A stretch of 64,000 nt of DNA from Phytoactinopolyspora mesophila. Its GTDB lineage: Bacteria; Actinomycetota; Actinomycetes; Jiangellales; Jiangellaceae. The stretch is from NCBI RefSeq assembly GCF_010122465.1, contig NZ_WLZY01000001.1, positions 62,001 to 126,000 on the forward strand. Reading direction: 5' to 3'. A model generated the notes under the pieces. The model was not told the origin of the DNA. It saw only the letters and a program-made list of their open reading frames with translations, and ran no database searches. Below, in pieces: positions 1 to 64,000 of this stretch (positions are counted from its first letter, which is position 1; each line of letters starts with the position of its first letter). Position numbers and translations under genes: made by a program.

Positions 1-1
1 C

Positions 2-355
2 GGAGTCCCCACTGCCGACTCCACCGCCTCGCCGACTCCTTCGGGGGACGAACAGGGACCGGCCGTGGAGATCGCGGTGAGCTCGTACGTCGACGCTGAG
101 ACGGCGGCGGGCCGGATCGAGGCCACGTTGGGCTCGACGTCGCGTGACATCGACCCGCAGACGATCGGCGGCAACGAGGGTTATCTGCTGACTGGCGACG
201 ACGACGTTACGTTCATCGCCGCCGAGGGGGTGCGCACCTATGTGATCTCGTTGCGGCGCGGCTTGGTGCCAGAAGCCGCTGAAGTGGTGGTCATCCTCGA
301 GCTCGCCGCCGAGATGCTCGACGTCCCGGTGCCGACGCCCACACCGGAGTCTTGA
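2..355 (+). CDS. C-terminal part of a probable secreted or lipid-anchored protein (5' truncated by window edge)
   Basis: The frame is open from the left edge, so the start lies upstream. The visible 117 residues begin with a Thr/Ser/Pro/Ala-rich stretch typical of the linker after a lipoprotein or secretion signal, then a compact alpha/beta region (roughly residues 23-110) and a short Pro-Thr tail ending PTPES. I do not recognise a family. The last 65 bases overlap, in convergent orientation, the 3' end of the gene on the other strand, and both frames look genuinely coding there. An extracytoplasmic location is inferred from the linker only. Confidence 0.6.
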   Translation, partial: GVPTADSTASPTPSGDEQGPAVEIAVSSYVDAETAAGRIEATLGSTSRDIDPQTIGGNEGYLLTGDDDVTFIAAEGVRTYVISLRRGLVPEAAEVVVILELAAEMLDVPVPTPTPES

Positions 356-890
356 ACACGGCGGCAACCACCACGAACAGCGCCGCCAGCAGGATGAGGG
401 CGAGAGGGTCGGCTCCGGTATCGGGAATGTCGGGTCGGTCGTCGCTGAGAACACTGCTGAAATGTAGACGAACTTCGCCATGCTCGTTCTGCAGGCGGTT
501 GCTGCTGTCCTCCGGAAGGACAGCCCTGGCGAGGTATTCCCGAGTCTCACCCGCGGGCAGGTCCCGCAGGCCGATCGCTCCTGCGTCGCCGATCTCGGTC
601 AAGGCGCGGATCGTACTCGTGTCCCCTGCGCACGAGTACGATCCGCGCGAGTCTTCCGGCCGATCCCAGGTGACCGTGCAGGCCTCGACCGCGACGTGCA
701 GGCCTCCCGGGCCGATCAGCGGGCTCGGATCCCCGACCACCTGAACAGCGAGCGAGACAGGTTGATCGGCGGTGTTGGTGACGATCGCCAGCCACTCCGC
801 CGTCGATCCAGGGGCGAAGTTGGTGAACTCAGGCTCGGCGGGCACAGAGCTCACCTCGAGCCACTCTGGGGTATTGGTGTTCTCAGCCAC
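291..890 (-). CDS. Putative cell-wall-anchored surface protein with LPXTG-like (IPDTG) sorting signal
   Basis: This is a 199-residue product read from a GTG that overlaps the stop of the signal peptidase gene (shared bases GTGGCTGA). The C-terminus has the three parts of a sortase substrate: an IPDTG motif, a hydrophobic helix (LALILLAALFVVVAAVF) and an Arg-rich tail. The body contains a beta-rich domain with a Cys pair (EACTVTW, SYSCAG), resembling small Ig-like surface domains. The oddity is that no signal peptide lies in this frame, although a hydrophobic FVLVTVLTALASS stretch is encoded just upstream in the neighbouring frame. A frameshift, natural or an assembly error, could therefore separate the export signal from the body. 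It is the third gene of an operon with the SipW-like peptidase and the TasA-like protein. Confidence 0.6.
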   Translation of the reverse strand: MAENTNTPEWLEVSSVPAEPEFTNFAPGSTAEWLAIVTNTADQPVSLAVQVVGDPSPLIGPGGLHVAVEACTVTWDRPEDSRGSYSCAGDTSTIRALTEIGDAGAIGLRDLPAGETREYLARAVLPEDSSNRLQNEHGEVRLHFSSVLSDDRPDIPDTGADPLALILLAALFVVVAAVFKTPVWASAPGRRASRRRARG

Positions 891-1746
891 AGCTGGACGC
901 CAATGCGGTGAGGACGGTGACCAGGACGAACGGGGGTGTCGAGGGTGCAGGTGCGACCCACGAGCCGTACAAGCTACGTACGGACACCCGGTAGGTGCCG
1001 ATCTGGAGCAGGTCGGCCGGTATCTGATAGGACCGCGCAGCCGGCCCCAGTATCTGCTCCCTGATGATGTTGCCGGTGACGTTGCTGCGGACTCGTACCC
1101 GGTAACCGGTCGGCACCGGCCCCGAAGCCCTCGATCGATGCGGCCCGGACCGCTGATCGTCACGGGCGTCCGCGTGCTCGTGTCGCGGATCGTCAGGCGC
1201 GGGATCCGGAGGCTCTGGGCCAGCGGCGCGGGGTGGTTGCCCGCTCGTGGGTAGCCGGCGTCGGTGGCGGACGGCCGTGGCAAAGACCGCACCGACGATC
1301 GCCCCACAGGCAAACACCACCGGTGTGGACTCCAGGTGATGAACGACCCGGCCCAGCCCGGGTTGCGACCAGAAGACGCGGTCTGCCTCCCGCGCCGGAT
1401 AGGGAACCGCGTCGGGTTCGGTGTTCCCATCGCCTTGCAGGGTGAGCTCGACGGCCGAACCGGCGGGTTGGAGGCCGACGACCCGGTGGGTGACCCGGAC
1501 CCCGTCCGCGCGCCGCACGCTGACCACGTCGCCCACGGCGATCTCGTCGGCCGGGACGGTGCGCGCCAACGCCAGGGCACCGGTCGGCATCTCCGGTGCC
1601 ATCGAGCCGGTTCTGAAGATCAGCGGGCGTACGTCGAACACCACCGCGGCGAGCGCGGCCACGACGCAGATCACGCCGATGACCGCGGCCGCGGTGAGCA
1701 ATGTTTCCCGGGCGGCACGGCGCCACGCGGGTATTGCTGCCGGCAC
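883..1746 (-). CDS. SipW/ER-type signal peptidase I with C-terminal extension
   Basis: This 287-residue protein starts at GTG, 6 nt after the TasA-like gene. It has an N-terminal membrane helix (about residues 12-36), then the catalytic serine in GSMAPEM and a THRVV box, where His replaces the Lys of bacterial LepB, as in SipW and ER/archaeal signal peptidases. A GDGNTEPD segment is consistent with the third active-site region. A second helix (STPVVFACGAIVGAVFATAV) follows, then a Pro/Arg-rich stretch and a FN3-like segment (GYRVRV to YRVSVRS). Expected role, from family knowledge: removal of the signal from the co-encoded TasA-like protein. The extension may contain frame changes, since 1131-1214 reads more protein-like in another frame. 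Confidence 0.78.
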   Translation of the reverse strand: MPAAIPAWRRAARETLLTAAAVIGVICVVAALAAVVFDVRPLIFRTGSMAPEMPTGALALARTVPADEIAVGDVVSVRRADGVRVTHRVVGLQPAGSAVELTLQGDGNTEPDAVPYPAREADRVFWSQPGLGRVVHHLESTPVVFACGAIVGAVFATAVRHRRRLPTSGQPPRAAGPEPPDPAPDDPRHEHADARDDQRSGPHRSRASGPVPTGYRVRVRSNVTGNIIREQILGPAARSYQIPADLLQIGTYRVSVRSLYGSWVAPAPSTPPFVLVTVLTALASSCG

Positions 1747-1752
1747 CGTCCG

Positions 1753-2370
1753 TTAGCCGGACTGCGTCGCGAGGAAGCCGAACACCGCGATGGCGCCGGT
1801 ACCCTGCGGCACGTCGTCTCCGAACGTCACGCTGTAGCAGAGGAACTCGGAGTCGGCTGTCTCGAGGAAGCGGCCGGGTTCACCGATCTCGCCGCCGGGC
1901 AGCGGTGCGGGGCCGTAGACCGGATCGGTGGGAGCGTCGAACGCGCCGGCATCGCAGTCACCAGCCGTGGCCACGCCCACGATCGCGAGCTCCAGTTCTG
2001 CCGCGAGAGCGTCGGCCTCGGCCTGGTCACCATCGAGTGGTTCGATCGTGGTGTCCATGGTGTAGTCGAAGTCGAGCGAGCCGTTGTTGTTGATCTCGAT
2101 AGCGGCGATCGTCTGATCACCAGGACCGGCATTCTCGATAGAGAGTGCCGTGAATGCGTAGGGTTCCGGGTCGCCGTCGTTGTCACCGTCGAACTGGATG
2201 TTGACCGAGCCGGTCGAGAATTCGGCGGCTACATCGCCGGAATCGGTGAACTGTGCGAGAGTGACGACCGCGCCGATGCCGACGACGGTACCGAGAGCGA
2301 GAAAGGACCTGACCTTCCCGTTACGGCTATTGATGGAGTTTTCTGCAGGGTTGTGCTCCGCCTTGGACAC
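1753..2370 (-). CDS. TasA/camelysin-like protein with SipW-dependent signal peptide
   Basis: This is a 205-residue exported protein. I chose the GTG (VSKAEH) because it follows a purine-rich AAGGG ribosome site. An upstream ATG at 2484 would add a Gly-rich leader encoded by G-runs that looks non-coding. The signal region (RSFLALGTVVGIGAVVTLAQFTD) ends in the AxFTD pattern typical of SipW-type cargo, followed by a FSTGSVNIQFDGD beta-strand pattern like the TasA/camelysin beta-sandwich. TasA in Bacillus forms biofilm fibres; here a surface filament or matrix role is inferred. It is first in an operon with its likely signal peptidase and a wall-anchored partner, a minimal secretion-plus-anchoring unit. 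Confidence 0.72.
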   Translation of the reverse strand: MSKAEHNPAENSINSRNGKVRSFLALGTVVGIGAVVTLAQFTDSGDVAAEFSTGSVNIQFDGDNDGDPEPYAFTALSIENAGPGDQTIAAIEINNNGSLDFDYTMDTTIEPLDGDQAEADALAAELELAIVGVATAGDCDAGAFDAPTDPVYGPAPLPGGEIGEPGRFLETADSEFLCYSVTFGDDVPQGTGAIAVFGFLATQSG

Positions 2371-2408
2371 GTGCCCACCCTTTCCCTTGGTGCGGAAACA
2401 GGACAGTG

Positions 2409-2463
2409 CCCCCCGAAAGCCCCCCAATGCCTCCCGAGTACCCAGCGGCCCCCCAAGCGCCCC
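2409..2463 (-). promoter_or_regulatory. G-quadruplex-prone leader of the TasA-like operon
   Basis: Read on the minus strand, six G-tracts lie in sequence: G4, G6, G3, G3, G6 and G6 with spacers of 5, 5, 5, 7 and 5 nt (2463 down to 2409). It is 40-90 nt upstream of the chosen start and would be in the transcript leader if transcription starts near the TTGACA at 2515-2510. Strong G4 potential is seen directly; a regulatory role is inferred. Confidence 0.55.
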
Positions 2464-2500
2464 TAAGGGCACGATCTGAGACATATACCTTTGCCGACCG

Positions 2501-2520
2501 GTTGGTCGATGTCAACCAAC
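2501..2520. promoter_or_regulatory. Inverted repeat between the TasA-like operon and coaE
   Basis: There is a perfect GTTGGT N8 ACCAAC dyad in the divergent intergenic region. On the minus strand it contains TTGACA (2515-2510), a consensus -35, directed to the TasA-like operon. A bound protein would mask that -35. On the plus strand a TATAGT -10-like hexamer (2529-2534) precedes the coaE GTG by 7 nt, suggesting a leaderless coaE transcript. Which regulator binds is unknown. Confidence 0.45.
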
Positions 2521-2541
2521 TCCTGCCTTATAGTGAGGCGC

Positions 2542-3723
2542 GTGTTGCGTGTGGGCCTGACGGGCGGGATCGGTGCCGGCAAGTCGACTGTGGCCCGTCG
2601 CTTGGCGAAGCTGGGTGCAGTTGTCATCGACGCGGACCAGATCGCCCGTGAGGTCGTAGCACCTGGCACTCCCGGTCTCGAAGCGGTCATCAGTGAGTTC
2701 GGCAGCGGCATCGTGGCCGCCGACGGCTCGCTCGATCGTGGTGCGCTCGGGACACTTGTCTTCGGCGACGACGAGCGCCGCGCGGCCTTGAACGCAATCA
2801 TCCATCCGCTGGTGTACCAGCGACGCGGCGAACTGGTCGCGCAGGCAGCTGCGGATGCGGTCGTGGTCGAGGACATCCCGTTGCTGATCGAGAACGGGCT
2901 GGGGCCGTCCTATCCGCTGGTGATCGTTGTATATGCGACCGAGGCCACCCGGATCGAGCGGCTCGCCGCCCGCGGCATGACGGTCGACGAGGCTCGGTCT
3001 CGCATCCGGGCTCAGGCCAGCGATGACGAACGTCGGGCGGCCGCGGACGTCTGGCTGGACAACACCGGCTCGAGGGCGCCCGTGGTCGCTGAGCTCGAGG
3101 AGCTTTGGCAGCACCGGCTGGTCCCGTTCGAGGCCAACTGCCGGAATAGGCGCCCGGCAGCACGTGCCCAGCAGCCGGAGATTGTGGACGCCAACCCGAG
3201 CTGGCCGGATGAGGCCGCCCGGCTGGTTGCCCGAATCGCCACGGCGTTGGGGGAGGGCGCCCGACGGATCGACCACATCGGTTCGACGGCGGTGCCCGGG
3301 TTGCCGGCCAAGGACGTCATCGACCTCCAAGTGATTGTCGACGATCTCGGCGCAGCAGGCCGGGCAGCTGCGGACCTGCTGGAGGCGGGCTTCGTCCGGA
3401 TGCCTGACCGGTGGTTCGATGTAGCACGCGACGGCTCGGAGATTGACAAAGCGGTAGCGTGCAACGCTGATCCGGGCCGCGCGGTCAACGTACACGTGAG
3501 ACCAGCGCCATCGCCGGTGTGCCGGGATACGCTGCTGTTTCGTGATTGGCTGCGGGCAAGTCCGGCAGAGGTCACTGAATACGCGGCGTTGAAGCGCCGG
3601 CTGGCGGCGGCCGAGTACGCGTTGATGGATGATTACGCACGGGAGAAGACGCCGTGGGTGAACGCGGCCCTGGAGAGAGCTGAGTCTTGGGCCGAGCGGA
3701 CCGGTTGGAGATTCGGCGGGTGA
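2542..3723 (+). CDS. coaE: Dephospho-CoA kinase fused to a GrpB-family domain
   Basis: This 393-residue protein catalyses the last step of CoA synthesis, ATP-dependent phosphorylation of the dephospho-CoA ribose 3'-OH. The P-loop GLTGGIGAGKST lies at residues 5-16, followed by the DADQIAREV substrate motif and a HPLV lid region, together making a full-length kinase of about 200 residues. Residues from about 215 on form a GrpB/UPF0157 domain (VDANPSWPDEA, RIDHIGSTAVPGLPAKDVID). The fusion is common in actinobacteria; the GrpB part is a nucleotidyltransferase-fold domain of uncertain function. I chose GTG at 2542 because a TATAGT box sits 7 nt upstream (leaderless) and the product then begins VLRVGLTGG. 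It overlaps the NUDIX gene by GTGA. Confidence 0.93.
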   Translation: MLRVGLTGGIGAGKSTVARRLAKLGAVVIDADQIAREVVAPGTPGLEAVISEFGSGIVAADGSLDRGALGTLVFGDDERRAALNAIIHPLVYQRRGELVAQAAADAVVVEDIPLLIENGLGPSYPLVIVVYATEATRIERLAARGMTVDEARSRIRAQASDDERRAAADVWLDNTGSRAPVVAELEELWQHRLVPFEANCRNRRPAARAQQPEIVDANPSWPDEAARLVARIATALGEGARRIDHIGSTAVPGLPAKDVIDLQVIVDDLGAAGRAAADLLEAGFVRMPDRWFDVARDGSEIDKAVACNADPGRAVNVHVRPAPSPVCRDTLLFRDWLRASPAEVTEYAALKRRLAAAEYALMDDYAREKTPWVNAALERAESWAERTGWRFGG

Positions 3724-4190
3724 GCGCCAAGAAGAGCGCCGGTATCCTGCCGTTTCGCCGTACTGATGCGGAACTCGAGGTGCTGCTCGGTCACATGGGC
3801 GGCCCGTTCTGGGCCAAACGCGACGCCGGCGGCTGGTCGGTGATCAAAGGTGAGCACTCACCCGAAGAAGAACCCCTGGCGGCCGCCCGCCGTGAATTCG
3901 AGGAGGAACTCGGCCTGCCGGCGCCGGAAGCCGAATTTCTCTCGCTCGGCTACGTCCGGCAAGCCGGTGGAAAGATCGTGACCGTGTTCGCTGCCGAGAC
4001 CGATGTCGATCCGGACGGCATCTCCCCGGGCACGTTCGAGATGGAATGGCCGCGGGGGTCGGGGCAGATCAGGGAGTTTCCCGAGATCGACCGCGCCGCA
4101 TGGTTCGACCTGCGCACCGCGCACGAGAAGATCGTCAAAGGCCAGCGGGCTTTCCTCGATCGCCTGGCCGAGGTGGTCTCCCTTCGGTGA
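3720..4190 (+). CDS. NUDIX hydrolase
   Basis: This is a 156-residue single-domain NUDIX protein. The NUDIX box is complete: G-x5-E-x7-REFEEELGL spanning about residues 45-67 (starts GEHSPEEE), which binds the divalent metal and hydrolyses a nucleoside diphosphate linked to some moiety X. The N-terminal KKSAGILPFRR and later WFDLRTAHEKI strands match the small NUDIX type in which the substrate is often a diphosphoinositol or nucleotide by-product; the substrate cannot be told here. GTG overlaps the coaE stop (GTGA), so translation is probably coupled to coaE. Its stop codon lies inside the left arm of a long hairpin. Confidence 0.88.
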   Translation: MSAKKSAGILPFRRTDAELEVLLGHMGGPFWAKRDAGGWSVIKGEHSPEEEPLAAARREFEEELGLPAPEAEFLSLGYVRQAGGKIVTVFAAETDVDPDGISPGTFEMEWPRGSGQIREFPEIDRAAWFDLRTAHEKIVKGQRAFLDRLAEVVSLR

Positions 4191-4275
4191 TCGTGAGTAC
4201 GTTGTGGTTGTTCACGACGGGACAAATCGGGCGGATTTGCCCCTGGCGACAACCAGAACCTACTCACGATCACCG
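4185..4275. terminator. Long bidirectional hairpin between convergent genes
   Basis: The outer arms 4185-4211 and 4249-4275 pair at 25 of 27 positions (first 15 perfect). An inner pair 4219-4228/4234-4243 matches at 9 of 10. It lies exactly between the convergent NUDIX and split-barrel genes and includes the NUDIX stop codon. It has no U-tract, so it is a stem-only terminator candidate for both strands. Confidence 0.7.
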
Positions 4276-4293
4276 GGGTCAGGGGCTGGGTTG

Positions 4294-5004
4294 TCAGGTG
4301 AGCCGGTGGCCGGTCCCGGAAGGCGAGGGTGCTGGCTCACCGGGCAGCGGTCGTTTGGAGACGCGGTCGGGAACCGGTGTGTCCGCCGGAAGCAGCGGGC
4401 AGGGCTGCGGTGCGCCCCACTGCTGGTGAAGTGGCAACACACCGGCCCACTCGCGATGAGCGCTGAGATCTTCCTCGTCGTCACCGGGGGGTCCGGAACG
4501 CATTTTCACCGAAGCTTCGTGCAAGGAGATCGCCAGCACGCCGGTCTTGGCGAGTTCTTTGCGCGTCGGCTGCCGGGTGGCATTCCACGAACCGGGCGCG
4601 ATGTGCTCGGTGATCACCCGTAGGGCAGCCAGTTTGTCCGTGCTTGCGGTGATCGGGACCGCTTCGCCGATGATCACCGCGCTGGCGTAGTTCATCGAGT
4701 GATGGAACACCGACCTCGCGTAGACCACACCGTCGACGCGGGTGACGTTGATGCTGATCGGGGCGGTGCCGGCCGCGTCCATCAGGCTCGCGGCTCCGGT
4801 GGAGCCATGCAGGTACAACTTATCGCCTTCGCGTCCATAACCGGTGGGAACGACGAGGGGAACGCCGTCGCGGATCGTCGCGAAATGACATATGAGGCAC
4901 GAGTCGAGCAGCGCATACAGGGTCGCCCGATCAGTTCGGGCACGTTTGGCGCCTCGCCGTATCGTGCTGCGGGCCGTGGGGGAGAGCGGTGGAGCGTTAT
5001 CCAT
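4294..5004 (-). CDS. Pyridoxamine 5'-phosphate oxidase-like flavin-binding split-barrel protein
   Basis: This is a 236-residue member of the FMN-binding split-barrel superfamily: LLDSCLICHFATIRDGVPLVVPTGYGREGDKLYLHGS is the typical N-terminal strand pattern, followed by VYARSVFHHSMNYASAVIIGEA, where PNPOx-like proteins contact flavin. The C-terminal 40 residues are Pro-rich and divergent. The ATG at 5025 is an alternative start, and neither has a clear Shine-Dalgarno site. It is transcribed divergently from a MocR regulator, a common pairing for vitamin B6-related or nitroimidazole-reductase-like enzymes. Substrate unknown. Confidence 0.8.
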   Translation of the reverse strand: MDNAPPLSPTARSTIRRGAKRARTDRATLYALLDSCLICHFATIRDGVPLVVPTGYGREGDKLYLHGSTGAASLMDAAGTAPISINVTRVDGVVYARSVFHHSMNYASAVIIGEAVPITASTDKLAALRVITEHIAPGSWNATRQPTRKELAKTGVLAISLHEASVKMRSGPPGDDEEDLSAHREWAGVLPLHQQWGAPQPCPLLPADTPVPDRVSKRPLPGEPAPSPSGTGHRLT

Positions 5005-5074
5005 GCCTCCATGATTCCCCGACATGTGGCAGGCTTGAATGGCCAATTCCAGCCAATACCAGAAGGCCACTTGG

Positions 5075-6517
5075 ATGAAAGAGCTGCCGATCACCCTCGA
5101 CCGCGGAGCATCGCTCCCTCTCGCCAGCCAGGTGGCGGACGGGATTCGGTCGATCTGCGCGCGGGGCTTCATCCGGGTCGGCGACCGGTTGCCGTCCACC
5201 CGCGCCCTGGCGTCTTCGCTTGGTGTCAGCCGGACGGTGACCGAGTCGGCCTTCGAACAGCTGCACGCGGAGGGCTGGATCACCGGCCGGCGCGGTTCGG
5301 GGACGTACGTCGCCGCTGTCCCGCCCGATGTGGCAGCCACGCGAGACGGTATCAGAGCACGTCACACGCCCGGTGATCTTCGTGCTCCGTGGCCCGGTGG
5401 CCCGCGGACGGCACCTGGCGCAATGCGTGAGCCAGGCTGGGAGGTGAGTTCTGAACTGGACCTTCGGCCAGGATCACCTTGGGCCGCGGGCATGCGCCCG
5501 GACGTATGGCGCAGGGCGTGGCGGAGCGCCGCTGATCTCGAGCCGGACCGGCGTCCGCTCCGAGAAGGCTTCCAGGGCTACCGCGCCGCCGTGGAAGAGC
5601 ACCTGCTGCGGCACCGAGGACTGGCGGTCGAGAGCAGCGCTGTTCTGGCCACTGCCGGGACTACCGCGGCGGTGACGGAACTGTCCCATGCTGTGCTGGG
5701 GCGAGGCAGCAAGGTCGCCGTCGAAGAGCCGGGCTATCCCCGCGCCGTAGGGGCGTTTCGGGCGGCCGGTGTCGAGGTGCTACCGGTCCCGGTTGACTCG
5801 AAAGGCGTGGTCGTCAACGCCATCCCGGCCCGGGTGGCCGCCGTCTATTGCACGCCGGCCCACCAGTTCCCGCTGGGTGGACGGCTGCCGGCGACGCGTC
5901 GTTCGGCGCTTGTGGAGTGGGCCCGACGTTCCGGCTCACTGATCATCGAAGACGACTACGACGGTGAACTGCGCTACGACGTCGCTCCACTGCCGCTGCT
6001 CGCCGCGATCGGGCCGGACGTCGTGATTCATCTCGGAACCGCCAGCAAGGTGATCTCGCCGACCCTCGGCGCCGGATGGATGGTGGCGCGCCGCGAGGTG
6101 AGCGCAGCCGTCGCCGCCTACCGCGAGGAGACCGGGACCGGGCCCAGTCCCGCTGGCCAGCGCGTGCTGACGGCGATGGCGGAACTCGGTGATCTCGGGC
6201 GGCACCTGCGCAGGGTACGGCGGGAGCTCGCGGCCCGGCGCGCGTTGGTGGTGTCCACGCTGGAGGTGGCCGGCGCGCGAGTCATCGGCGATCGGGCCGG
6301 AGCGCATGTGGTGCTGCTCGTAGAGAATGCTGACGCGGAACTCGACCTGGTGGTCCGGGCGGCCGATGCCGGTGTTCAACTCGATGGCTTGCGGAGGTGT
6401 TTTGCCGGGCCGTCGAACCGGTTCGGGGTGACGCTGGGTTACTCCGCTCCGGCGCGGCGTCGCGACCTGGAGAATGCTATACATCGAGTTGTGGGCTGCC
6501 TTGTCCGCACGGAATGA
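5075..6517 (+). CDS. MocR/PdxR-family transcriptional regulator (GntR HTH + aminotransferase-like domain)
   Basis: This 480-residue protein has an N-terminal GntR winged helix (residues about 10-75; LPSTRALASSLGVSRTVTESAFEQL) joined to a fold-type I aminotransferase domain that binds PLP. The domain keeps EDDYDGELRYD and the expected PLP lysine in HLGTASKVISPTLGAGWM. The family senses PLP or an amino compound. A start at 5075 (MKELPITLDRG) fits the family better than the ATG at 5039; it leaves a 70-base divergent gap to the split-barrel gene containing two CCAAT-type direct repeats (5051-5066) that could be its operator. Target inferred: the divergent PNPOx-like gene. Confidence 0.85.
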   Translation: MKELPITLDRGASLPLASQVADGIRSICARGFIRVGDRLPSTRALASSLGVSRTVTESAFEQLHAEGWITGRRGSGTYVAAVPPDVAATRDGIRARHTPGDLRAPWPGGPRTAPGAMREPGWEVSSELDLRPGSPWAAGMRPDVWRRAWRSAADLEPDRRPLREGFQGYRAAVEEHLLRHRGLAVESSAVLATAGTTAAVTELSHAVLGRGSKVAVEEPGYPRAVGAFRAAGVEVLPVPVDSKGVVVNAIPARVAAVYCTPAHQFPLGGRLPATRRSALVEWARRSGSLIIEDDYDGELRYDVAPLPLLAAIGPDVVIHLGTASKVISPTLGAGWMVARREVSAAVAAYREETGTGPSPAGQRVLTAMAELGDLGRHLRRVRRELAARRALVVSTLEVAGARVIGDRAGAHVVLLVENADAELDLVVRAADAGVQLDGLRRCFAGPSNRFGVTLGYSAPARRRDLENAIHRVVGCLVRTE

Positions 6518-6581
6518 AAACCTGTGACTGCCGGTCACGTCGCTGAGCAGGGCGTTGTCCCCGTGGACCTAGCCAGACAGA

Positions 6582-6594
6582 AAGAATTTTTCTT
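6582..6594. promoter_or_regulatory. AT-rich palindrome AAGAA-TTT-TTCTT upstream of the amidase
   Basis: Perfect 5-bp arms around TTT occur in a roughly 70% GC region, about 76 nt upstream of the amidase ATG. The same element with a TTTT spacer occurs at 58392-58405 before the rpiR regulator gene. The architecture fits an RpiR/MurR-type operator, which would tie the amidase to that regulator. The assignment is inferred from similarity of the two sites only. Confidence 0.45.
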
Positions 6595-6670
6595 CTGGGG
6601 GTCGACGCTGCGTAGATTTGCGAATATATTCCAGGGCGTCTAGGAGATCTTCCGGAACGGAGGAGTGACT

Positions 6671-8206
6671 ATGCCCCCTGTCCCCTCATCCACATCGCGC
6701 TCTTTCACACGACGCCGCGCTCTGGCGCTCGGCGGTGGTGCGCTGGTCGGTGCTGCCCTCGGCGGTGCCGGGTTCACGCTCCCAGCCCAGGCGCGCACGG
6801 CCAGCAAGCTGGCGGAGACGTTCGAGGCCGTCGCCGCCAAGCACGGAATTCCTCGTGACCTACTCGTGGCGATCGGGTATGCCGAAACCCGGCTGACCCG
6901 GCACGACGGCCCCAGCCAGGCCAATGGTTTCGGCATGATGCATCTGGTCAACAATCCGGAGCACCGCACTCTCGCCGAAGCCGCTCGCCTCACCGACCAC
7001 TCCAAAGGTGCTCTCAAGAACCAGAACGACGCCAACATCGACGGCGCCGCCGCCGTGTTGCGCGCCTACGCCGACGACCAAGGGTTCTCCGAAGGCACCC
7101 GCCGAGACATCGGTGCCTGGTATCCCGTCGTGGCCCGTTACTCCGGCGCCAGCGACCCATTCGTCCAGCGTCTGTACGCTGACGGGGTCTACGATGCGCT
7201 GTGGACCGGCTTCGAGAAGTCCGGAGTGGTACTCGAACCCGATCCGGTGGACCCGGACCGTGACGCCGTGCCGCTTGGTTTCCGGGCCATGTCCAACCAT
7301 GTCGACTACCCACCGGCGCAGTGGGCGGCTGCCCACTCGAGCAACTACACGTCGTCGAATCGGCCGAGCAGTTACGCCATCAACTACGTGGTGATCCACG
7401 TGATGCAGGGAACGTATGCCGGCAGCATCTCGTGGTTCCAGAACCCGTCGTCGAACGTGTCCGCACACTATTGTGTACGTTCGTCGGACGGGCAGGTCAC
7501 TCAGATGGTGCGGCATCGTGACATCGGCTGGCACGCCGGCAACTCGACGTACAACCGCCACTCGGTCGGCATCGAGCACGAAGGCTGGTTCGACCAGCCG
7601 CAGTGGTACACCGAGGCCATGTATCGCTCCTCGGCGGCGCTCACCCGCCACATCTGCGACATGCACGGTATCCCCAAAGAACGGTCTCGCATCATCGGCC
7701 ACAACCAGGCGTCGTCCACGCCGTGCCCCGGCCAGATATGGGACTGGGGCAGGTACATGGGCTACGTCACCGAAGACGAGGGCGGCGATCCCGTGTGGGA
7801 CGTCGTCGTGGAATCGACCTCGTCGGATCATTTCGTGGCGAGCAACAGCTGGCAGCAGTCGTCGTGGGCGGCCAACAAGTACGGCGACGCGTACTCGTTC
7901 AACACGCCTGAGCCGGTGTCGGACGCCGCTTGGTTCCGCGCCAACCTGCCCGAAGCTGGCACCTACCGCGTCGAGGTCTGGCATCCGTCCGACTCCGGTT
8001 ACAACGACCGGACGCCGTACGTCGTGGCGACCACGAGCGGCAACCAGTCGGTGCACGTGAACCAGCGGACCGGCGGTGGCGCCTGGCGCTCGATCGGGAA
8101 CTTCTCCCTGGCCGCCGGCTATCGCGAGGTGGTCGGTGTCAGCCGGTGGACATCGGGTTCTGGCTACGTCATCGCCGACGCGGTCCGGATTTCGTTGCTC
8201 GGTTAG
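6671..8206 (+). CDS. Tat-exported N-acetylmuramoyl-L-alanine amidase with golvesin-like C-terminal domain
   Basis: This is a 511-residue secreted peptidoglycan hydrolase. The ATG at 6671 follows GGAGGAG with good spacing. Layout: a Tat-type signal (SFTRRRALALGGG, cleavage after PAQA near residue 43); a lysozyme/SLT-like helical region (residues about 46-180, IPRDLLVAIGYAETRL); an amidase_2/PGRP zinc amidase (about 220-370) with the expected zinc ligands in VVIHVMQG, IIGHNQ and TPCPGQ; then a golvesin/xly-like beta-sandwich (about 380-511; WFRANLPEAGTYRVEVWHP) likely to bind the wall. It cleaves the lactyl-Ala bond of murein. It may belong to the RpiR regulon through the upstream palindrome. 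Confidence 0.88.
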   Translation: MPPVPSSTSRSFTRRRALALGGGALVGAALGGAGFTLPAQARTASKLAETFEAVAAKHGIPRDLLVAIGYAETRLTRHDGPSQANGFGMMHLVNNPEHRTLAEAARLTDHSKGALKNQNDANIDGAAAVLRAYADDQGFSEGTRRDIGAWYPVVARYSGASDPFVQRLYADGVYDALWTGFEKSGVVLEPDPVDPDRDAVPLGFRAMSNHVDYPPAQWAAAHSSNYTSSNRPSSYAINYVVIHVMQGTYAGSISWFQNPSSNVSAHYCVRSSDGQVTQMVRHRDIGWHAGNSTYNRHSVGIEHEGWFDQPQWYTEAMYRSSAALTRHICDMHGIPKERSRIIGHNQASSTPCPGQIWDWGRYMGYVTEDEGGDPVWDVVVESTSSDHFVASNSWQQSSWAANKYGDAYSFNTPEPVSDAAWFRANLPEAGTYRVEVWHPSDSGYNDRTPYVVATTSGNQSVHVNQRTGGGAWRSIGNFSLAAGYREVVGVSRWTSGSGYVIADAVRISLLG

Positions 8207-8220
8207 CCCTGGGTAGCGAA

Positions 8221-8261
8221 CGTGGAGCGGGCCTCTGGCCCCCTGAAAGGCCCGCTCCACG
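8221..8261 (+). terminator. Hairpin terminator after the amidase gene
   Basis: Perfect 13-bp arms (8221-8233 and 8249-8261, beginning CGTGGAGCGG) flank a 15-nt loop, 15 nt after the amidase stop. There is no U-tract, as usual for high-GC actinobacteria. Confidence 0.75.
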
Positions 8262-8287
8262 CAAGCCGCTCGGCGGTGGCGGTGACG

Positions 8288-8310
8288 TTGTCGGTGCCAC
8301 GGCATACCGT
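8288..8310 (+). promoter_or_regulatory. RecA-independent (PafBC-type) DNA-damage promoter of uvrB
   Basis: TTGTCGGTG (8288-8296), N8, TACCGT (8305-8310) matches the published RecA-NDp consensus TTGTCRGTG-N8-TANNNT at every fixed position. The -10 ends 7 nt before the uvrB ATG, implying a leaderless mRNA. In mycobacteria this promoter class is activated by PafBC after DNA damage; neither pafB nor pafC is in the window. Confidence 0.85.
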
Positions 8311-8317
8311 AGTCCTT

Positions 8318-10426
8318 ATGCGTCCTACCACCGAGATCGTCCGCCGCGAGGGCCGGTTCGAAGTTGTCAGCGAGTGGGATCCTTCGGGTGATCAGCCCGC
8401 GGCCATCGATGAGCTGGAGCGGCGGGTACGAGCCGGTGAGAACGACGTCGTCCTGCTCGGCGCCACGGGAACCGGAAAGAGCGCAACCACGGCGTGGCTG
8501 ATCGAGCGCTTACAGCGACCCACCCTGGTGATGGCGCCTAACAAGACACTCGCGGCGCAGCTGGCCACGGAGTTTCGAGAGCTGCTGCCCAACAACGCCG
8601 TCGAGTACTTCGTGTCGTATTACGACTACTACCAGCCCGAGGCTTACGTCCCGCAGACTGACACATACATCGAGAAGGACTCATCCATCAATGATGAGGT
8701 CGAGCGGCTGCGCCATTCGACCACCGGTTCGTTGATGACGCGTCGAGACGTGGTCGTCGTGGCCACGGTGTCCTGCATCTACGGTCTCGGTAATCCGCAG
8801 GAGTACTCGGACCGCATGGTCTGGCTACGGGTGGGTGAGGAACGCGATCGCGAGGCGCTGCTGCGGCGGCTGGTAGAGATCCAGTACACCCGGAATGATC
8901 AGAATTTCACCAGGGGTACGTTCCGGGTTCGCGGCGACACCCTGGAGATCATTCCTCAGTACGGTGAGCTCGCTGTCCGCGTCGAGTTCTTCGGCGACGA
9001 GATCGAGCGCATCACCACGTTGCATCCGCTGACAGGAGAGGTCATCAGCGAGGAAGACCTCATGTATGTCTTCCCGGCTTCGCACTATGTGGCCGCACCG
9101 GAGACGCAGGAGCGAGCCCTGCAGGCCATCGAGGCGGAGCTGGCCGAGCGCCTCGGGGAGCTCGAGAAGCAGAACAAGCTGCTGGAAGCTCAGCGGTTGC
9201 GGATGCGCACCAGCTACGACCTCGAGATGATCCGCGAGGTCGGTTTCACCTCGGGAATCGAGAACTATTCACGTCACTTCGACGGCCGCGCGCAGGGCTC
9301 ACCGCCCAACTGCCTGCTGGACTACTTCCCCGAAGACTTCCTGCTCGTGATCGACGAGTCCCACGTCACGGTGCCGCAGATCGGCGGCATGTACGAGGGC
9401 GACATGAGCCGCAAGCGTACGCTGGTCGAGCACGGCTTCCGGCTGCCCAGCGCGATGGACAACCGACCGCTGCGCTGGGAGGAGTTCCTCGAACGAGTCG
9501 GGCAGAAGGTCTACCTCTCTGCCACCCCCGGACCGTACGAGCTCGGTAAGAGCGACGGCGCCGTCGAGCAGATCATCCGGCCCACCGGATTGGTCGACCC
9601 CGAGGTAGTGGTGAAGTCCACCAAGGGCCAGATCGACGACCTCATGCACGAGATCAATCGCCGCGCCGCTCAGAACGAGCGGGTGCTGGTCACCACTCTG
9701 ACGAAGAAGATGGCCGAAGACCTCACCGACTACCTCATGGAGAACGGCGTCCGCGTCCGTTACCTGCACAGTGAGGTCGACACCTTGCGCCGCGTCGAAC
9801 TGCTGCGCGAGCTGCGGATGGGCGAGTTCGATGTGCTGGTCGGTATCAACCTGCTCCGTGAGGGCCTCGACCTTCCGGAGGTGTCCCTGGTCAGCATCCT
9901 GGACGCGGACAAGGAAGGTTTCCTGCGCTCGGGAACATCACTGATCCAGACCATCGGGCGGGCCGCGCGGAACGTGTCGGGGCAGGTGCACATGTACGCC
10001 GACACCATCACCCCGTCCATGCAGAACGCGATCGACGAGACCAACCGGCGGCGTCAGAAGCAGGTCGCTTACAACATCGAGCACGGCATCGACCCCACAC
10101 CGCTTCGTAAGCGCATCGGTGACATCACCGAGTTGCTCGCACGCGAGGATGCCGACACGGACGAGCTCATCGGCGGCTCGGGGCGCACCGCCAGCCGGGG
10201 CAAAGCCCCGGTTCCCGGGATGCAGAGCACGTCCGAGGCCGGCCGGCACGCGGCCGAGCTGGCCGGCATGCCCGCTGCCGACCTGGCTGATCTCATCCAG
10301 CAGCTCTCCCAGCAGATGCACAACGCCGCAGCAGAGCTGCAGTTCGAACTGGCGGCCAGGTTGAGAGACGAGATCTCGGAGCTGAAGAAAGAACTGCGCG
10401 GCATGCGTGAGGCTGGTGTCGGCTGA
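8318..10426 (+). CDS. uvrB: Excinuclease ABC subunit B
   Basis: This 702-residue UvrB verifies DNA damage after loading by UvrA and recruits UvrC. The Walker A GATGTGKS is near residue 50, the damage-probing beta-hairpin [14 protein letters not shown] near 100, [18 protein letters not shown] in the middle, helicase motifs ([24 protein letters not shown]) at about 515-555, and the UVR coiled-coil for UvrC contact at the C-terminus (residues about 655-697). Length is normal. The start at ATG 8318 is fixed by the promoter 7 nt upstream (leaderless); an in-frame GTG at 8222 lies inside the amidase terminator and is rejected. It lies upstream of terC. Confidence 0.97.
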
Positions 10427-10438
10427 GCCGACGCGGGC

Positions 10439-10469
10439 TTGGGTGCGCCGGATGCGCGGCGTAGCCCAA
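10439..10469 (+). terminator. Probable uvrB terminator hairpin
   Basis: TTGGG(TG)CGCC pairs with GGCG(TAG)CCCAA across an 8-nt loop, starting 12 nt after the uvrB stop. The stem has a small internal mismatch, so it is only moderately convincing. Confidence 0.5.
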
Positions 10470-10490
10470 AGCATGCGATACTAGGACCAG

Positions 10491-10590
10491 TTGGAGGGGA
10501 GTATTCCTTCGCGGCGTAGTCGTCATCTCGGATCTGGAAACGGAACCCGGCGACGTCGGCCCAGTTAGAGCTGGGCGGAAGAGACCTCCG
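10491..10590 (+). ncRNA. yybP-ykoY manganese riboswitch upstream of terC
   Basis: The aptamer shows family hallmarks: GGAGG (10493-10497) pairing with CCTCC (10585-10589) as P1, the conserved GGGGAGTA loop segment (10496-10503), a CGTCATC segment, a second leg ending CCCAGTTAGAGCTGGG, and the closing GAGACC (10581-10586). In the known family these loops sandwich a Mn2+ ion between two docked stems. A GATACT -10-like box at 10477-10482 could start the RNA near 10489. The location before a TerC/Alx-family gene is the classic context for this riboswitch. Confidence 0.85.
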
Positions 10591-10630
10591 GTCGCACGCG
10601 GCAAACGTTCGCGTGTCTAAACGACCGGAG
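10586..10630 (+). promoter_or_regulatory. Riboswitch expression platform (switch hairpin masking terC SD)
   Basis: CTCCGGTCG (10586-10594) pairs perfectly with CGACCGGAG (10622-10630), with an inner CACGCG/CGCGTG stem. Its left arm uses the same CTCC bases as the 3' side of aptamer P1, and its right arm contains GGAG of the terC Shine-Dalgarno (GGAGAGGA, 10627-10634). The two structures exclude each other, so Mn2+ binding would free the ribosome site. There is no U-tract, favouring translational control. Confidence 0.65.
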
Positions 10631-10644
10631 AGGAATCTCGCCCG

Positions 10645-11652
10645 TTGCTTGACCTTCCTGTGTGGTTCGAGATCGGCACGCTCGTCGTCATCACCCTGCT
10701 GCTGATCGCGGACCTGCTGATCGTCACTCGCCGCCCGCACGCGCCCTCGATGCGTGAGTCCAGCGCATGGGTCACTTTCTACATCGCCCTGCCGATCCTG
10801 TTCGGTTTTCTCCTGCTGTTCGTCAGCGGAGGACAGGCATCGGGTGAGTTCTTCGCCGGCTGGCTGACCGAGAAGAGTCTCAGCGTCGACAATCTCTTCA
10901 TCTTCGTGATCATCATGACTCAGTTCCGGGTGCCGCGGCAGTACCAGCAGTCGGTCCTGATGTTCGGCATCCTGCTCGCCATCGTCATGCGAGGTGCGTT
11001 CATCGTTCTGGGCGCGATGGCCATCAACCAGTTCGCGTGGGTGTTCTATCTCTTCGGGGCGTTCTTGATCTATACGGCGGTGAAGCTCGCGCAGCAGCAA
11101 GCCGCGACCGAGGTCCACGACGACTCGTACGACAACGCCCTGCTCCGCAAGATCAGCGCACGGCTCCCGGTGACCGACGAGTACGACAGCATCAAATTCC
11201 GCACGCGAGTCGACGGGCGAAAGATGTTCACCCCCATGCTCGTCGTGTTCGTCGCGATCGCTTCGGCCGACCTGCTGTTCGCGGTCGACTCCATCCCGGC
11301 GATCTTCGGCATCACCCAGGAGATGTTCATCGTGTTCACCGCGAACGTGTTCGCTCTCATGGGGCTGCGCCAGCTCTATTTCTTGCTCGGGGGACTGCTC
11401 GAGCGCTTGGTGTACCTGGCGGCCGGTCTCGCGGTGATCCTGGCCTTCATCGGCGTCAAACTAGTACTGCACGCGCTGCACGAGAACAACCTGCCGTTTG
11501 TCAATGATGGACAGCCGCTGCACGTTCCGGAGATCCCGATCGTCGCGTCGTTGGTCTTCATCATGGCGACGCTGGCGGTGACGACCGTAGCCAGCCTGCT
11601 GAAGACCCGCCGCGACCGGCGTGGGGAGCTGGAGCTCGACGCCGTCGACTAG
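10645..11652 (+). CDS. TerC/Alx-family integral membrane metal transporter
   Basis: This is a 335-residue membrane protein with about eight to nine helices, and with the TerC signature acidic residues in SLSVDNLFIFVIIMTQF and ASADLLFAVDSIPAIFGI. Members export manganese or help load metal onto exoproteins. I chose TTG at 10645 because the SD GGAGAGGA lies 10 nt upstream and the product starts LDLPVWF as in relatives; the next candidate, a GTG at 10660, is too far from it. Control by the upstream Mn2+ riboswitch supports a role in Mn2+ efflux. The gene ends at a strong hairpin. Confidence 0.9.
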   Translation: MLDLPVWFEIGTLVVITLLLIADLLIVTRRPHAPSMRESSAWVTFYIALPILFGFLLLFVSGGQASGEFFAGWLTEKSLSVDNLFIFVIIMTQFRVPRQYQQSVLMFGILLAIVMRGAFIVLGAMAINQFAWVFYLFGAFLIYTAVKLAQQQAATEVHDDSYDNALLRKISARLPVTDEYDSIKFRTRVDGRKMFTPMLVVFVAIASADLLFAVDSIPAIFGITQEMFIVFTANVFALMGLRQLYFLLGGLLERLVYLAAGLAVILAFIGVKLVLHALHENNLPFVNDGQPLHVPEIPIVASLVFIMATLAVTTVASLLKTRRDRRGELELDAVD

Positions 11653-11664
11653 CGCTCCCGCTTC

Positions 11665-11712
11665 TTGCGTCCTGCAGAGTGAGCGCGGTAGGGCACACTC
11701 TGCAGGACGCAA
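11665..11712 (+). terminator. Hairpin terminator after terC
   Basis: Perfect 17-bp arms (11665-11681 and 11696-11712, beginning TTGCGTCCTGCAG) flank a 14-nt loop, 12 nt after the terC stop. Confidence 0.78.
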
Positions 11713-11797
11713 CGGCTCGTGTCCGGGGGTGGCGTTATCGTGGACCAATGCGCCTTCACCGAGAGCGGTGCGCATGACGCTGAGCTGGGGGGCGTCG

Positions 11798-13024
11798 ATG
11801 CGCCGCGGGAGCAACCTGCCACGCGTCGGCGATTTCAATCAGGCGGTCATTCTCGACACCATCAGGCGTTCCGCCGAAGGTCTCAGCCGGGTCGAGCTGG
11901 TCGAGGCGACCGGGCTGTCGTCGCAGACGGTCACCAACATCTGCCGGAAGCTGCTCGGTACTGGTCTGATCACCGAGGCCGGTAAGCAGAGTTCGGGGCC
12001 GGGGAAGCCGCGGACCATCCTGCGGCTGCAGCCTGCCGGGCGGTTCGCGCTCGGAGTGCATCTTGATCCGGCGGTTCTCACGTTCGTGATCCTGGATCTG
12101 GTCGGGAACGTCGTCGCACACGCCCAGCGCCCTACCCCGAAGGTCACCGATCCGGATCAGGTGATCGCTGGGATGGCCGAGACGTTGCACCAACTGGTGG
12201 ACGAGGCCGACGTGCCCGCCGACCGGCTGCTCGGCCTCGGGATCGCTTCGCCGGGGCCCATCGACGTGGTCCGCGGTGTGGTGGTCGACCCGCCGCTGTT
12301 GTTCGGCTGGCGGGACGTGCCGCTGCGGGCGGCGCTGAACGAAGCGACCGGATTGCCGGTGCTGCTCGACAAGGACGTGACCGCGGCGGCGGTGGCCGAG
12401 ATGTGGGCAGGCGGTTCCGGCAGCGGCAGCTTCGTCTTTTTCTACCTGGGCACTGGGATCGGAACGGGGATGGTGGTACGCGACAGCGTGCTGCGGGGCG
12501 TCTCCGATAACGCCGGAGAGATCGGGCATTTCCTCGTCGACCCAACCGGCCCGGTGTGCCTGTGCGGTCGCCGCGGCTGTGTTGGAGGCGCGGCGATGCC
12601 ATACCGGCTGGTGGTCGAGGCCGTTGAGGCCGGGGTGCTCGATCATGTGCCGAACGAGGAGGACGCGAGCGAGGTGGATCGGTGGTTCACCGTCCTCTGT
12701 GAGCGAGCGGCGGCGGGCGACGCCCGGGCCGTAGCCATCCTCGACCGCTCGGCCGTTCGAGTCGCCAAGGCGGCGACGGACGTGGTCAACCTGCTCGACC
12801 TGGACCGGGTGGTTTTCGGCGGGCCATTCTGGAGCCGGCTCGAGCAGCGCTACCTGCAGGTGATCCCGCCGCTGCTGGAGGCGGAAGCGACGATGCGCAA
12901 CGTCCATGCGGTCGACGTCGTCGGTACCAGCGTGGGGGAGGACGTCGGAGCCATCGGCGCCGCCTGCCTGGTGCTGGACAACAGCCTTTCGCCCCGCCCG
13001 TCGTCGTTGTTGATCGGCTCCTGA
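11798..13024 (+). CDS. ROK-family transcriptional regulator
   Basis: This 408-residue protein has an N-terminal winged helix (residues about 8-70; GLSRVELVEATGLSSQTVTNICRKL) followed by a ROK sugar-kinase-like domain with YLGTGIGTGMV and the zinc site CLCGRRGCVG near residue 254. ROK repressors (NagC/XylR type) release DNA on binding a sugar or sugar phosphate. I chose ATG 11798 (MRRGSNLPRVGDFNQA) for the typical start and a GGGGGG site; ATG 11774 is possible. It directly precedes the ABC importer and alpha-mannosidase genes, so it is the likely local regulator, perhaps through the GTTTCGAAAC palindrome at 13126. Confidence 0.88.
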   Translation: MRRGSNLPRVGDFNQAVILDTIRRSAEGLSRVELVEATGLSSQTVTNICRKLLGTGLITEAGKQSSGPGKPRTILRLQPAGRFALGVHLDPAVLTFVILDLVGNVVAHAQRPTPKVTDPDQVIAGMAETLHQLVDEADVPADRLLGLGIASPGPIDVVRGVVVDPPLLFGWRDVPLRAALNEATGLPVLLDKDVTAAAVAEMWAGGSGSGSFVFFYLGTGIGTGMVVRDSVLRGVSDNAGEIGHFLVDPTGPVCLCGRRGCVGGAAMPYRLVVEAVEAGVLDHVPNEEDASEVDRWFTVLCERAAAGDARAVAILDRSAVRVAKAATDVVNLLDLDRVVFGGPFWSRLEQRYLQVIPPLLEAEATMRNVHAVDVVGTSVGEDVGAIGAACLVLDNSLSPRPSSLLIGS

Positions 13025-13074
13025 GCAGCAGTCTTCGACCGGTCGTTCGAGAGCGGCCGAAGCCGCCGTAGCTG

Positions 13075-13088
13075 TGGGAACGCTCCCG
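13075..13088. promoter_or_regulatory. CebR-like operator upstream of the mannosidase-linked ABC importer
   Basis: TGGGAACGCTCCCG matches the known CebR box TGGGAGCGCTCCCA at 12 of 14 positions and resembles the two sites upstream of cebE. It lies about 165 nt before the solute-binding-protein gene. Confidence 0.5.
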
Positions 13089-13125
13089 ATAGATGGCGGT
13101 GCCGGGCTGCGTCAGGGTAGGCAAT

Positions 13126-13135
13126 GTTTCGAAAC
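13126..13135. promoter_or_regulatory. GTTTCGAAAC palindrome, candidate ROK operator
   Basis: A perfect 10-bp palindrome lies about 25 nt upstream of a TTGACG promoter box, between the ROK gene and the importer. The regulator assignment is by position only. Confidence 0.35.
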
Positions 13136-13157
13136 GGTAACGAGGCGGTTATGAGCC

Positions 13158-13186
13158 TTGACGCTAATTAGCCAATTTGATTGATT
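13158..13186 (+). promoter_or_regulatory. Candidate promoter of the mannoside importer operon
   Basis: TTGACG (13158-13163), a 17-nt spacer, then TTGATT (13181-13186) lie in a locally AT-rich stretch. The leader that follows contains a perfect 8-bp hairpin, CCGCCTCG/CGAGGCGG (13212-13231), just before the AGGGAGAG ribosome site. Confidence 0.45.
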
Positions 13187-13251
13187 TACTCGTCATATTG
13201 CCGGCACGGGGCCGCCTCGCCAGCGAGGCGGGTACCGAACAGGGAGAGATG

Positions 13252-14610
13252 ATGCGTCTCAGAACCGGTGTCACACTCATGCTCACTGCTGGGCTGATGG
13301 TTGTTGCAGGTTGCGGGTCCGACGACGCGGGGCAGGCCGGCGGCGACCGGACACTGACCATCGCTTACCAGAAGTTCGGCAACTTCGTTCATGCCGACAA
13401 TCACTTCATCCGGGTCAAGGACGAGTTCGAGGCCGTCCATGAGGATGTCACGGTCGAGCTGGTACCCATCGAGGCGGCCCAGAACGACTACTTCACCAAG
13501 CTCGCTCTGATGCATGGCTCGGAGTCGACCGCGCCGGACGTCATGTACGAAGACACGTTCATGATCAAATCTGACGTCGACGCCGGCTATCTGCTGCCAC
13601 TCGACGAGTACCTGGACGAGTGGGACGAGTGGGACCAGTTCTTCGACAATGCGAAGGTGGCGGGTGCCGGCGATGACGGCTCCATCTACGGCATACCGAT
13701 GGGCACCGACACCCGAGCGCTCTGGTACAACACCGAGCTGTTCGAGCAGGCCGGCATCCCGTTGCCCTGGGAGCCTGCGACGTGGGAGGACCTGCTCGAC
13801 ACGGCCCGGACCATCCAGCGCGAGCTCCCTGATGTTGTCCCGCTCAACGTGTACTCCGGAAAGCCGATGGGCGAGGCGTCGGCGATGCAAGGTTTCCAGA
13901 TGCTGCTCTATGGCACCGAGGACCGCCTGTACGACGAGGAGACGCAGACCTGGATCGTCGGATCGCAGGGCTTCACCGATTCACTCGAATTCGTTCAGAC
14001 CATCTTCGACGAAGGACTGGCTCCGACACCTCAGCAGGCACTGGACTCCAACATGGGCAGCACCGTCGGCGCCCAATGGCTGCCGGAAGGTGAGCTGGCC
14101 ATCGCACTCGACGGATCCTGGCTGTCCGGCGTATGGCTGGAGACCGGGGAGCGTGCCTGGCCCGAATGGAACGACGTGATGGCGCAGGCTCCGATGCCCA
14201 CCCAGCATGGCCAGGAGCCCGGCGCGGTCAGCATGTCCGGTGGTTGGACGCTCGCGATCGGCGCCCAGACCAAGGAGCCCGAACTGGCGTGGGAGTTCGT
14301 GAAGTTGTCCTTGGACCAGCCCAACTCGCTGAGCTATAACAAGGCCGCCAGTCAGATCGCGGTGCGCGAAGACGTCGCTGAGGACCCCGAATACGTCGAG
14401 GCGAATCCGTCCTTCGAGTTCTTCTCCGGGATCGTCGACGTCACTCATTTCCGGCCAGCCACCTCCGACTACCCGCAGATCTCGAATGAAATCCAGGTAG
14501 CAATGGAGTCGGTGATGACCGGTCAGCAGGCTCCTGACGAGGCCGCGGCGGTGTACGACGAGGCCGTGGAACGCATCGTCGGCGCGGACCGCATCACCGG
14601 CGCCCGCTGA
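13252..14610 (+). CDS. Sugar ABC transporter substrate-binding lipoprotein
   Basis: This is a 452-residue family 1 extracellular solute-binding protein with a signal peptide and lipobox VVAGC (Cys near residue 21). The mature part has the usual two-lobe pattern (VELVPIEAAQNDYFTKLALMHGS; IYGIPMGTDTRALWYNTELF). Tandem ATGs at 13249/13252 both follow AGGGAGAG; the second has better spacing. No ATPase is encoded nearby, as usual for CUT1 importers that share an MsiK-type ATPase. With the downstream GH38 enzyme, mannosides or N-glycan fragments are the likely cargo, by inference. Confidence 0.88.
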   Translation: MRLRTGVTLMLTAGLMVVAGCGSDDAGQAGGDRTLTIAYQKFGNFVHADNHFIRVKDEFEAVHEDVTVELVPIEAAQNDYFTKLALMHGSESTAPDVMYEDTFMIKSDVDAGYLLPLDEYLDEWDEWDQFFDNAKVAGAGDDGSIYGIPMGTDTRALWYNTELFEQAGIPLPWEPATWEDLLDTARTIQRELPDVVPLNVYSGKPMGEASAMQGFQMLLYGTEDRLYDEETQTWIVGSQGFTDSLEFVQTIFDEGLAPTPQQALDSNMGSTVGAQWLPEGELAIALDGSWLSGVWLETGERAWPEWNDVMAQAPMPTQHGQEPGAVSMSGGWTLAIGAQTKEPELAWEFVKLSLDQPNSLSYNKAASQIAVREDVAEDPEYVEANPSFEFFSGIVDVTHFRPATSDYPQISNEIQVAMESVMTGQQAPDEAAAVYDEAVERIVGADRITGAR

Positions 14611-14613
14611 CGA

Positions 14614-15576
14614 ATGGCTGTGACAAGAGGTGCCGCGCCTGCCGCCGGGCCGGACCAGCGCTCCAGGCGTTCTCGCGGACGAGGGCCGGGCGCGCGCCCC
14701 GGCCATCCATTCGGCCGCACATTCACCCGGATCCTCCCACTGGCACCGGCCGTTGTGCTGCTCGGGTTGTTCATGGCCGGCCCGGTGGTGTGGTCCTTCT
14801 ACGGCTCATTCACCGACGCGGCGCTGACCGGCGCGGCTGCCCGGGAGAGCACGTGGGTGGGACTGGACAACTACACCGGGTTGTTCTCCGATCCGAACTT
14901 CCCGAAATCTGTCTGGCTGACGATCGTCTTCGTCGTGGCCTCGGCGATCGTCGGCCAGAATATTCTCGGCCTCGCGCTGGCCATGTTGATGCGCAGCGCC
15001 AACCGGGTGGTGCGCAGTGTGGTCGGGACTCTCGTTGTCACCGCGTGGGTGCTGCCGGAGATCGTCGCTGCGTTCGCCGCCTACGCGTTCTTCCACGCCG
15101 ACGGCACACTGAACAACGTGTTCGGCCTGGTCGGCCTGGACGGCACCAACTGGCTGTACGACCTGCCGATGCTCGCGGTCATTCTCGCCAACGTGTGGCG
15201 GGGCACCGCATTCTCGATGATGGTCTATTCGGCCGCCCTGACCGCCGTACCGCCGGATGTGACCGAAGCGGCGACGATGGACGGAGCGAGCGGGCCGAAA
15301 CGACTGGTCTACATCACCCTGCCGATGATCCGGCGCAGCATCTCTACCAATTTCATGCTCACCACGCTGCAGACGCTGTCCGTCTTCACGTTGATCTACG
15401 TCATGACCGCCGGCGGACCGGGTACCGACAGCTCGACGCTGCCGATCCTGGCCTACCAGGAAGCGTTCAGCTTCGGCCGGGTCGGCTACGGAACCGCGAT
15501 CGCCACCATCATGCTGCTGATCGGCGCGGTGTTCTCGGTGATCTACATCCGCATGCTCAAGCCGGAGGTGGACTGA
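14614..15576 (+). CDS. Sugar ABC transporter permease (MalF type)
   Basis: This is a 320-residue CUT1 permease: an Arg/Pro-rich cytoplasmic N-terminus of about 40 residues, then six predicted helices and the EAA loop EAATMDGASGPKRLVYITLP (about residues 220-240) that docks on the ATPase. It lies 3 nt after the binding-protein gene. Pairs with the next permease. Confidence 0.92.
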   Translation: MAVTRGAAPAAGPDQRSRRSRGRGPGARPGHPFGRTFTRILPLAPAVVLLGLFMAGPVVWSFYGSFTDAALTGAAARESTWVGLDNYTGLFSDPNFPKSVWLTIVFVVASAIVGQNILGLALAMLMRSANRVVRSVVGTLVVTAWVLPEIVAAFAAYAFFHADGTLNNVFGLVGLDGTNWLYDLPMLAVILANVWRGTAFSMMVYSAALTAVPPDVTEAATMDGASGPKRLVYITLPMIRRSISTNFMLTTLQTLSVFTLIYVMTAGGPGTDSSTLPILAYQEAFSFGRVGYGTAIATIMLLIGAVFSVIYIRMLKPEVD

Positions 15577-15578
15577 TC

Positions 15579-16463
15579 ATGCCGGTCACCGTCACAGAGC
15601 TCAAATCTCCGGGCGCACGCCGTCGCTGGCAGCTCACCTCCGCCCGCCGGGCACCGGCCCGGATGGCGTCCAACACCATCCTGATCCTGATCGGGCTGTG
15701 TTTCCTGCTGCCTCTGGGCTGGCTGGTGCTCGCATCGGTCGATCCGGCCGCGACACTCGCCGTGCGGGTGCCCGGTCAGCTCTCGACGGAGAACTTCGAA
15801 GCCGTCCTCAGCGCTGACCGGACCTTCCGGCCGCTCTGGAACAGCGTGGTGCTCTCCGGCGGATGTGCACTGATCACGGTGGTGGTGGCGATCCTCGCGG
15901 CCTATCCGTTGTCGCGATACCGGATGCGGTTCAACAAGCCGTTCATGTACGGCATCCTGTTCGGCACCGGGCTGCCTATCACCGCCATGATGGTGCCGGT
16001 CTACGGCTTGTTCGTCCGGCTGAACCTGCTGGACTCCATGACCGGGACCATCTTTTTCCTGGCCGCCACGTCGCTGCCGATGGCGGTCTGGATGACGAAG
16101 AACTTCATGGACTCCGTGCCGGTCAGCCTCGAAGAGGCCGCTTGGGTAGACGGCGCTTCGTCGATGCGTGCACTGTGGGCAGTGGTGGTGCCGTTGATGC
16201 GGCCCGGCATCGCCGTCGTCTTCATCTTCGTCTTCATCCAGGCCTGGGGAAACTTCTTCGTCCCGTTCGTCCTCCTGCTCAGCCCGGACAAGCAGCCGGC
16301 CGCTGTCAGTATCTTCACCTTCTTCGGGCAGTACGGCTCCGTGGCATACGGGCAGCTGGCGGCGTTCTCGCTGTTGTATGCCGTACCGGTGCTCATGTTG
16401 TACGTCCTTGTCTCGCGCGTGCTGGGCGGGTCGTTCGCCATGGGAGGAGCGGTGAAGGGCTGA
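15579..16463 (+). CDS. Sugar ABC transporter permease (MalG type)
   Basis: This is a 294-residue CUT1 permease with six helices and an EAA motif (EEAAWVDGASSMRALWAVVVP). The ATG lies 2 nt after the previous stop, and GGAGG sits at the end of that gene. The product starts MPVTVTELKSPG with an Arg-rich segment before the first helix. It ends 69 nt before the alpha-mannosidase gene, so all four genes are probably one operon. Confidence 0.92.
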   Translation: MPVTVTELKSPGARRRWQLTSARRAPARMASNTILILIGLCFLLPLGWLVLASVDPAATLAVRVPGQLSTENFEAVLSADRTFRPLWNSVVLSGGCALITVVVAILAAYPLSRYRMRFNKPFMYGILFGTGLPITAMMVPVYGLFVRLNLLDSMTGTIFFLAATSLPMAVWMTKNFMDSVPVSLEEAAWVDGASSMRALWAVVVPLMRPGIAVVFIFVFIQAWGNFFVPFVLLLSPDKQPAAVSIFTFFGQYGSVAYGQLAAFSLLYAVPVLMLYVLVSRVLGGSFAMGGAVKG

Positions 16464-16532
16464 GCGAGTCGCAGTGCGCCGGCCCTTCTCCCTGAAATGC
16501 AACGTTCGAGTGCAAGTGACGAGGAGACATCG

Positions 16533-19500
16533 ATGCACGATGATTCGGCGCTGGTCGAGGCGCGGCTACAGCGGTTCGTCCGGGAGCGGATCCAGACAGC
16601 GCGTTATCGGCGGACCGCGCCGCTGACAGTCGAGGCGTGGGCCGTGCCGGACGAGCCTGTCCCGTTCGACGATGCCGTCGGCCAGGCGTACGGCCCGGCA
16701 GCTGTGGGAGAGCCGTGGGGCAAACCATGGGAGACGGTGTGGTTCCATGTCACCGGCCAGATACCGGTCGAATGGGCCGCCAGCGATGGCGCCGAGCAGT
16801 GTTCGTTCGAGGTGGTCATCGACCTCGGATTCAGCGAGGCGAACCCGGGGTTTCAGGCCGAGGCCACGGCATACACGCCGGACGGGGCGATCATCAAGGC
16901 GATCGAGCCGAGGACGCAGCATGTGCCGGTGGAGGCCGGCCCCGGTGGGCGCATCGACATCTACGTGGAGGCGGCCGCGAACCCGGACGTCGCTCAGGGC
17001 TTTTCGTTCCGGCCCACGCCGATGGGCGATAAGGCAACTGCCGGTGCCGAGCCGTTGTACCGGCTCCAGCAGGTCGACGTGGCGTTGCTGGATCGGACCG
17101 TCTGGGAGCTCGAGCAGGACGTCCAGGCGCTCGCTGGACTGATGCGGGAGCTGCCCCGGGACCTGCCGCGCCGAGCGCAGATCCTGCGCGCGCTGGAACG
17201 CATGCTCGACGTCATGGATCCCGATGACATCGCTGGCACCGCCGGGGACGGCCGGGACATCCTGCGTGCCGTGCTCGACCAGCCCTCGTACCCCAGCGCA
17301 CACCAGGTCATGGCGGTGGGGCATGCGCACATCGACTCGGCTTGGCTGTGGCCGGTGCGGGAGACGGTACGCAAATGCGCCCGGACCTTCTCCAACGTCA
17401 TCGCGTTGATGGAGGAGAATCCGGACTTCGTCTTCGCGGCGTCGTCGGCGCAGCAGTACGCCTGGATCCGGGACCGTTACCCGAAACTGTTCGAACGGAT
17501 CCGGGCCAAGGTGGCAGCCGGTCAATTCGTGCCGGTGGGTGGCATGTGGGTCGAATCCGACACCAACTTGCCCGGTGGGGAAGCGATGGCCCGGCAGTTC
17601 GTGGCCGGCAAACGGTTCTTCATGGAAGAACTCGGGGTCGAGCCGCTGGAGGTGTGGCTGCCGGACTCGTTCGGGTATTCCGCGGCGCTGCCGCAGATCG
17701 TGCGGGCCGCGGGTTCGCGCTGGTTCCTGACGCAGAAGATCTCCTGGAACGAGACGAACGTGATGCCGCATCACACGTTTCTGTGGGAGGGCATCGACGG
17801 CACCCGGGTGTTCACCCATTTCCCGCCGGTCGACACCTACAATTCCGACTTGGGCGCCGCAGACCTGGCCCGGGCCCAGCGGCAGTTCGCGGAGAAGGGC
17901 GCGGCGACCATGTCGCTGGTGCCTTTCGGCTATGGCGACGGCGGCGGTGGGCCCACCCGGGAGATGCTGGCCGCGGCCCGCCGCACGGCTTCGCTGGAGG
18001 GATCGCCGGCTGTCCGGCTCGGGTCGCCCACCGACTTCTTCGAAGCTGCCGAGGCTGAGTACCCGCGGCCGCCGGTCTGGTCGGGGGAGCTGTACCTGGA
18101 GTTTCACCGGGGCACGTATACCTCGCAGGCCCGCACCAAGCGGGGCAACCGCCGTGCCGAGCACCTGCTGCGGGAGGCGGAGCTCTGGGCCGCCACCGCG
18201 GCCGTGCGGAAGGGCACCGAATATCCGTACGACGATCTGGAGCGGACCTGGCAGACCGTCCTTCTCCAGCAGTTCCATGACATTCTGCCCGGCTCGTCGA
18301 TCGCGTGGGTGCACCGCGAGGCGGAGCGAAATTATGCGCGTGTCGCGACGGACCTGGAAGAGATCGTCGACGCGTCCACCCGGGTGCTCGCCGGTGCGGG
18401 GGAGCGGACGGTCACGTTCAATGCCAGTCCTTTCGCGCTCTCGGGCGTCCCGGCCTTGGGCGCCGGCCCGGCCGAGCCGGCCACCAGCGCCCGTTTCGAA
18501 CCGAGCCAGTCGGAATTTGTGCTGGTCAACGATCAGGTCCGGGTCGAGGTGGACGGGCGCGGGCTGATCACATCGGTCCGTGACCTGACGGCCGGGAGGG
18601 AGCTGCTGCCCCCGGGCGCGGTGGCCAACCTGCCGCAGCTGCACCGGGACACACCCAACCAATGGGACGCGTGGGACGTCGATGAGCACTATCGGCATAC
18701 GGTGCGTGACCTGGCAGACGCCTCAGCCGTGGAGATCTGTGCGGACTCGGATGAGCGGGTCGCGGTCCGAGTGACGCGGAAGTTCGGAGCGTCGGCGCTT
18801 ACTCAGGTCATCTCGCTGGCCGCCGCGTCGTCGTCGATCGACATCGAGACGACGATCGACTGGCGTGAACGCCAGAAGCTGCTCAAGCTGGCGTTCCCGC
18901 TGGATATCCATGCGGATCGGTCGGCAGCGGAGATCCAGTTCGGGCACGTGTTCCGTCCGACGCACATGAACACGTCGTGGGATGCCGCGAAGTTCGAGAT
19001 CTGCGCGCACCGGTGGATACATGTCGGCGAGGCGGGTTACGGCACCGCGATCGCCAACGACTCCACCTACGGTCACGACGTGACCCGGTCCAGCCGTGAC
19101 GACGGAGGCACGACCACCACGGTGCGGCTGTCGCTCTTGCGTGCTCCCTTGTTTCCGGACCCCGACGCCGATCAGGGCGAACACACCATGCGTTGCTCGC
19201 TGGTGGTCGGTGCGTCGATCGCGGACGCAGTGCGGGAAGGGTACCGGCTCAACCTGCCCATGCGTGAGGTGAGCGGGAGCGATCCGGTGGCGCCGCTGCT
19301 CACGGTAGACGACCCAGCCGTGGTGGTCGAGGCGGTGAAGCTCGCCGAAGACCGGTCGGGCGACGTGGTGGTCCGGCTCTACGAGTCACTGGGTGGCCGG
19401 GCGACGGCTCGGGTCACGCCGTCGTTCGAGGTCACGGACGTGTACTGCACGGATCTATTGGAACGCCCGGTGGATCCGCCGGCCGGATTCGAGGTGGACG

Positions 19501-19577
19501 ACGGCGCGCCGACGGTGGAGCTGCGGCCGTTCCAGATCGTCACGCTGCGTTTCACGCGTTTGGCAGGATCGGCGTGA
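16533..19577 (+). CDS. GH38 alpha-mannosidase
   Basis: This 1014-residue glycoside hydrolase family 38 enzyme hydrolyses alpha-mannosides with retention and needs zinc. The zinc-binding GHAHIDSAWLWPVRE lies near residue 263, the nucleophile region GMWVESDTNLPGGE near 338, and QFHDILPGSSI near 590; the middle and C-terminal beta-sandwich domains follow. No signal peptide is seen, so it acts in the cytoplasm on imported oligosaccharides. The ATG at 16533 has GAGGAGAC upstream. As the last gene of the ROK-linked importer cluster, it defines the pathway as mannoside or N-glycan use. Confidence 0.93.
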   Translation: MHDDSALVEARLQRFVRERIQTARYRRTAPLTVEAWAVPDEPVPFDDAVGQAYGPAAVGEPWGKPWETVWFHVTGQIPVEWAASDGAEQCSFEVVIDLGFSEANPGFQAEATAYTPDGAIIKAIEPRTQHVPVEAGPGGRIDIYVEAAANPDVAQGFSFRPTPMGDKATAGAEPLYRLQQVDVALLDRTVWELEQDVQALAGLMRELPRDLPRRAQILRALERMLDVMDPDDIAGTAGDGRDILRAVLDQPSYPSAHQVMAVGHAHIDSAWLWPVRETVRKCARTFSNVIALMEENPDFVFAASSAQQYAWIRDRYPKLFERIRAKVAAGQFVPVGGMWVESDTNLPGGEAMARQFVAGKRFFMEELGVEPLEVWLPDSFGYSAALPQIVRAAGSRWFLTQKISWNETNVMPHHTFLWEGIDGTRVFTHFPPVDTYNSDLGAADLARAQRQFAEKGAATMSLVPFGYGDGGGGPTREMLAAARRTASLEGSPAVRLGSPTDFFEAAEAEYPRPPVWSGELYLEFHRGTYTSQARTKRGNRRAEHLLREAELWAATAAVRKGTEYPYDDLERTWQTVLLQQFHDILPGSSIAWVHREAERNYARVATDLEEIVDASTRVLAGAGERTVTFNASPFALSGVPALGAGPAEPATSARFEPSQSEFVLVNDQVRVEVDGRGLITSVRDLTAGRELLPPGAVANLPQLHRDTPNQWDAWDVDEHYRHTVRDLADASAVEICADSDERVAVRVTRKFGASALTQVISLAAASSSIDIETTIDWRERQKLLKLAFPLDIHADRSAAEIQFGHVFRPTHMNTSWDAAKFEICAHRWIHVGEAGYGTAIANDSTYGHDVTRSSRDDGGTTTTVRLSLLRAPLFPDPDADQGEHTMRCSLVVGASIADAVREGYRLNLPMREVSGSDPVAPLLTVDDPAVVVEAVKLAEDRSGDVVVRLYESLGGRATARVTPSFEVTDVYCTDLLERPVDPPAGFEVDDGAPTVELRPFQIVTLRFTRLAGSA

Positions 19578-19584
19578 GACCGCC

Positions 19585-19650
19585 ATGGCACGTTGGATAC
19601 ACGTTGGGAACCGGTCTCTCGCGCCGCTCAACGTGTATTCAACGTGCCAT
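19585..19650. terminator. Long bidirectional hairpin between convergent mannosidase and lysR genes
   Basis: 22-bp arms (19585-19606 and 19629-19650) with one G-T mismatch flank a 22-nt loop. The left arm starts 8 nt after the mannosidase stop. Each arm contains ACGTTG/CAACGT twice, so slipped pairing is possible. Confidence 0.72.
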
Positions 19651-19686
19651 GCTGTGATCGCCGGAGCGTGGAACGGAGTTCGGGAG

Positions 19687-20592
19687 TTAACGATCCGCTG
19701 ATGGGCGGTGTCGCGCCTGAAGGTCCAGCGCGTCGGCCAACTTGGTGGCGAGGCCGGTCAAGTTCGCATGTGCCGGCCGTCCGGTCACCATGCTCAGCGT
19801 GGCGTCGAATGCCTGGCCCAGCCGCAGCGCGTCTTCGCCGTCGTGCCGGTCGGCCAGCCAGCAGGATCGCGGTATCGCCGCGTAAACTCCACGCCCTCGT
19901 GCCATCGCCAGCGCGATCGGGGCGGTGCCGGCCATGTGCACCCGGGCGCCCCGCTGTGCAAGCAGCTGGGCGACGTCGTCGGGCTGGGAACTGAAGCTTG
20001 CCAGGACCACGTCTGTCCGGCTCAGGTGCGTGGGGCCGACGCGGGAGGGCAGCGGCACCTCCGCCGGCGCGACCAGTACTAGGGGATCGATCCCCAGACG
20101 TTGCCGGTGTACCCCTGGCTGGCTGATGCGTCCCGCCGGCAGCGCCACGACAGCACCGTCGACACGGCCCGCGACGATGTCAGCGACGAGCAGGATGCCG
20201 CTGCGTACATGCTGCTCCACGACCGTGCTGGCCGGAAGCAAGCCGTCGAGCGCGGTGAAGACCGGCACCGACAGGCTGGTGAAGGTTCCGAATCGGAGCC
20301 GGTCGAGATTGGCCGCCGCTCGCGCCGCATCTGCCGCGGCCTGGACCGTGGCCAGAGCTTCCTTGGCGTGGGCCAGGTACTCGACGCCGGCCTGGGTGGG
20401 CATGGTGCCGGTGGCGTGCCTGGTGAAGAGCGAGACCCCGAGCCGCCGCTCGAGCACCTTGAGCCGGTGGCTGGCCGACGGCTGGGCTACGTGGAGCTGC
20501 GCCGCGGCCGCCGTCAGCGAGCCGGTCTTCTCGAGTGCGACGACTAGGCGGAGATCGTCGATGGAAGCCATCGCCGTTGCGCGGTTAGCCAT
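19687..20592 (-). CDS. LysR-family transcriptional regulator
   Basis: This is a 301-residue LTTR with an N-terminal HTH (residues about 12-70; SLTAAAAQLHVAQPSASHRLKVLERRLGVSLF) and an effector-binding domain. A TATAGA -10 (plus-strand bases 20601-20606) lies 8 nt before the ATG, so the mRNA is probably leaderless; ATG 20571 is an alternative. It is divergent from the MFS/ABC operon with 75 bases between, the standard layout for an LTTR and its target. Effector unknown. Confidence 0.9.
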   Translation of the reverse strand: MANRATAMASIDDLRLVVALEKTGSLTAAAAQLHVAQPSASHRLKVLERRLGVSLFTRHATGTMPTQAGVEYLAHAKEALATVQAAADAARAAANLDRLRFGTFTSLSVPVFTALDGLLPASTVVEQHVRSGILLVADIVAGRVDGAVVALPAGRISQPGVHRQRLGIDPLVLVAPAEVPLPSRVGPTHLSRTDVVLASFSSQPDDVAQLLAQRGARVHMAGTAPIALAMARGRGVYAAIPRSCWLADRHDGEDALRLGQAFDATLSMVTGRPAHANLTGLATKLADALDLQARHRPSADR

Positions 20593-20667
20593 AGTGTGAA
20601 TCTATAGCCTTACCGTTGCATCAGCTGTCTTCAGCACAGTTCGGGTCTGCGTGACAATAGGCACGCA

Positions 20668-21957
20668 ATGAGAATAGTTATCGGCTTCAGCAGACGTTCC
20701 GGCGCTTCACAGCCGGGATCGTTCGCTACCTTCGCCACTTTCCCCAGCGCGGTCCGGCTGCTCGTGATCAATCAGTTCGGGGTCAATCTCGGCTTCTACA
20801 TGCTCGTGCCTTACCTCGCATACGTCATAGCGGATGACTTTGGGCACGGCGTGGTGTTCGCGGGTCTCGTGCTGGGATTGCGGACGTTGTCCCAGCAAGG
20901 GATGTTCCTGCTCGGAGGCACCGCCACGGACCGGCTCGGTGCCAGGCCGGTCATCATCGCGGGCTGCGCGCTGCGGGCAGTTGGCTTCGGGTTGCTGGCC
21001 GTCGGCGGCGTGTCGGCCCTGCTGATCGCCGGCGCTATGGTGAGCGGGCTGGCCGGCGCTCTTTTCAACCCCGCGGTGCGGGCCTACATCGCCGAATCCG
21101 CCGCTGACCGTAGGGCGGAGGCGTTCGCACACTTCACCGTCGCGGCGAATGCAGGCATGCTGGTCGGGCCGCTGGTCGGGATGGCCTTCCTCGCGGTTGA
21201 CTTCCGGCTGGTGGCCGTCGTGGCGTCGGCGGTATTCCTCCTCTTGACCGTCGCCCAGGCCCGGAACCTGCCGCCACAACCGGTCGCGCCCACGGGCGAC
21301 ACCGTGCTGGCCGACTGGCGCACGGCGGTGACCGACGTGAGGTTCGTGTTGTTCGCCCTGGCGGGCAGCTCGCTCTTCGCGTTGCACAACCAGCTGTACT
21401 TACTGCTGCCGCTGCGCGCCAACGCCGCGTTGGGCGGTTCGGCCGGGATCGCCATCGTCTTCGCGGTGGCGACCGTGGTGTCGCTGACCGTCCAGATCCC
21501 GCTGACCCGTCTGCTGGCCCGAAGGGTCGGGGCCCATCGAGCGATCTGGCTCGGGCTGGCGACGATCGCCACGGGCTTCGCCACGGTGCCGGCGTTGCCG
21601 TCGTCATCGGGCCCAGCCGCTGTGGTGCCGGTGCTGATCTGTGCCGCCTGCCTTTCACTCGGCATGGCGATGGCGCAGCCATTCGTGCTCGAGCGGATCG
21701 CGGAGCATGCGCGCACCGGTCTGACCGGAACCTACTACGGACTGTTCTATCTGGTCTCCGGCCTGGCAGCGGCCGGGTCGAGCGTCGCCGTCGGCGCGTT
21801 GAGCGACGACGACGGATCCGGCACCGGTGCGTGGCTGCTCTGCACGCTGGCGGGCGGCGCGTGTGCGCTCCTGGCGGCGTGCCGCGTGACGTCGCCCCGG
21901 CCCCGCCCGGTCGCCGCGCCGGCCGTCTACACAACCCATCAAGGAAGGAACCGATGA
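20668..21957 (+). CDS. MFS transporter (MdtH/DHA1-like)
   Basis: This is a 429-residue major facilitator with about twelve helices and the DHA1-type motif between helices 2 and 3 (GGTATDRLGARPV). It is the first gene of a five-gene operon in which each gene overlaps the next by ATGA or GTGA. Such exporters usually expel a small molecule. Placing one in front of a complete peptide/opine-type importer suggests export and re-import of the same class of compound, as in staphylopine-type metallophore loci, but no biosynthesis gene is present here. Confidence 0.85.
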   Translation: MRIVIGFSRRSGASQPGSFATFATFPSAVRLLVINQFGVNLGFYMLVPYLAYVIADDFGHGVVFAGLVLGLRTLSQQGMFLLGGTATDRLGARPVIIAGCALRAVGFGLLAVGGVSALLIAGAMVSGLAGALFNPAVRAYIAESAADRRAEAFAHFTVAANAGMLVGPLVGMAFLAVDFRLVAVVASAVFLLLTVAQARNLPPQPVAPTGDTVLADWRTAVTDVRFVLFALAGSSLFALHNQLYLLLPLRANAALGGSAGIAIVFAVATVVSLTVQIPLTRLLARRVGAHRAIWLGLATIATGFATVPALPSSSGPAAVVPVLICAACLSLGMAMAQPFVLERIAEHARTGLTGTYYGLFYLVSGLAAAGSSVAVGALSDDDGSGTGAWLLCTLAGGACALLAACRVTSPRPRPVAAPAVYTTHQGRNR

Positions 21958-23576
21958 ACGTCACTCCTGACCATCGCGACGATGTGTACCAAACCGGGCT
22001 GCGCGCCACCAATCGCGCGCTGACCCGCCGTCAGGCGCTTCTGGGTGGTGCGGCCGTGGCGATGTCTGCCGCCCTGGCCGCTTGTGGCTCGTCGAACAGC
22101 AGTGGAACGACGAGCGCCGGCGAGACCGCGGGTGCGGCGGCCAGCCCCAGCCGGGGAGGCCGTATCAGGGCTGCCTTCGCGGGCGGCGGGGCACAGGAGA
22201 CGCTGGATCCGCACCGCGCCAACCTCTTCCTGGAAGGGTCGCGGTCGAAGATGATCTTCGAGAAGCTCGCGGACTACGGCGACGACATGGCGGCAGTGCC
22301 GCGCCTGGCAGAGGAATGGAGCCACAATGACGAGCTGACCGAGTGGACGGTGAAGCTGCGGCAGGCGACGTTCCACGACGGTTCTCCGGTGACGGCAGAC
22401 GACGTCCTGTACAGCTACGCTCGCATCGTCGACCCGGATGAGGGCTTCCGGGCCCGGGCCAACCTGGAGATGCTCGACATCGCCAAGAGCGCGGCCGTCG
22501 ACGAACGAACCGTGCGGCTCGTCCTGTCCCGGCCGTACGCCGAATTTCCCAACTCGATGGCGGCCTTCGGTGCGTTCATCGTGCCGAGCGGTGCCGAGGA
22601 GTTCGCTGACCCGATTGGCTCCGGGCCGTTCCGGTTCGAGGAGTGGACCCCCGGCAGTTCGCTGGGGCTGGTCTCGTTCGACGACTACTGGGAGGGACGA
22701 CCGTACATCGACGAACTCGAATACCTGATCACGAACGAGGAAACCGCGCGGATCAACGCGCTGCTGGGCGGGCAGGTCGAGTACGCCCACGACATCTCCC
22801 CGGCATCCGGGCAAAGCCACCAGGATCGCGACGGCGTCATCTTCATCAACCTCCCGAACAGCGGCATGAACGGGTTCGTGATGAAGGTCGACCGCGCCCC
22901 GTTCGACGACCCCGATGTGCGCCGCGCGCTGTTCCTCCTGACGAACCGCCAGGAACTGGTGGACGCGGCCATCGGCGGCGCCGGAACCATCGGCAACGAC
23001 CTCTTCGGCCAGGGCTACGAGTACTACGCCGACCACATCCCGCAGCGTGAGTTGGATCTCGACGAGGCCACGCGACTCATCGAGAAGGCCGGTGCGTCCG
23101 GGGCGGAGATCACCATCGACACCGCCGACGTCGGCACCGGCATGGTGGCCTCCGCCAGCGTGTTCGCCGACCAGATGCGGGCTGCCGGCCTCAATGTGAC
23201 GGTCAACAACCGCGACGGCGGTACCTACTGGTCGGACATCCTGACCGAGGGACACTTGGCGACGTTCCGCTCGGGTGGCATGCCCATCGAGTCACACATC
23301 TCGCAACGGTTGCTGAGCACCTCGAGCACGAACGCCACGCGATGGCAGCGCCCGGAATTCGATGCCCGCTACCAGGAAGCGATCTCCACGGCCGATGCCG
23401 GCATCCGCGCCGAGATCTACCACGAGCTTCAAGAGACGTTGCACGAAGAGGGCGGCCTCGCCGTCTGGGGTTTCGCCGACTGGATCGTCGCCACCGGAAG
23501 CAAGGTCCACGGAGTGCAGCCGTCGCCGGCGAACTCGCTGGACTGGGCCCGCTTCGACAAGGTCTGGGTGGCGTGA
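21954..23576 (+). CDS. Dpp/Opp/Nik-type ABC transporter substrate-binding lipoprotein
   Basis: This is a 540-residue SBP_bac_5 family protein with a twin-arginine-like start (RALTRRQALLGGAA) and lipobox LAACG near residue 43. Family motifs include LAEEWSHNDELTEWTVKLRQATFHDGSPVTADDVLYSY and IGSGPFRFEEW. The family binds peptides, nickel or metal-chelator complexes. The ATG overlaps the MFS stop and has AAGGAAGG upstream. Confidence 0.9.
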   Translation: MNVTPDHRDDVYQTGLRATNRALTRRQALLGGAAVAMSAALAACGSSNSSGTTSAGETAGAAASPSRGGRIRAAFAGGGAQETLDPHRANLFLEGSRSKMIFEKLADYGDDMAAVPRLAEEWSHNDELTEWTVKLRQATFHDGSPVTADDVLYSYARIVDPDEGFRARANLEMLDIAKSAAVDERTVRLVLSRPYAEFPNSMAAFGAFIVPSGAEEFADPIGSGPFRFEEWTPGSSLGLVSFDDYWEGRPYIDELEYLITNEETARINALLGGQVEYAHDISPASGQSHQDRDGVIFINLPNSGMNGFVMKVDRAPFDDPDVRRALFLLTNRQELVDAAIGGAGTIGNDLFGQGYEYYADHIPQRELDLDEATRLIEKAGASGAEITIDTADVGTGMVASASVFADQMRAAGLNVTVNNRDGGTYWSDILTEGHLATFRSGGMPIESHISQRLLSTSSTNATRWQRPEFDARYQEAISTADAGIRAEIYHELQETLHEEGGLAVWGFADWIVATGSKVHGVQPSPANSLDWARFDKVWVA

Positions 23577-24520
23577 GCCTACGCGCCTATGCGCTGCAGC
23601 GGATTGCTTTCGGCGTCGTCCAGGTGCTGGGCGTCGCCACCTTGGTGTTCGTTCTGACCGAAGCGCTTCCGGGCGACGCTGCCGTGGTCGTGGCCGGGGA
23701 TACCCCGGACGCCGAGCGGATCGAGCGGTTGCGGGCCGCGATGGAGCTGGACCGGCCGGTCGTCGAACGTTACCTGGGCTGGCTGGGCGGGCTGGCCCGC
23801 GGCGACCTGGGCGCGTCGCTGATTTCCGAGCGGGCGGTCACGGACACGATACGCTCGGGCCTGCCGCCGACGGTGTTGCTGGCCGGGGTGACGATGGTGC
23901 TGCTGATCCCCACGGCGTTCTTGCTCGGAGTGGTGTCGGCCCGCCGGCCTGGGGGAGCGGCCGACCGGGTGATCAGCGGGATCACACTGAGTTTTTACTC
24001 GGTGCCCGAATTCGCTGCCGGTGTGCTTCTGATCGCTGTGTTCTCGGTGCACTTGAACATCTTGCCGGCGAATGCCCTGGGGTACGTCGGTGAACTGGCA
24101 CAGCACCCACCGGTATTGATCCTGCCGATCACGGTGCTGCTCATCCGGCCCTTGTGCTCGGTGTCGAGGTTGGTGCGAGCCGGGCTGATCGATGCGTTGC
24201 AGAGCCCGTACGTCGCACATGCGCGCCGTCTCGGCATCTCCTCCTGGCGGGTGCTCTGGATGCATGCGTTGCCGTCGAGCGGCGGGGCGGCCGTGCAGCA
24301 GCTTGCGCGGACCGCCGACTGGCTACTGGGCGGGGTCATTGTGGTGGAGGCCATTTTCGTCATCCCGGGGCTCGGGACGACGCTCGTCGAGTCGGTCGGC
24401 AACCGCGATGTCCCTGTGATGCAGGGCCTCGCGGTGCTCTTCGCGGCCACGACCATCGCGGTGAACATCGCCGCCGACGTGGTCACGTATCGGCTGAACC
24501 CGCAGGCGGTGGCGCGATGA
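23573..24520 (+). CDS. ABC transporter permease (DppB type)
   Basis: This 315-residue permease has the DppB N-terminal pattern (LQRIAFGVVQVLGVATLVFVLTEALPGD), about six helices and the ATPase-docking loop HARRLGISSWRVLWMHALP. GTG overlaps the previous stop (GTGA), indicating tight translational coupling. Confidence 0.92.
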   Translation: MSLRAYALQRIAFGVVQVLGVATLVFVLTEALPGDAAVVVAGDTPDAERIERLRAAMELDRPVVERYLGWLGGLARGDLGASLISERAVTDTIRSGLPPTVLLAGVTMVLLIPTAFLLGVVSARRPGGAADRVISGITLSFYSVPEFAAGVLLIAVFSVHLNILPANALGYVGELAQHPPVLILPITVLLIRPLCSVSRLVRAGLIDALQSPYVAHARRLGISSWRVLWMHALPSSGGAAVQQLARTADWLLGGVIVVEAIFVIPGLGTTLVESVGNRDVPVMQGLAVLFAATTIAVNIAADVVTYRLNPQAVAR

Positions 24521-25428
24521 CCAGCGACCAGATGGCTCTGAGCGGCCGGCGCCGGATCCGGCGGTGGGTCGCGGTGGTGCTGGTGGCCGTGCCGGGAGTG
24601 CTCGCCGTCGTCGGGCCCATCGTCTCCGACCGATCGGTGCACCGTGGCCTCTCATTCTCAGTCGACGACGGCCCGCTCGGTACCGACTTCGCCGGCCGGG
24701 ATGTGCTTGCGGAGGTCCTGCACGGTGGAGCGCCGATCGTGATGATCACGCTGGTGGCCACCGTCTGCGCTTATGTGATTGCGCTTCCCCTTGGGCTGGT
24801 GGCCGCGATGTCCGGCCGGCGTTTCGTCGACGAGGTCATCATGCGACCGCTGGACCTGTTGCTGGCCATCCCATCACTGTTGCTGCTCATCCTGCTGGCG
24901 ACGCTGAGCTCTCCGGGCATGTTCACCCTGGTGGCGATCGTGGTGGTGATCCTCGCACCGGACGCCACGCGGGTGGTGCGTGCCGCGGCGCTGAGCCCGG
25001 CCTCGAGTGCGGCGTTCGAGGCGATGGTGCTGCAGAACGAAACATGGACCCGGAAGGTCGTCGAATACGTCGGCCGGTCGATCCTGCGGGTCATTCTGGC
25101 CGACTCCGGGGTGCGATTCATCGGCGCCCTCTATCTGGTGGCGTCGGCGAGCTTTCTCGGCGTCGGAGTGGATCCCGACGCGGCCAACTGGGGTGTGATG
25201 GTGAACCAGAACAAAGGTGGGCTCATGTTGCAACCGGCCGGCACCGTGGTCCCAGCGGCGCTGATCGTCTCGCTGGCCGTCGGGCTGAATCTCCTGGTGG
25301 ACGAGGTGGGACTGCGATCGGCGGACCGAGCGACGCATCGCCTGAAGGTACCGCAGCAGCCCCCAGGTGGCGCTGCTCGCCCGGCCGGCCCGTCACGGCG
25401 CCTCCGAATCGACAGGACGAGCCGATGA
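24517..25428 (+). CDS. ABC transporter permease (DppC type)
   Basis: This 303-residue permease has the DppC hallmark LGTDFAGRDVLAEVLHGG after helix 1 and about six helices (MRPLDLLLAIPSLLLLILLA). The usual EAA loop is weak (ALSPASSAAFEAMVLQNE). It overlaps both neighbours by ATGA. Confidence 0.9.
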   Translation: MTSDQMALSGRRRIRRWVAVVLVAVPGVLAVVGPIVSDRSVHRGLSFSVDDGPLGTDFAGRDVLAEVLHGGAPIVMITLVATVCAYVIALPLGLVAAMSGRRFVDEVIMRPLDLLLAIPSLLLLILLATLSSPGMFTLVAIVVVILAPDATRVVRAAALSPASSAAFEAMVLQNETWTRKVVEYVGRSILRVILADSGVRFIGALYLVASASFLGVGVDPDAANWGVMVNQNKGGLMLQPAGTVVPAALIVSLAVGLNLLVDEVGLRSADRATHRLKVPQQPPGGAARPAGPSRRLRIDRTSR

Positions 25429-27005
25429 ATATGGATCGACCAGCGACGACGGTCGCCGCACCCAGCGGCGGATCCGGGCGACAGGGGCCGCACGATCGCC
25501 CGGTGCTGATCGTGCGGAACTTCAGTGCGGAGGTCGGCGGCGAGCCGATCGTGCGGCCGTTGTCCTTCGAGGTACGGCCAGGGCAGGCGCTGGCCCTGGT
25601 CGGTGAGTCGGGCAGTGGAAAGACCACAACCGGTTTGGCGATCGCCGGGGAGCATGCCGACGGGGTGACGGTTCATGGCGAGATCGTCATCGAGGACCCA
25701 GGCGGCGAGAACCCTGGAGACGAGCGTTCAGCGAACGCGTCGTCGAGGGTCGGGTATATCCCACAACACCCCGCATCGGTGCTGGCCCCGGCCAGGCGCG
25801 TCGGCGCCGTGCTCCGCGAGGCGGCTGCCACGCACGTGCCCCGTGGGTGTCGGGGCCGGGCGCGGCGTGAAAGGATCGACCGGCTGGTGCGCAGGGCAGT
25901 CGAGCGGGCCCGGGTGGGCCGTGCCGACGTGCTGTTGTGCCGCTACCCGCATGAGCTCTCCGGCGGGCAGCAGCAGCGGATCGTGCTGGCCCAGGCACTG
26001 GTCGGGGATCCGGCGCTCGTCGTCGCCGACGAACCGACGACGGGACAGGACCCCGCTAATCGGGCCGCGATCGTGGCCGAATTCGAGCGTCTGCTCTCCG
26101 AAGGGGTCGCTCTCGTGTTGCTCAGCCACGATCTCGAGGTTGTCCGTAGGCTCAGCTCGGAGTCGATTGTGTTGCGCCGCGGCGCGGTGGTGGAGCGCGG
26201 TGCCCGGGTATGGACCGCACCGCGGCACGAGTACACCCGCCAGCTGATCGAGGCGTCAGGCTTGGGCGCCGGTATGTCCGCTGAGCTCCCTGCTCGCGCA
26301 CGGACCATCGTCGTGCGCACGGCGGGTCTAGCGGTGCAGTTGGGTTCGGGCCGCCGGGTGACCGAGGTGCTGCGCGGCATCGATGTCACCGTCGGCGACG
26401 GGGAGTGTGTCGCCGTCGTGGGGGAGTCCGGCGCGGGAAAGACCACGCTGGCCCGGTGTATTGCCGGGCTCCGTCCTCCGTCGGAGGGGACCGTCCAGAT
26501 TATGGGGCGGGTTGTCGCCGCGCACGCCGCGAGGCGATCGGCGAACGACCTGGCGGCGTGCCAGTACGTGTTCCAAGACGCACGCGCGTCGTTCGCGCCG
26601 TTCCGTACCGTCGGGGATCAGGCGGCGCGCACGGCCGTGCGATTACGCGGCCTCGAGCACCGTGCCGCTTATGCGGAGGCACAGGAGCTGGCGGATCGGG
26701 TCGGCCTGGGCCGTGAACTGCTGAGCCGTCACGTGGACGAGCTGTCCGGCGGCGAGTTGCAGCGGGCGGCGCTGGTCCGCGCCCTGCTGGCCCGGCCGAA
26801 GGTGCTGGTGTGCGACGAGATCACCTCAGGCCTGGACGTGGTGACCCGCGAACACGTCCTGGGGTTGCTCGCCTCCTTGCGCGACGACGGTCTGGCGCTC
26901 CTCGTCGTCACCCATGAGGCTGCGGTGGCGCGGCGGCTCGCGCACCGAGTCGTGGAGATCGCTGACGGACGCGTCCTCGACGTGAGGGAGTCGTTCTCCG
27001 GGTAA
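25425..27005 (+). CDS. Fused tandem ABC ATPase (DppD-DppF type)
   Basis: This 526-residue protein has two complete nucleotide-binding domains. The first has Walker A GESGSGKTT (near 63), signature LSGGQQQR and Walker B LVVADEPT; the second has GESGAGKTT (near 335), LSGGELQR and VLVCDEITSG. Q-loops are present (PQHPASV, FQDARAS). One fused chain replaces separate D and F subunits. It closes the five-gene operon. Confidence 0.92.
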   Translation: MNMDRPATTVAAPSGGSGRQGPHDRPVLIVRNFSAEVGGEPIVRPLSFEVRPGQALALVGESGSGKTTTGLAIAGEHADGVTVHGEIVIEDPGGENPGDERSANASSRVGYIPQHPASVLAPARRVGAVLREAAATHVPRGCRGRARRERIDRLVRRAVERARVGRADVLLCRYPHELSGGQQQRIVLAQALVGDPALVVADEPTTGQDPANRAAIVAEFERLLSEGVALVLLSHDLEVVRRLSSESIVLRRGAVVERGARVWTAPRHEYTRQLIEASGLGAGMSAELPARARTIVVRTAGLAVQLGSGRRVTEVLRGIDVTVGDGECVAVVGESGAGKTTLARCIAGLRPPSEGTVQIMGRVVAAHAARRSANDLAACQYVFQDARASFAPFRTVGDQAARTAVRLRGLEHRAAYAEAQELADRVGLGRELLSRHVDELSGGELQRAALVRALLARPKVLVCDEITSGLDVVTREHVLGLLASLRDDGLALLVVTHEAAVARRLAHRVVEIADGRVLDVRESFSG

Positions 27006-27012
27006 GCCCCGG

Positions 27013-27669
27013 CTACCAGCCCCGGCTACGCCACTCTGGTAGGTGGGGGCGCTCGTGGCCGAGTGTGGTGTCGTCGCCGTGGCCGGGGTAGACCCAGGTC
27101 TCGTCCGGGAGCCGGTCGAAGAGCTTGCGCTCGACGTCGCCGATCAGCGAGTCGAAGTCTTCGGGGGACGTGGTCTTGCCGACGCCACCCGGGAACAGGG
27201 AGTCGCCGGTCCAGAGGTGGGGCTGCCCGTTGGGGTCGTCATAGAGCAGGGCGATGCTGCCGGGGGTATGGCCGACCAGGTGAACGACCTCGAGTTCGCA
27301 TTGCCCGAACCGGATGCGGTCGCCGTCGCGGACTTCGTCAGCGGTCGGCACATCGATAGCCGGAGCGTCGTCGACGTGGGCGACGGTGATCGCTCCGGTG
27401 GTGCGGGCGACATCGGCGAGGGCGCGCCAGTGATCGCGGTGCCGATGAGTGGTGACGATCCGCGTCAGCGGGCCGTCACCGCAGGTGGTCAGGATGCGGT
27501 CCGGTTCTGCTGCCGCGTCGATCAGTAGCTCCTGCCCGGTGTCGCGGCAGCGAAGGACATAGGCGTTGTTGTCCCAGCTCCCGCCGACCGACAGTTTGTT
27601 GACGATCAGATGGGTCAGTTCGCGGACCGCTGGGGGCCCACCAGGACGAGCATGACCGGTGTAAGACAT
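27013..27669 (-). CDS. Metallo-beta-lactamase fold hydrolase
   Basis: This 218-residue glyoxalase II-like MBL protein has the metal motif THRHRDH (a variant of THxHxDH) near residue 77, further ligands in VGHTPGS and WTGDSLFPGG, and a C-terminal YPGHGDDTTLG. Substrates in the family include thiol esters such as S-lactoyl-mycothiol. It follows the maleylpyruvate isomerase family gene with a TGATG overlap, so both come from one mRNA. This gene pair next to uvrA is a recurring actinobacterial arrangement. Confidence 0.88.
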   Translation of the reverse strand: MSYTGHARPGGPPAVRELTHLIVNKLSVGGSWDNNAYVLRCRDTGQELLIDAAAEPDRILTTCGDGPLTRIVTTHRHRDHWRALADVARTTGAITVAHVDDAPAIDVPTADEVRDGDRIRFGQCELEVVHLVGHTPGSIALLYDDPNGQPHLWTGDSLFPGGVGKTTSPEDFDSLIGDVERKLFDRLPDETWVYPGHGDDTTLGHERPHLPEWRSRGW

Positions 27670-28409
27670 CAGAGCCACGCGGGAAGATCGGGGACGGGGC
27701 CGTTCTGGGTCTGGAGGTCCTGGCCGGACGTGCGCCCCATCAGCCAGGCGAGCATGGGGCGAGCCGAACCGCTGACGACGACTTGCCCACTGGAGCCGAT
27801 ACGGGTGGTGGCACCGTCGATCACGGCGGTGAAATGGGGAGTGTCCTCGCGCTGGTTGAAACCGCGGATGGTCTCGGCCAGCGCGCGGCGGACGAACATG
27901 TCGGGCCAGTTGTCCACGGTATAGCCGGCGTCGAGGTCGAGGTGGTGCACTTCGAGCTCTCGCAGCCGTAGCCAAAGCGTGCGGCGCGCGGGAATCGCCT
28001 GGCCAGAGGCGGCCGGTCCGGTCACCACTTCACGCTGCCAGTGCTCGGCCGGCAGCTCGGTGACCGCGGAGGCGAACCGGTCCGAAGCCTTCTGGAGGTC
28101 CTCGATCAGCTCGTCCGCAGGTTGCTTGGCCGTGGCCTCGATGTCTGAGTTCCGGGTCTGGCGGTTCGGGTACATGGGAGTCTCCACGCCGGTACGAGCC
28201 CACTTGAGCAGGTTCGTGAGCGCGTCGGCGTTGCGGGCCACATGGGCAAGCACGTGTGCTCGGGTCCAGCCCGGACATAAGCTAGGAGCGGCCAGCGCCT
28301 CGACGTCGAAGGTGCTGGCCGTAGCGACGAGCCTGTCGGTCGCCGCGGTAATGGGCCCGGTGGACTCCACGTTGTCGCTCTCGGAGTTCTTGGAAGACAT
28401 GGAAGGCAC
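27669..28409 (-). CDS. Mycothiol-dependent maleylpyruvate isomerase family (DinB-like) protein
   Basis: This 246-residue protein has the MDMPI N-terminal four-helix fold: [20 protein letters not shown] (metal His region) and [15 protein letters not shown]; the C-terminal domain ends PVPDLPAWL. Members use mycothiol as a cofactor or are of unknown substrate. GTG 28409 is chosen because TAGATT (plus-strand 28417-28422) sits 7 nt upstream, fitting a leaderless transcript. It is divergent from uvrA. Confidence 0.82.
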
Positions 28410-28416
28410 GGGTCCG

Positions 28417-28422
28417 AATCTA
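28417..28422 (-). promoter_or_regulatory. -10 box of the isomerase/MBL operon
   Basis: TAGATT on the minus strand lies 7 nt before GTG 28409. No clear -35 hexamer is visible. It is 27 bases from the uvrA damage promoter facing the other way. Confidence 0.5.
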
Positions 28423-28448
28423 CTGTGGGGAAGCTCGCGGAAGCCACC

Positions 28449-28471
28449 TTGTCAGTGCACGTGCCTACTAT
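28449..28471 (+). promoter_or_regulatory. RecA-independent (PafBC-type) DNA-damage promoter of uvrA
   Basis: TTGTCAGTG (28449-28457), N8, TACTAT (28466-28471) is an exact match to the RecA-NDp consensus TTGTCRGTG-N8-TANNNT. It leaves a leader of about 55 nt before the uvrA ATG. Confidence 0.88.
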
Positions 28472-28533
28472 GCGTGGTGTATGTCGAAAGCTGTGACCGT
28501 AACACTGTGCTTGATCGGAGAAACAGGCCGCTG

Positions 28534-31398
28534 ATGACCGAACTGACCACCAGCCACGCTGGTGAGCGCCTCGTAATACGCGGTGCTCGGGAGCACAATC
28601 TCAAGGACGTGTCGCTGGATCTGCCCCGGGACTCACTCATCGTTTTCACCGGATTGTCCGGGTCGGGCAAGTCCAGTCTGGCTTTCGACACGATCTTCGC
28701 CGAAGGCCAGCGTCGCTATGTCGAGTCGTTGTCGGCCTACGCTCGGCAGTTCCTGGGCCAGATGGACAAGCCGGATGTTGATTTCATCGAGGGGTTGTCC
28801 CCGGCGGTCTCCATCGACCAGAAGTCCACCTCACGCAATCCGCGCTCCACCGTGGGCACCATTACCGAGGTCTATGACTATCTGCGCCTGCTGTATGCGC
28901 GGGCCGGGCGGCCGCATTGCCCGGAGTGCGGGCGGCCCATCGGGCGGCAGACTCCGCAGTCCATTGTGGACCGAATCCTCGAACTCGATGAGGGAACCCG
29001 GTTTCAGGTGCTCGCGCCGGTGGTGCGTGAACGCAAGGGTGAGTACGTCGAGTTGTTCCGCACACTGCAGTCTCAGGGCTATTCCCGGGCCCGGATCGAC
29101 GGTGAGGTGCACCAGCTCGCAGAGCCGCCCAAGCTGAAGAAGCAGGAGAAACACACCATCGAAGTGGTGGTTGACCGCCTGACCGTCAAGCGATCCGGAT
29201 CGCGACGGCTGACCGACTCGATCGAGACGGCGCTGCGGCTGGCCGGTGGCCTCGTGACTCTCGACTTCGTCGATCTCCCGGAGGACGACGAGCACCGCGA
29301 GCGGGTCTTCTCCGAGCATCTGTACTGCCCATATGACGAGCTCTCGTTCGAAGAGCTGGAGCCGAGGACGTTCTCGTTCAACTCGCCGTTCGGCGCGTGC
29401 CCCGAGTGTGCCGGCTTGGGGACCCGCATGGAGGTGGACGAGGAACTCGTCGTGCCGAACCCCGAGCGCAGTCTCAACGACGGCGCGCTCGCGCCGTGGG
29501 CGCCGGCTCAGACCTCGGAGTATTTCGGGCGGCTGGTGACGGCGCTCTCGGAGACCATCGGGTTCCGTACCGATGTGGCGTTCGAGAAGTTACCCAAGAA
29601 GGCGCGAGATGCGATCTTGCACGGGTATGACGACCAGATCCACGTGCGGTACCGGAACCGTTACGGACGTGAACGTTCGTACTACACGTCGTACGAGGGC
29701 GTCATCCCGTGGGTCCGCCGCAGGTACTCCGAGGCCGAGTCCGACGCCAGCCGGGAGCGGTTCGAAGGATTCATGCGCGAGATCCCGTGCGCGGCATGTA
29801 AGGGTGCCCGGCTCAAGCCCGTGGTGCTGGCGGTCACTCTGGGCGGGCTCAGCATCGCCGAGGTGGCGGCGCTGCCCATCGGCGAGTGCGCGCGATTCCT
29901 CAAAGAGTTGCAGCTGTCCGAGCGCGAGGAGCAGATCGCCGCTCGCGTGCTCAAGGAGGTCAACGAGCGGCTGCAGTTTCTCGTGGACGTCGGGCTGCAC
30001 TATCTGAGCCTCGAGCGCCCGGCGGCCACCCTGGCCGGAGGCGAGGCACAGCGTATCCGGCTGGCGACGCAGATCGGCTCCGGTCTGGTCGGCGTGCTCT
30101 ATGTTCTCGACGAGCCCTCTATCGGCCTGCATCAGCGGGACAACCATAGGTTGATCGAGACCCTGGTCCGGCTCCGCGACCTCGGCAATACCCTGATCGT
30201 GGTCGAGCACGACGAAGACACCATCCGCACCGCCGACTGGGTGGTAGACATCGGACCCGGTGCTGGTGAGCACGGTGGGCAGATTGTCGTCAGTGGTCCG
30301 GTGGAAGAACTCATGACACATGAGGGCTCCATCACCGGTGAATACCTCTCGCGCAGGCGGGAGATCCCGACGCCGGCGGTCCGGCGGCCACCGACCGAAG
30401 ATCGTGCGCTCACCGTCGTCGGAGCCCGGGAGCACAATCTCCGTGGAGTCGACGTGTCGTTCCCCCTGGGGCTGTTCGTCGCGGTCACCGGCGTCAGCGG
30501 CTCCGGCAAGTCCACCCTGGTCAACGACATCCTTTACACGTCGCTGGCCAAGGAGCTGTACGGCGCCAAGGCCGTGCCGGGGCGGCACCGGCGTATTGAC
30601 GGGATGGCGCTGATCGACAAGGTCGTGCACGTCGACCAATCACCCATCGGACGTACCCCGCGCAGCAACCCGGCCACGTACACCGGTGTCTTCGACCACA
30701 TCCGCAAACTCTTCGCCGAGACACAGGAAGCCAAGATCCGCGGATATCAACCCGGCCGGTTCTCGTTCAACGTCAAGGGTGGGCGCTGTGAGGCATGCAG
30801 CGGTGACGGCACCATCAAGATCGAGATGAACTTCCTGCCGGACGTGTACGTGCCGTGTGAGGTCTGCCACGGCGCGCGCTACAACCGCGAGACGCTCGAA
30901 GTCCATTACAAGGGCAAGACCATCTCCGAGGTCCTCGAGATGCCGATCGAGGAAGCCGTCGAGTTCTTCGAACCGGTCCAGCGGATTTCCAGGCACCTGC
31001 GCACGCTGGTCGACGTCGGCCTCGGCTACGTCCGGCTCGGTCAGCCCGCGCCCACGCTGTCCGGTGGTGAAGCACAACGGGTCAAACTCTCGGCCGAACT
31101 GCAGAAGCGCTCCACCGGCCGGACCATCTACGTCCTCGACGAACCCACCACCGGGCTGCACTTCGAAGACATCCGCAAACTCATCGGGGTATTGCAGGGC
31201 CTGGTGGACAAGGGCAACACCATCGTCGTCATCGAGCACAACCTCGACGTCGTCAAAACCGCGGACTGGATCATCGACATGGGGCCTGAGGGTGGTACCG
31301 GCGGTGGAACGGTGGTGGCCACCGGCACCCCGGAGCAGGTCGCCCAGATCGAGGGTTCTCACACAGGAGCGTTCCTGCGTCCCATTCTTCAGGGGTGA
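28534..31398 (+). CDS. uvrA: Excinuclease ABC subunit A
   Basis: This 954-residue UvrA is a dimeric ABC ATPase that detects bulky DNA lesions and loads UvrB. Walker A sites are GLSGSGKSS (near 36) and GVSGSGKST (near 653). Zinc-finger cysteines occur in HCPECGRP (near 128), [17 protein letters not shown] and [14 protein letters not shown]. Signature loops are [10 protein letters not shown] and [10 protein letters not shown], and Walker B regions [10 protein letters not shown] and [10 protein letters not shown]. Length is normal. ATG 28534 has a GGAG 13 nt away. It is transcribed from a PafBC-type promoter. Confidence 0.98.
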
Positions 31399-31414
31399 CG
31401 TTCAGGACCATGTC

Positions 31415-32473
31415 GTGACCGATACCGGCGCTGCCCCCACCGAGCCGGACCACGGCGCGGTGGCGGCGGCGCTGCGCGCGGGTGACGAGCCGGTGTTCGC
31501 CGCGCTGGCCGAGCGGTTGCGGCGTGAACTGCAGGTTTACTGCTACCGGATGGTGGGCTCGTTCGAGGAGTCCGAAGACCTCGTCCAAGAGACGTTTCTG
31601 CGTGCGTGGCGGGCACGGGCGAGTTTCGAGGGCCGCGCATCGGTTCGCGCGTGGCTCTACCGCATCGCCACCAACGCCTGTCTCGACGTGCTGGAGCGTC
31701 GGTCGCGGCGGACGCTTCCGCACCACGTGACGCCTCCCTGGTCTCCCGATGCCGAGCTGCCGCCCCCGGCGGATCAGCCCTGGCTGCAGCCGTTTCCGGA
31801 TCAGCTGCTCGAGGTGGCCGCACCGCCTGGTGAACAACCGGACACTGTGGTGGTCACCAGGGAGACGATCGAGCTGGTCTTCCTGGCGGCCATTCAGTAT
31901 CTGCCGCCCCGACAACGTGCCGCGGTGATCCTGCGTGACGTGCTGGGCTGGCGAGCCAGAGAGGTCGCCGATCTCCTGGATGTTTCGGTGCCGGCGGTGA
32001 ACAGCGCGTTGCAACGGGCCCGTGAGACACTCCGGAGGCAGTTGCCCGAGCAACGGCACGGCTGGGCACGGACCACTGAAGTGACTGCCGAAGAGCGCAC
32101 GATGCTCCGGCGGTTCATGGACGCGACCGAGCGGGCCGACATCGCGGCCATCGCCGAACTCCTGGCCGACGATGTCCGGGCGACGATGCCCCCATGGCCG
32201 ATGTGGTTCGCCGGTAAAGACGCTGTGGTCGAGTCCATGACAGCGGGCCTTGGTGCCGGAATCCCTGGGCGTTTCCGGATGCTTGCGGCCGGCGCCAACC
32301 GTCAGCCAGCGGCCGCTGCCTATGTTCGTAGACCGGGAGACACCCTCTATCGCGCCTTCGCCATTGAGTTGCTGCGTTTCGAGCACGGCCGGATCGTGGA
32401 GATCACCGCGATCCACGACATCCCGTTCGAGCCGTTCGGCCTGCCGAGGGTGCTGGACATGCCCGACCGATGA
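31415..32473 (+). CDS. ECF sigma factor with C-terminal SnoaL-like domain (SigX5/TIGR02960 type)
   Basis: This 352-residue protein has sigma region 2 (residues about 25-95; YCYRMVGSFEESEDLVQETFLRAWR), region 4 (about 150-210; LPPRQRAAVILRDVLGWRAREVADLLDVSVPAVNSALQRAR), then a SnoaL/NTF2-like domain (about 225-345) that in related factors modulates activity in place of an anti-sigma factor. GTG 31415 has AGGAC upstream. It starts 16 nt after uvrA, so it may be read from the uvrA damage promoter, which would place an ECF factor in that response. The DHFR-like gene follows. Confidence 0.88.
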   Translation: MTDTGAAPTEPDHGAVAAALRAGDEPVFAALAERLRRELQVYCYRMVGSFEESEDLVQETFLRAWRARASFEGRASVRAWLYRIATNACLDVLERRSRRTLPHHVTPPWSPDAELPPPADQPWLQPFPDQLLEVAAPPGEQPDTVVVTRETIELVFLAAIQYLPPRQRAAVILRDVLGWRAREVADLLDVSVPAVNSALQRARETLRRQLPEQRHGWARTTEVTAEERTMLRRFMDATERADIAAIAELLADDVRATMPPWPMWFAGKDAVVESMTAGLGAGIPGRFRMLAAGANRQPAAAAYVRRPGDTLYRAFAIELLRFEHGRIVEITAIHDIPFEPFGLPRVLDMPDR

Positions 32474-32544
32474 GTTTTGTGCCGGCAGCCGTCTCAACCT
32501 TGAACCGCTCACCGTGAGCGGTGGTTGCCGAGAGGAGCATCAGG

Positions 32545-33087
32545 ATGGCTGTCGGAAAGGTCGTCGCACACGCGACGATGTCCCTGGACGGATTCATCGC
32601 CGCGCCGGGTGACGACATGGAGTGGATCTTCGAGTACCTGGGCGTCGAAGACGACGTCATAGCGGAGTTCATGAACGCCACGGGCGCGATGCTGGGCGGA
32701 CGGCGCAGCTACGACGTCGGCGCCAGGGACGACCGTGACGCGTATGAGGGCGCGTGGCACGGACGGGGGTTCGTGCTCACACACGAGCCGCCCGAGCGGC
32801 CTCCGAGCGCGGCGATCACGTTCTTGTCCGGCGACGTCCGTGCCGCCGTGGCCCAGGCGCTGGCCGCAGCCGGCGGGAAGAATCTGGAAGTGGTCGGTGC
32901 CAACGTGGTCAAGCAGTGCCTCGAAGCGGGTGTGGTCGACGAGATCTTCGTGCATGTACTGCCGGTTCTGCTCGGTGACGGTGTCCGCTTCTTCGAGCGA
33001 CGGCAGTTCCGCCGTAGCAACCTTGAGCTGATCGGCACTCATGCCTCGGGCCAGGTGACCAACCTGCGTTTCCGCGTCGTGTCATAG
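32545..33087 (+). CDS. Dihydrofolate reductase/RibD C-terminal-like family protein
   Basis: This 180-residue NADPH-binding DHFR-like protein has MSLDGFIAAPGDDMEWIFEY at the start, GRRSYDVG in the middle and the dinucleotide-binding stretch AAGGKNLEVVGANVVKQCLEAGVVDEI. The real substrate is unknown; such YyaP/YwjB-type proteins are not housekeeping folate enzymes. ATG 32545 has GAGAGGAG upstream. It often accompanies SnoaL-type sigma factors, so it may be the sigma target. Confidence 0.85.
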   Translation: MAVGKVVAHATMSLDGFIAAPGDDMEWIFEYLGVEDDVIAEFMNATGAMLGGRRSYDVGARDDRDAYEGAWHGRGFVLTHEPPERPPSAAITFLSGDVRAAVAQALAAAGGKNLEVVGANVVKQCLEAGVVDEIFVHVLPVLLGDGVRFFERRQFRRSNLELIGTHASGQVTNLRFRVVS

Positions 33088-33126
33088 CTCAACGGCCGTT
33101 GGTGGACCGGGTCGCCGCACGTGTGG

Positions 33127-33447
33127 TCAGTCGAGGTGGAAGACCTCCGGCAGCCGGCGCATACGTTCGTCGGCCCGGTCACCGCCCATGTCGGTGAAAT
33201 ACTCCGACATCGCTGCTTGCCAACGGTTGTTCACGTCCGTGCCGGCCATGGCGCCCAGGGCCGCCTGGAAATCGTCGCACTCCACGTAGCCGATCAGCAG
33301 GCCGTCGTCGCGCAGGAACAGGGAGTAGTTACGCCACCCGGCATCCCGGAGCGCGTCGAGCATCTCCGGCCAGACATGCTGGTGAGCCTCACGATACTCG
33401 TCCAGGCGATCTGGACGGACCTGGAGTGTGAAGCAGACGCGTTCCAT
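33127..33447 (-). CDS. rhaM: L-rhamnose mutarotase family protein
   Basis: This 106-residue protein, full length for the family, interconverts the alpha and beta anomers of L-rhamnose or a related sugar. It shows CFTLQVRPDRLDEYREAHQHVWPEM with the catalytic His region, SLFLRDDGLLIGYVE and the C-terminal EVFHLD. It lies 26 nt after cebR on the same strand, which is an unexpected addition to a cellobiose operon; other sugars may also be handled. Confidence 0.88.
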   Translation of the reverse strand: MERVCFTLQVRPDRLDEYREAHQHVWPEMLDALRDAGWRNYSLFLRDDGLLIGYVECDDFQAALGAMAGTDVNNRWQAAMSEYFTDMGGDRADERMRRLPEVFHLD

Positions 33448-33473
33448 CTCATCTCCCTTTGGCGGATCGGCTT

Positions 33474-34520
33474 TCAGGCGGACTCGCGGACGACGACGGT
33501 CGTGTCCAGCACCGTGAAGGACTCTTCGGGTTCCTCCCCGGCGATCCGGGCGATGAGCAGCCGGGCCATTTCCCGGCCCATCTCCTCGATCGGCTGGCGC
33601 ACCGTGGTGAGTGTCGGATCGGTCTGCCGGGCGACGCCGGAGTCGTCGAACCCGACGACGGCCACGTCGTCCGGGATGCGCCGGCCGGCCTCGCGGAGGG
33701 TCCGCAGCGCTCCGGCGGCCATCAGATCAGCCGCGACGAAGACGCTGTCGATGTCCGGGCGCCGTTCGAGGAGCTGCCGCATCGCCGCGACGCCTGCCTC
33801 ATAGCTGAAGTCTCCGTAGGCGACGAGGCCGTCGTCCGTGGCGAGTCCGTGAGCCCGGCATGCTTCCCGGTAGCCCGCCAGCCGGGCCAATCCGGCGCCC
33901 ATATCCTGCGGGCCGGCGATGGTGGCGACAACCCTTCGTCCGGACGCATGCAAGTGGTCGACGGCGCGCTGGGCTCCGCCGATGTTGTCGACATCGACGA
34001 ACCAGCCCGCCGACGCACCAGGCCGTGTCAGCCGTGCCGGCCGACCACCTAGCACGAGCGGCAGACCGCGCTGTTCGACCAGCAATGGCAACGGATCGGC
34101 GTCGTGCAGCGACAACAACATGACCCCGTCGACGTGCTGGGACGTCAGGTGATGCTCCACACGTTCGCGTTCAGCCGCGGATTGGGCCATGGCCAGCCAG
34201 AGCTGAAGCTGGGCGTTGACGAGTCCTGAACTGATCCCGCGCACTATTCCGGCGAAGAACGGCTCGCCGAACACTCGCTCCTCCGACTCGGACACCACCA
34301 GCGCCACAGCGTCGGTGCGCTGGGTCACCAAGGCGCGAGCGGCCAGGTTGGGGACGTAGCCGAGCTCGGCGATGGCTCGTTCCACGGCTTCGCGGGCATG
34401 CGGGCTGACCTGATCTGAACCGTTGACCACCCGGGAGACCGTGCCTCGGCCGACGCCGGCGCGGGCGGCGACCTGCTCGAGGGTCGGCCGCCCGGCCGTG
34501 CGGCTGCGTTGACTTGTCAC
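33474..34520 (-). CDS. cebR: LacI-family repressor, CebR homologue
   Basis: This 348-residue LacI/GalR repressor has the HTH RPTLEQVAARAGVGRGTVSRVVNGS at the N-terminus and hinge YVPNLAARALVTQRTDAVALVV, close in pattern to Streptomyces CebR. The sugar-binding core follows. GTG 34520 is chosen because it gives the normal start; longer readings enter bglC. CebR releases TGGGAGCGCTCCCA operators on binding cellobiose or cellotriose; two such sites precede cebE. In streptomycetes cebR lies upstream of cebE, whereas here it follows bglC, so repressor and operon are co-transcribed. Confidence 0.87.
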   Translation of the reverse strand: MTSQRSRTAGRPTLEQVAARAGVGRGTVSRVVNGSDQVSPHAREAVERAIAELGYVPNLAARALVTQRTDAVALVVSESEERVFGEPFFAGIVRGISSGLVNAQLQLWLAMAQSAAERERVEHHLTSQHVDGVMLLSLHDADPLPLLVEQRGLPLVLGGRPARLTRPGASAGWFVDVDNIGGAQRAVDHLHASGRRVVATIAGPQDMGAGLARLAGYREACRAHGLATDDGLVAYGDFSYEAGVAAMRQLLERRPDIDSVFVAADLMAAGALRTLREAGRRIPDDVAVVGFDDSGVARQTDPTLTTVRQPIEEMGREMARLLIARIAGEEPEESFTVLDTTVVVRESA

Positions 34521-34527
34521 CCGGTCA

Positions 34528-35955
34528 TTATGCGTCGAAGCCGTTACGGCTGATGGCATCGGCGTACCACTGGGCACTCTTCTTTGGCGTACGGCGTTGA
34601 TCGGCATAGTCGACGTGGACGATCCCGAATCGCTTGCTGTAGCCGTAGCCCCATTCGAAGTTGTCCATCAGAGACCACACGAAGTAACCCTGCACCGGGA
34701 CACCGCTGGTGATCGCCTCGTGGCAACCACCGAGGTGCGCTTTGATGTACGCCAGCCGCTCGGGGTCGCTGATCTGGCCGTCGTCGTCGACGACGTCGTC
34801 GTAGGCGGCACCGTTCTCCATGACGTATATCGGTAGAGACGTGTAGTCGCGATGCAGCCGGACCAGGATCTCGGCCAGCCCGTCGGCGTCGATCGCCCAG
34901 CCCATGCCGGTCACCGGCTGGTCGGGGGTGCTGAACTGGACGAACTCACTACCCGGCCACGCCCCCGACCAGTCCGACGGCGGTGATGCGGACGTGTCAC
35001 CGTCGGGTGGTCCGGCAACGAAGTAGCGGCTGTAGTAGTTGACACCCAGATAGGACATTGGTGTCGCGATTGTCGGCATGTCGCCGTCGTGGACATGGCT
35101 GAAGTCGGATACCGGACCGAGGTCTTCCAGGACGTCCGCCGGGTACTCGCCCCGGAGCAGCGGATCCAGGAAGATGCGGTTCGCCATACCGTCGATTCGC
35201 CGGGCGGCGTCCAGGTCTGTGGCACGAGACCCAGTGGCCGAGACGCCGTAGAGGTTGACGGTGATGCCGACGTCGGCGCTGGCGTCATCGGCGCGAATCG
35301 CCTGGGTCGCCAGACCATGGCCCAAAAGGAGGTGATGCGCCGCCCGGACGGCTGCGGTGCCGTCCCGGCGGCCAGGGGCGTGCTCGCCGGAGCCGTATCC
35401 CAGAAACGCCGAGCACCAGGGTTCGTTGAGTGTCGTCCAGTTACGGATTCGATCGCCGAGTGCCCCATGAACCAGGCTGGCGTAGTCGGCGAAGCGGGCC
35501 GCGGTCTCACGTTCCGGCCAGCCTCCGGCATCTTCGAGCGGTTGGGGGAGATCCCAGTGGTAGAGCGTCGCCCAGGGCTCGATGTCGTTCGCGAGTAGTT
35601 CGTCCACCAGATGCCGGTAGAAGTCCAGGCCGTCCTGGTTCGCCGGTCCCTTTCCGGGTGGCTGCACGCGCGGCCAAGCGATGGAGAAGCGGTACGACGT
35701 GAGCCCGAGATCGGCCATCAGCCGGACGTCGTCGCGGAACCGGTGATAGTGGTCGCACGCCACGTCTCCGGTGGAACCATCGGCGATGGCTCCGGGAACG
35801 CGGCTGAACGTATCCCAGATGGAGGGGGCGCGCCCGCCTTCGGCCACCGCGCCTTCGATCTGGTAGGCCGCCGTGGCAGCACCCCACCGGAATCCGGCAG
35901 GGAACTCGATACTGGACGTGGCCCGAGGCCGGGGTGCTGGCTTGTCGATGGTCAT
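34528..35955 (-). CDS. bglC: GH1 beta-glucosidase
   Basis: This 475-residue family 1 glycosidase hydrolyses imported cellobiose to glucose in the cytoplasm. The N-terminal FRWGAATAAYQIEGA, acid/base glutamate in TLNEPW and nucleophile in YVMENGAA are all present, as is FVWSLMDNFEWGYGYSKRFG near the C-terminus. There is no signal peptide. It overlaps the cebG stop by ATGA. It is the CebR-controlled enzyme in the Streptomyces counterpart locus. Confidence 0.94.
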   Translation of the reverse strand: MTIDKPAPRPRATSSIEFPAGFRWGAATAAYQIEGAVAEGGRAPSIWDTFSRVPGAIADGSTGDVACDHYHRFRDDVRLMADLGLTSYRFSIAWPRVQPPGKGPANQDGLDFYRHLVDELLANDIEPWATLYHWDLPQPLEDAGGWPERETAARFADYASLVHGALGDRIRNWTTLNEPWCSAFLGYGSGEHAPGRRDGTAAVRAAHHLLLGHGLATQAIRADDASADVGITVNLYGVSATGSRATDLDAARRIDGMANRIFLDPLLRGEYPADVLEDLGPVSDFSHVHDGDMPTIATPMSYLGVNYYSRYFVAGPPDGDTSASPPSDWSGAWPGSEFVQFSTPDQPVTGMGWAIDADGLAEILVRLHRDYTSLPIYVMENGAAYDDVVDDDGQISDPERLAYIKAHLGGCHEAITSGVPVQGYFVWSLMDNFEWGYGYSKRFGIVHVDYADQRRTPKKSAQWYADAISRNGFDA

Positions 35956-36875
35956 CCTTTGGTTGCACCTTCCATGATTCCGCTGATGATCTGCCGAAAG
36001 AACAGGATGAAGACGACGACGAGGGGCACGGTGGCGATGACCATGCCGGCGAAGACCTGAGACAGGTCCTGGTGGTATGCCGAATTCAAGGTCTTGAGCG
36101 AGATCTGCACGGTGGGGTTGCCGGGGTCGGCCAACACGATGAACGGCCAGAAGAAGTCGTTCCAGTACTGCATGAAGGTCAGCAGGCCGAGTACGCCAGC
36201 CGCGGGTCGCAACGCGGGCGCGGCGACGTTCCAGAAGATGCGCCAGGTCGAGCAGCCGTCGACCCGGGCCGCCTCGATCAGCTCGTCCGGGATGGCCTGG
36301 ATGCTGTATTGGCGCATCAGAAAAATGCCGAATCCGCTGATCAGGAACGGCACGATCACGGCTTTGACGTCGTTGAGCCAGCCGAGCTCACTCATGATGA
36401 TGTACAGCGGCACGATGCCGAGCTGAATCGGCACCATCATGGTCAGCAAGATCGCCAGCAGCAGCACGTTCTTGCCTCGGAACCGCAGCTTGGCGAAGGC
36501 GAAACCGGCCAGCGCCCCGAAGAACACCGTGGTCACGGTGATGGTCCCGGACACGATCATGGAGTTCACCAGGCCTCGGACGATCGCCGCGTCCGGGTTG
36601 TCGAGGACCCGCTGGACGTTCTCGCCGAGGTTCCCGCCTGGCAGGAGGTGAGGCGGCCAGCTGTAGGCCGCCTCACTCGAACGTGACGCGACAACAACCA
36701 TCCAGTACAACGGGAAGATCGACAGGAACGCGGCCACGATCAGCCCGCCGACGGTCAGTGGTCCGGCCCGCCGGACGGGACCGCCGTCGTCGTGCTGAGG
36801 TTTGCGGCCGCGGACCTTCTTGGCCGGAGCCGGCTTGGTGTCGTGCGGCGGAGCACTCATGGTTGGGGCTGTCAT
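35952..36875 (-). CDS. cebG: Cellobiose-type ABC transporter permease (MalG type)
   Basis: This 307-residue CUT1 permease has a Lys/Arg-rich cytoplasmic N-terminus, six helices and the EAA loop IEAARVDGCSTWRIFWNVAAP. ATG 36875 has GAGAGGAC upstream; 36860 is an alternative. It lies between cebF and bglC. Confidence 0.9.
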   Translation of the reverse strand: MTAPTMSAPPHDTKPAPAKKVRGRKPQHDDGGPVRRAGPLTVGGLIVAAFLSIFPLYWMVVVASRSSEAAYSWPPHLLPGGNLGENVQRVLDNPDAAIVRGLVNSMIVSGTITVTTVFFGALAGFAFAKLRFRGKNVLLLAILLTMMVPIQLGIVPLYIIMSELGWLNDVKAVIVPFLISGFGIFLMRQYSIQAIPDELIEAARVDGCSTWRIFWNVAAPALRPAAGVLGLLTFMQYWNDFFWPFIVLADPGNPTVQISLKTLNSAYHQDLSQVFAGMVIATVPLVVVFILFFRQIISGIMEGATKG

Positions 36876-36885
36876 CGCCGTCCTC

Positions 36886-37854
36886 TCACCGGTCCGAGCT
36901 GATCCGGCGGACCAGCAGGAAATTGATCGCCGACATGACCACGATGAGCAGGAAAAGAACCAGCGCGATCGCGCCCGCATAGCCCCACTGGTGATACGTG
37001 CGCATCACTTGGACGAGGTACATCGTGATGGTCTGGAACTGCCCGGTGCTGCCACCGGAGAGAGCACCTGATCCGCTGGTGAACATCAGCGGCTCGGTGA
37101 ACAGTTGCAGGCCGTAGATCGTGGAGATGGTGACCGTGAAGATGATGGTGGGCTTGAGCAGTGGCACCGTGATCTGCCAGAACTGCCGCATGCGGGACGC
37201 GCCGTCGAGCTCCGCGGCCTCGTACATGTCGCGGGAGATCGCCTGCATCGCCGCGAGGTAGATCAGCGCGTTGTATCCCGTCCAGCGCCAGTCGACCATC
37301 GACGCGATCGACATCCACGAGGTCCATCTACTGGCCCGCCAGTCGATGCGCTCCATGCCGAACATCTCCAGGATGCCGTTGGCCAGACCGTAGTCGCGGG
37401 CGAAGAACATGCCGAACACGAGCGCGACGACGGCCGTCGAGGTGACGATCGGTATCGCGATCGCCATCCGGAAGAAGCCGATGCCACGGAGCCTGCGGTT
37501 CAGCCAGTTCGCCAGGATCAGCGCCATCATCAGCTGGGGAATGGTGGCGACGATGAACATGCCGATCGTGTTGCCGACCGAGTTCCAGAACCGTGAGTCC
37601 TCGAGCAACCGGGTGAAATTCTCGGCGCCGACGAAGCTCGTCTCGGGGGACATCGGTGACTGATCAGTCAGCGAGATCCAGACGGTGTACCCCAGCGGAT
37701 ACAGCCCGAAGATCGCGAACAACACGAAGAACGGCAGCACGTAGAGGTACGGCGAGATCTTCTGGTCCAGCCGTGCCCACGACGGGCGGCGGAGTCCCCC
37801 GGGCCGTCCGCCCGCCGTGCTCACATGCGGATCGGCCCGATCCTTCAGCTTCAC
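36886..37854 (-). CDS. cebF: Cellobiose-type ABC transporter permease (MalF type)
   Basis: This 322-residue CUT1 permease has SPYLYVLPFFVLFAIFGLYPLGY as helix 1 and the EAA loop YEAAELDGASRMRQFWQITVP. It follows cebE by 15 nt. As in streptomycetes, no dedicated ATPase is present; a shared MsiK-like ATPase is expected elsewhere. Confidence 0.9.
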   Translation of the reverse strand: MKLKDRADPHVSTAGGRPGGLRRPSWARLDQKISPYLYVLPFFVLFAIFGLYPLGYTVWISLTDQSPMSPETSFVGAENFTRLLEDSRFWNSVGNTIGMFIVATIPQLMMALILANWLNRRLRGIGFFRMAIAIPIVTSTAVVALVFGMFFARDYGLANGILEMFGMERIDWRASRWTSWMSIASMVDWRWTGYNALIYLAAMQAISRDMYEAAELDGASRMRQFWQITVPLLKPTIIFTVTISTIYGLQLFTEPLMFTSGSGALSGGSTGQFQTITMYLVQVMRTYHQWGYAGAIALVLFLLIVVMSAINFLLVRRISSDR

Positions 37855-37869
37855 AGGATCACGAACCCA

Positions 37870-39234
37870 CTAGCCGATGCCAGCCGCGGTGTCCTGCGCG
37901 TTCTGCCAGGCCTCGTCCGGTGTGCGCTCGCCTTGTTCGACCGAACGCAATGCGTCTTCGTAGGCCGTGCGGATCGCGTTGTTCTGCGGCCCGAGGACGA
38001 CTGGCTGCAGGTCCTGTGCCCCGGCGCCGAAGATCTGCCCGGTTGGAGCGTCGTTGAAGTACTCGTTGGTGGCGGCGAGCACGGCATCGTCACCGAGTGC
38101 CTGCGGCGAGGACGGCAGGTTGCCCAGCGCTTCGAACGCCTCGACGTGTGCCTCCGGCGTGGTCAGGTACGCGGCCAATGCCGCGGCCTCGGCCGGGTGC
38201 TCGGATTCGGCCGGCACCGCGAGGAAGGATCCTCCCCAGTTGCCGCCGTCGCCAGGTGCGTCTGCGACATCCCACAGCCCGGCTGCGTCGTCGCCCGCGG
38301 CGCCGGAGATGACTCCGGTCATCCACGCGGGGCAGGCGATGGTGGCGAAGCTACCGGACTGGAACCCGGCGTTCCACTCGTCCGAGAACGAGTTGAGTCC
38401 GGTGGAGAGACCCTTCTCGATCATCTCGATGGTGAGATCCCAGGCAGCCTTGATGTCCGGATTGTCGAGGTCGAGGTTGTTGTCCGGGTCGTAGTAGGTG
38501 TAGCCGGAGTTGTTGCCGGCGATCTGCATCAGCATCGTGTTGTAGACGTTGGTGGCCGCGTCCAGGAACCCCTGACCGGTGTCGGCTGCCTCGAACTCCT
38601 CGCCGACGGCGATGTAGTCCTCCCAGGTGGTCCACAGCGCGGATACCTCGTCCCGGTCGGTGGGGAGGCCGGCCTCCTCGAAGAGATCGCTGCGGTAACA
38701 CATGGCCATCGAGCCGACGTCGGTGCCGAGGCCGAGTACGAAGCCGCCCGGGGCACCCTGCTCCCACTTCCACGGCAGGAAGTTGCTCTCCAGCTCGGCC
38801 GCGCCGTGATCGGCGAGGTTCACGAACTTGTCCAGCTGTGCGTAGAACTGAACGATGGTGCCCTCTTCGAGCGCGACGACGTCTCCGGCGCCGGATCCGG
38901 CGGTGATCTGCTGGACCAGCCGGTCGTTGTAGTCGCCCAGGCCGAGGCCGGCGCCGCGTTCCTCGATGGTGATGTGCGGGTTTTCGCTCATGTACTGCTC
39001 GTACAGAGCCTCGTAGCCGAAGCCTTGCTCGCCGAAGACGTCGACCACGAGCGTGATCTGTTCGGCGTCGGTGGTGTCGGCGTCGTCTCCGTCGTCGTCC
39101 TCGGCTGCCGCTTCCGGCGCTTCGGCGTCGGAGGCCTCAGGCTCGCTGTCGTCGCCGCCGCAGGCAGCGAGGAGCAGCGTGGCGACACCGAGGGTGGCAA
39201 GAATAGTTCGGGTTCGGGTTGGTCTGACGCTCAT
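37870..39234 (-). CDS. cebE: Cello-oligosaccharide ABC transporter substrate-binding lipoprotein
   Basis: This 454-residue family 1 binding protein has a signal peptide and lipobox LLAACGG (Cys near residue 25), followed by an unusually acidic linker (about residues 28-56, nearly all Asp/Glu/Ala/Ser). The mature domain includes ENPHITIEERGAGLGLGDY and FLAVPAESEHPAEA. The assignment rests on synteny with cebFG-bglC-cebR and on two CebR boxes upstream. The sugar bound is inferred to be cellobiose or cellotriose. Confidence 0.88.
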   Translation of the reverse strand: MSVRPTRTRTILATLGVATLLLAACGGDDSEPEASDAEAPEAAAEDDDGDDADTTDAEQITLVVDVFGEQGFGYEALYEQYMSENPHITIEERGAGLGLGDYNDRLVQQITAGSGAGDVVALEEGTIVQFYAQLDKFVNLADHGAAELESNFLPWKWEQGAPGGFVLGLGTDVGSMAMCYRSDLFEEAGLPTDRDEVSALWTTWEDYIAVGEEFEAADTGQGFLDAATNVYNTMLMQIAGNNSGYTYYDPDNNLDLDNPDIKAAWDLTIEMIEKGLSTGLNSFSDEWNAGFQSGSFATIACPAWMTGVISGAAGDDAAGLWDVADAPGDGGNWGGSFLAVPAESEHPAEAAALAAYLTTPEAHVEAFEALGNLPSSPQALGDDAVLAATNEYFNDAPTGQIFGAGAQDLQPVVLGPQNNAIRTAYEDALRSVEQGERTPDEAWQNAQDTAAGIG

Positions 39235-39314
39235 CCTGACCCTCCAGGTCGTGTGATGTCGGCATGCGTCCGGCGCGGACCGTCGGCCGCAGGCGAAGCG
39301 TCCCTCGTGCCGTA

Positions 39315-39328
39315 CGGGAGCGCTCCCA
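39315..39328. promoter_or_regulatory. CebR operator 1 upstream of cebE
   Basis: CGGGAGCGCTCCCA matches the known CebR box at 13 of 14 positions; its 12-bp core GGGAGCGCTCCC is a perfect palindrome. It is 81 nt upstream of the cebE ATG. Confidence 0.85.
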
Positions 39329-39368
39329 TTAGCGTTGCCGCAGGATTACCACGAGATCAAGAGCATTC

Positions 39369-39384
39369 TTGGGAGCGTTCCCAA
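39369..39384. promoter_or_regulatory. CebR operator 2 upstream of cebE
   Basis: TTGGGAGCGTTCCCAA has 13 of 14 core matches plus an extra T/A pair. Its centre is 55 bp from that of operator 1, a spacing that would allow cooperative binding or looping around the cebE promoter. Confidence 0.85.
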
Positions 39385-39524
39385 TCTGTTATAACCGACC
39401 GGTCCGGTGCCCACGGGCTACCGGAGTCCGGTCCTGGCCCGGTTCATCCCTGATCGGCCGGGGTGGCCGGCACGAGTGAAGTTCGCGCCCGGATCTGCGG
39501 AGACAGCGAGATGGCGCACGAAAA

Positions 39525-39560
39525 CGGGGCGGTCGCACCATGTTGGGTGCGACCGCCCCG
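39525..39560 (-). terminator. Terminator hairpin of the mechanosensitive-channel-like gene
   Basis: Perfect 15-bp arms (39525-39539, 39546-39560) flank a 6-nt loop, 32 nt past the stop of the minus-strand gene. The rest of 39385-39524 shows no gene. Confidence 0.75.
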
Positions 39561-39592
39561 GGGTCGTCCGAAGCTACGAAACTTGTCCCGAA

Positions 39593-40339
39593 TCAGAAGG
39601 ACGGGGGGTCCTGTCGCGGCGGTTCGGGGGTGTTCTGCGGCTCGCGGCCGCCGCCTCCCGGACGGGGTGCGAGTTTCGTCCACCACTTCTTCGCCGTGTC
39701 GATTCCGCCGATGCCGAATGCGATGACGCCGGCCAGGAGGATCGACAGTGGCAGGAACTGGAGCAGTGTGTTCTCGATCTTGTCGGTGACCGAAGGGGCG
39801 AAGTTCAGTGTGTCGAGAGCGGCCAGAACACCGACGACGAGAACACCGATGCGGACCGCGGTAGCCACCCAGCCCATATTGCGGCTCTCGGCAAATGGCC
39901 GGACCACGCCGTATGCCCAATTGGCAATCGCGGCCGCGACGAACAGGACAAGAAGCGCGATGAGAACAAGTGGCAGGTATGCGATCAGGTCGCTGAGTAG
40001 CTGCGTGAGCTGTTCGATTCCGAGAACTTCGGCAGCGATTTGGATGAATATCAGGAAGATGAGGAAGTAGGCGACCTGGCCGATTAGCCGTATTCCGGAT
40101 GTTCCGGCTTGTTGCAGCATCGGCTCAAGGCCAGCCGCCTCGGTCAGGCGGCCTGCGCCGACCCGTTCGAGCACCGAAATCAGCAGGCGACGGATCAGCT
40201 TGGCGATCCAGTGCCCGACCAGGAGTAGGAGTAGGGCGACGATCAGGCGGGGGATGAATTCGCCGACATCCCGCCCGAGCTCAGCGAAAGAATCGACAAG
40301 CTCATCGACAAAATCGACATTAGATAAGTTGACAGTCAT
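39593..40339 (-). CDS. Mechanosensitive-channel-like TM-helix repeat membrane protein
   Basis: This 248-residue protein has about four to five helices with two copies of the conserved TM-helix repeat found in MscS-like proteins (FIPRLIVALLLLLVGHWIAKLIRRLL and LIGQVAYFLIFLIFIQIAAEVLGI). It lacks the cytoplasmic MscS beta domain, so it is a short member; gating is not certain. The Pro-rich C-terminus is disordered. Base composition is lower in GC than its neighbours, hinting at transfer. ATG overlaps the stop of a doubtful short frame upstream. Confidence 0.75.
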   Translation of the reverse strand: MTVNLSNVDFVDELVDSFAELGRDVGEFIPRLIVALLLLLVGHWIAKLIRRLLISVLERVGAGRLTEAAGLEPMLQQAGTSGIRLIGQVAYFLIFLIFIQIAAEVLGIEQLTQLLSDLIAYLPLVLIALLVLFVAAAIANWAYGVVRPFAESRNMGWVATAVRIGVLVVGVLAALDTLNFAPSVTDKIENTLLQFLPLSILLAGVIAFGIGGIDTAKKWWTKLAPRPGGGGREPQNTPEPPRQDPPSF

Positions 40340-40483
40340 TTACCGCTCACATCCTCTTGGTAAAACTCGGCCCATGGCGTGTCACGAAGATAACCGAGGA
40401 TGACCTTGTGTGTCGGGGAGAACACGCGAATTGAGAACTCAGCAGGCACTTGTTTTCGGCACGAATTGGTAAATATCCCCACA

Positions 40484-40571
40484 CCCGGCCTGACAACCCC
40501 ACCCGCCCGGCCTGACAACCCCACCCGCCCGGCCTGACAACCCCACCCGCCCGGCCTGACAACCCCACCCA
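40484..40571. repeat. Four tandem 22-bp repeats (CCCGGCCTGACAACCCCACC + 2)
   Basis: The unit is repeated exactly at 40484, 40506, 40528 and 40550; the last copy differs only in its final base. There are no spacers, so it is not a CRISPR. The array abuts the left arm of the 100-bp palindrome upstream of uvrC. Confidence 0.95.
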
Positions 40572-40670
40572 CACCCCCGCACCCAAGGTGTTGATCATGG
40601 GCGGATGACACCTATCGGGCGCCCAATAGGTGTCATCCGCCCATGATCAACACCTTGGGTGCGGGGGTGT
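40571..40670. repeat. 100-bp near-perfect palindrome between divergent mscS-like gene and uvrC
   Basis: Arms of 45 bp (40571-40615 and 40626-40670) are perfectly complementary. The 10-base centre holds GGGCGCCC, itself palindromic, leaving one mismatched pair in the whole 100 bp. The genes on both sides point away, so a terminator role is unlikely. The right foot overlaps the -35-like element of uvrC. Confidence 0.97.
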
Positions 40671-40689
40671 CTGTGCTGACTCGTAGGCT
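40667..40689 (+). promoter_or_regulatory. Degenerate PafBC-type promoter of uvrC
   Basis: GTGTCTGTG (40667-40675), N8, TAGGCT (40684-40689) keeps the spacing and -10 of the RecA-NDp consensus with two changes in the upstream box. The -10 ends 7 nt before GTG 40697, so the mRNA would be leaderless. Confidence 0.6.
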
Positions 40690-40696
40690 GGAACAC

Positions 40697-42709
40697 GTGG
40701 CCGACCCTTCGACTTACCGCCCCGCGCCCGGCTCCATCCCGGTCGAGCCCGGCGTCTACCGGTTCAGTGACGGCGACGGCCGGGTGATCTACGTCGGCAA
40801 GGCCAAGAGCCTGCGCTCGCGCGTCTCGTCGTATTTCCAGGACCTCTCGGCGCTGCATCCGCGCACGCTGGCGATGGTGACCACCGCCGCGAAGGTCGAG
40901 TGGACCGTCGTGCGCACCGAAGTCGAAGCCCTGCAGCTCGAGTATTCGTGGATCAAGGAGTACGATCCGCGGTTCAACGTGCGCTACCGGGACGACAAGT
41001 CCTATCCGTACCTGGCCATCACACTTAACGAGGAATATCCCCGGGCGCTCGTCATGCGCGGGGCCAAGAAGCGAGGCGTCCGGTACTTCGGCCCGTACGC
41101 ACACGCTTGGGCCATCCGGGAGACTCTCGATCAGCTTCTGCGTGTCTTCCCGATCCGCAGCTGCTCGAAGGGTGTGTTCAACCGGTCGCGCCAGATCGGG
41201 CGGCCGTGTCTGCTCGGGTACATCGGCAAATGTTCGGCCCCGTGCGTGAGCCGGGTCAGCGCTGAGGAGCACCGGGAGATCGTCGAGGATCTCGTCGCGT
41301 TCTTGGAGGGCAAGACCGCCACGTACATCAAACGCCTCGAGCGGGAGATGAAAGCCGCCTCCGCCGAACTCGACTTCGAGCGAGCAGCCCGGTTACGTGA
41401 CGACATCGCCGCGCTCGAGCGCGCCATGGAGGCCAACGCGGTGGTGCTCGGTGACGGTACCGACGCCGACGTCGTGGCTCTCGCGGATGACCCTCTCGAG
41501 GTCGCGGTGCAGATCTTCTACGTACGCGGCGGCCGGGTGCGTGGGCAGCGAGGATGGGTGGCGGACAAGGCCGAGGACGTTCCTGCGGGCGAGCTGCTGG
41601 AGCGGTTCTTGCTGCAGCTTTATGGTGAGGCCGGTGGTGAAACCGTCCCGCGCGAGATCATCGTTCCGGAACTGCCGGAGGACGCGGATGAGGCCGATGC
41701 GCTGCGCGAGCTGCTGGCCGAGTTGCGTGGTGGCAAGGTGGATCTGCGAGTCCCGCAACGTGGCGACAAGCGGGCGCTGCTCGAGACAGTCTCGCGTAAC
41801 GCCGCTCAGACCCTGAAATTGCACAAGACGAAGCGCGCCAGCGATCTGACCACCCGGAGCCGGGCGCTTGAAGAGGTGCAGGAGGCGCTCGAACTGGACG
41901 AGCCGCCCCTGCGGATCGAGTGCTACGACATCTCGAATCTGGCCGGGACCGAGGTGGTCGGGTCCATGGTGGTGTTCGAGGACGGGTTGCCGCGCAAGAG
42001 CGAGTATCGCAAGTTCGGCGTTCGGGGAACCGAGGGGATCGACGACGTCGCATCCATCCGGGAGGTGTTGCGGCGCCGATTCCGCCGGCAGCACGTCGCG
42101 GCCGTCAACGATGCCGGCGATCCGGGCGTGTCCGTCGAGGACGGTGAAATATCGGAGCCCGACGCCCGGGAAAACCGGGGGCCGTCGAGGATCGACCCTG
42201 AGACCGGCCGGCCGCAGAGATTCGCGTACACCCCCGGTCTGGTCATCGTCGACGGTGGGCAGCCCCAGGTCAATGCCGCCCGCCAGGCCATGGACGAGTC
42301 GGGCGTTCCTGATATACCGGTCGTCGGCCTGGCCAAACGCCTGGAAGAAGTCTGGCTGCCGGACACCGAAGATCCCGTCATCATGCCGCGGACGAGCGAA
42401 GGGCTGTATCTGCTGCAGCGAGTGCGCGACGAGGCGCACCGCTTCGCCATCACGTATCACCGGCAGCGACGTTCGAAGTCGATGACCGATAGCCTGCTCG
42501 ACGGCATTCCCGGCCTTGGCCCGGCCCGGCGAAAGACGCTCCTGGCGCATTTCGGCTCGCTGAAGAAGCTCCGCGCCGCCGGTCCCGAGGAGATCAGTCA
42601 GGTGAAGGGCATCGGTCCTGCCTTGGCTGAGAACATCGCCCACGCACTCGCTCGAAGCCAGCCCGCACGTTCGGTCAACACCGCCACTGGTGAGATCAGC
42701 GAGGGCTGA
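40697..42709 (+). CDS. uvrC: Excinuclease ABC subunit C
   Basis: This 670-residue UvrC makes the two incisions around a lesion marked by UvrB. The GIY-YIG nuclease is at the N-terminus ([25 protein letters not shown]), a UVR motif near residue 220 ([21 protein letters not shown]), the RNase H-like nuclease in the middle ([24 protein letters not shown]), and a double HhH at the end ([22 protein letters not shown]). I place the start at GTG 40697 because a promoter -10 ends 7 nt before it; the ATG at 40643 lies inside the palindrome. An extra loop near 475-500 ([17 protein letters not shown]) interrupts the nuclease domain. Confidence 0.96.
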
Positions 42710-42812
42710 GCGGGCCGCCGTGCTGGATCACGACCGCGTCGTGCGCGTGGCGGTGGAAGCTGGAATCATGGCGGCCTGCGGTTCGTATGGTTGATAACGG
42801 GGGAGGAATTAG

Positions 42813-43706
42813 GTGGCAGAGAAGGATGAGCCTCAGGAAGTGGGTGCCGTTGCCGTGCCCGAGGTGCTGATCGTGACCGGAATGTCCGGGGCCGGTAAGA
42901 CCGCCGCGACGGCGGCGCTCGACGACCTCGGGTGGTTCGTGGTCGACAACCTGCCGCCGGCGTTGTTGATGGACCTCGTGTCGATGGTGGGCAAAGACGA
43001 GGACATCCGCCGTCTCGCCGTCGTCGCCGACGTACGCGGCGGCGCCTTCTTCGGTGAACTCCGCGGCGCGTTGGAAGCGATGACCGAGCAAGGTGTGCGG
43101 CCTTCGGTGCTGTTCCTGGAAGCCAGCGACGAAGTCCTGGTGCGCAGGTTCGAATCGGCGCGTCGCCCGCATCCGCTTCAAGGGGGCGGACGTGTGGTGG
43201 AGGCGATCGAACGAGAGCGGGCAGAGCTGGCCACGCTGCGCGGTGGGGCCGACGTCGTCATCGACACGTCGTTGCTCAACATCCACGAGTTCGGCGCACG
43301 GATTCGCACGGCATTCGCCGGTGAGGAACTGGGGTTGCGAGCGGTGATCGTGTCGTTCGGGTTCAAGTACGGCTTGCCGGTCGACGCCGATCTGGTCGCG
43401 GACATGAGGTTCCTGCCCAACCCGCACTGGGTTCCCGAACTGCAGCCGCAGACGGGCCTGGACGCCGACGTGAGCGACTATGTCCTGAATCAGCCCGGGG
43501 CTGAAGACTTCCTCGACCGCTACAGCGAACTCGTCGGCGTTGTGTCACAGGGGTACCTGCGCGAGGGAAAGCGATTCGTGACCATCGGCATCGGATGTAC
43601 CGGCGGGAAACACCGCAGCGTCGCGATGAGCGAGGCGCTGGCGATCCGCCTGCGTCAGCGAGGAGTCGAGACCTTGGTCGCGCACCGCGATCTCGGCCGC
43701 GAGTGA
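42813..43706 (+). CDS. rapZ: RNase adapter protein RapZ/YvcJ
   Basis: This 297-residue P-loop protein has GMSGAGKT near residue 23, VVDNLPPALL, and the C-terminal domain with NPHWVPELQPQTGLD and GIGCTGGKHRSVAMSE. In E. coli RapZ senses GlcN6P and guides sRNA decay; in actinobacteria it binds nucleotides and neighbours yvcK and whiA. The GTG has GGGGGAGG upstream. The 103 bases before it hold no gene. Confidence 0.95.
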   Translation: MAEKDEPQEVGAVAVPEVLIVTGMSGAGKTAATAALDDLGWFVVDNLPPALLMDLVSMVGKDEDIRRLAVVADVRGGAFFGELRGALEAMTEQGVRPSVLFLEASDEVLVRRFESARRPHPLQGGGRVVEAIERERAELATLRGGADVVIDTSLLNIHEFGARIRTAFAGEELGLRAVIVSFGFKYGLPVDADLVADMRFLPNPHWVPELQPQTGLDADVSDYVLNQPGAEDFLDRYSELVGVVSQGYLREGKRFVTIGIGCTGGKHRSVAMSEALAIRLRQRGVETLVAHRDLGRE

Positions 43707-43724
43707 TAGGACCCCGTCCTGACC

Positions 43725-44756
43725 ATGGACACACTGGCAGGTCCGAAGGTTGTCGCCCTTGGAGGCGGTCACGGCCTGGCGGCTTCGCTGGCCGCACTGC
43801 GCCGGATGGCCGGACGGCTGACCGCGGTGGTCACCGTCGCCGACGACGGCGGATCCAGCGGCCGGTTGCGGCGTGAGCTCGGTGTTCTTCCGCCGGGGGA
43901 TCTGCGGATGGCGCTGGCGGCGCTGTGCGGCGACGACGACTGGGGCCGCACCTGGGCCAGGGTGCTCCAGCACCGCTTCAGCGGCGGTGAGCTGCACAAT
44001 CACGCTGCCGGAAACCTGCTGATCGTCGCTCTGTGGGATCTGCTGGGTGGTCAGTACGGGACGGCACGCCGGCCACCCGAAGATGGCCTCGCCGGTTCCA
44101 GCGGCCATTTGATCGAGGGACTGGACTGGGTCGCGAGGCTCCTCGGGGCCCAGGGCCGGGTACTGCCGATGGCGCTGGTTCCGATGAACATCGAAGCGCT
44201 GGTGGGAAGTTCGCGCCGGTCGGCCAACGGCTACCGTGATATCCGGACCGTTTCCGGGCAACACGCGGTAGCCACCGTGGACGGCGATGTGGTCGCGGTC
44301 GGTTTGACGCCGCCGGATCCACCGGCCTGTCCGGAGACGCTGGCCGCGATCGCTGAGGCCGAGTGGGTCGTCATGGGGCCTGGATCCTGGTTCAGCAGCG
44401 TGATACCTCACTTGCTCGTCCCCGAGTTGCGGGAGGCGCTCGTGACCACGCCTGCACTACGAGCGATCACGCTGAACCTGACGCCGGAGGGTGGTGAGAC
44501 CTCGAACTTCACCCCGGAGATGCACCTCGAGGTGCTCGGCGCCTACGCCCCGGACCTGCGGATCGATCTCGTCGTGGCCGACCGCGGTTCGGTTCCGGAC
44601 GAGCCGTTGCTGCGCCGGGTAGCCGCCGAGATGGGAGCCGAACTGGTGATCGCCGACGTCGCGGCGCCGGACGGCTCATCCAGACACGACCCCGAGTTGC
44701 TGGGAGGGACGTTCGTTCAGACCCTCGGGCGTGGCAGGATCGAACCATGGCGATGA
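43725..44756 (+). CDS. yvcK: YvcK/GlmR family protein
   Basis: This 343-residue CofD-like Rossmann protein has [37 protein letters not shown] and [11 protein letters not shown]. GlmR in firmicutes binds UDP-GlcNAc and steers carbon into wall precursors; in mycobacteria the orthologue is a PknB substrate. It is 18 nt after rapZ and overlaps whiA by 10 bases. Confidence 0.93.
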
Positions 44757-45727
44757 CAGCTTCGGTGAAGGACGAGTTGGCTCGCCTCGACGTGACCAAG
44801 ACGTGCTGCCGGAAGGCAGAGGTGTCGGCACTGCTGCGTTTCGGTGGTGGACTGCACATAGTCAGCGGCAAGATCGTCATCGAGGCAGAGCTTGATACGG
44901 GGGTCGTGGCCCGCCGGCTGCGGCGTGACATAGCCGACGTGTTCGGACATGAAAGCGAGTTGGCGACGGTCGCCGCGGGGGGATTGCGCAAGGGGACTGG
45001 CTTCATGGTGAGAGTGGCCCGCGACGGTGAGCACCTGGCTCGCCAGACCGGCCTGATCGACGGCAGCGGGCGACCGGTCCGGGGCCTGCCACCGCAGGTG
45101 GTGAATGGTGCTACCTGTGACGCCGAGGCGGCGTGGAGGGGCGCGTTCCTGGCCCACGGGTCGCTGACCGAGCCGGGCCGTTCGTCGTCGCTGGAAGTGA
45201 CCTGTCCGGGACCGGAGGCGGCGCTGGCGCTGGTGGGCGCGGCCCGGCGCCTGGGTATCCAGGTCAAGGCCCGGGATGTGCGGGGGACCGACCGGGTGGT
45301 GGTGCGCGACGGCGAGGCCATTGGAGCGCTGCTGACCCGCATCGGAGCCCATGACAGCGTGCTGGCCTGGGAAGAGCGGCGGATGCGCCGGGAGGTCCGG
45401 GCTACCGCCAACCGGCTCGCCAATTTCGACGACGCGAACCTGCGGCGCTCGGCTCGGGCAGCCGTGGCGGCCGGCGCTCGGGTCGAGCGTGCGCTCGAAG
45501 TACTCGGCGACGATGTCCCCGATCATCTGCGCAAAGCCGGTGAGCTGCGCCTGAAACACAAACAGGCGAGTTTGGAAGAGCTCGGTCAGCTCTCGGACCC
45601 GCCGATGACGAAGGACGCGGTGGCCGGGCGGATCCGGCGGCTGCTGGCGATGGCTGATCGAAAAGCATCCGATCTGGGTATACCCGGCACCGAATCGAGC
45701 CTGACGTCGGACATGCTTGCACCATGA
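44747..45727 (+). CDS. whiA: Sporulation/cell-division transcription factor WhiA
   Basis: This 326-residue protein has an N-terminal degenerate LAGLIDADG homing-endonuclease fold (about residues 1-210; [34 protein letters not shown]) and a C-terminal HTH (about 235-310; [33 protein letters not shown]). WhiA with WhiB turns on division genes in Streptomyces. It overlaps yvcK upstream and, by ATGA, the lipoprotein gene downstream. Confidence 0.97.
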
Positions 45728-46446
45728 GACCGTGGCTCGCGGTGCTCGTCACAGCGTGGCTGGCGCTGACCGGATGTACCGGCGACGAGCCCGCGGACGG
45801 GCAACCTGGCGGCGCCTCCTCCAATCCGGATGGCGGTGTACTGCCTACCAGTACGGCGCCGCCGATCGAGCACGTACAACAGGTTCTCGACGACGCGCGG
45901 CTGACCGAGCAGCAGCTCGGCATGGCTGCCGACGAGTCCTACCGGCGTGAGTCGGGGCTGCAGACCCCCACGTTCGCGTACTGCGGCGACCACGCCGACC
46001 CCGTGGATCAGCTACGTCTGGCGCGCACGCAGCGGTGGTGGAAGAACGACGCCTGGCCGTGGCCTGATGAAGGCGGATATACCGTTGGCGTGGAGATCGT
46101 CTACTACGAGCCGGGTGGCGTCGAGCAGACCATGGAGGCGTTCGGCCAGGTCCCCGAGCGGTGCCCCGAGGCCCACTATGCCAGTGGAACCACCGCGACC
46201 TTCGCTGCTACTCAGCTGCCGGCATCGTTTCCGGCGGGCGCGGTTGCGCTCGAAGACGAGTGGACCTATCCGGAAGGCGCCAAGGCGCCAGGACTGATCG
46301 TCGCGATTCCGGCAGGCGACGTCCTGGGGTTTCTGTATATCCGCGGCCACGAGGCGACAGTGCATCAGCGTGCTGACGAGCTGGCCCGGCGACTGGCCGG
46401 CAACGTAGCCGAGGCGGATGCGTTGATCAAGGAACTGCGCCCGTAG
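45724..46446 (+). CDS. Lipoprotein of unknown function coupled to whiA
   Basis: This is a 240-residue exported protein with signal peptide and lipobox LALTGC (Cys near residue 18), a Gly/Ser/Pro linker to about 47, then a domain rich in Trp ([18 protein letters not shown]) with two Cys (YCGDHAD, ERCPEAH) that could form a disulfide. The layout resembles extracellular sensor domains such as the PknH C-terminal type, but I cannot assign a family. The ATG overlaps the whiA stop, so it is translated with a developmental regulator; this partner is not part of the usual whiA neighbourhood. Confidence 0.8.
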
Positions 46447-46510
46447 GCGGCATTTCCGCTGGCGTGGGTGTCAGCTACTCGCTGCCGCGGTCCTCCGCGT
46501 TCGCAATATG

Positions 46511-46525
46511 GTCCAGAATATGGAC
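46511..46525. promoter_or_regulatory. GTCCA-N5-TGGAC dyad upstream of the ECF sigma gene
   Basis: Perfect 5-bp arms lie within two ATATGG direct repeats (46506, 46519) in a locally AT-rich patch about 180 nt before the sigma gene. The remainder of 46447-46703 shows no gene. Binding protein unknown. Confidence 0.35.
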
Positions 46526-46703
46526 GATAGATGCTTGTTGAATGTTTCTTCCAGCAATCCGTACCCTTCGGGACATCCTGTGCGATTACTCGAATGAGAG
46601 TTCGCGCAATAGGGCGTTGGATCGTGAGTGGGGTCGGACGCCTGGAGGGCGAGGCAAAGGCTGGGCGTCGCACGGGGGGTTCGTGTGACGACTGACTTTC
46701 GGC

Positions 46704-47348
46704 GTGGCCATCCAGGGTGTCCGGGCACACGAGCCCGACGACTCCCTCATTGGTCGATCTCTCAGGCAGAGCAGCGCTCAAGGGGAGGCTCAGCTGTCGC
46801 TCGGCGAAGAATTCGATGCTGTGCTCGGCGCGGCGCGCACAGGCGCGCCGTGGGCATTTGAGCGCATTTACGGTGATTTGGCACCCGCCGTTGCCGGCTA
46901 TGCCCGGATGCAAGGCTCCGCTGAGCCGGAAGACCTGTGCAGCGACGTGTTCATGGGGGTCTTCGCGGGCCTCCCGTCGTTCTCCGGATCCGAGAAACAG
47001 TTCCGGTCCTGGGTGTTCACCATCGCCCACCGCCGTTTGGTCGACGAACGGCGGCGCAGGTCACGTCGGCACAGCACACCCATCGCCGACGTGGAGGCCT
47101 TCGACCGCCCGGGCGGCGACGTCGAGGAAGATGCGCTCGACGTGCTCGGAAAACGTCGCGTGCACGCATTGTGCGCGGAACTGTCCGGCGATCAGCGCGA
47201 GGTGTTGCTGCTGCGCGTCGTTGCCGACCTGACGGTCGAACAGGTCGCCCAGGTCGTGGGCAAGTCGCCTGGTGCGATCAAAGCGTTGCAGCGGCGAGGG
47301 CTCACCGCGCTCCGGAAGAAGTTGTCGCGGGAGGGCGTAACCCTATGA
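46704..47348 (+). CDS. ECF-family RNA polymerase sigma factor
   Basis: This 214-residue sigma-70 family protein has region 2 (residues about 45-120; PWAFERIYGDLAPAVAGYARMQG, FRSWVFTIAHRRLVDERRRR) and region 4 (about 150-205; LSGDQREVLLLRVVADLTVEQVAQVVGKSPGAIKALQRRG). The start is uncertain: GTG 46704 is the first in frame and has no good ribosome site; the first 30 residues may be untranslated. It overlaps by ATGA a membrane protein that is its likely anti-sigma factor. Confidence 0.88.
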   Translation: MAIQGVRAHEPDDSLIGRSLRQSSAQGEAQLSLGEEFDAVLGAARTGAPWAFERIYGDLAPAVAGYARMQGSAEPEDLCSDVFMGVFAGLPSFSGSEKQFRSWVFTIAHRRLVDERRRRSRRHSTPIADVEAFDRPGGDVEEDALDVLGKRRVHALCAELSGDQREVLLLRVVADLTVEQVAQVVGKSPGAIKALQRRGLTALRKKLSREGVTL

Positions 47349-48238
47349 GCCGCTCCAGCGATGACGTTAACGAGATGCGTTCATTCCCGGTGATCGACGA
47401 CGCCACCGCTGAGGTCATCCTCAGCGGCGACACAGTGGCGCCCGAACACTCGTCGTTGGCGGAGGCCGCGCGGGCGATTCGCCGGACCGCGGACCAGCCG
47501 GTCCGGCCCAGTGCTGAGCTCGCCCGGCGGATGGCCTCGGGTCAGTTCCACGATGTCGCCGCTGCGCGGTATCCGGCCCGGCGCCGCGGATGGGTGCGCG
47601 ACATTGTGGCGGCAGCAGGTCCGCGAGCACGCTGGGCCGCCGGCGTGGCAATCGTTTTCACCGGGCTCTCAGGGGCGGTGGCAGCGGGTGCTTTCCCGGA
47701 TGCCGTGCAGGACCGGGTCCAAACCGTCGTCGAGGCCGTCACGCCGATCAAATTCACCGACGGGGAACACACGGGCGGCGAGATCGCGGAGAACGAGACG
47801 GGCGACATCACCGAAGCGCCGGGGAAGAACCCCGCGGGATCACCAGATGGTTCGGGACCAGAGGATCCGGGTGAGCATGGCCGGGAAAATCGGCCGGAGG
47901 ATCCGGGTGAGCATGGTCGGGAAAATCGGCCGGAGGATCCGGGTGAGCATGGTCGGGAAAATCGGCCGGAGGATCCGGGTGGGCATGGTCGGGAAAATCG
48001 GCCGGAGGATCCGGGTGAGCATGGTCGGGAGAACCGGCCGGAGGATCCGGGTGAGCATGGTCGGGAGAACCGGCCGGAGGATCCGGGTGAGCATGGCCGG
48101 GAAAATCGGCCGGAGGATCCGGGTGAGCATGGCCGGGAGAACCGGCCAGCTGGTTCGGAGGAGAACGGCCGGCAGAACCAGGGCGGTATCCCGGAGTCAC
48201 CACCACACAAGACCGACCGTCCTGACCGGGGGAGTTGA
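47345..48238 (+). CDS. Putative anti-sigma factor with one TM helix and eight 12-residue extracytoplasmic repeats
   Basis: This 297-residue protein has a cytoplasmic N-terminus (1-95; FPVIDDATAEVILSGD, RRTADQPVRPSAELARRM) of a size suited to gripping the sigma factor, a single helix at about 96-118 ([21 protein letters not shown]), then an acidic stretch and eight copies of PEDPGEHGRENR (residues 172-267; copy 4 has GGHG). The tail is hydrophilic, highly charged and probably disordered. Operon position and topology suggest an RsdA-like membrane anti-sigma factor; no zinc HxxxCxxC motif is present. The repeat tail could reach into the wall as a sensor. Confidence 0.72.
   Translation: MSRSSDDVNEMRSFPVIDDATAEVILSGDTVAPEHSSLAEAARAIRRTADQPVRPSAELARRMASGQFHDVAAARYPARRRGWVRDIVAAAGPRARWAAGVAIVFTGLSGAVAAGAFPDAVQDRVQTVVEAVTPIKFTDGEHTGGEIAENETGDITEAPGKNPAGSPDGSGPEDPGEHGRENRPEDPGEHGRENRPEDPGEHGRENRPEDPGGHGRENRPEDPGEHGRENRPEDPGEHGRENRPEDPGEHGRENRPEDPGEHGRENRPAGSEENGRQNQGGIPESPPHKTDRPDRGS
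47858..48145 (+). repeat. Eight in-frame 36-bp tandem repeats in the anti-sigma gene
   Basis: Copies start at 47858 and every 36 bases; each contains GGATCCGGGTGAGCATGG with a few synonymous or single changes (C/T at GGCCGG/GGTCGG, AAAAT/GAACC). Copies fall into at least two sequence classes, showing recent duplication. It is prone to slippage and copy-number change. Confidence 0.95.
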
Positions 48239-48264
48239 CCCCGATCAGGACGGCGACCAACGCC

Positions 48265-48337
48265 CGACGCGCTAACCCCCACCACGCGTCGGGTCATGTT
48301 GCGGCCCTGGTTTATCCCCTTGGGCCGGGGCCGCAAC
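48265..48337 (+). terminator. Two hairpins ending the sigma/anti-sigma operon
   Basis: CGACGCG/CGCGTCG (48265-48271, 48285-48291) and a 10-bp stem GTTGCGGCCC/GGGCCGCAAC (48298-48307, 48328-48337) follow the anti-sigma stop within 100 bases. Confidence 0.6.
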
Positions 48338-48358
48338 CCCTTACCTCCCATCGACCCA

Positions 48359-48473
48359 CCCCACCCTCGTCGGTGATCGACAGTGCGCTGTGGTCGTTGG
48401 GCCGCAGCCACACTCCACTGTCGATCACCAATGAGCGACCACAGCGCACTGTCGATCACCGACGAGGGTGGGG
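48359..48473. terminator. Very long hairpin (38-bp perfect arms) between convergent genes
   Basis: Arms 48359-48396 and 48436-48473 are perfectly complementary; the 39-nt loop contains a third CACTGTCGATCACC copy (48416-48429), so the left arm can pair with either. It lies between the anti-sigma gene and the response regulator gene, which end toward each other. Likely a bidirectional terminator or a palindromic repeat element. Confidence 0.8.
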
Positions 48474-48517
48474 GTGATGTGGGGTGGGGGTGATGTGGGG
48501 TGGGGGTGATGTGGGGT
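48466..48517. repeat. G-rich 16-bp tandem repeat at the right foot of the hairpin
   Basis: About three copies of TGATGTGGGGTGGGGG (48475, 48491, 48507 partial) directly follow the hairpin and abut the response regulator stop. G-tracts of 3 to 5 give quadruplex potential on the plus strand. Confidence 0.9.
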
Positions 48518-48521
48518 TGGT

Positions 48522-49199
48522 TCAGGAGGCGGTCCATCGGTAAAGCTGCTCAGGACGGCCGGTCTGCCCGTAGCGCGGCTCCCGGGAGACCGAGCCCTTC
48601 TCGACGAGAAACTCGAGGTATCGCCGGGCCGTGACACGCGCGGTCCCGAGCAGCTCGCCCATTTCGCTGGCCGAGAGGCCGTGTGAGGCTCGGCGGAGTT
48701 GCGTTGTCACCGCCTCGAGCGTTTCCGTGCTCATGCCCTTCGGCAACGGCCCGCCGGCGGTGCCCCGGAGGGCGGCTAACGCGCGATCCACATCCTGTTG
48801 GGCAGCGGTGCGGCCACCCGACTGGAGGCGCTGCCGGAATTCGGCATAACGTTCCAGCTTGTCGCGGAACGCGGCGAACGTGAACGGCTTGAGCAGGTAC
48901 TGCACGATGCCGTGTGCGACGGCGGACCGGACGATCTCGATGTCGTGCGCGGACGTCACGGCGATGATGTCCACTGTCCGGCCGTGCGCACGCAGGGTGC
49001 GACACACGTCGAGGCCGGTCATGTCCGGCAGATAGAAGTCCAGCAGCACGAGGTCGACGTCGTCCAGGCGGGGGAATCGCAGTGCCTCGGCGCCGCTGTG
49101 CGCGATACCCGCGACGGTGAAACCGCGCACGCGCTGGACGTAGCGTGCGTGTGCGTCGGCGATTCGTGGGTCGTCCTCCACCACCAACGTGGCGATCAT
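48522..49199 (-). CDS. DcuR/CitB-type response regulator
   Basis: This 225-residue protein has a receiver domain with VVEDDPRIAD, phospho-acceptor in LVLLDFYLPDMTG (near residue 54) and KPF near 104, and a C-terminal winged-helix region (LGTARVTARRYLEFLVEKG). It overlaps the kinase gene by ATGA. The DcuR/CitB class responds to citrate or C4-dicarboxylates; a DASS transporter lies in the same operon. Confidence 0.92.
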   Translation of the reverse strand: MIATLVVEDDPRIADAHARYVQRVRGFTVAGIAHSGAEALRFPRLDDVDLVLLDFYLPDMTGLDVCRTLRAHGRTVDIIAVTSAHDIEIVRSAVAHGIVQYLLKPFTFAAFRDKLERYAEFRQRLQSGGRTAAQQDVDRALAALRGTAGGPLPKGMSTETLEAVTTQLRRASHGLSASEMGELLGTARVTARRYLEFLVEKGSVSREPRYGQTGRPEQLYRWTAS

Positions 49200-50887
49200 G
49201 GCCCTCGCTCCAGTGTTTGGTCCAGGGCCGGCGGCTCAGGTGCGGCTGCCGGCCGATCGTCGTGGGGACGGGGCAGGCGGACGATGACGGCGGAGCCGCT
49301 TTCGTGTTCGACATACGCCTGACCGCCGTATCGGGTGACGATCTGCCGAACGAGCGCCAACCCCAGGCCGCGGCCGGGTGAGACGCGGGTATGGCCGGTG
49401 TCCTTGGTCGACCAGCCCCAGGCGAACGCATCGTCGAGATTCGCAGGGTCGAACCCTGGGCCGGAATCGCCAACCCTGATCACCAGTTCGGCCTCGTCGA
49501 GCCGCGCGGTCACGGTCACCGCGCGCGGGGGCGGTCCGGTAGCCGCGGCATCCATCGCGTTGTCGACCAGGTTGCCGACGAGTGTGACCAGCTCCCGGGA
49601 CGGGAGAAACGTATCCGGGACCACAGTGTCGGGAGTGACCGTGAAATCGATGCCGCGCTGATGTGCCTGCGCGGCTTTGCCGAGAAGCAGTGCGGACAGC
49701 GCCGGTTCGGTCACCGCGCCGATGAGCTGATCGGCGAGTTGCTGGGTGGACTCGAGTTCGGCCGTGGCGAATTCGACGGCGCGTTCCGGCTCGCCCATTT
49801 CGACCATGGTGATGACGGTGTGCAATCGGTTGGCGGCTTCATGGGCCTGAGCCCGGAGCGCGTCGGCGAATCCGCGCGCCGATTCGAGTTCACCCGTCAG
49901 CGATTCCAGCTCGGTATGGTCACGCAGCGTGACGACGGCCCCGAGTTCCCGGCCGTCCTTCGAGGTGCGCTGCTGGTTGACGACAAGCACGCGGTCACCG
50001 AAGACGTGGAGCTGGTCGCTGACCGGCTCGCCCGCCGTGAGTGTGTCGGCTAACGCGCCGGTGATTCCGAGTTCTCGGACGGTTCGGCCTTCGTGATCGT
50101 CGGGTAGGCCAAGCAGGTGGACGGCCTCGTCGTTGGCGAGCACCACCTCGGCATCGGCGTTGAGCACGAGCAGTCCCTCCCGGACCGAGTGCAATACCGC
50201 CTCGTGGTGCTCGTACATCCGGGTGATCTCCACGGGTCCTAGTCCCAGCGTCTGCCGGTCGAGCCGGCGGCTGATAGCCAGTGAACCGAGCGCGGCCACG
50301 CCGAGTGCGAGCAGCGCAATGCCGATGATGGAGAACAGTCTGGGGCGGAGCTCGTCCCAGATCCTGTCCTGGAGAATCCCGATGGATAGCAGGGCCGCCG
50401 GCTCGGCGTCGGCCTCGAGGTAGATCGGAACGACGGCGCGAACGGACGGACCGAGTGTTCCCTGGTAGGTCTCGGTCAAACTCTGTCCGGCCAGCGCGGG
50501 CTCCACGGTGCCGAGGAACTGCTCGCCGATTCGGTCCGGGGTCGGGTGCGAGTATCTGGTGCGGTCGGTGCCCATGAACACGATGAAGTCGGTGCCGGTG
50601 GCCACCCGGACCGACTCGGCCAGCGGTTGCAGCGAGGCGGCCGGATTGCCGTCGGCGAGAGCCGTGTGCACGTCCGGGAGTTCGGCCAGTGCGTGAGCCA
50701 AACTCAGGGCACGACGCTCTGCTTCCGCCTCGCTGTCATGGCGGGCGTTGAGGTAGGCGAGAACCCCTCCGGCGATGACAAGGAGGAGAATCAGCGCCAG
50801 TTGGAGGGCGAAGAGCTGTTGCGCCAGGCTCCTCGGGAGCAGGGACCGCGCCCGTCCGGGGACGCGATCCCTGAGCCGCGTGTTCAT
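49196..50887 (-). CDS. DcuS/CitA-type sensor histidine kinase
   Basis: This 563-residue kinase has helix 1 (LALILLLVIAGGVLAYL), an extracytoplasmic PAS-like sensor (about residues 40-175) with TRYSHPTPDRIGEQFLG as in citrate/malate sensors, helix 2 (LFSIIGIALLALGVAALGSLAI), a cytoplasmic PAS domain (about 215-320), a SpoOB-like histidine region QAHEAANRLHT near 350, and an HATPase with LVDNAMDAA and VGDSGPGFD. ATG 50887 is used; there is no clear ribosome site. Downstream of the transporter gene by 48 nt. Confidence 0.92.
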   Translation of the reverse strand: MNTRLRDRVPGRARSLLPRSLAQQLFALQLALILLLVIAGGVLAYLNARHDSEAEAERRALSLAHALAELPDVHTALADGNPAASLQPLAESVRVATGTDFIVFMGTDRTRYSHPTPDRIGEQFLGTVEPALAGQSLTETYQGTLGPSVRAVVPIYLEADAEPAALLSIGILQDRIWDELRPRLFSIIGIALLALGVAALGSLAISRRLDRQTLGLGPVEITRMYEHHEAVLHSVREGLLVLNADAEVVLANDEAVHLLGLPDDHEGRTVRELGITGALADTLTAGEPVSDQLHVFGDRVLVVNQQRTSKDGRELGAVVTLRDHTELESLTGELESARGFADALRAQAHEAANRLHTVITMVEMGEPERAVEFATAELESTQQLADQLIGAVTEPALSALLLGKAAQAHQRGIDFTVTPDTVVPDTFLPSRELVTLVGNLVDNAMDAAATGPPPRAVTVTARLDEAELVIRVGDSGPGFDPANLDDAFAWGWSTKDTGHTRVSPGRGLGLALVRQIVTRYGGQAYVEHESGSAVIVRLPRPHDDRPAAAPEPPALDQTLERGP

Positions 50888-50935
50888 GCGTTCAAGTGTG
50901 GCAGGAAGCGGGCACACGGGGTCCGGCTTCTCGAT

Positions 50936-52552
50936 TCAGAAGCTGATTCCCATCGCCCAAGCGCCCAGCAGCATCACAGCGCCGGTGATCAGCACGACAC
51001 CGATCAGGTTGAGCCAGAACCCGGCCCGGATCATCTGGCCCATCGTCACCCGGCCGGTTCCGAAGATGATCGCGTTCGGCGGGGTGCCGACCGGAAGCAT
51101 GAAGCTGCAGGTAGCGGCGATGGCTGCGGGCACCAGCAGAAGGAGCGGGTCGAGGCCCAGTCCGACCGCCACTCCACCCAGGACCGGCAGGAAGGTTGCT
51201 GCGGTGGCGGTGTTGCTGGTCAGTTCTGTCAAGAGAAGCACGACGAGGCAGATGGCCGCGATGAGCAAGACCGTGGGCAGCCCACCGAGTTCGCCGACCT
51301 TGATGCCGATGTACGTGCTCAGTTCGGTGTCCTGGACTGCTTTGGCCAAACTCAGGCCGCCGCCGAACAGCAGCAGCACGCCCCACGGAATGCCGGCTTG
51401 AGCCGTGCGCCAGTCGAGTGTTCCTTCGGCTCGCCGGAACGACGTCGGGATCAAGAACAGAGCGACGGCGGCTGCGATGGCGATACTGGCATCACTCAGG
51501 TTGGCCATGAACGGCAACGCCGAGGTCAGCGGTTCGAAGCCGGTGATCTGCTCCCGGAACACCCACAGAGCGGCCGTGCCGACGAAGATGACCAGCACGT
51601 TCCACTCGCCGCGTGACATCCGGCCCAGCTTGCTCAGCTCACTCTGGATGACCTGCCGGCCCCCGGCGATCTCGGCAATCTTCGTCGGGTAGAACACCCG
51701 GGTGAGCAGGACCCAGGCGATCGCCAGGAAGACGGCCGACAATGGCACGCCGATCTTCATCCAGTCCGCGAAGCTGATCGAGAAGCCGTAGTTCTGTTCC
51801 ACGAAGCCGGCCATGATCAGATTCGGCGGGCTGCCGATCAACGTCGACGTACCGCCGATGGTGGCGGCATACGCGATCGCGAGGATGAGGCAGACGCCGA
51901 AGTTGCGGACGTTCTTTCTCGACTCCTCGCTGCCATCGCCGGTTCCTACCAACGCCAGCACACTGATCCCGATCGGGATCATCATCAGCGTGGTGGCGGT
52001 GTTGCTGACCCACATACTCAGGAACCACGTAGCGATCATCACGCCGAGCACGATCTGGCGGGGTTTGGTGCCGACGATGCGCATCGCGTGCAGCGCGATC
52101 CGTTTGTGCAGGTTCCATTTCTGCATCGCGAGCGCGATCATGAATCCGCCCATGAACAGGAACACGGTCGGCGAGGCGTACGGCGCCGCTGCGTCTTCCA
52201 TTTCCAGGACGCCGAGTAGCGGGAACGCGACGAGCGGAACAAGTGCGGTGGTGGCCAGCGGAAGTGCCTCCGTCATCCACCACACGGCGACGAGCACCGC
52301 AACTGCGGCGGTCGTGCGGGCCGGGTTCGACAGGTCCGCGTCTACTGGCAGCAGCACGTAGGTCATCACGGCCAATACCGGGCCCAGAACCCGGCCGATC
52401 CAGAGCCGCCGCGGGGACAGCTGGGATTCGTTGGCGCCGGGCCGGGGTCCCGCCGAGGCGCGCGCCTGTGTCTCCACGTCTTCGGGTGTGTCGTGCTGGG
52501 CATCGAGCGGGTGGTCCTCTGTCGGGCTGGTCGTCCTCGTGCCGATAGCCAT
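50936..52552 (-). CDS. DASS-family (SLC13) sodium/dicarboxylate symporter
   Basis: This 538-residue membrane protein has roughly 12 to 14 helices and two SNT motifs of the family (MWVSNTATTLMM near 200 and LTELTSNTATAATFLPVL near 465), plus IGGTSTLIGSPPNL and LPVGTPPNAIIFGTG, the hairpin tips that bind sodium and substrate. It imports succinate, malate, fumarate or citrate. ATG 52552 follows GGAGGG by 5 nt. It probably leads the kinase/regulator operon, so the sensor and transporter share a substrate. Confidence 0.93.
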   Translation of the reverse strand: MAIGTRTTSPTEDHPLDAQHDTPEDVETQARASAGPRPGANESQLSPRRLWIGRVLGPVLAVMTYVLLPVDADLSNPARTTAAVAVLVAVWWMTEALPLATTALVPLVAFPLLGVLEMEDAAAPYASPTVFLFMGGFMIALAMQKWNLHKRIALHAMRIVGTKPRQIVLGVMIATWFLSMWVSNTATTLMMIPIGISVLALVGTGDGSEESRKNVRNFGVCLILAIAYAATIGGTSTLIGSPPNLIMAGFVEQNYGFSISFADWMKIGVPLSAVFLAIAWVLLTRVFYPTKIAEIAGGRQVIQSELSKLGRMSRGEWNVLVIFVGTAALWVFREQITGFEPLTSALPFMANLSDASIAIAAAVALFLIPTSFRRAEGTLDWRTAQAGIPWGVLLLFGGGLSLAKAVQDTELSTYIGIKVGELGGLPTVLLIAAICLVVLLLTELTSNTATAATFLPVLGGVAVGLGLDPLLLLVPAAIAATCSFMLPVGTPPNAIIFGTGRVTMGQMIRAGFWLNLIGVVLITGAVMLLGAWAMGISF

Positions 52553-52785
52553 GATGACCCTCCGGGGCAACATCGTGTTCACCTGGGAGTTACTGAACGG
52601 ATGCCGCAGATGTTGCCCAGGTCACACTAGAGTGTCGTGGTTGTGTTCTTAACGGTCGTGAGAAGTTGGTGTGACCCGTGATGACGCATGCTTTGCGGGT
52701 ATGCCTTAAGGTCTGTTGCGGGTCACCACGACGGGGTGGACGACCACGGCACGTAAAACACCCTGAGACGTGAGAAGGAGAGTGA

Positions 52786-53793
<1,008 letters not shown>

Positions 53794-53808
53794 CCCGGAC
53801 GGGATGTC

Positions 53809-55005
53809 ATGGCCTTGAAGACGATCGAACGATTGGGTGAGCTGCGAGGCAGGCGTGTCCTTGTGCGCTCCGACCTCAACGTTCCTCTCGACGGCTCCAC
53901 CATCACCGACGACAACCGGGTGCGGGCTTCGGTGACCACCATCAAGGAACTGGCCGAGGCTGGTGCCCGCGTGGTGGTCACCGCGCACCTGGGTCGGCCG
54001 AAGGGGACGCCGGAGCCCAAGTATTCCCTCGCGCCGGTAGCTGAACGGCTCTCCGAGCTGCTCGGCGCCGACGTCGCCTTCGCCACGGACACCGTGGGCG
54101 AGAGCGCTCAGAAAACCGTCGCCGGTCTCGGTGACGGCGGCGTCGCCGTGCTTGAGAATGTCCGGTTCGATCCGCGTGAGACCAGCAAGGACGACGCCGA
54201 GCGCGGGGCGATGGCCGACGAGCTCGCCGCCCTGGGGGACTACTTCGTATCCGACGGATTCGGAGTGGTCCACCGCAAACAGGCCAGCGTGTACGACGTC
54301 GCTCAGCGGCTGCCGCGCGCGGCCGGCCGGCTGGTCGAAGCCGAGGTCGAGGCGTTTCGCAAGGTGCTGGTCTCGCCGGAGCGGCCCTACGTCGTCGTTC
54401 TCGGCGGGTCGAAGGTGTCGGACAAGCTCGGCGTCATCGACAATCTGATCGGCAAGGTGGACCGGCTGCTCATCGGTGGCGGTATGGCGTTCACGTTCCT
54501 CGCCGCGCGGGGCTATGGCGTTGGAGGCTCGCTCCTCGAGGCCGACCAGGTGGACACGGTGCGCAAGTACCTCGAGCAGGCTGCGCAGCGCGGAGTCGAG
54601 ATCGTCTTGCCGGTGGACGTCGTCGTCGCCGCCGACATCGCGGCCGACGCCGAGACATCGGTGGTCAGCGCTTCGGCAATTCCCGACGACCAAAAGGGCC
54701 TCGACATCGGGCCGGCTTCGATCGAATTGTTCAGCGGTAAGCTCGCCGATGCCAAGACCGTCGTGTGGAACGGCCCGATGGGTGTGTTCGAGCTCGCGCC
54801 GTTTGCCGCCGGAACTGCGCAGGTAGGCCGGGCCGTCTCCGAGATCGACGGTACGAGCGTGGTCGGGGGTGGCGACTCCGCCGCCGCTGTCCACAAGCTG
54901 GGCCTCGACGCGTCGGCGTTCACTCACATCTCGACCGGTGGCGGGGCGTCACTCGAATTGCTCGAAGGTAAGACCCTGCCGGGTCTTGCGGTTCTGGAGG
55001 ACTGA
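53809..55005 (+). CDS. pgk: Phosphoglycerate kinase
   Basis: This 398-residue kinase makes ATP from 1,3-bisphosphoglycerate. It has [28 protein letters not shown]-type (VLENVRFDP), [22 protein letters not shown] and GGGDSAAAV. It lies 15 nt after gap. Near residue 160, [16 protein letters not shown] is a slightly unusual form of the DAFGTAHRAHAS motif (H and Q replace residues), worth noting but not disabling. Confidence 0.96.
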
Positions 55006-55008
55006 ATA

Positions 55009-55791
<783 letters not shown>

Positions 55792-55855
55792 TCGTAGAGG
55801 TAGACTTACTGGCTGCTTGACCGCCACTTGTTCGAAGAGGATGAGGCTCACCACC

Positions 55856-56080
55856 GTGGATGTCGTGTTTGCGATCCTGCTAGTGCTCACGAGCCTGCTG
55901 ATGCTCGTGTTGATCTTGATGCACAAGGGCAAAGGCGGTGGCCTGTCCGATATGTTCGGCGGCGGTATGTCGGCCTCTGTTGGTGGCTCGTCGGTCGCTG
56001 AGCGAAACCTGGACCGCTTGACCATCGCGGTCGCGCTGGTCTGGGTTTCGTGCATCGTCGCGCTCGGGCTGATGGCATGA
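55856..56080 (+). CDS. secG: Preprotein translocase subunit SecG
   Basis: This 74-residue protein has two helices (VVFAILLVLTSLLMLVLIL and LTIAVALVWVSCIVALGLM) joined by the conserved HKGKGGGLSDMFGGG loop. It helps the SecYEG channel. GTG 55856 is preferred, with GAGG about 9 nt upstream; ATG 55841 is a possible alternative. Confidence 0.93.
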   Translation: MDVVFAILLVLTSLLMLVLILMHKGKGGGLSDMFGGGMSASVGGSSVAERNLDRLTIAVALVWVSCIVALGLMA

Positions 56081-56153
56081 GGTCACGTTCGAGGACCTGA
56101 CGGGGATCCTGCGCAGATAGTCACCAAGAACTCGACGTGGAGGGACCAATAAG

Positions 56154-56495
56154 GTGGCCGGTGGAAATGCGATCCGGGGAAGCCGGGTGGGAGCTGGCCC
56201 GATGGGGGAGGACGAGCGTGGCGATTCCGCGCCCCGCCGTCAGGTGACGTACTACTGCACTCAAGGCCACGTCAGTGCGCCGTTCTTCTCGATGGAAGCC
56301 GATGTGCCGGAGTCGTGGGACTGCCTTCGCTGTGGTTCGCCGGCTAGCCAGGATCAGGCGAACCCGCCGCCGTCGCCGCGTGCTGAGCCGTACAAGACAC
56401 ATCTGGCCTATGTCAAAGAACGGCGCAGCGACGAGGACGGCGCTGCCATCCTCGAGGAAGCATTGGCCGCGCTGCGGCAGCGCCGTCGGCTCTAG
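56154..56495 (+). CDS. rbpA: RNA polymerase-binding protein RbpA
   Basis: This 113-residue actinobacterial factor stabilises the sigma-A open complex. A basic N-terminal tail (GGNAIRGSRVGAGP), the zinc-ribbon-like core (YYCTQGHVSAPFFSMEADVPESWDCLRCG) and the C-terminal sigma-interaction helices (KTHLAYVKERRSDEDGAAILEEALAALR) are all present. GTG start with GGAGGG upstream. It confirms the phylum. Confidence 0.97.
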   Translation: MAGGNAIRGSRVGAGPMGEDERGDSAPRRQVTYYCTQGHVSAPFFSMEADVPESWDCLRCGSPASQDQANPPPSPRAEPYKTHLAYVKERRSDEDGAAILEEALAALRQRRRL

Positions 56496-56522
56496 TCATG
56501 GTGGCGGGATGGTGAGGCCGCC

Positions 56523-56632
56523 ACAACGAGAGAAGCCGGGAATGACCCTTCGCGCCTCGGGCGTGTGGCGGAGAAGCATGCCACACGCCCTCGTATAGCG
56601 CGCGCAGGATCATTCCCGGCTTCTCTCGTTGT
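56523..56632. terminator. Composite hairpin between convergent rbpA and sulP
   Basis: Outer 23-bp perfect arms (56523-56545, 56610-56632) enclose an 11-bp inner hairpin (56559-56569, 56580-56590). The whole lies between the rbpA stop and the SulP gene stop. Confidence 0.75.
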
Positions 56633-56702
56633 TCCGCTGTCTCGTCCCACGCCCATTCCTGCGACGGCGCTCGCAGCGAACGGCGGGCGGAGCAAGTGGG
56701 CG

Positions 56703-58271
56703 TTAATCGGGTTCGGTGGTGACGACGCGGCAGACCGGTTCCAGGACCCGGTGGGCACGTTCGCGGGCATGCTCGGGAACGTTGTGGACTTCTACCTCGA
56801 CGCCGAAGTCGCCGGCTTGCTGAGCGAAATTGCGCAACGCCATCAGTCCGGTCAGATCCAGCCGCCCGAGCCGGTGCACGTCGATGATCACTGAGGTGAG
56901 GTCGGGATGTTCGGCCAGCAGGCCGGTCAGGTGCGTTTCGAGCATCGGAGCCGAGGCGAAGTAGAGCACACCTTCCGGGTGCACGTGCAGCACACGATCG
57001 TCCAGCCGCGTCGTCACGTCGATGCGCATCTCGCGCCAGAGGTGCACAGCGAACGCGAGTGCGATCCCGATCAGTAGGCCACGCTCCACCCGCGGAGCGA
57101 GGATTAGCGTGGCCACGAATGTCGGCACCGCGACCAGGAACTGTGGACGTGAGTTGCGCCAGTACTCGCCGAAGGGTTTGAGGTCGACCAATGAGATCGC
57201 GGCGACGATCACCAGACCGGCGAGAACCGCCACCGGCAGCTGCGACAGCACATCGACGATGGGCAGCATGGCCAGGACAGTCACCCCGGTCACCGCGCCA
57301 CTCCAGCGGGTCTTGGCGCCGGCATGACGGTTCAGCGCGGAGCGGGAGAACGAACCGCCGGTCGGGTAGCCGCCCGCGGCTCCAGCGGCAAGATTCGCCA
57401 AACCCTGTCCGAGGAACTCGCGGTTGGGGCTCCAGGCCTGACGGTCGGCGGCAGCGTACTTGCGGGCTATGGACGCTGGTTCGGCGAAGCCGACGAGCGC
57501 GATCAGCAACGCCGGGACGATCAACTGCGGTACCGCCTGCCACGGCAGGTCCAGTGAAACCGGCGGCATGCCGGTGGGGATGTGCCCGATCTCGGGGACG
57601 TCGATGATGCCGGTGCGGCTGGCCACGAGTGCGGCAGCGGTCGCGATGAGCACCCACGGGACGGCAGCGGATATCTTCCGCCCGGCGGCGACGATGACGA
57701 TCACGGCGAAGCCGATCAGCAGGGGCGCGATGCTCCAGTTGCCGGGCTGGGACAGCGCGTCGGCGGCAGCCCGGGCCGGGTTGCCGGAGTCAGCTGGGAC
57801 AGCCAGCAGGTCCGGGATCTGAGAGCCGATGATCAGCACCGCGGCGGCCACGGTGAAGCCGGTGATCACGGGTATCGACATGAAGTAGGCCAGTGCGCCC
57901 CAGCGCAGCAGGCCGAGCATCACGCGAGCTGCTCCCACCAGGATGGCCAGCACCGCCGCGTACGAGATGAAGGTGGCTGAGCCGGTCACGGCGAGCGGCG
58001 AGAGCGCGCCCAGGGTGAGCAGACTGGTCAGCGCGACCGGACCGGTTTGCAGGTAGGGCGACGAGCCGATCAGGGCGGCCGCGATCGGGGCCGCGGCCGC
58101 TGCATACAGTCCGTGGACCGGCGGCAGGCCGGCGAGTTCGGCATAGGCCAGTGATTGCGGCACGAGCACGAGCGCGACGCTGATGCCGGCGATGAGATCT
58201 CCACGCGCGGGCGGCGGAATCCGTCGTCTCATCGCCCTCGGCCGACGCTTCGGTGTCTTCACGGTCTCCAT
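56703..58271 (-). CDS. SulP-family anion permease with STAS domain
   Basis: This 522-residue transporter has VPQSLAYAELAGLPPVHGLYAA at the start (SulP signature), about 12 to 14 helices to near residue 410, and a C-terminal STAS domain (about 425-520; SVIIDVHRLGRLDLTGLMALRNF). It moves sulfate, bicarbonate or dicarboxylates. Substrate unassigned; no cysteine or carbonic anhydrase genes are nearby. Confidence 0.92.
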   Translation of the reverse strand: METVKTPKRRPRAMRRRIPPPARGDLIAGISVALVLVPQSLAYAELAGLPPVHGLYAAAAAPIAAALIGSSPYLQTGPVALTSLLTLGALSPLAVTGSATFISYAAVLAILVGAARVMLGLLRWGALAYFMSIPVITGFTVAAAVLIIGSQIPDLLAVPADSGNPARAAADALSQPGNWSIAPLLIGFAVIVIVAAGRKISAAVPWVLIATAAALVASRTGIIDVPEIGHIPTGMPPVSLDLPWQAVPQLIVPALLIALVGFAEPASIARKYAAADRQAWSPNREFLGQGLANLAAGAAGGYPTGGSFSRSALNRHAGAKTRWSGAVTGVTVLAMLPIVDVLSQLPVAVLAGLVIVAAISLVDLKPFGEYWRNSRPQFLVAVPTFVATLILAPRVERGLLIGIALAFAVHLWREMRIDVTTRLDDRVLHVHPEGVLYFASAPMLETHLTGLLAEHPDLTSVIIDVHRLGRLDLTGLMALRNFAQQAGDFGVEVEVHNVPEHARERAHRVLEPVCRVVTTEPD

Positions 58272-58391
58272 CTCGACGGGAATCGGTCGTGCTCAACGTA
58301 CCCCGGGCTGCGGCCTCCGATGGCCGAGTCGAACGTCTGCGCAGGTCAACAGCGGGATAGCCGTGTCTTCCTACCGTCTTGATATGGCTTG

Positions 58392-58405
58392 AAGAATTTT
58401 TTCTT
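58392..58405. promoter_or_regulatory. AT-rich palindrome AAGAA-TTTT-TTCTT upstream of rpiR
   Basis: It lies 46 nt before the rpiR ATG and matches the element before the amidase gene (6582-6594). Probable autoregulatory operator of the RpiR protein. Confidence 0.55.
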
Positions 58406-58451
58406 GACGAACCTGCCATGACGGAGTAACTTTTCGCCAGGAGGTGTCAGC

Positions 58452-59333
58452 ATGGCTGGTCCGAAGGGCACGCTGGTTCGAATCCGCGGTCTTCTGCCGT
58501 CGCTCAACCCGGCAGAGCAGCGGGTGGGTGAGGCGGTGCTGGAGGATCCGGCCGGTGTCGCCATCGCCAGCATCACCGCACTTGCCCGTGCGGCCCGGAC
58601 ATCCGAGGCGACCGTGGTCCGCTTCTGCCGTTCCGCGGGGTTCTCGGGGTACGCGCAGTTGCGCCTGGCACTGGCCGTGGACGTCAGCCGCAGTGAAACG
58701 AGCACCGAGCGGCTGGTCGGCACCGATGTGGAACGATCCGATGATCTCGAACAGATCATCGGCAAGATCGCCGCCGCGGATGAGCGTGCCATCACCGAGA
58801 CAGCCGATGGTCTCGACCGCGAGATCCTCGGCAAGGTCGTCGACGCGGTGAGCGCCGCGCGGCGGATCGAGCTGTTCGGTGTGGGGACATCCGGTCTGGT
58901 CATCGCCGACCTGGGGCTCAAACTGCGCCGGATCGGTCGGCAGGCGTTTGCGTGGTCGGACGTGCGTGAAGCGCTGTCGACGGCGGCACTGATGACTGAT
59001 GCGGACGTCGCCATAGGGGTGTCCTACACCGGCGCCACCGGGGACACGGTCGACGCTTTGGCCGAGGCGCGGGAACGTGGGGCCACCACAGTGGCTGTCA
59101 CGAACTTCGCCCGGTCGCCCATCACCGAACAAGCCGACTATGTGCTCACGACGGCGGCACGCGAAACGACCTTCCGGGTCGGGGCGATGGCCAGTCACCA
59201 CGCACAGCTGACCGTCGCCGACATCCTGTTCGTCGCTGTCGCGCAGCGTTCGTACGACGACACGCTGCGCGCCCTGGAGATCACGTTCGAAGCCGTCGGC
59301 CGTCGCGGCCACGGCACGTCACGACAGTCGTAG
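58452..59333 (+). CDS. MurR/RpiR-family transcriptional regulator
   Basis: This 293-residue regulator has an N-terminal HTH_6 domain (residues about 8-85; VAIASITALARAARTSEATVVRFCRSAGFSGYAQLRLAL) and a SIS sugar-isomerase domain (about 125-255; FGVGTSGLVIADLGLKLRRIG, GVSYTGATGDTVDALAEARERGATTVAVTN) that binds a phosphosugar. ATG follows a perfect AGGAGGTG. It directly precedes a sugar ABC importer, so it likely controls it. Confidence 0.93.
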   Translation: MAGPKGTLVRIRGLLPSLNPAEQRVGEAVLEDPAGVAIASITALARAARTSEATVVRFCRSAGFSGYAQLRLALAVDVSRSETSTERLVGTDVERSDDLEQIIGKIAAADERAITETADGLDREILGKVVDAVSAARRIELFGVGTSGLVIADLGLKLRRIGRQAFAWSDVREALSTAALMTDADVAIGVSYTGATGDTVDALAEARERGATTVAVTNFARSPITEQADYVLTTAARETTFRVGAMASHHAQLTVADILFVAVAQRSYDDTLRALEITFEAVGRRGHGTSRQS

Positions 59334-59464
59334 GCAACACAAGCGGACGCGAACTCGAAAGGCCGCGCCGGTTCCGGGTGCGTGCCGACAACTGATCAGT
59401 ATGCCGCGAGACGTCGTCGCGCGGAGCTCGCCAGAGGTCGATGTGTCACATCGGTGTACTGCCG

Positions 59465-59474
59465 ACATCGATGT
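59465..59474. promoter_or_regulatory. ACATCGATGT palindrome before the importer gene
   Basis: A perfect 10-bp palindrome lies 22 nt upstream of the binding-protein ATG, next to its ribosome site. The function is only positional inference. Confidence 0.25.
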
Positions 59475-59495
59475 TCGGAGTTGAGGAGGACTCGT

Positions 59496-60806
59496 ATGCG
59501 TAGAACAAAGAGAACAGTCTGGGCCGCACTCATCGGTGCGGCCGCCTTGTTGGTCACCGCGTGTGGACAAGACGATTCCGGCGGGACCGCGACGGAGGAC
59601 TCCGAAGCGGCGCCTGAGGGCGAGACCGCTGAGTTCGACGACGTCACCATCGAGGTCTACAGCTGGCGGCCGGAGGACGCCGATGGTTACCGTGACATCT
59701 TCGACGAATTCGAAGCTCAGCACCCCGGTATCACGGTGAAATTCTCGCCGTTCAGTTCCACCGACTACGACCAGATCGTCCAGAGTGCGCTGCAGGCCGG
59801 CAGCGGGCCGGACATCATTCAGATGCGTTCGTACGAGCGAGGGCGCCAGATCTCCGACCAGGGGTACCTGGAACCGATCGGCGACCTGGCTGGCCTCGAC
59901 GCGTTCGACGACGAGTACCTCGAGGCGGTCCGTGGCAGTGACGGAGAGATCTACGGGGTGCCACTGGCCCTGAACTCGGCGGTCACGCTGTACAACGTCG
60001 GAGTCTTCGAAGAGCACGGCGTCGAGGTGCCGACGACGTGGGGTGAGCTGCTCGAGGCGGCCGAGCAGTTCCAGGACGAAGGTGTGACTCCGGTAGCGCA
60101 GGCTGGTGATGCCGCCTACCTGCTGTCCTTGACGCACGCCGCCGTCGCGCCGGGGGCTTACGGACCGGACTTCATCGATCAGATTCGTTCCGGAGCGACG
60201 GACTTCACCGCGCCGGAGTTCCGGGCTTCGGTCCAGCGCATGGTCGATCTCGAGCCGTACTATCCGCCGAACTTCGTCGGTATCTCCGACGACGAGGCCC
60301 GCGGCATGTTCGCGATCGGGGACGCCGCGATGTACATCAACGGCGACTACCGCATCGCGCCGCTTCGCCAGTTGAACCCTGATTTGGAGATGGGAATCAT
60401 CCCGGCCCTGCCGGACGACGCCGGCGACGAGGGTCGGCTGAGCACGTGGGTGGACGGGGCATACGCGGCCCTGGCCGACTCGGAGAACGTCGACGCGGCC
60501 CGGGTGCTGCTGGAGTACATGACCACCCAGGAGTTCGGTCAGGCATTCGCCGAGGCCTTCACCCGGACCAGCCCGGTCCCCGGGGTGCAGGTCGGCGACG
60601 AGCTGATTCAGAGCCTCATCGAGCAGAACCAACAAGGCGGCGTGCCCACGCTGTTCCACATCGACCTGGCCGGTGGCCAGCCGGACACGAAGGAAGAGTT
60701 CGAGAACGCTCTGCAAGGAATGTACGTCGACGCGCTTGAACTCGACGAGGTCGTCGAGACGGTGCAGCGCTCGGCCGAAGCCTGGTACGAACCCTTCCAG
60801 CAGTAG
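59496..60806 (+). CDS. Sugar ABC transporter substrate-binding lipoprotein
   Basis: This 436-residue family 1 binding protein has lipobox LLVTACG (Cys near residue 23), an acidic linker, then EVYSWRPEDADGYRDIFDEFEAQHPGITVKF and IYGVPLALNSAVTLYNVGVFEEHGVEVP. ATG 59496 has GGAGGA upstream. With the RpiR regulator and downstream phosphatase-type enzymes, the cargo could be a phosphorylated or amino sugar; this is inferred. Confidence 0.9.
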   Translation: MRRTKRTVWAALIGAAALLVTACGQDDSGGTATEDSEAAPEGETAEFDDVTIEVYSWRPEDADGYRDIFDEFEAQHPGITVKFSPFSSTDYDQIVQSALQAGSGPDIIQMRSYERGRQISDQGYLEPIGDLAGLDAFDDEYLEAVRGSDGEIYGVPLALNSAVTLYNVGVFEEHGVEVPTTWGELLEAAEQFQDEGVTPVAQAGDAAYLLSLTHAAVAPGAYGPDFIDQIRSGATDFTAPEFRASVQRMVDLEPYYPPNFVGISDDEARGMFAIGDAAMYINGDYRIAPLRQLNPDLEMGIIPALPDDAGDEGRLSTWVDGAYAALADSENVDAARVLLEYMTTQEFGQAFAEAFTRTSPVPGVQVGDELIQSLIEQNQQGGVPTLFHIDLAGGQPDTKEEFENALQGMYVDALELDEVVETVQRSAEAWYEPFQQ

Positions 60807-60815
60807 TGGGCGCGG

Positions 60816-61796
60816 ATGTCGACAACGAGTACCGATGCGATGCCCCGGTGGCGCCGGATGGTTCCGGGCCGCCGGGGGACCGGCCGGAAAAGCGGGGTAG
60901 GCCCTGGGCGGTTGGTGCATCTCTTCGTGGTGCCGGCGCTGGCCGTCTACGCGCTGTTTGTCCTCTACCCGGTGATTCTGACGCTGTACAACAGCTTCTT
61001 CGAGTTCCAGGGCATGCAGCGAGGCGAGTGGACCGGCCTGGGGAACTTCACCGCACTGCTGACGACGCCGCCGCTCGACGAGCGGGTGGTCAACGCACTC
61101 GTCAACAACATCAAGATCTTCGTCTTCTCCTTCGTGCTGCAGTGCGTCGTCGGGTTCGTCGTCGCAGCATTGCTCTACCAGCACCGGCGCGGACGCGAGA
61201 TCTTCAAGGCGGCGTATTTCCTGCCGAGGCTCTTGTCGCTGATCGTGATCGGTTTCCTGTGGCAGATGATCCTCAGCCCCAACATGGGCGCGCTGAATCA
61301 GCTTCTCGAAGGCATGGGCCTCGGCTGGCTGGCGCAGAACTGGCTCGGCTCGCCGTCGACCGCCTTGTACTCGGTGATCTTCGTCGAAGGCTGGTATCGG
61401 CTCGGGTTCAGCATCCTGGTCTTCCTGGCCGCGATGCAGGCGATTCCGCGGCAGGTTTTCGAGGCCGCCCGGCTGGACGGAGCGTCGGGCCTACGGGTGC
61501 TGTGGCACTTCATGTTCCCGCTCACCAGGCCGGCCTGGATGATCCTCACCGTGCTGACATTCATCTCGTCGTTCGAGATGTTCGATCTGGTCTACGCGAT
61601 GCAAGGCGTGACCGGCAGCCCGTTCTACTCCAGCGACACGCTGGCGCTGCTGTTCTACCGCCTCGCCTTCGGCGGCGAGGGTGGTGCGGCGGCGATCGGG
61701 CTCGGCTCGGCGCTGGCGCTGATGCTGATCGTCGGCATGGCGCTCGTCTCCGGCCTGATGGTGTTCTTCTTCACCCGCAAGCGGGTCGACCTGTGA
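60816..61796 (+). CDS. Sugar ABC transporter permease (MalF type)
   Basis: This 326-residue CUT1 permease has LVHLFVVPALAVYALFVLYPVIL as helix 1 and EAA loop FEAARLDGASGLRVLWHFMFP. It starts 9 nt after the binding-protein gene. Confidence 0.92.
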   Translation: MSTTSTDAMPRWRRMVPGRRGTGRKSGVGPGRLVHLFVVPALAVYALFVLYPVILTLYNSFFEFQGMQRGEWTGLGNFTALLTTPPLDERVVNALVNNIKIFVFSFVLQCVVGFVVAALLYQHRRGREIFKAAYFLPRLLSLIVIGFLWQMILSPNMGALNQLLEGMGLGWLAQNWLGSPSTALYSVIFVEGWYRLGFSILVFLAAMQAIPRQVFEAARLDGASGLRVLWHFMFPLTRPAWMILTVLTFISSFEMFDLVYAMQGVTGSPFYSSDTLALLFYRLAFGGEGGAAAIGLGSALALMLIVGMALVSGLMVFFFTRKRVDL

Positions 61797-61803
61797 GGGG
61801 CGC

Positions 61804-62694
61804 ATGGCAACCACATCCGTGACCGGCGCAGAGCGGGACACCGAAAGGCGCATGCGGCAGCAACGGCACATCGAGCGCCGTCGCCGGTTCCCTGCCCTGA
61901 TCTCGTACGCCGTACTGGTGCTGTTCGCGATCATCGAGATGTATCCGATCTTCTTGATGCTGGCGAACTCGCTGAGATCCGACCTGGACATCCTGTCGAA
62001 TCCGCTCGGGCTGCCGACCCAGCCGCAGTTCGGCAACTATGTCGAGATCTGGGAGCGCAGCAATTTTCCGTCGTACTTCATGAACAGTGTCTATGTCACC
62101 GGGGTGGGGCTGCTGGTCCTGCTGCTGATCTCCTCGATGGCGGCGTTCTATCTGGCCCGCTTTGACTTCCGGTGGAACAAGGCGCTGCTCATGGTCTTCC
62201 TGCTCGGCCTGACCTTGCCGCTGAAGCTGGCCGTCGTGCCGTTGTTCATGCTCATGCAGTCGCTCGATCTGCTCGACACCCGCAACGGTTTGCTCCTTGT
62301 CCTGGTGGCCGAGCGGCTGTCATTCGCGATCTTCGTGTTGTACGGCTTCTTCATCACGATGCCGCGCGAGGTCGAAGAAGCCGCGATGGTCGACGGCGCC
62401 AATGTCTGGCAGGTCTATTGGCGGGTGGTCATGCCCATGATGCGCCCGGCCCTGGCCACCGTCGCGATCGTGAGCATCGTGAGCATGTGGAACGAGTTCT
62501 TCTTCCCGCTGGTGTTCATCCGGAGCGACGAATTGCGCACCATCCCACTCGGGATGCTCACCATCGTCGGGGAGTTCAGCACCGAATGGGCGCTGTTGTT
62601 TGCTGGCCTGACACTGTCGTCGGTGCCGATGATCATCGCTTTCGTGATTCTGGCGCGCCAGTTCATGGAAGGACTGACGGAGGGAATCAGGTGA
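61804..62694 (+). CDS. Sugar ABC transporter permease (MalG type)
   Basis: This 296-residue CUT1 permease has an Arg-rich N-terminus, six helices and EAA loop EEAAMVDGANVWQVYWRVVMP. It overlaps the HAD gene by GTGA, tying the phosphatase to the transporter. Confidence 0.92.
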   Translation: MATTSVTGAERDTERRMRQQRHIERRRRFPALISYAVLVLFAIIEMYPIFLMLANSLRSDLDILSNPLGLPTQPQFGNYVEIWERSNFPSYFMNSVYVTGVGLLVLLLISSMAAFYLARFDFRWNKALLMVFLLGLTLPLKLAVVPLFMLMQSLDLLDTRNGLLLVLVAERLSFAIFVLYGFFITMPREVEEAAMVDGANVWQVYWRVVMPMMRPALATVAIVSIVSMWNEFFFPLVFIRSDELRTIPLGMLTIVGEFSTEWALLFAGLTLSSVPMIIAFVILARQFMEGLTEGIR

Positions 62695-63506
62695 CACGTC
62701 GATCGACCCGCGCGATCACCTTCGACCTGGACGACACGCTGATACGCAACGCGTTTGGCAGCTGGGTGATACCGGAGATCGCAGAACACATCACCAACGG
62801 CGATCCTGAGGCGGACGTCGCCCGGTCACTTCAGCAGCGGCACCGGAAGGCGTTGGAACGCGGTGACGCACTGGCCGCCTACGACTGGCAGGCGCACACC
62901 GACGCGCTGGCCGAGGAGGCCGGGCTCGGCGCCGGAGCGGTCGACGTCGCCGCCGTCGTGCGCCGGCATGCCGTGCCGAGCAAGGTACGACTGGTGCACG
63001 AGAAGACCATCCCGGTGTTGCGAAGCCTGCGCGATGACGGATGGCGAGTGGTGATCCTGACCAACGGATTCCGGGTCTACCAGGAGCCAGTCTTGCGTTC
63101 CACCGGCCTGTGGGACGAGGTGGACCAGGTTCTGACCACCGACGACCTCGGCTGGGCGAAACCCGATCCGCGGGCGTTCGCTGCGGCATTCGGCGGCGCG
63201 ACGACGACCGTACATGTCGGTGACCGGATCGATCACGACATCCGGGGCGCCAGGGGGGCCGCGGTCACGAGTGTGCTGATGCGTCAAGACGCGCCGTTTG
63301 TCGGCCGCATGGCTGAGCTGGACCCCGATCAGCTCGCTGAGATGCGCGGATACCTGCTTGAGGCGGCGGCCGCCCAGCGGGCGGCCATACCGGCCGCCAC
63401 GGAGCCCGCCGACCTGATGCCCGACGCCGTCGTCGCCGACATCGTCGAGCTGCCGCCCGTCCTGGACGAGCTCGGAAAGGAGGCCACGACCGCACGTCAG
63501 CCATGA
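62691..63506 (+). CDS. HAD-superfamily hydrolase
   Basis: This 271-residue protein has all four HAD motifs: FDLDDTL (near 11), VVILTNGF (near 122), KPDPRAF and HVGDRIDHDI (near 180). Helical cap between motifs 1 and 2. Probably a phosphatase for a small phosphorylated compound. The C-terminal 55 residues are Ala-rich with no motif. GTG overlaps the permease stop; its own stop begins the 50-bp palindrome. Confidence 0.9.
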   Translation: MTRRSTRAITFDLDDTLIRNAFGSWVIPEIAEHITNGDPEADVARSLQQRHRKALERGDALAAYDWQAHTDALAEEAGLGAGAVDVAAVVRRHAVPSKVRLVHEKTIPVLRSLRDDGWRVVILTNGFRVYQEPVLRSTGLWDEVDQVLTTDDLGWAKPDPRAFAAAFGGATTTVHVGDRIDHDIRGARGAAVTSVLMRQDAPFVGRMAELDPDQLAEMRGYLLEAAAAQRAAIPAATEPADLMPDAVVADIVELPPVLDELGKEATTARQP

Positions 63507-63553
63507 TCATTGGCTTTTGACCACCGGATCCGGTGGTCAAAAGCCAATGATCA
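63504..63553. repeat. 50-bp perfect loop-free palindrome
   Basis: Two 25-bp arms (63504-63528, 63529-63553) meet at GGATCC with no unpaired base. It begins at the HAD stop codon and ends 24 nt before the next ATG. It may be a terminator or attenuator between the two genes. Confidence 0.97.
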
Positions 63554-63576
63554 CCGGAGAGGAGAAGGAGTGTGTG

Positions 63577-64000
63577 ATGAATCGAATCTTGCGAAGGCTC
63601 ATCGTCCCCACCGCCGTCACGTTGATCACCGCGTCCGCGGTGGCCTATGCGGGCGCCAGCACCACCTCCACTGATCCGGCCGTGGCGGCCGGCCCGAAAG
63701 ACATCCCGTTGCGGGTGATGTCCTACAACATCGGACATGCCCGTGGCGTGGACGGCGATGTTTCCGTGCATCGTGTCGCGCATCGTATTGCTGAGAGTGG
63801 CGCTGAGGTGGTGGCGTTGCAGGAGGTGGATGTGCATTGGAGTACGCGTAGTGATCTGCGGGATCAGGCTGCGGAGCTGGCGGATCTGCTGGATATGCAC
63901 GTGTACTTTGCGCCGATCTATAGTTTTGAGCCGGGTTATGATCCGGAGAATCCGGGTGGTGAGGACAACATCCCGGCGCCGCCTGGTGCGCAGCAGCGGG
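63577..64000 (+). CDS. Secreted endonuclease/exonuclease/phosphatase (EEP) family protein, 3' truncated
   Basis: 141 residues are visible before the window ends. Signal peptide (ILRRLIVPTAVTLITASAVAYAGAS), then LRVMSYNIGHARG and VVALQEVDVHW, the first two catalytic motifs of the EEP superfamily (sphingomyelinase, inositol phosphatase, DNase I-like). ATG follows GGAGAAGGAG. Being secreted and next to a sugar importer, it may release a sugar or polyol from a phosphoester outside the cell. Codon choice changes within the gene: from about 63750 on, T-ending codons become frequent. Confidence 0.88.
   Translation, partial: MNRILRRLIVPTAVTLITASAVAYAGASTTSTDPAVAAGPKDIPLRVMSYNIGHARGVDGDVSVHRVAHRIAESGAEVVALQEVDVHWSTRSDLRDQAAELADLLDMHVYFAPIYSFEPGYDPENPGGEDNIPAPPGAQQR

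Follow-up and report, generated by a model that had tools for sequence, protein, structure and literature searches.

The window analysed here, a 64,000-nucleotide stretch of the Phytoactinopolyspora mesophila genome, carries a near-perfect palindrome in the gap between two divergently oriented genes. To its right lies uvrC (40697-42709, plus strand), which matches the NCBIfam UvrC model at 1069 bits, and to its left a mechanosensitive ion channel-like gene (39593-40339, minus strand) that scores 63 bits, under the cut-off for its family. The palindrome covers 100 bp at 40571-40670, and 49 of its 50 positions pair: the arms (40571-40620 and 40621-40670) form 45 perfect outer pairs, one C/A mismatch and 4 perfect inner pairs with a loop of 0 nucleotides, and complementarity across the palindrome plus flanks (40566-40675) is 95%. 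Folded as single-stranded DNA it reaches −64 kcal/mol, compared with a mean of −20.3 (sd 2.7) for 200 dinucleotide shuffles, none of which was as stable (z = −16), and it has the top strength among the palindromes in the 1.6 Mb of the P. mesophila genome examined. A sequence-only reading of the window had described a near-perfect 100-bp palindrome with 45-bp perfect arms and a single mismatch, lying between divergent genes, and both the geometry and the placement are borne out. Four C-rich tandem units of 22 bp each (40484-40570) adjoin the left arm.

The 110-bp region 40566-40675 was used to search the genome, which amounts to 6.5 Mb in 27 contigs and is 99.5% complete. This returned 78 matches on both strands, counted as 40 distinct places, and nearly all of them were confined to the central ~62 bp (query positions 25-86). 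These matches define a palindromic core of 62 bp at 40590-40651, a copy of a repeat family that we call F1, with the consensus GTTGATCATGGGCA..TG.C.CCTATTCG and its complement; within the core, a 58-bp unit at 40592-40649 begins and ends as TGATCAT...ATGATCA. The outer 20 bp on each side (40571-40590 and 40651-40670) behave differently, the sole matches in 1.6 Mb being the left arm and its partner. Being found nowhere else in this span, the outer arms are part of the uvrC locus and not of the repeat. The search for the arms that the earlier reading had proposed found the central part dispersed through the genome and the outer part, in the 1.6 Mb covered, only here.

F1 is one among at least 7 palindrome families that have different interiors and a common terminus, TGATC(A/G), at both ends. 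The others include F2 (TGATCATGAACACT, 49-50 bp), F3 (TGATCATTGGC, 50 bp), F4 (TGATCATTGTG, 52 bp), F6 (TGATCATGTTTGG, 82 bp), G1 (TGATCGTCAGTG or TGATCGACAGTG, 53-85 bp) and G2 (TGATCGTGAGC, 52-85 bp), and unit sizes across the superfamily range from 49 to 86 bp. The pattern TGATCAT...ATGATCA occurs at 152 places in the P. mesophila genome and its reversed control at 0, and when palindromes in 1.6 Mb were ranked by strength without reference to any motif, 57 of the top 85 had TGATC(A/G) termini. Besides the unit upstream of uvrC, the window holds three members of the superfamily: an 85-bp element of the G type with TGATCR termini (4188-4272; C1:66188-66272), a G1 element (TGATCGACAGTG...; 48374-48458; C1:110374-110458), and a perfect 50-bp F3 palindrome (63504-63553; C1:125504-125553) that the sister species Phytoactinopolyspora limicola has at the corresponding site. 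The first and last of these are fused to the stop codon of a gene, and a 16-bp G-rich tandem array (48466-48517) directly adjoins the G1 palindrome.

Repeats of other kinds also occur in the window. A dispersed palindrome at 19584-19651 (CATGGCACGTTGGATACACGTTG, with a 22-nt loop) is present at six places in 1.6 Mb of P. mesophila and 0 in 400 kb of P. limicola, and P. limicola has two places with another palindrome, that at 11665-11712 (TTGCGTCCTGCAGAGTGAGC), which occurs at five in the same 1.6 Mb of P. mesophila. An inverted repeat with 33-bp arms and a 44-nt loop (56523-56632) is single-copy in 1.6 Mb, and an array of eight 36-bp tandem units with a 96% match (47861-48147) has a relative in P. 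limicola contig C34.

TGATCAT...ATGATCA was found in all 22 Jiangellaceae genomes sampled, at 1 to 215 copies each; P. limicola (G003) is placed in this family by the NCBI taxonomy. Across a phylum sample of 296 genomes the pattern was near chance in most, with other members having mostly 0-4 matches, and the matches listed outside Jiangellaceae were mostly non-palindromic. Two other families contained small sets with different stems (13 in G026 and 7 in G050).

Most elements lie at the 3' ends of genes, and the copy beside uvrC belongs to a minority in divergent gaps. With gene calls from a simple Markov-model finder, which are crude and make gene-based figures approximate, 91 elements were distributed over 35 convergent, 41 codirectional and 15 divergent gaps, set against a background of 842 gaps measuring 50 bp or more (151 convergent, 466 codirectional and 225 divergent). 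Among 107 genes running into an element within 300 bp, the TGA of the element is the stop codon in 24, and any other stop-codon offset accounts for at most 4 genes. Orthologues in P. limicola usually end within a few residues of the same place, and therefore the elements insert where genes naturally end, or close by. Whatever the gene orientation, the left flank is rich in C and the right flank in G. For 14 of the 91 elements a tandem array is found no more than 60 bp away, whereas intergenic points chosen at random give a mean of 3.2.

This placement raises the question of whether the elements are selected as bidirectional terminators or stabilisers of mRNA 3' ends, with the uvrC copy insulating two divergent genes. 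The two-fold enrichment between convergent genes and the position directly after stop codons are what such a role would lead one to expect, and at two sites (C1:7133 and C1:219115) P. limicola carries a palindrome of a different family in the same gap. The wider comparison of sites points the other way: for 19 P. mesophila elements both flanks could be mapped in P. limicola, and 13 of these sites have no such palindrome there, the remainder apart from those two holding the same family. These mapped sites indicate that element turnover between the two species is high. Genes of the congeners are ~80% identical and their intergenic DNA is too diverged for empty sites to be read base by base, so insertion junctions are unreadable. 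Selection at the RNA level through G-U wobble was rejected, since mismatches in transcript orientation are about equally G-T (38) and A-C (35) and leave no RNA-strand signature, which also speaks against a terminator role. Around uvrC, where the copy occupies a divergent gap, no GC-rich hairpin followed by a T tract was found when intrinsic terminators were sought by that criterion; terminators that operate without a T tract may be compatible with this result. On balance we regard selection as terminators or stabilisers as unlikely, though it deserves more weight than a regulatory site, a MITE or an assembly artefact, which are discussed below.

A second possibility is that the palindrome is a regulatory site for uvrC, acting as an operator or a cruciform switch. 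An alignment of eight Jiangellaceae shows a conserved block upstream of uvrC on the plus strand (40669-40689; GTC.GT ... TA.G.T), kept in seven relatives, which is likely the core promoter of the gene. The palindrome adjoins this block and overlaps its first 2 bp. That it touches a DNA-repair promoter, as had been claimed from the sequence, stands to this extent; it does not stand as a singular feature, because F1 occupies 40 places and more than 150 TGATCA palindromes are present in the genome, mostly at 3' ends. The same recurrence weighs against a dedicated regulatory site, as does the comparison of the locus in sister genomes that had been suggested alongside that claim. The mscS-uvrC gap of P. 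limicola is syntenic and has no palindrome, none is present upstream of uvrC in G001 or G002, and G004 has an F3-like copy at another distance upstream that is unrelated to the one in P. mesophila; no palindrome upstream of uvrC was thus found in 3 of 4 congeners, and this comparison shows no regulatory role there that the species have in common. An Rfam search gave no structured RNA above its gathering score (the best match, at 18.3 bits, fell short of the 97 required). A regulatory site at uvrC is accordingly very improbable; the palindrome probably has little or no dedicated function there, and its position is most likely incidental.

We favour instead the explanation that the palindrome is a copy of F1, a short non-autonomous REP-like repeat, and we consider this account, including the history proposed below, to be probably correct. 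The F1 copies at C2:74918 and C2:94571 are identical although their flanks differ, as expected if a unit of DNA had dispersed. The usual explanation for REP repeats is mobilisation by RAYTs (REP-associated tyrosine transposases). These enzymes are defined by the Y1 transposase domain (PF01797), which was found in none of the 22 Jiangellaceae genomes, compared with 5 of 14 control genomes, and mobilisation by a RAYT was rejected on this ground. No recurrent neighbour gene family that might act as a mobiliser was found beside the elements. An F6 hairpin pair 972 bp apart was considered as a set of transposon ends and rejected, as the translation of the enclosed gene resembles an inositol monophosphatase.

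Identical copies at different loci would also be expected of a MITE derived from a DDE transposon that moves by cut and paste and has TGATCA as its terminal repeats. Termini that start with TG and finish with CA are in keeping with such an origin, and so is the arrangement of one F6 palindrome (C1:929524-929615; L089:9524-9615), whose centre is another palindrome (TTCTCGTGCATCACCATG...), which suggests a nested structure; the inner part of this palindrome occurs again at C1:542973 with a different right side. Against a MITE, none of 122 elements has a target-site duplication of 5 bp or more (4-bp matches number 9, with 4.7 expected), and no autonomous element flanked by TGATC(A/G) termini was seen in 1.6 Mb of the 6.5-Mb genome. 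A MITE therefore seems improbable. A bolder reading, which we hold to be less likely than not, treats the TGATCA-tagged palindromes as mobile hairpins in a class of their own, copied into gene 3' ends throughout Jiangellaceae by a hairpin-recognising enzyme other than a RAYT, with the TGATC(A/G) foot serving as the recognition site and the stem free to evolve.

Agreement between arms was compared within and between copies. In F3, arm agreement is 0.939 within a copy and 0.856 between copies, a difference matched in 0 of 5000 permutations, and arm-templated correction is well supported for this family. The corresponding values for F1 are 0.849 and 0.823 (41 of 5000 permutations), a small effect, and for F1 in general the case for correction is weak. 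Three G1 elements (C1:699671-699755, C1:644963 and C1:827636; L077, L075 and L084) have a 31-bp arm segment directly repeated inside, with a total unit length that is nearly constant, as if produced by template switching. Together, the F3 arm agreement and these internal repeats fit correction of one arm by the other.

A comparable process may account for the outer arms at uvrC. The last bases of the right one are GGTGT, which lies at the same place in relatives without the palindrome; the alignment of eight Jiangellaceae thus shows this block to be native promoter-proximal sequence, and the matching left arm is best explained as a templated inverted copy. The history that we propose is one in which elements disperse as DNA hairpins, by way of some enzyme or of replication, and in which they are tolerated chiefly where they directly follow a gene. 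An F1 copy would have landed directly upstream of the uvrC core promoter, and intrastrand template switching (quasipalindrome correction) would then have extended the symmetry outwards on both sides, yielding the locus-specific 20-bp outer arms. A template-switch origin of these arms is our reading of a single locus. The alternative that the palindrome, or at least its outer arms, is an assembly artefact draws on the draft state of the assembly (27 contigs) and on the restriction of the outer arms to uvrC. The position of the palindrome in the interior of a 1.38-Mb contig argues against this, as do the shorter symmetric extensions on other copies. The core belongs in its own right to a family that recurs with differing sequence at 40 places, making an artefact unlikely for that part. 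The outer arms may be artefactual, yet of all the explanations weighed here an artefact is the one to which we give the least credence.

The persistence of so long a palindrome bears on SbcCD, whose cleavage activity the sequence-only reading had named as a reason to expect instability. In that form the premise does not apply here: a TIGR00619 search detected no canonical SbcD in P. mesophila (G000) or P. limicola (G003), whereas six other Jiangellaceae genomes have full matches (G001, G002, G004, G005, G009 and G011). In P. mesophila the best that the SbcD model achieves is 43 bits, against a cut-off of 78, and this match covers no more than a short segment of a protein of 346 residues (locus L201); the sampled genomes of a large sister genus (g3) likewise had no SbcD above the TIGR00619 cut-off. 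Elements that are at least 95% perfect occur in P. mesophila and P. limicola, both without canonical SbcD, and none was present in 400 kb of G002, which has SbcD. Two further Jiangellaceae genomes that lack SbcD had 0 elements at this level among the few examined. That loss of SbcCD permits perfect palindromes is a lead only.

The closest known match is with the GTAG/CGTC-tagged REPs (Di Nocera et al. 2013, PMC3733652). These are palindromes present in many copies, with a constant tag at the end and a stem that varies; they lie mostly between convergent and unidirectional genes near 3' ends, and their tag often supplies a stop codon, TAG. The Jiangellaceae elements resemble them in the fixed tag, the variable stem, the many palindromic copies per genome, the extragenic placement near 3' ends in convergent and unidirectional gaps (the divergent uvrC copy excepted), and the supply of a stop codon by the tag, here TGA. 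A further likeness is with the CGTC group, for which no transposase is known (PMC3733652). They differ in having TGATC(A/G) on both ends in place of an unpaired GTAG or CGTC on one, in units of 49-86 bp compared with 20-40 bp, and in their host, Actinobacteria being unmentioned in the main text of that study. The REP/RAYT system (PMC2817692) shares the dispersed short palindromes; the present elements have no GTAG foot and no cognate Y1_Tnp gene in the 22 genomes. With MITEs they share short, non-autonomous units, inverted-repeat ends and identical copies at different loci, and they depart from MITEs in the missing target-site duplications (122 elements) and in the lack of a visible parent transposon in the 1.6 Mb surveyed out of 6.5 Mb. 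Other actinobacterial intergenic repeats that overlap stop codons are the mycobacterial interspersed repetitive units (MIRU), which, unlike the elements described here, are not known to be palindromes. A literature search, with most subscription journals outside its reach, found no description of TGATCA-tagged elements, and its sequence matches concerned unrelated subjects.

We class the elements as REP-like repeats forming a new "TGATCA-tagged" group, distinct from GTAG/CGTC REPs in tag, symmetry, length and host. Throughout an entire actinobacterial family, genomes contain tagged palindromes in numbers that can reach the hundreds; like REPs these lie at gene ends and supply stop codons, but there is no Y1 transposase. 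The TGATC(A/G) tag is easily searched and the genomes of several congeners have been sequenced for comparison; how palindromes spread without a RAYT, and whether a terminal tag and a hairpin suffice for another enzyme, are directly testable in this family.
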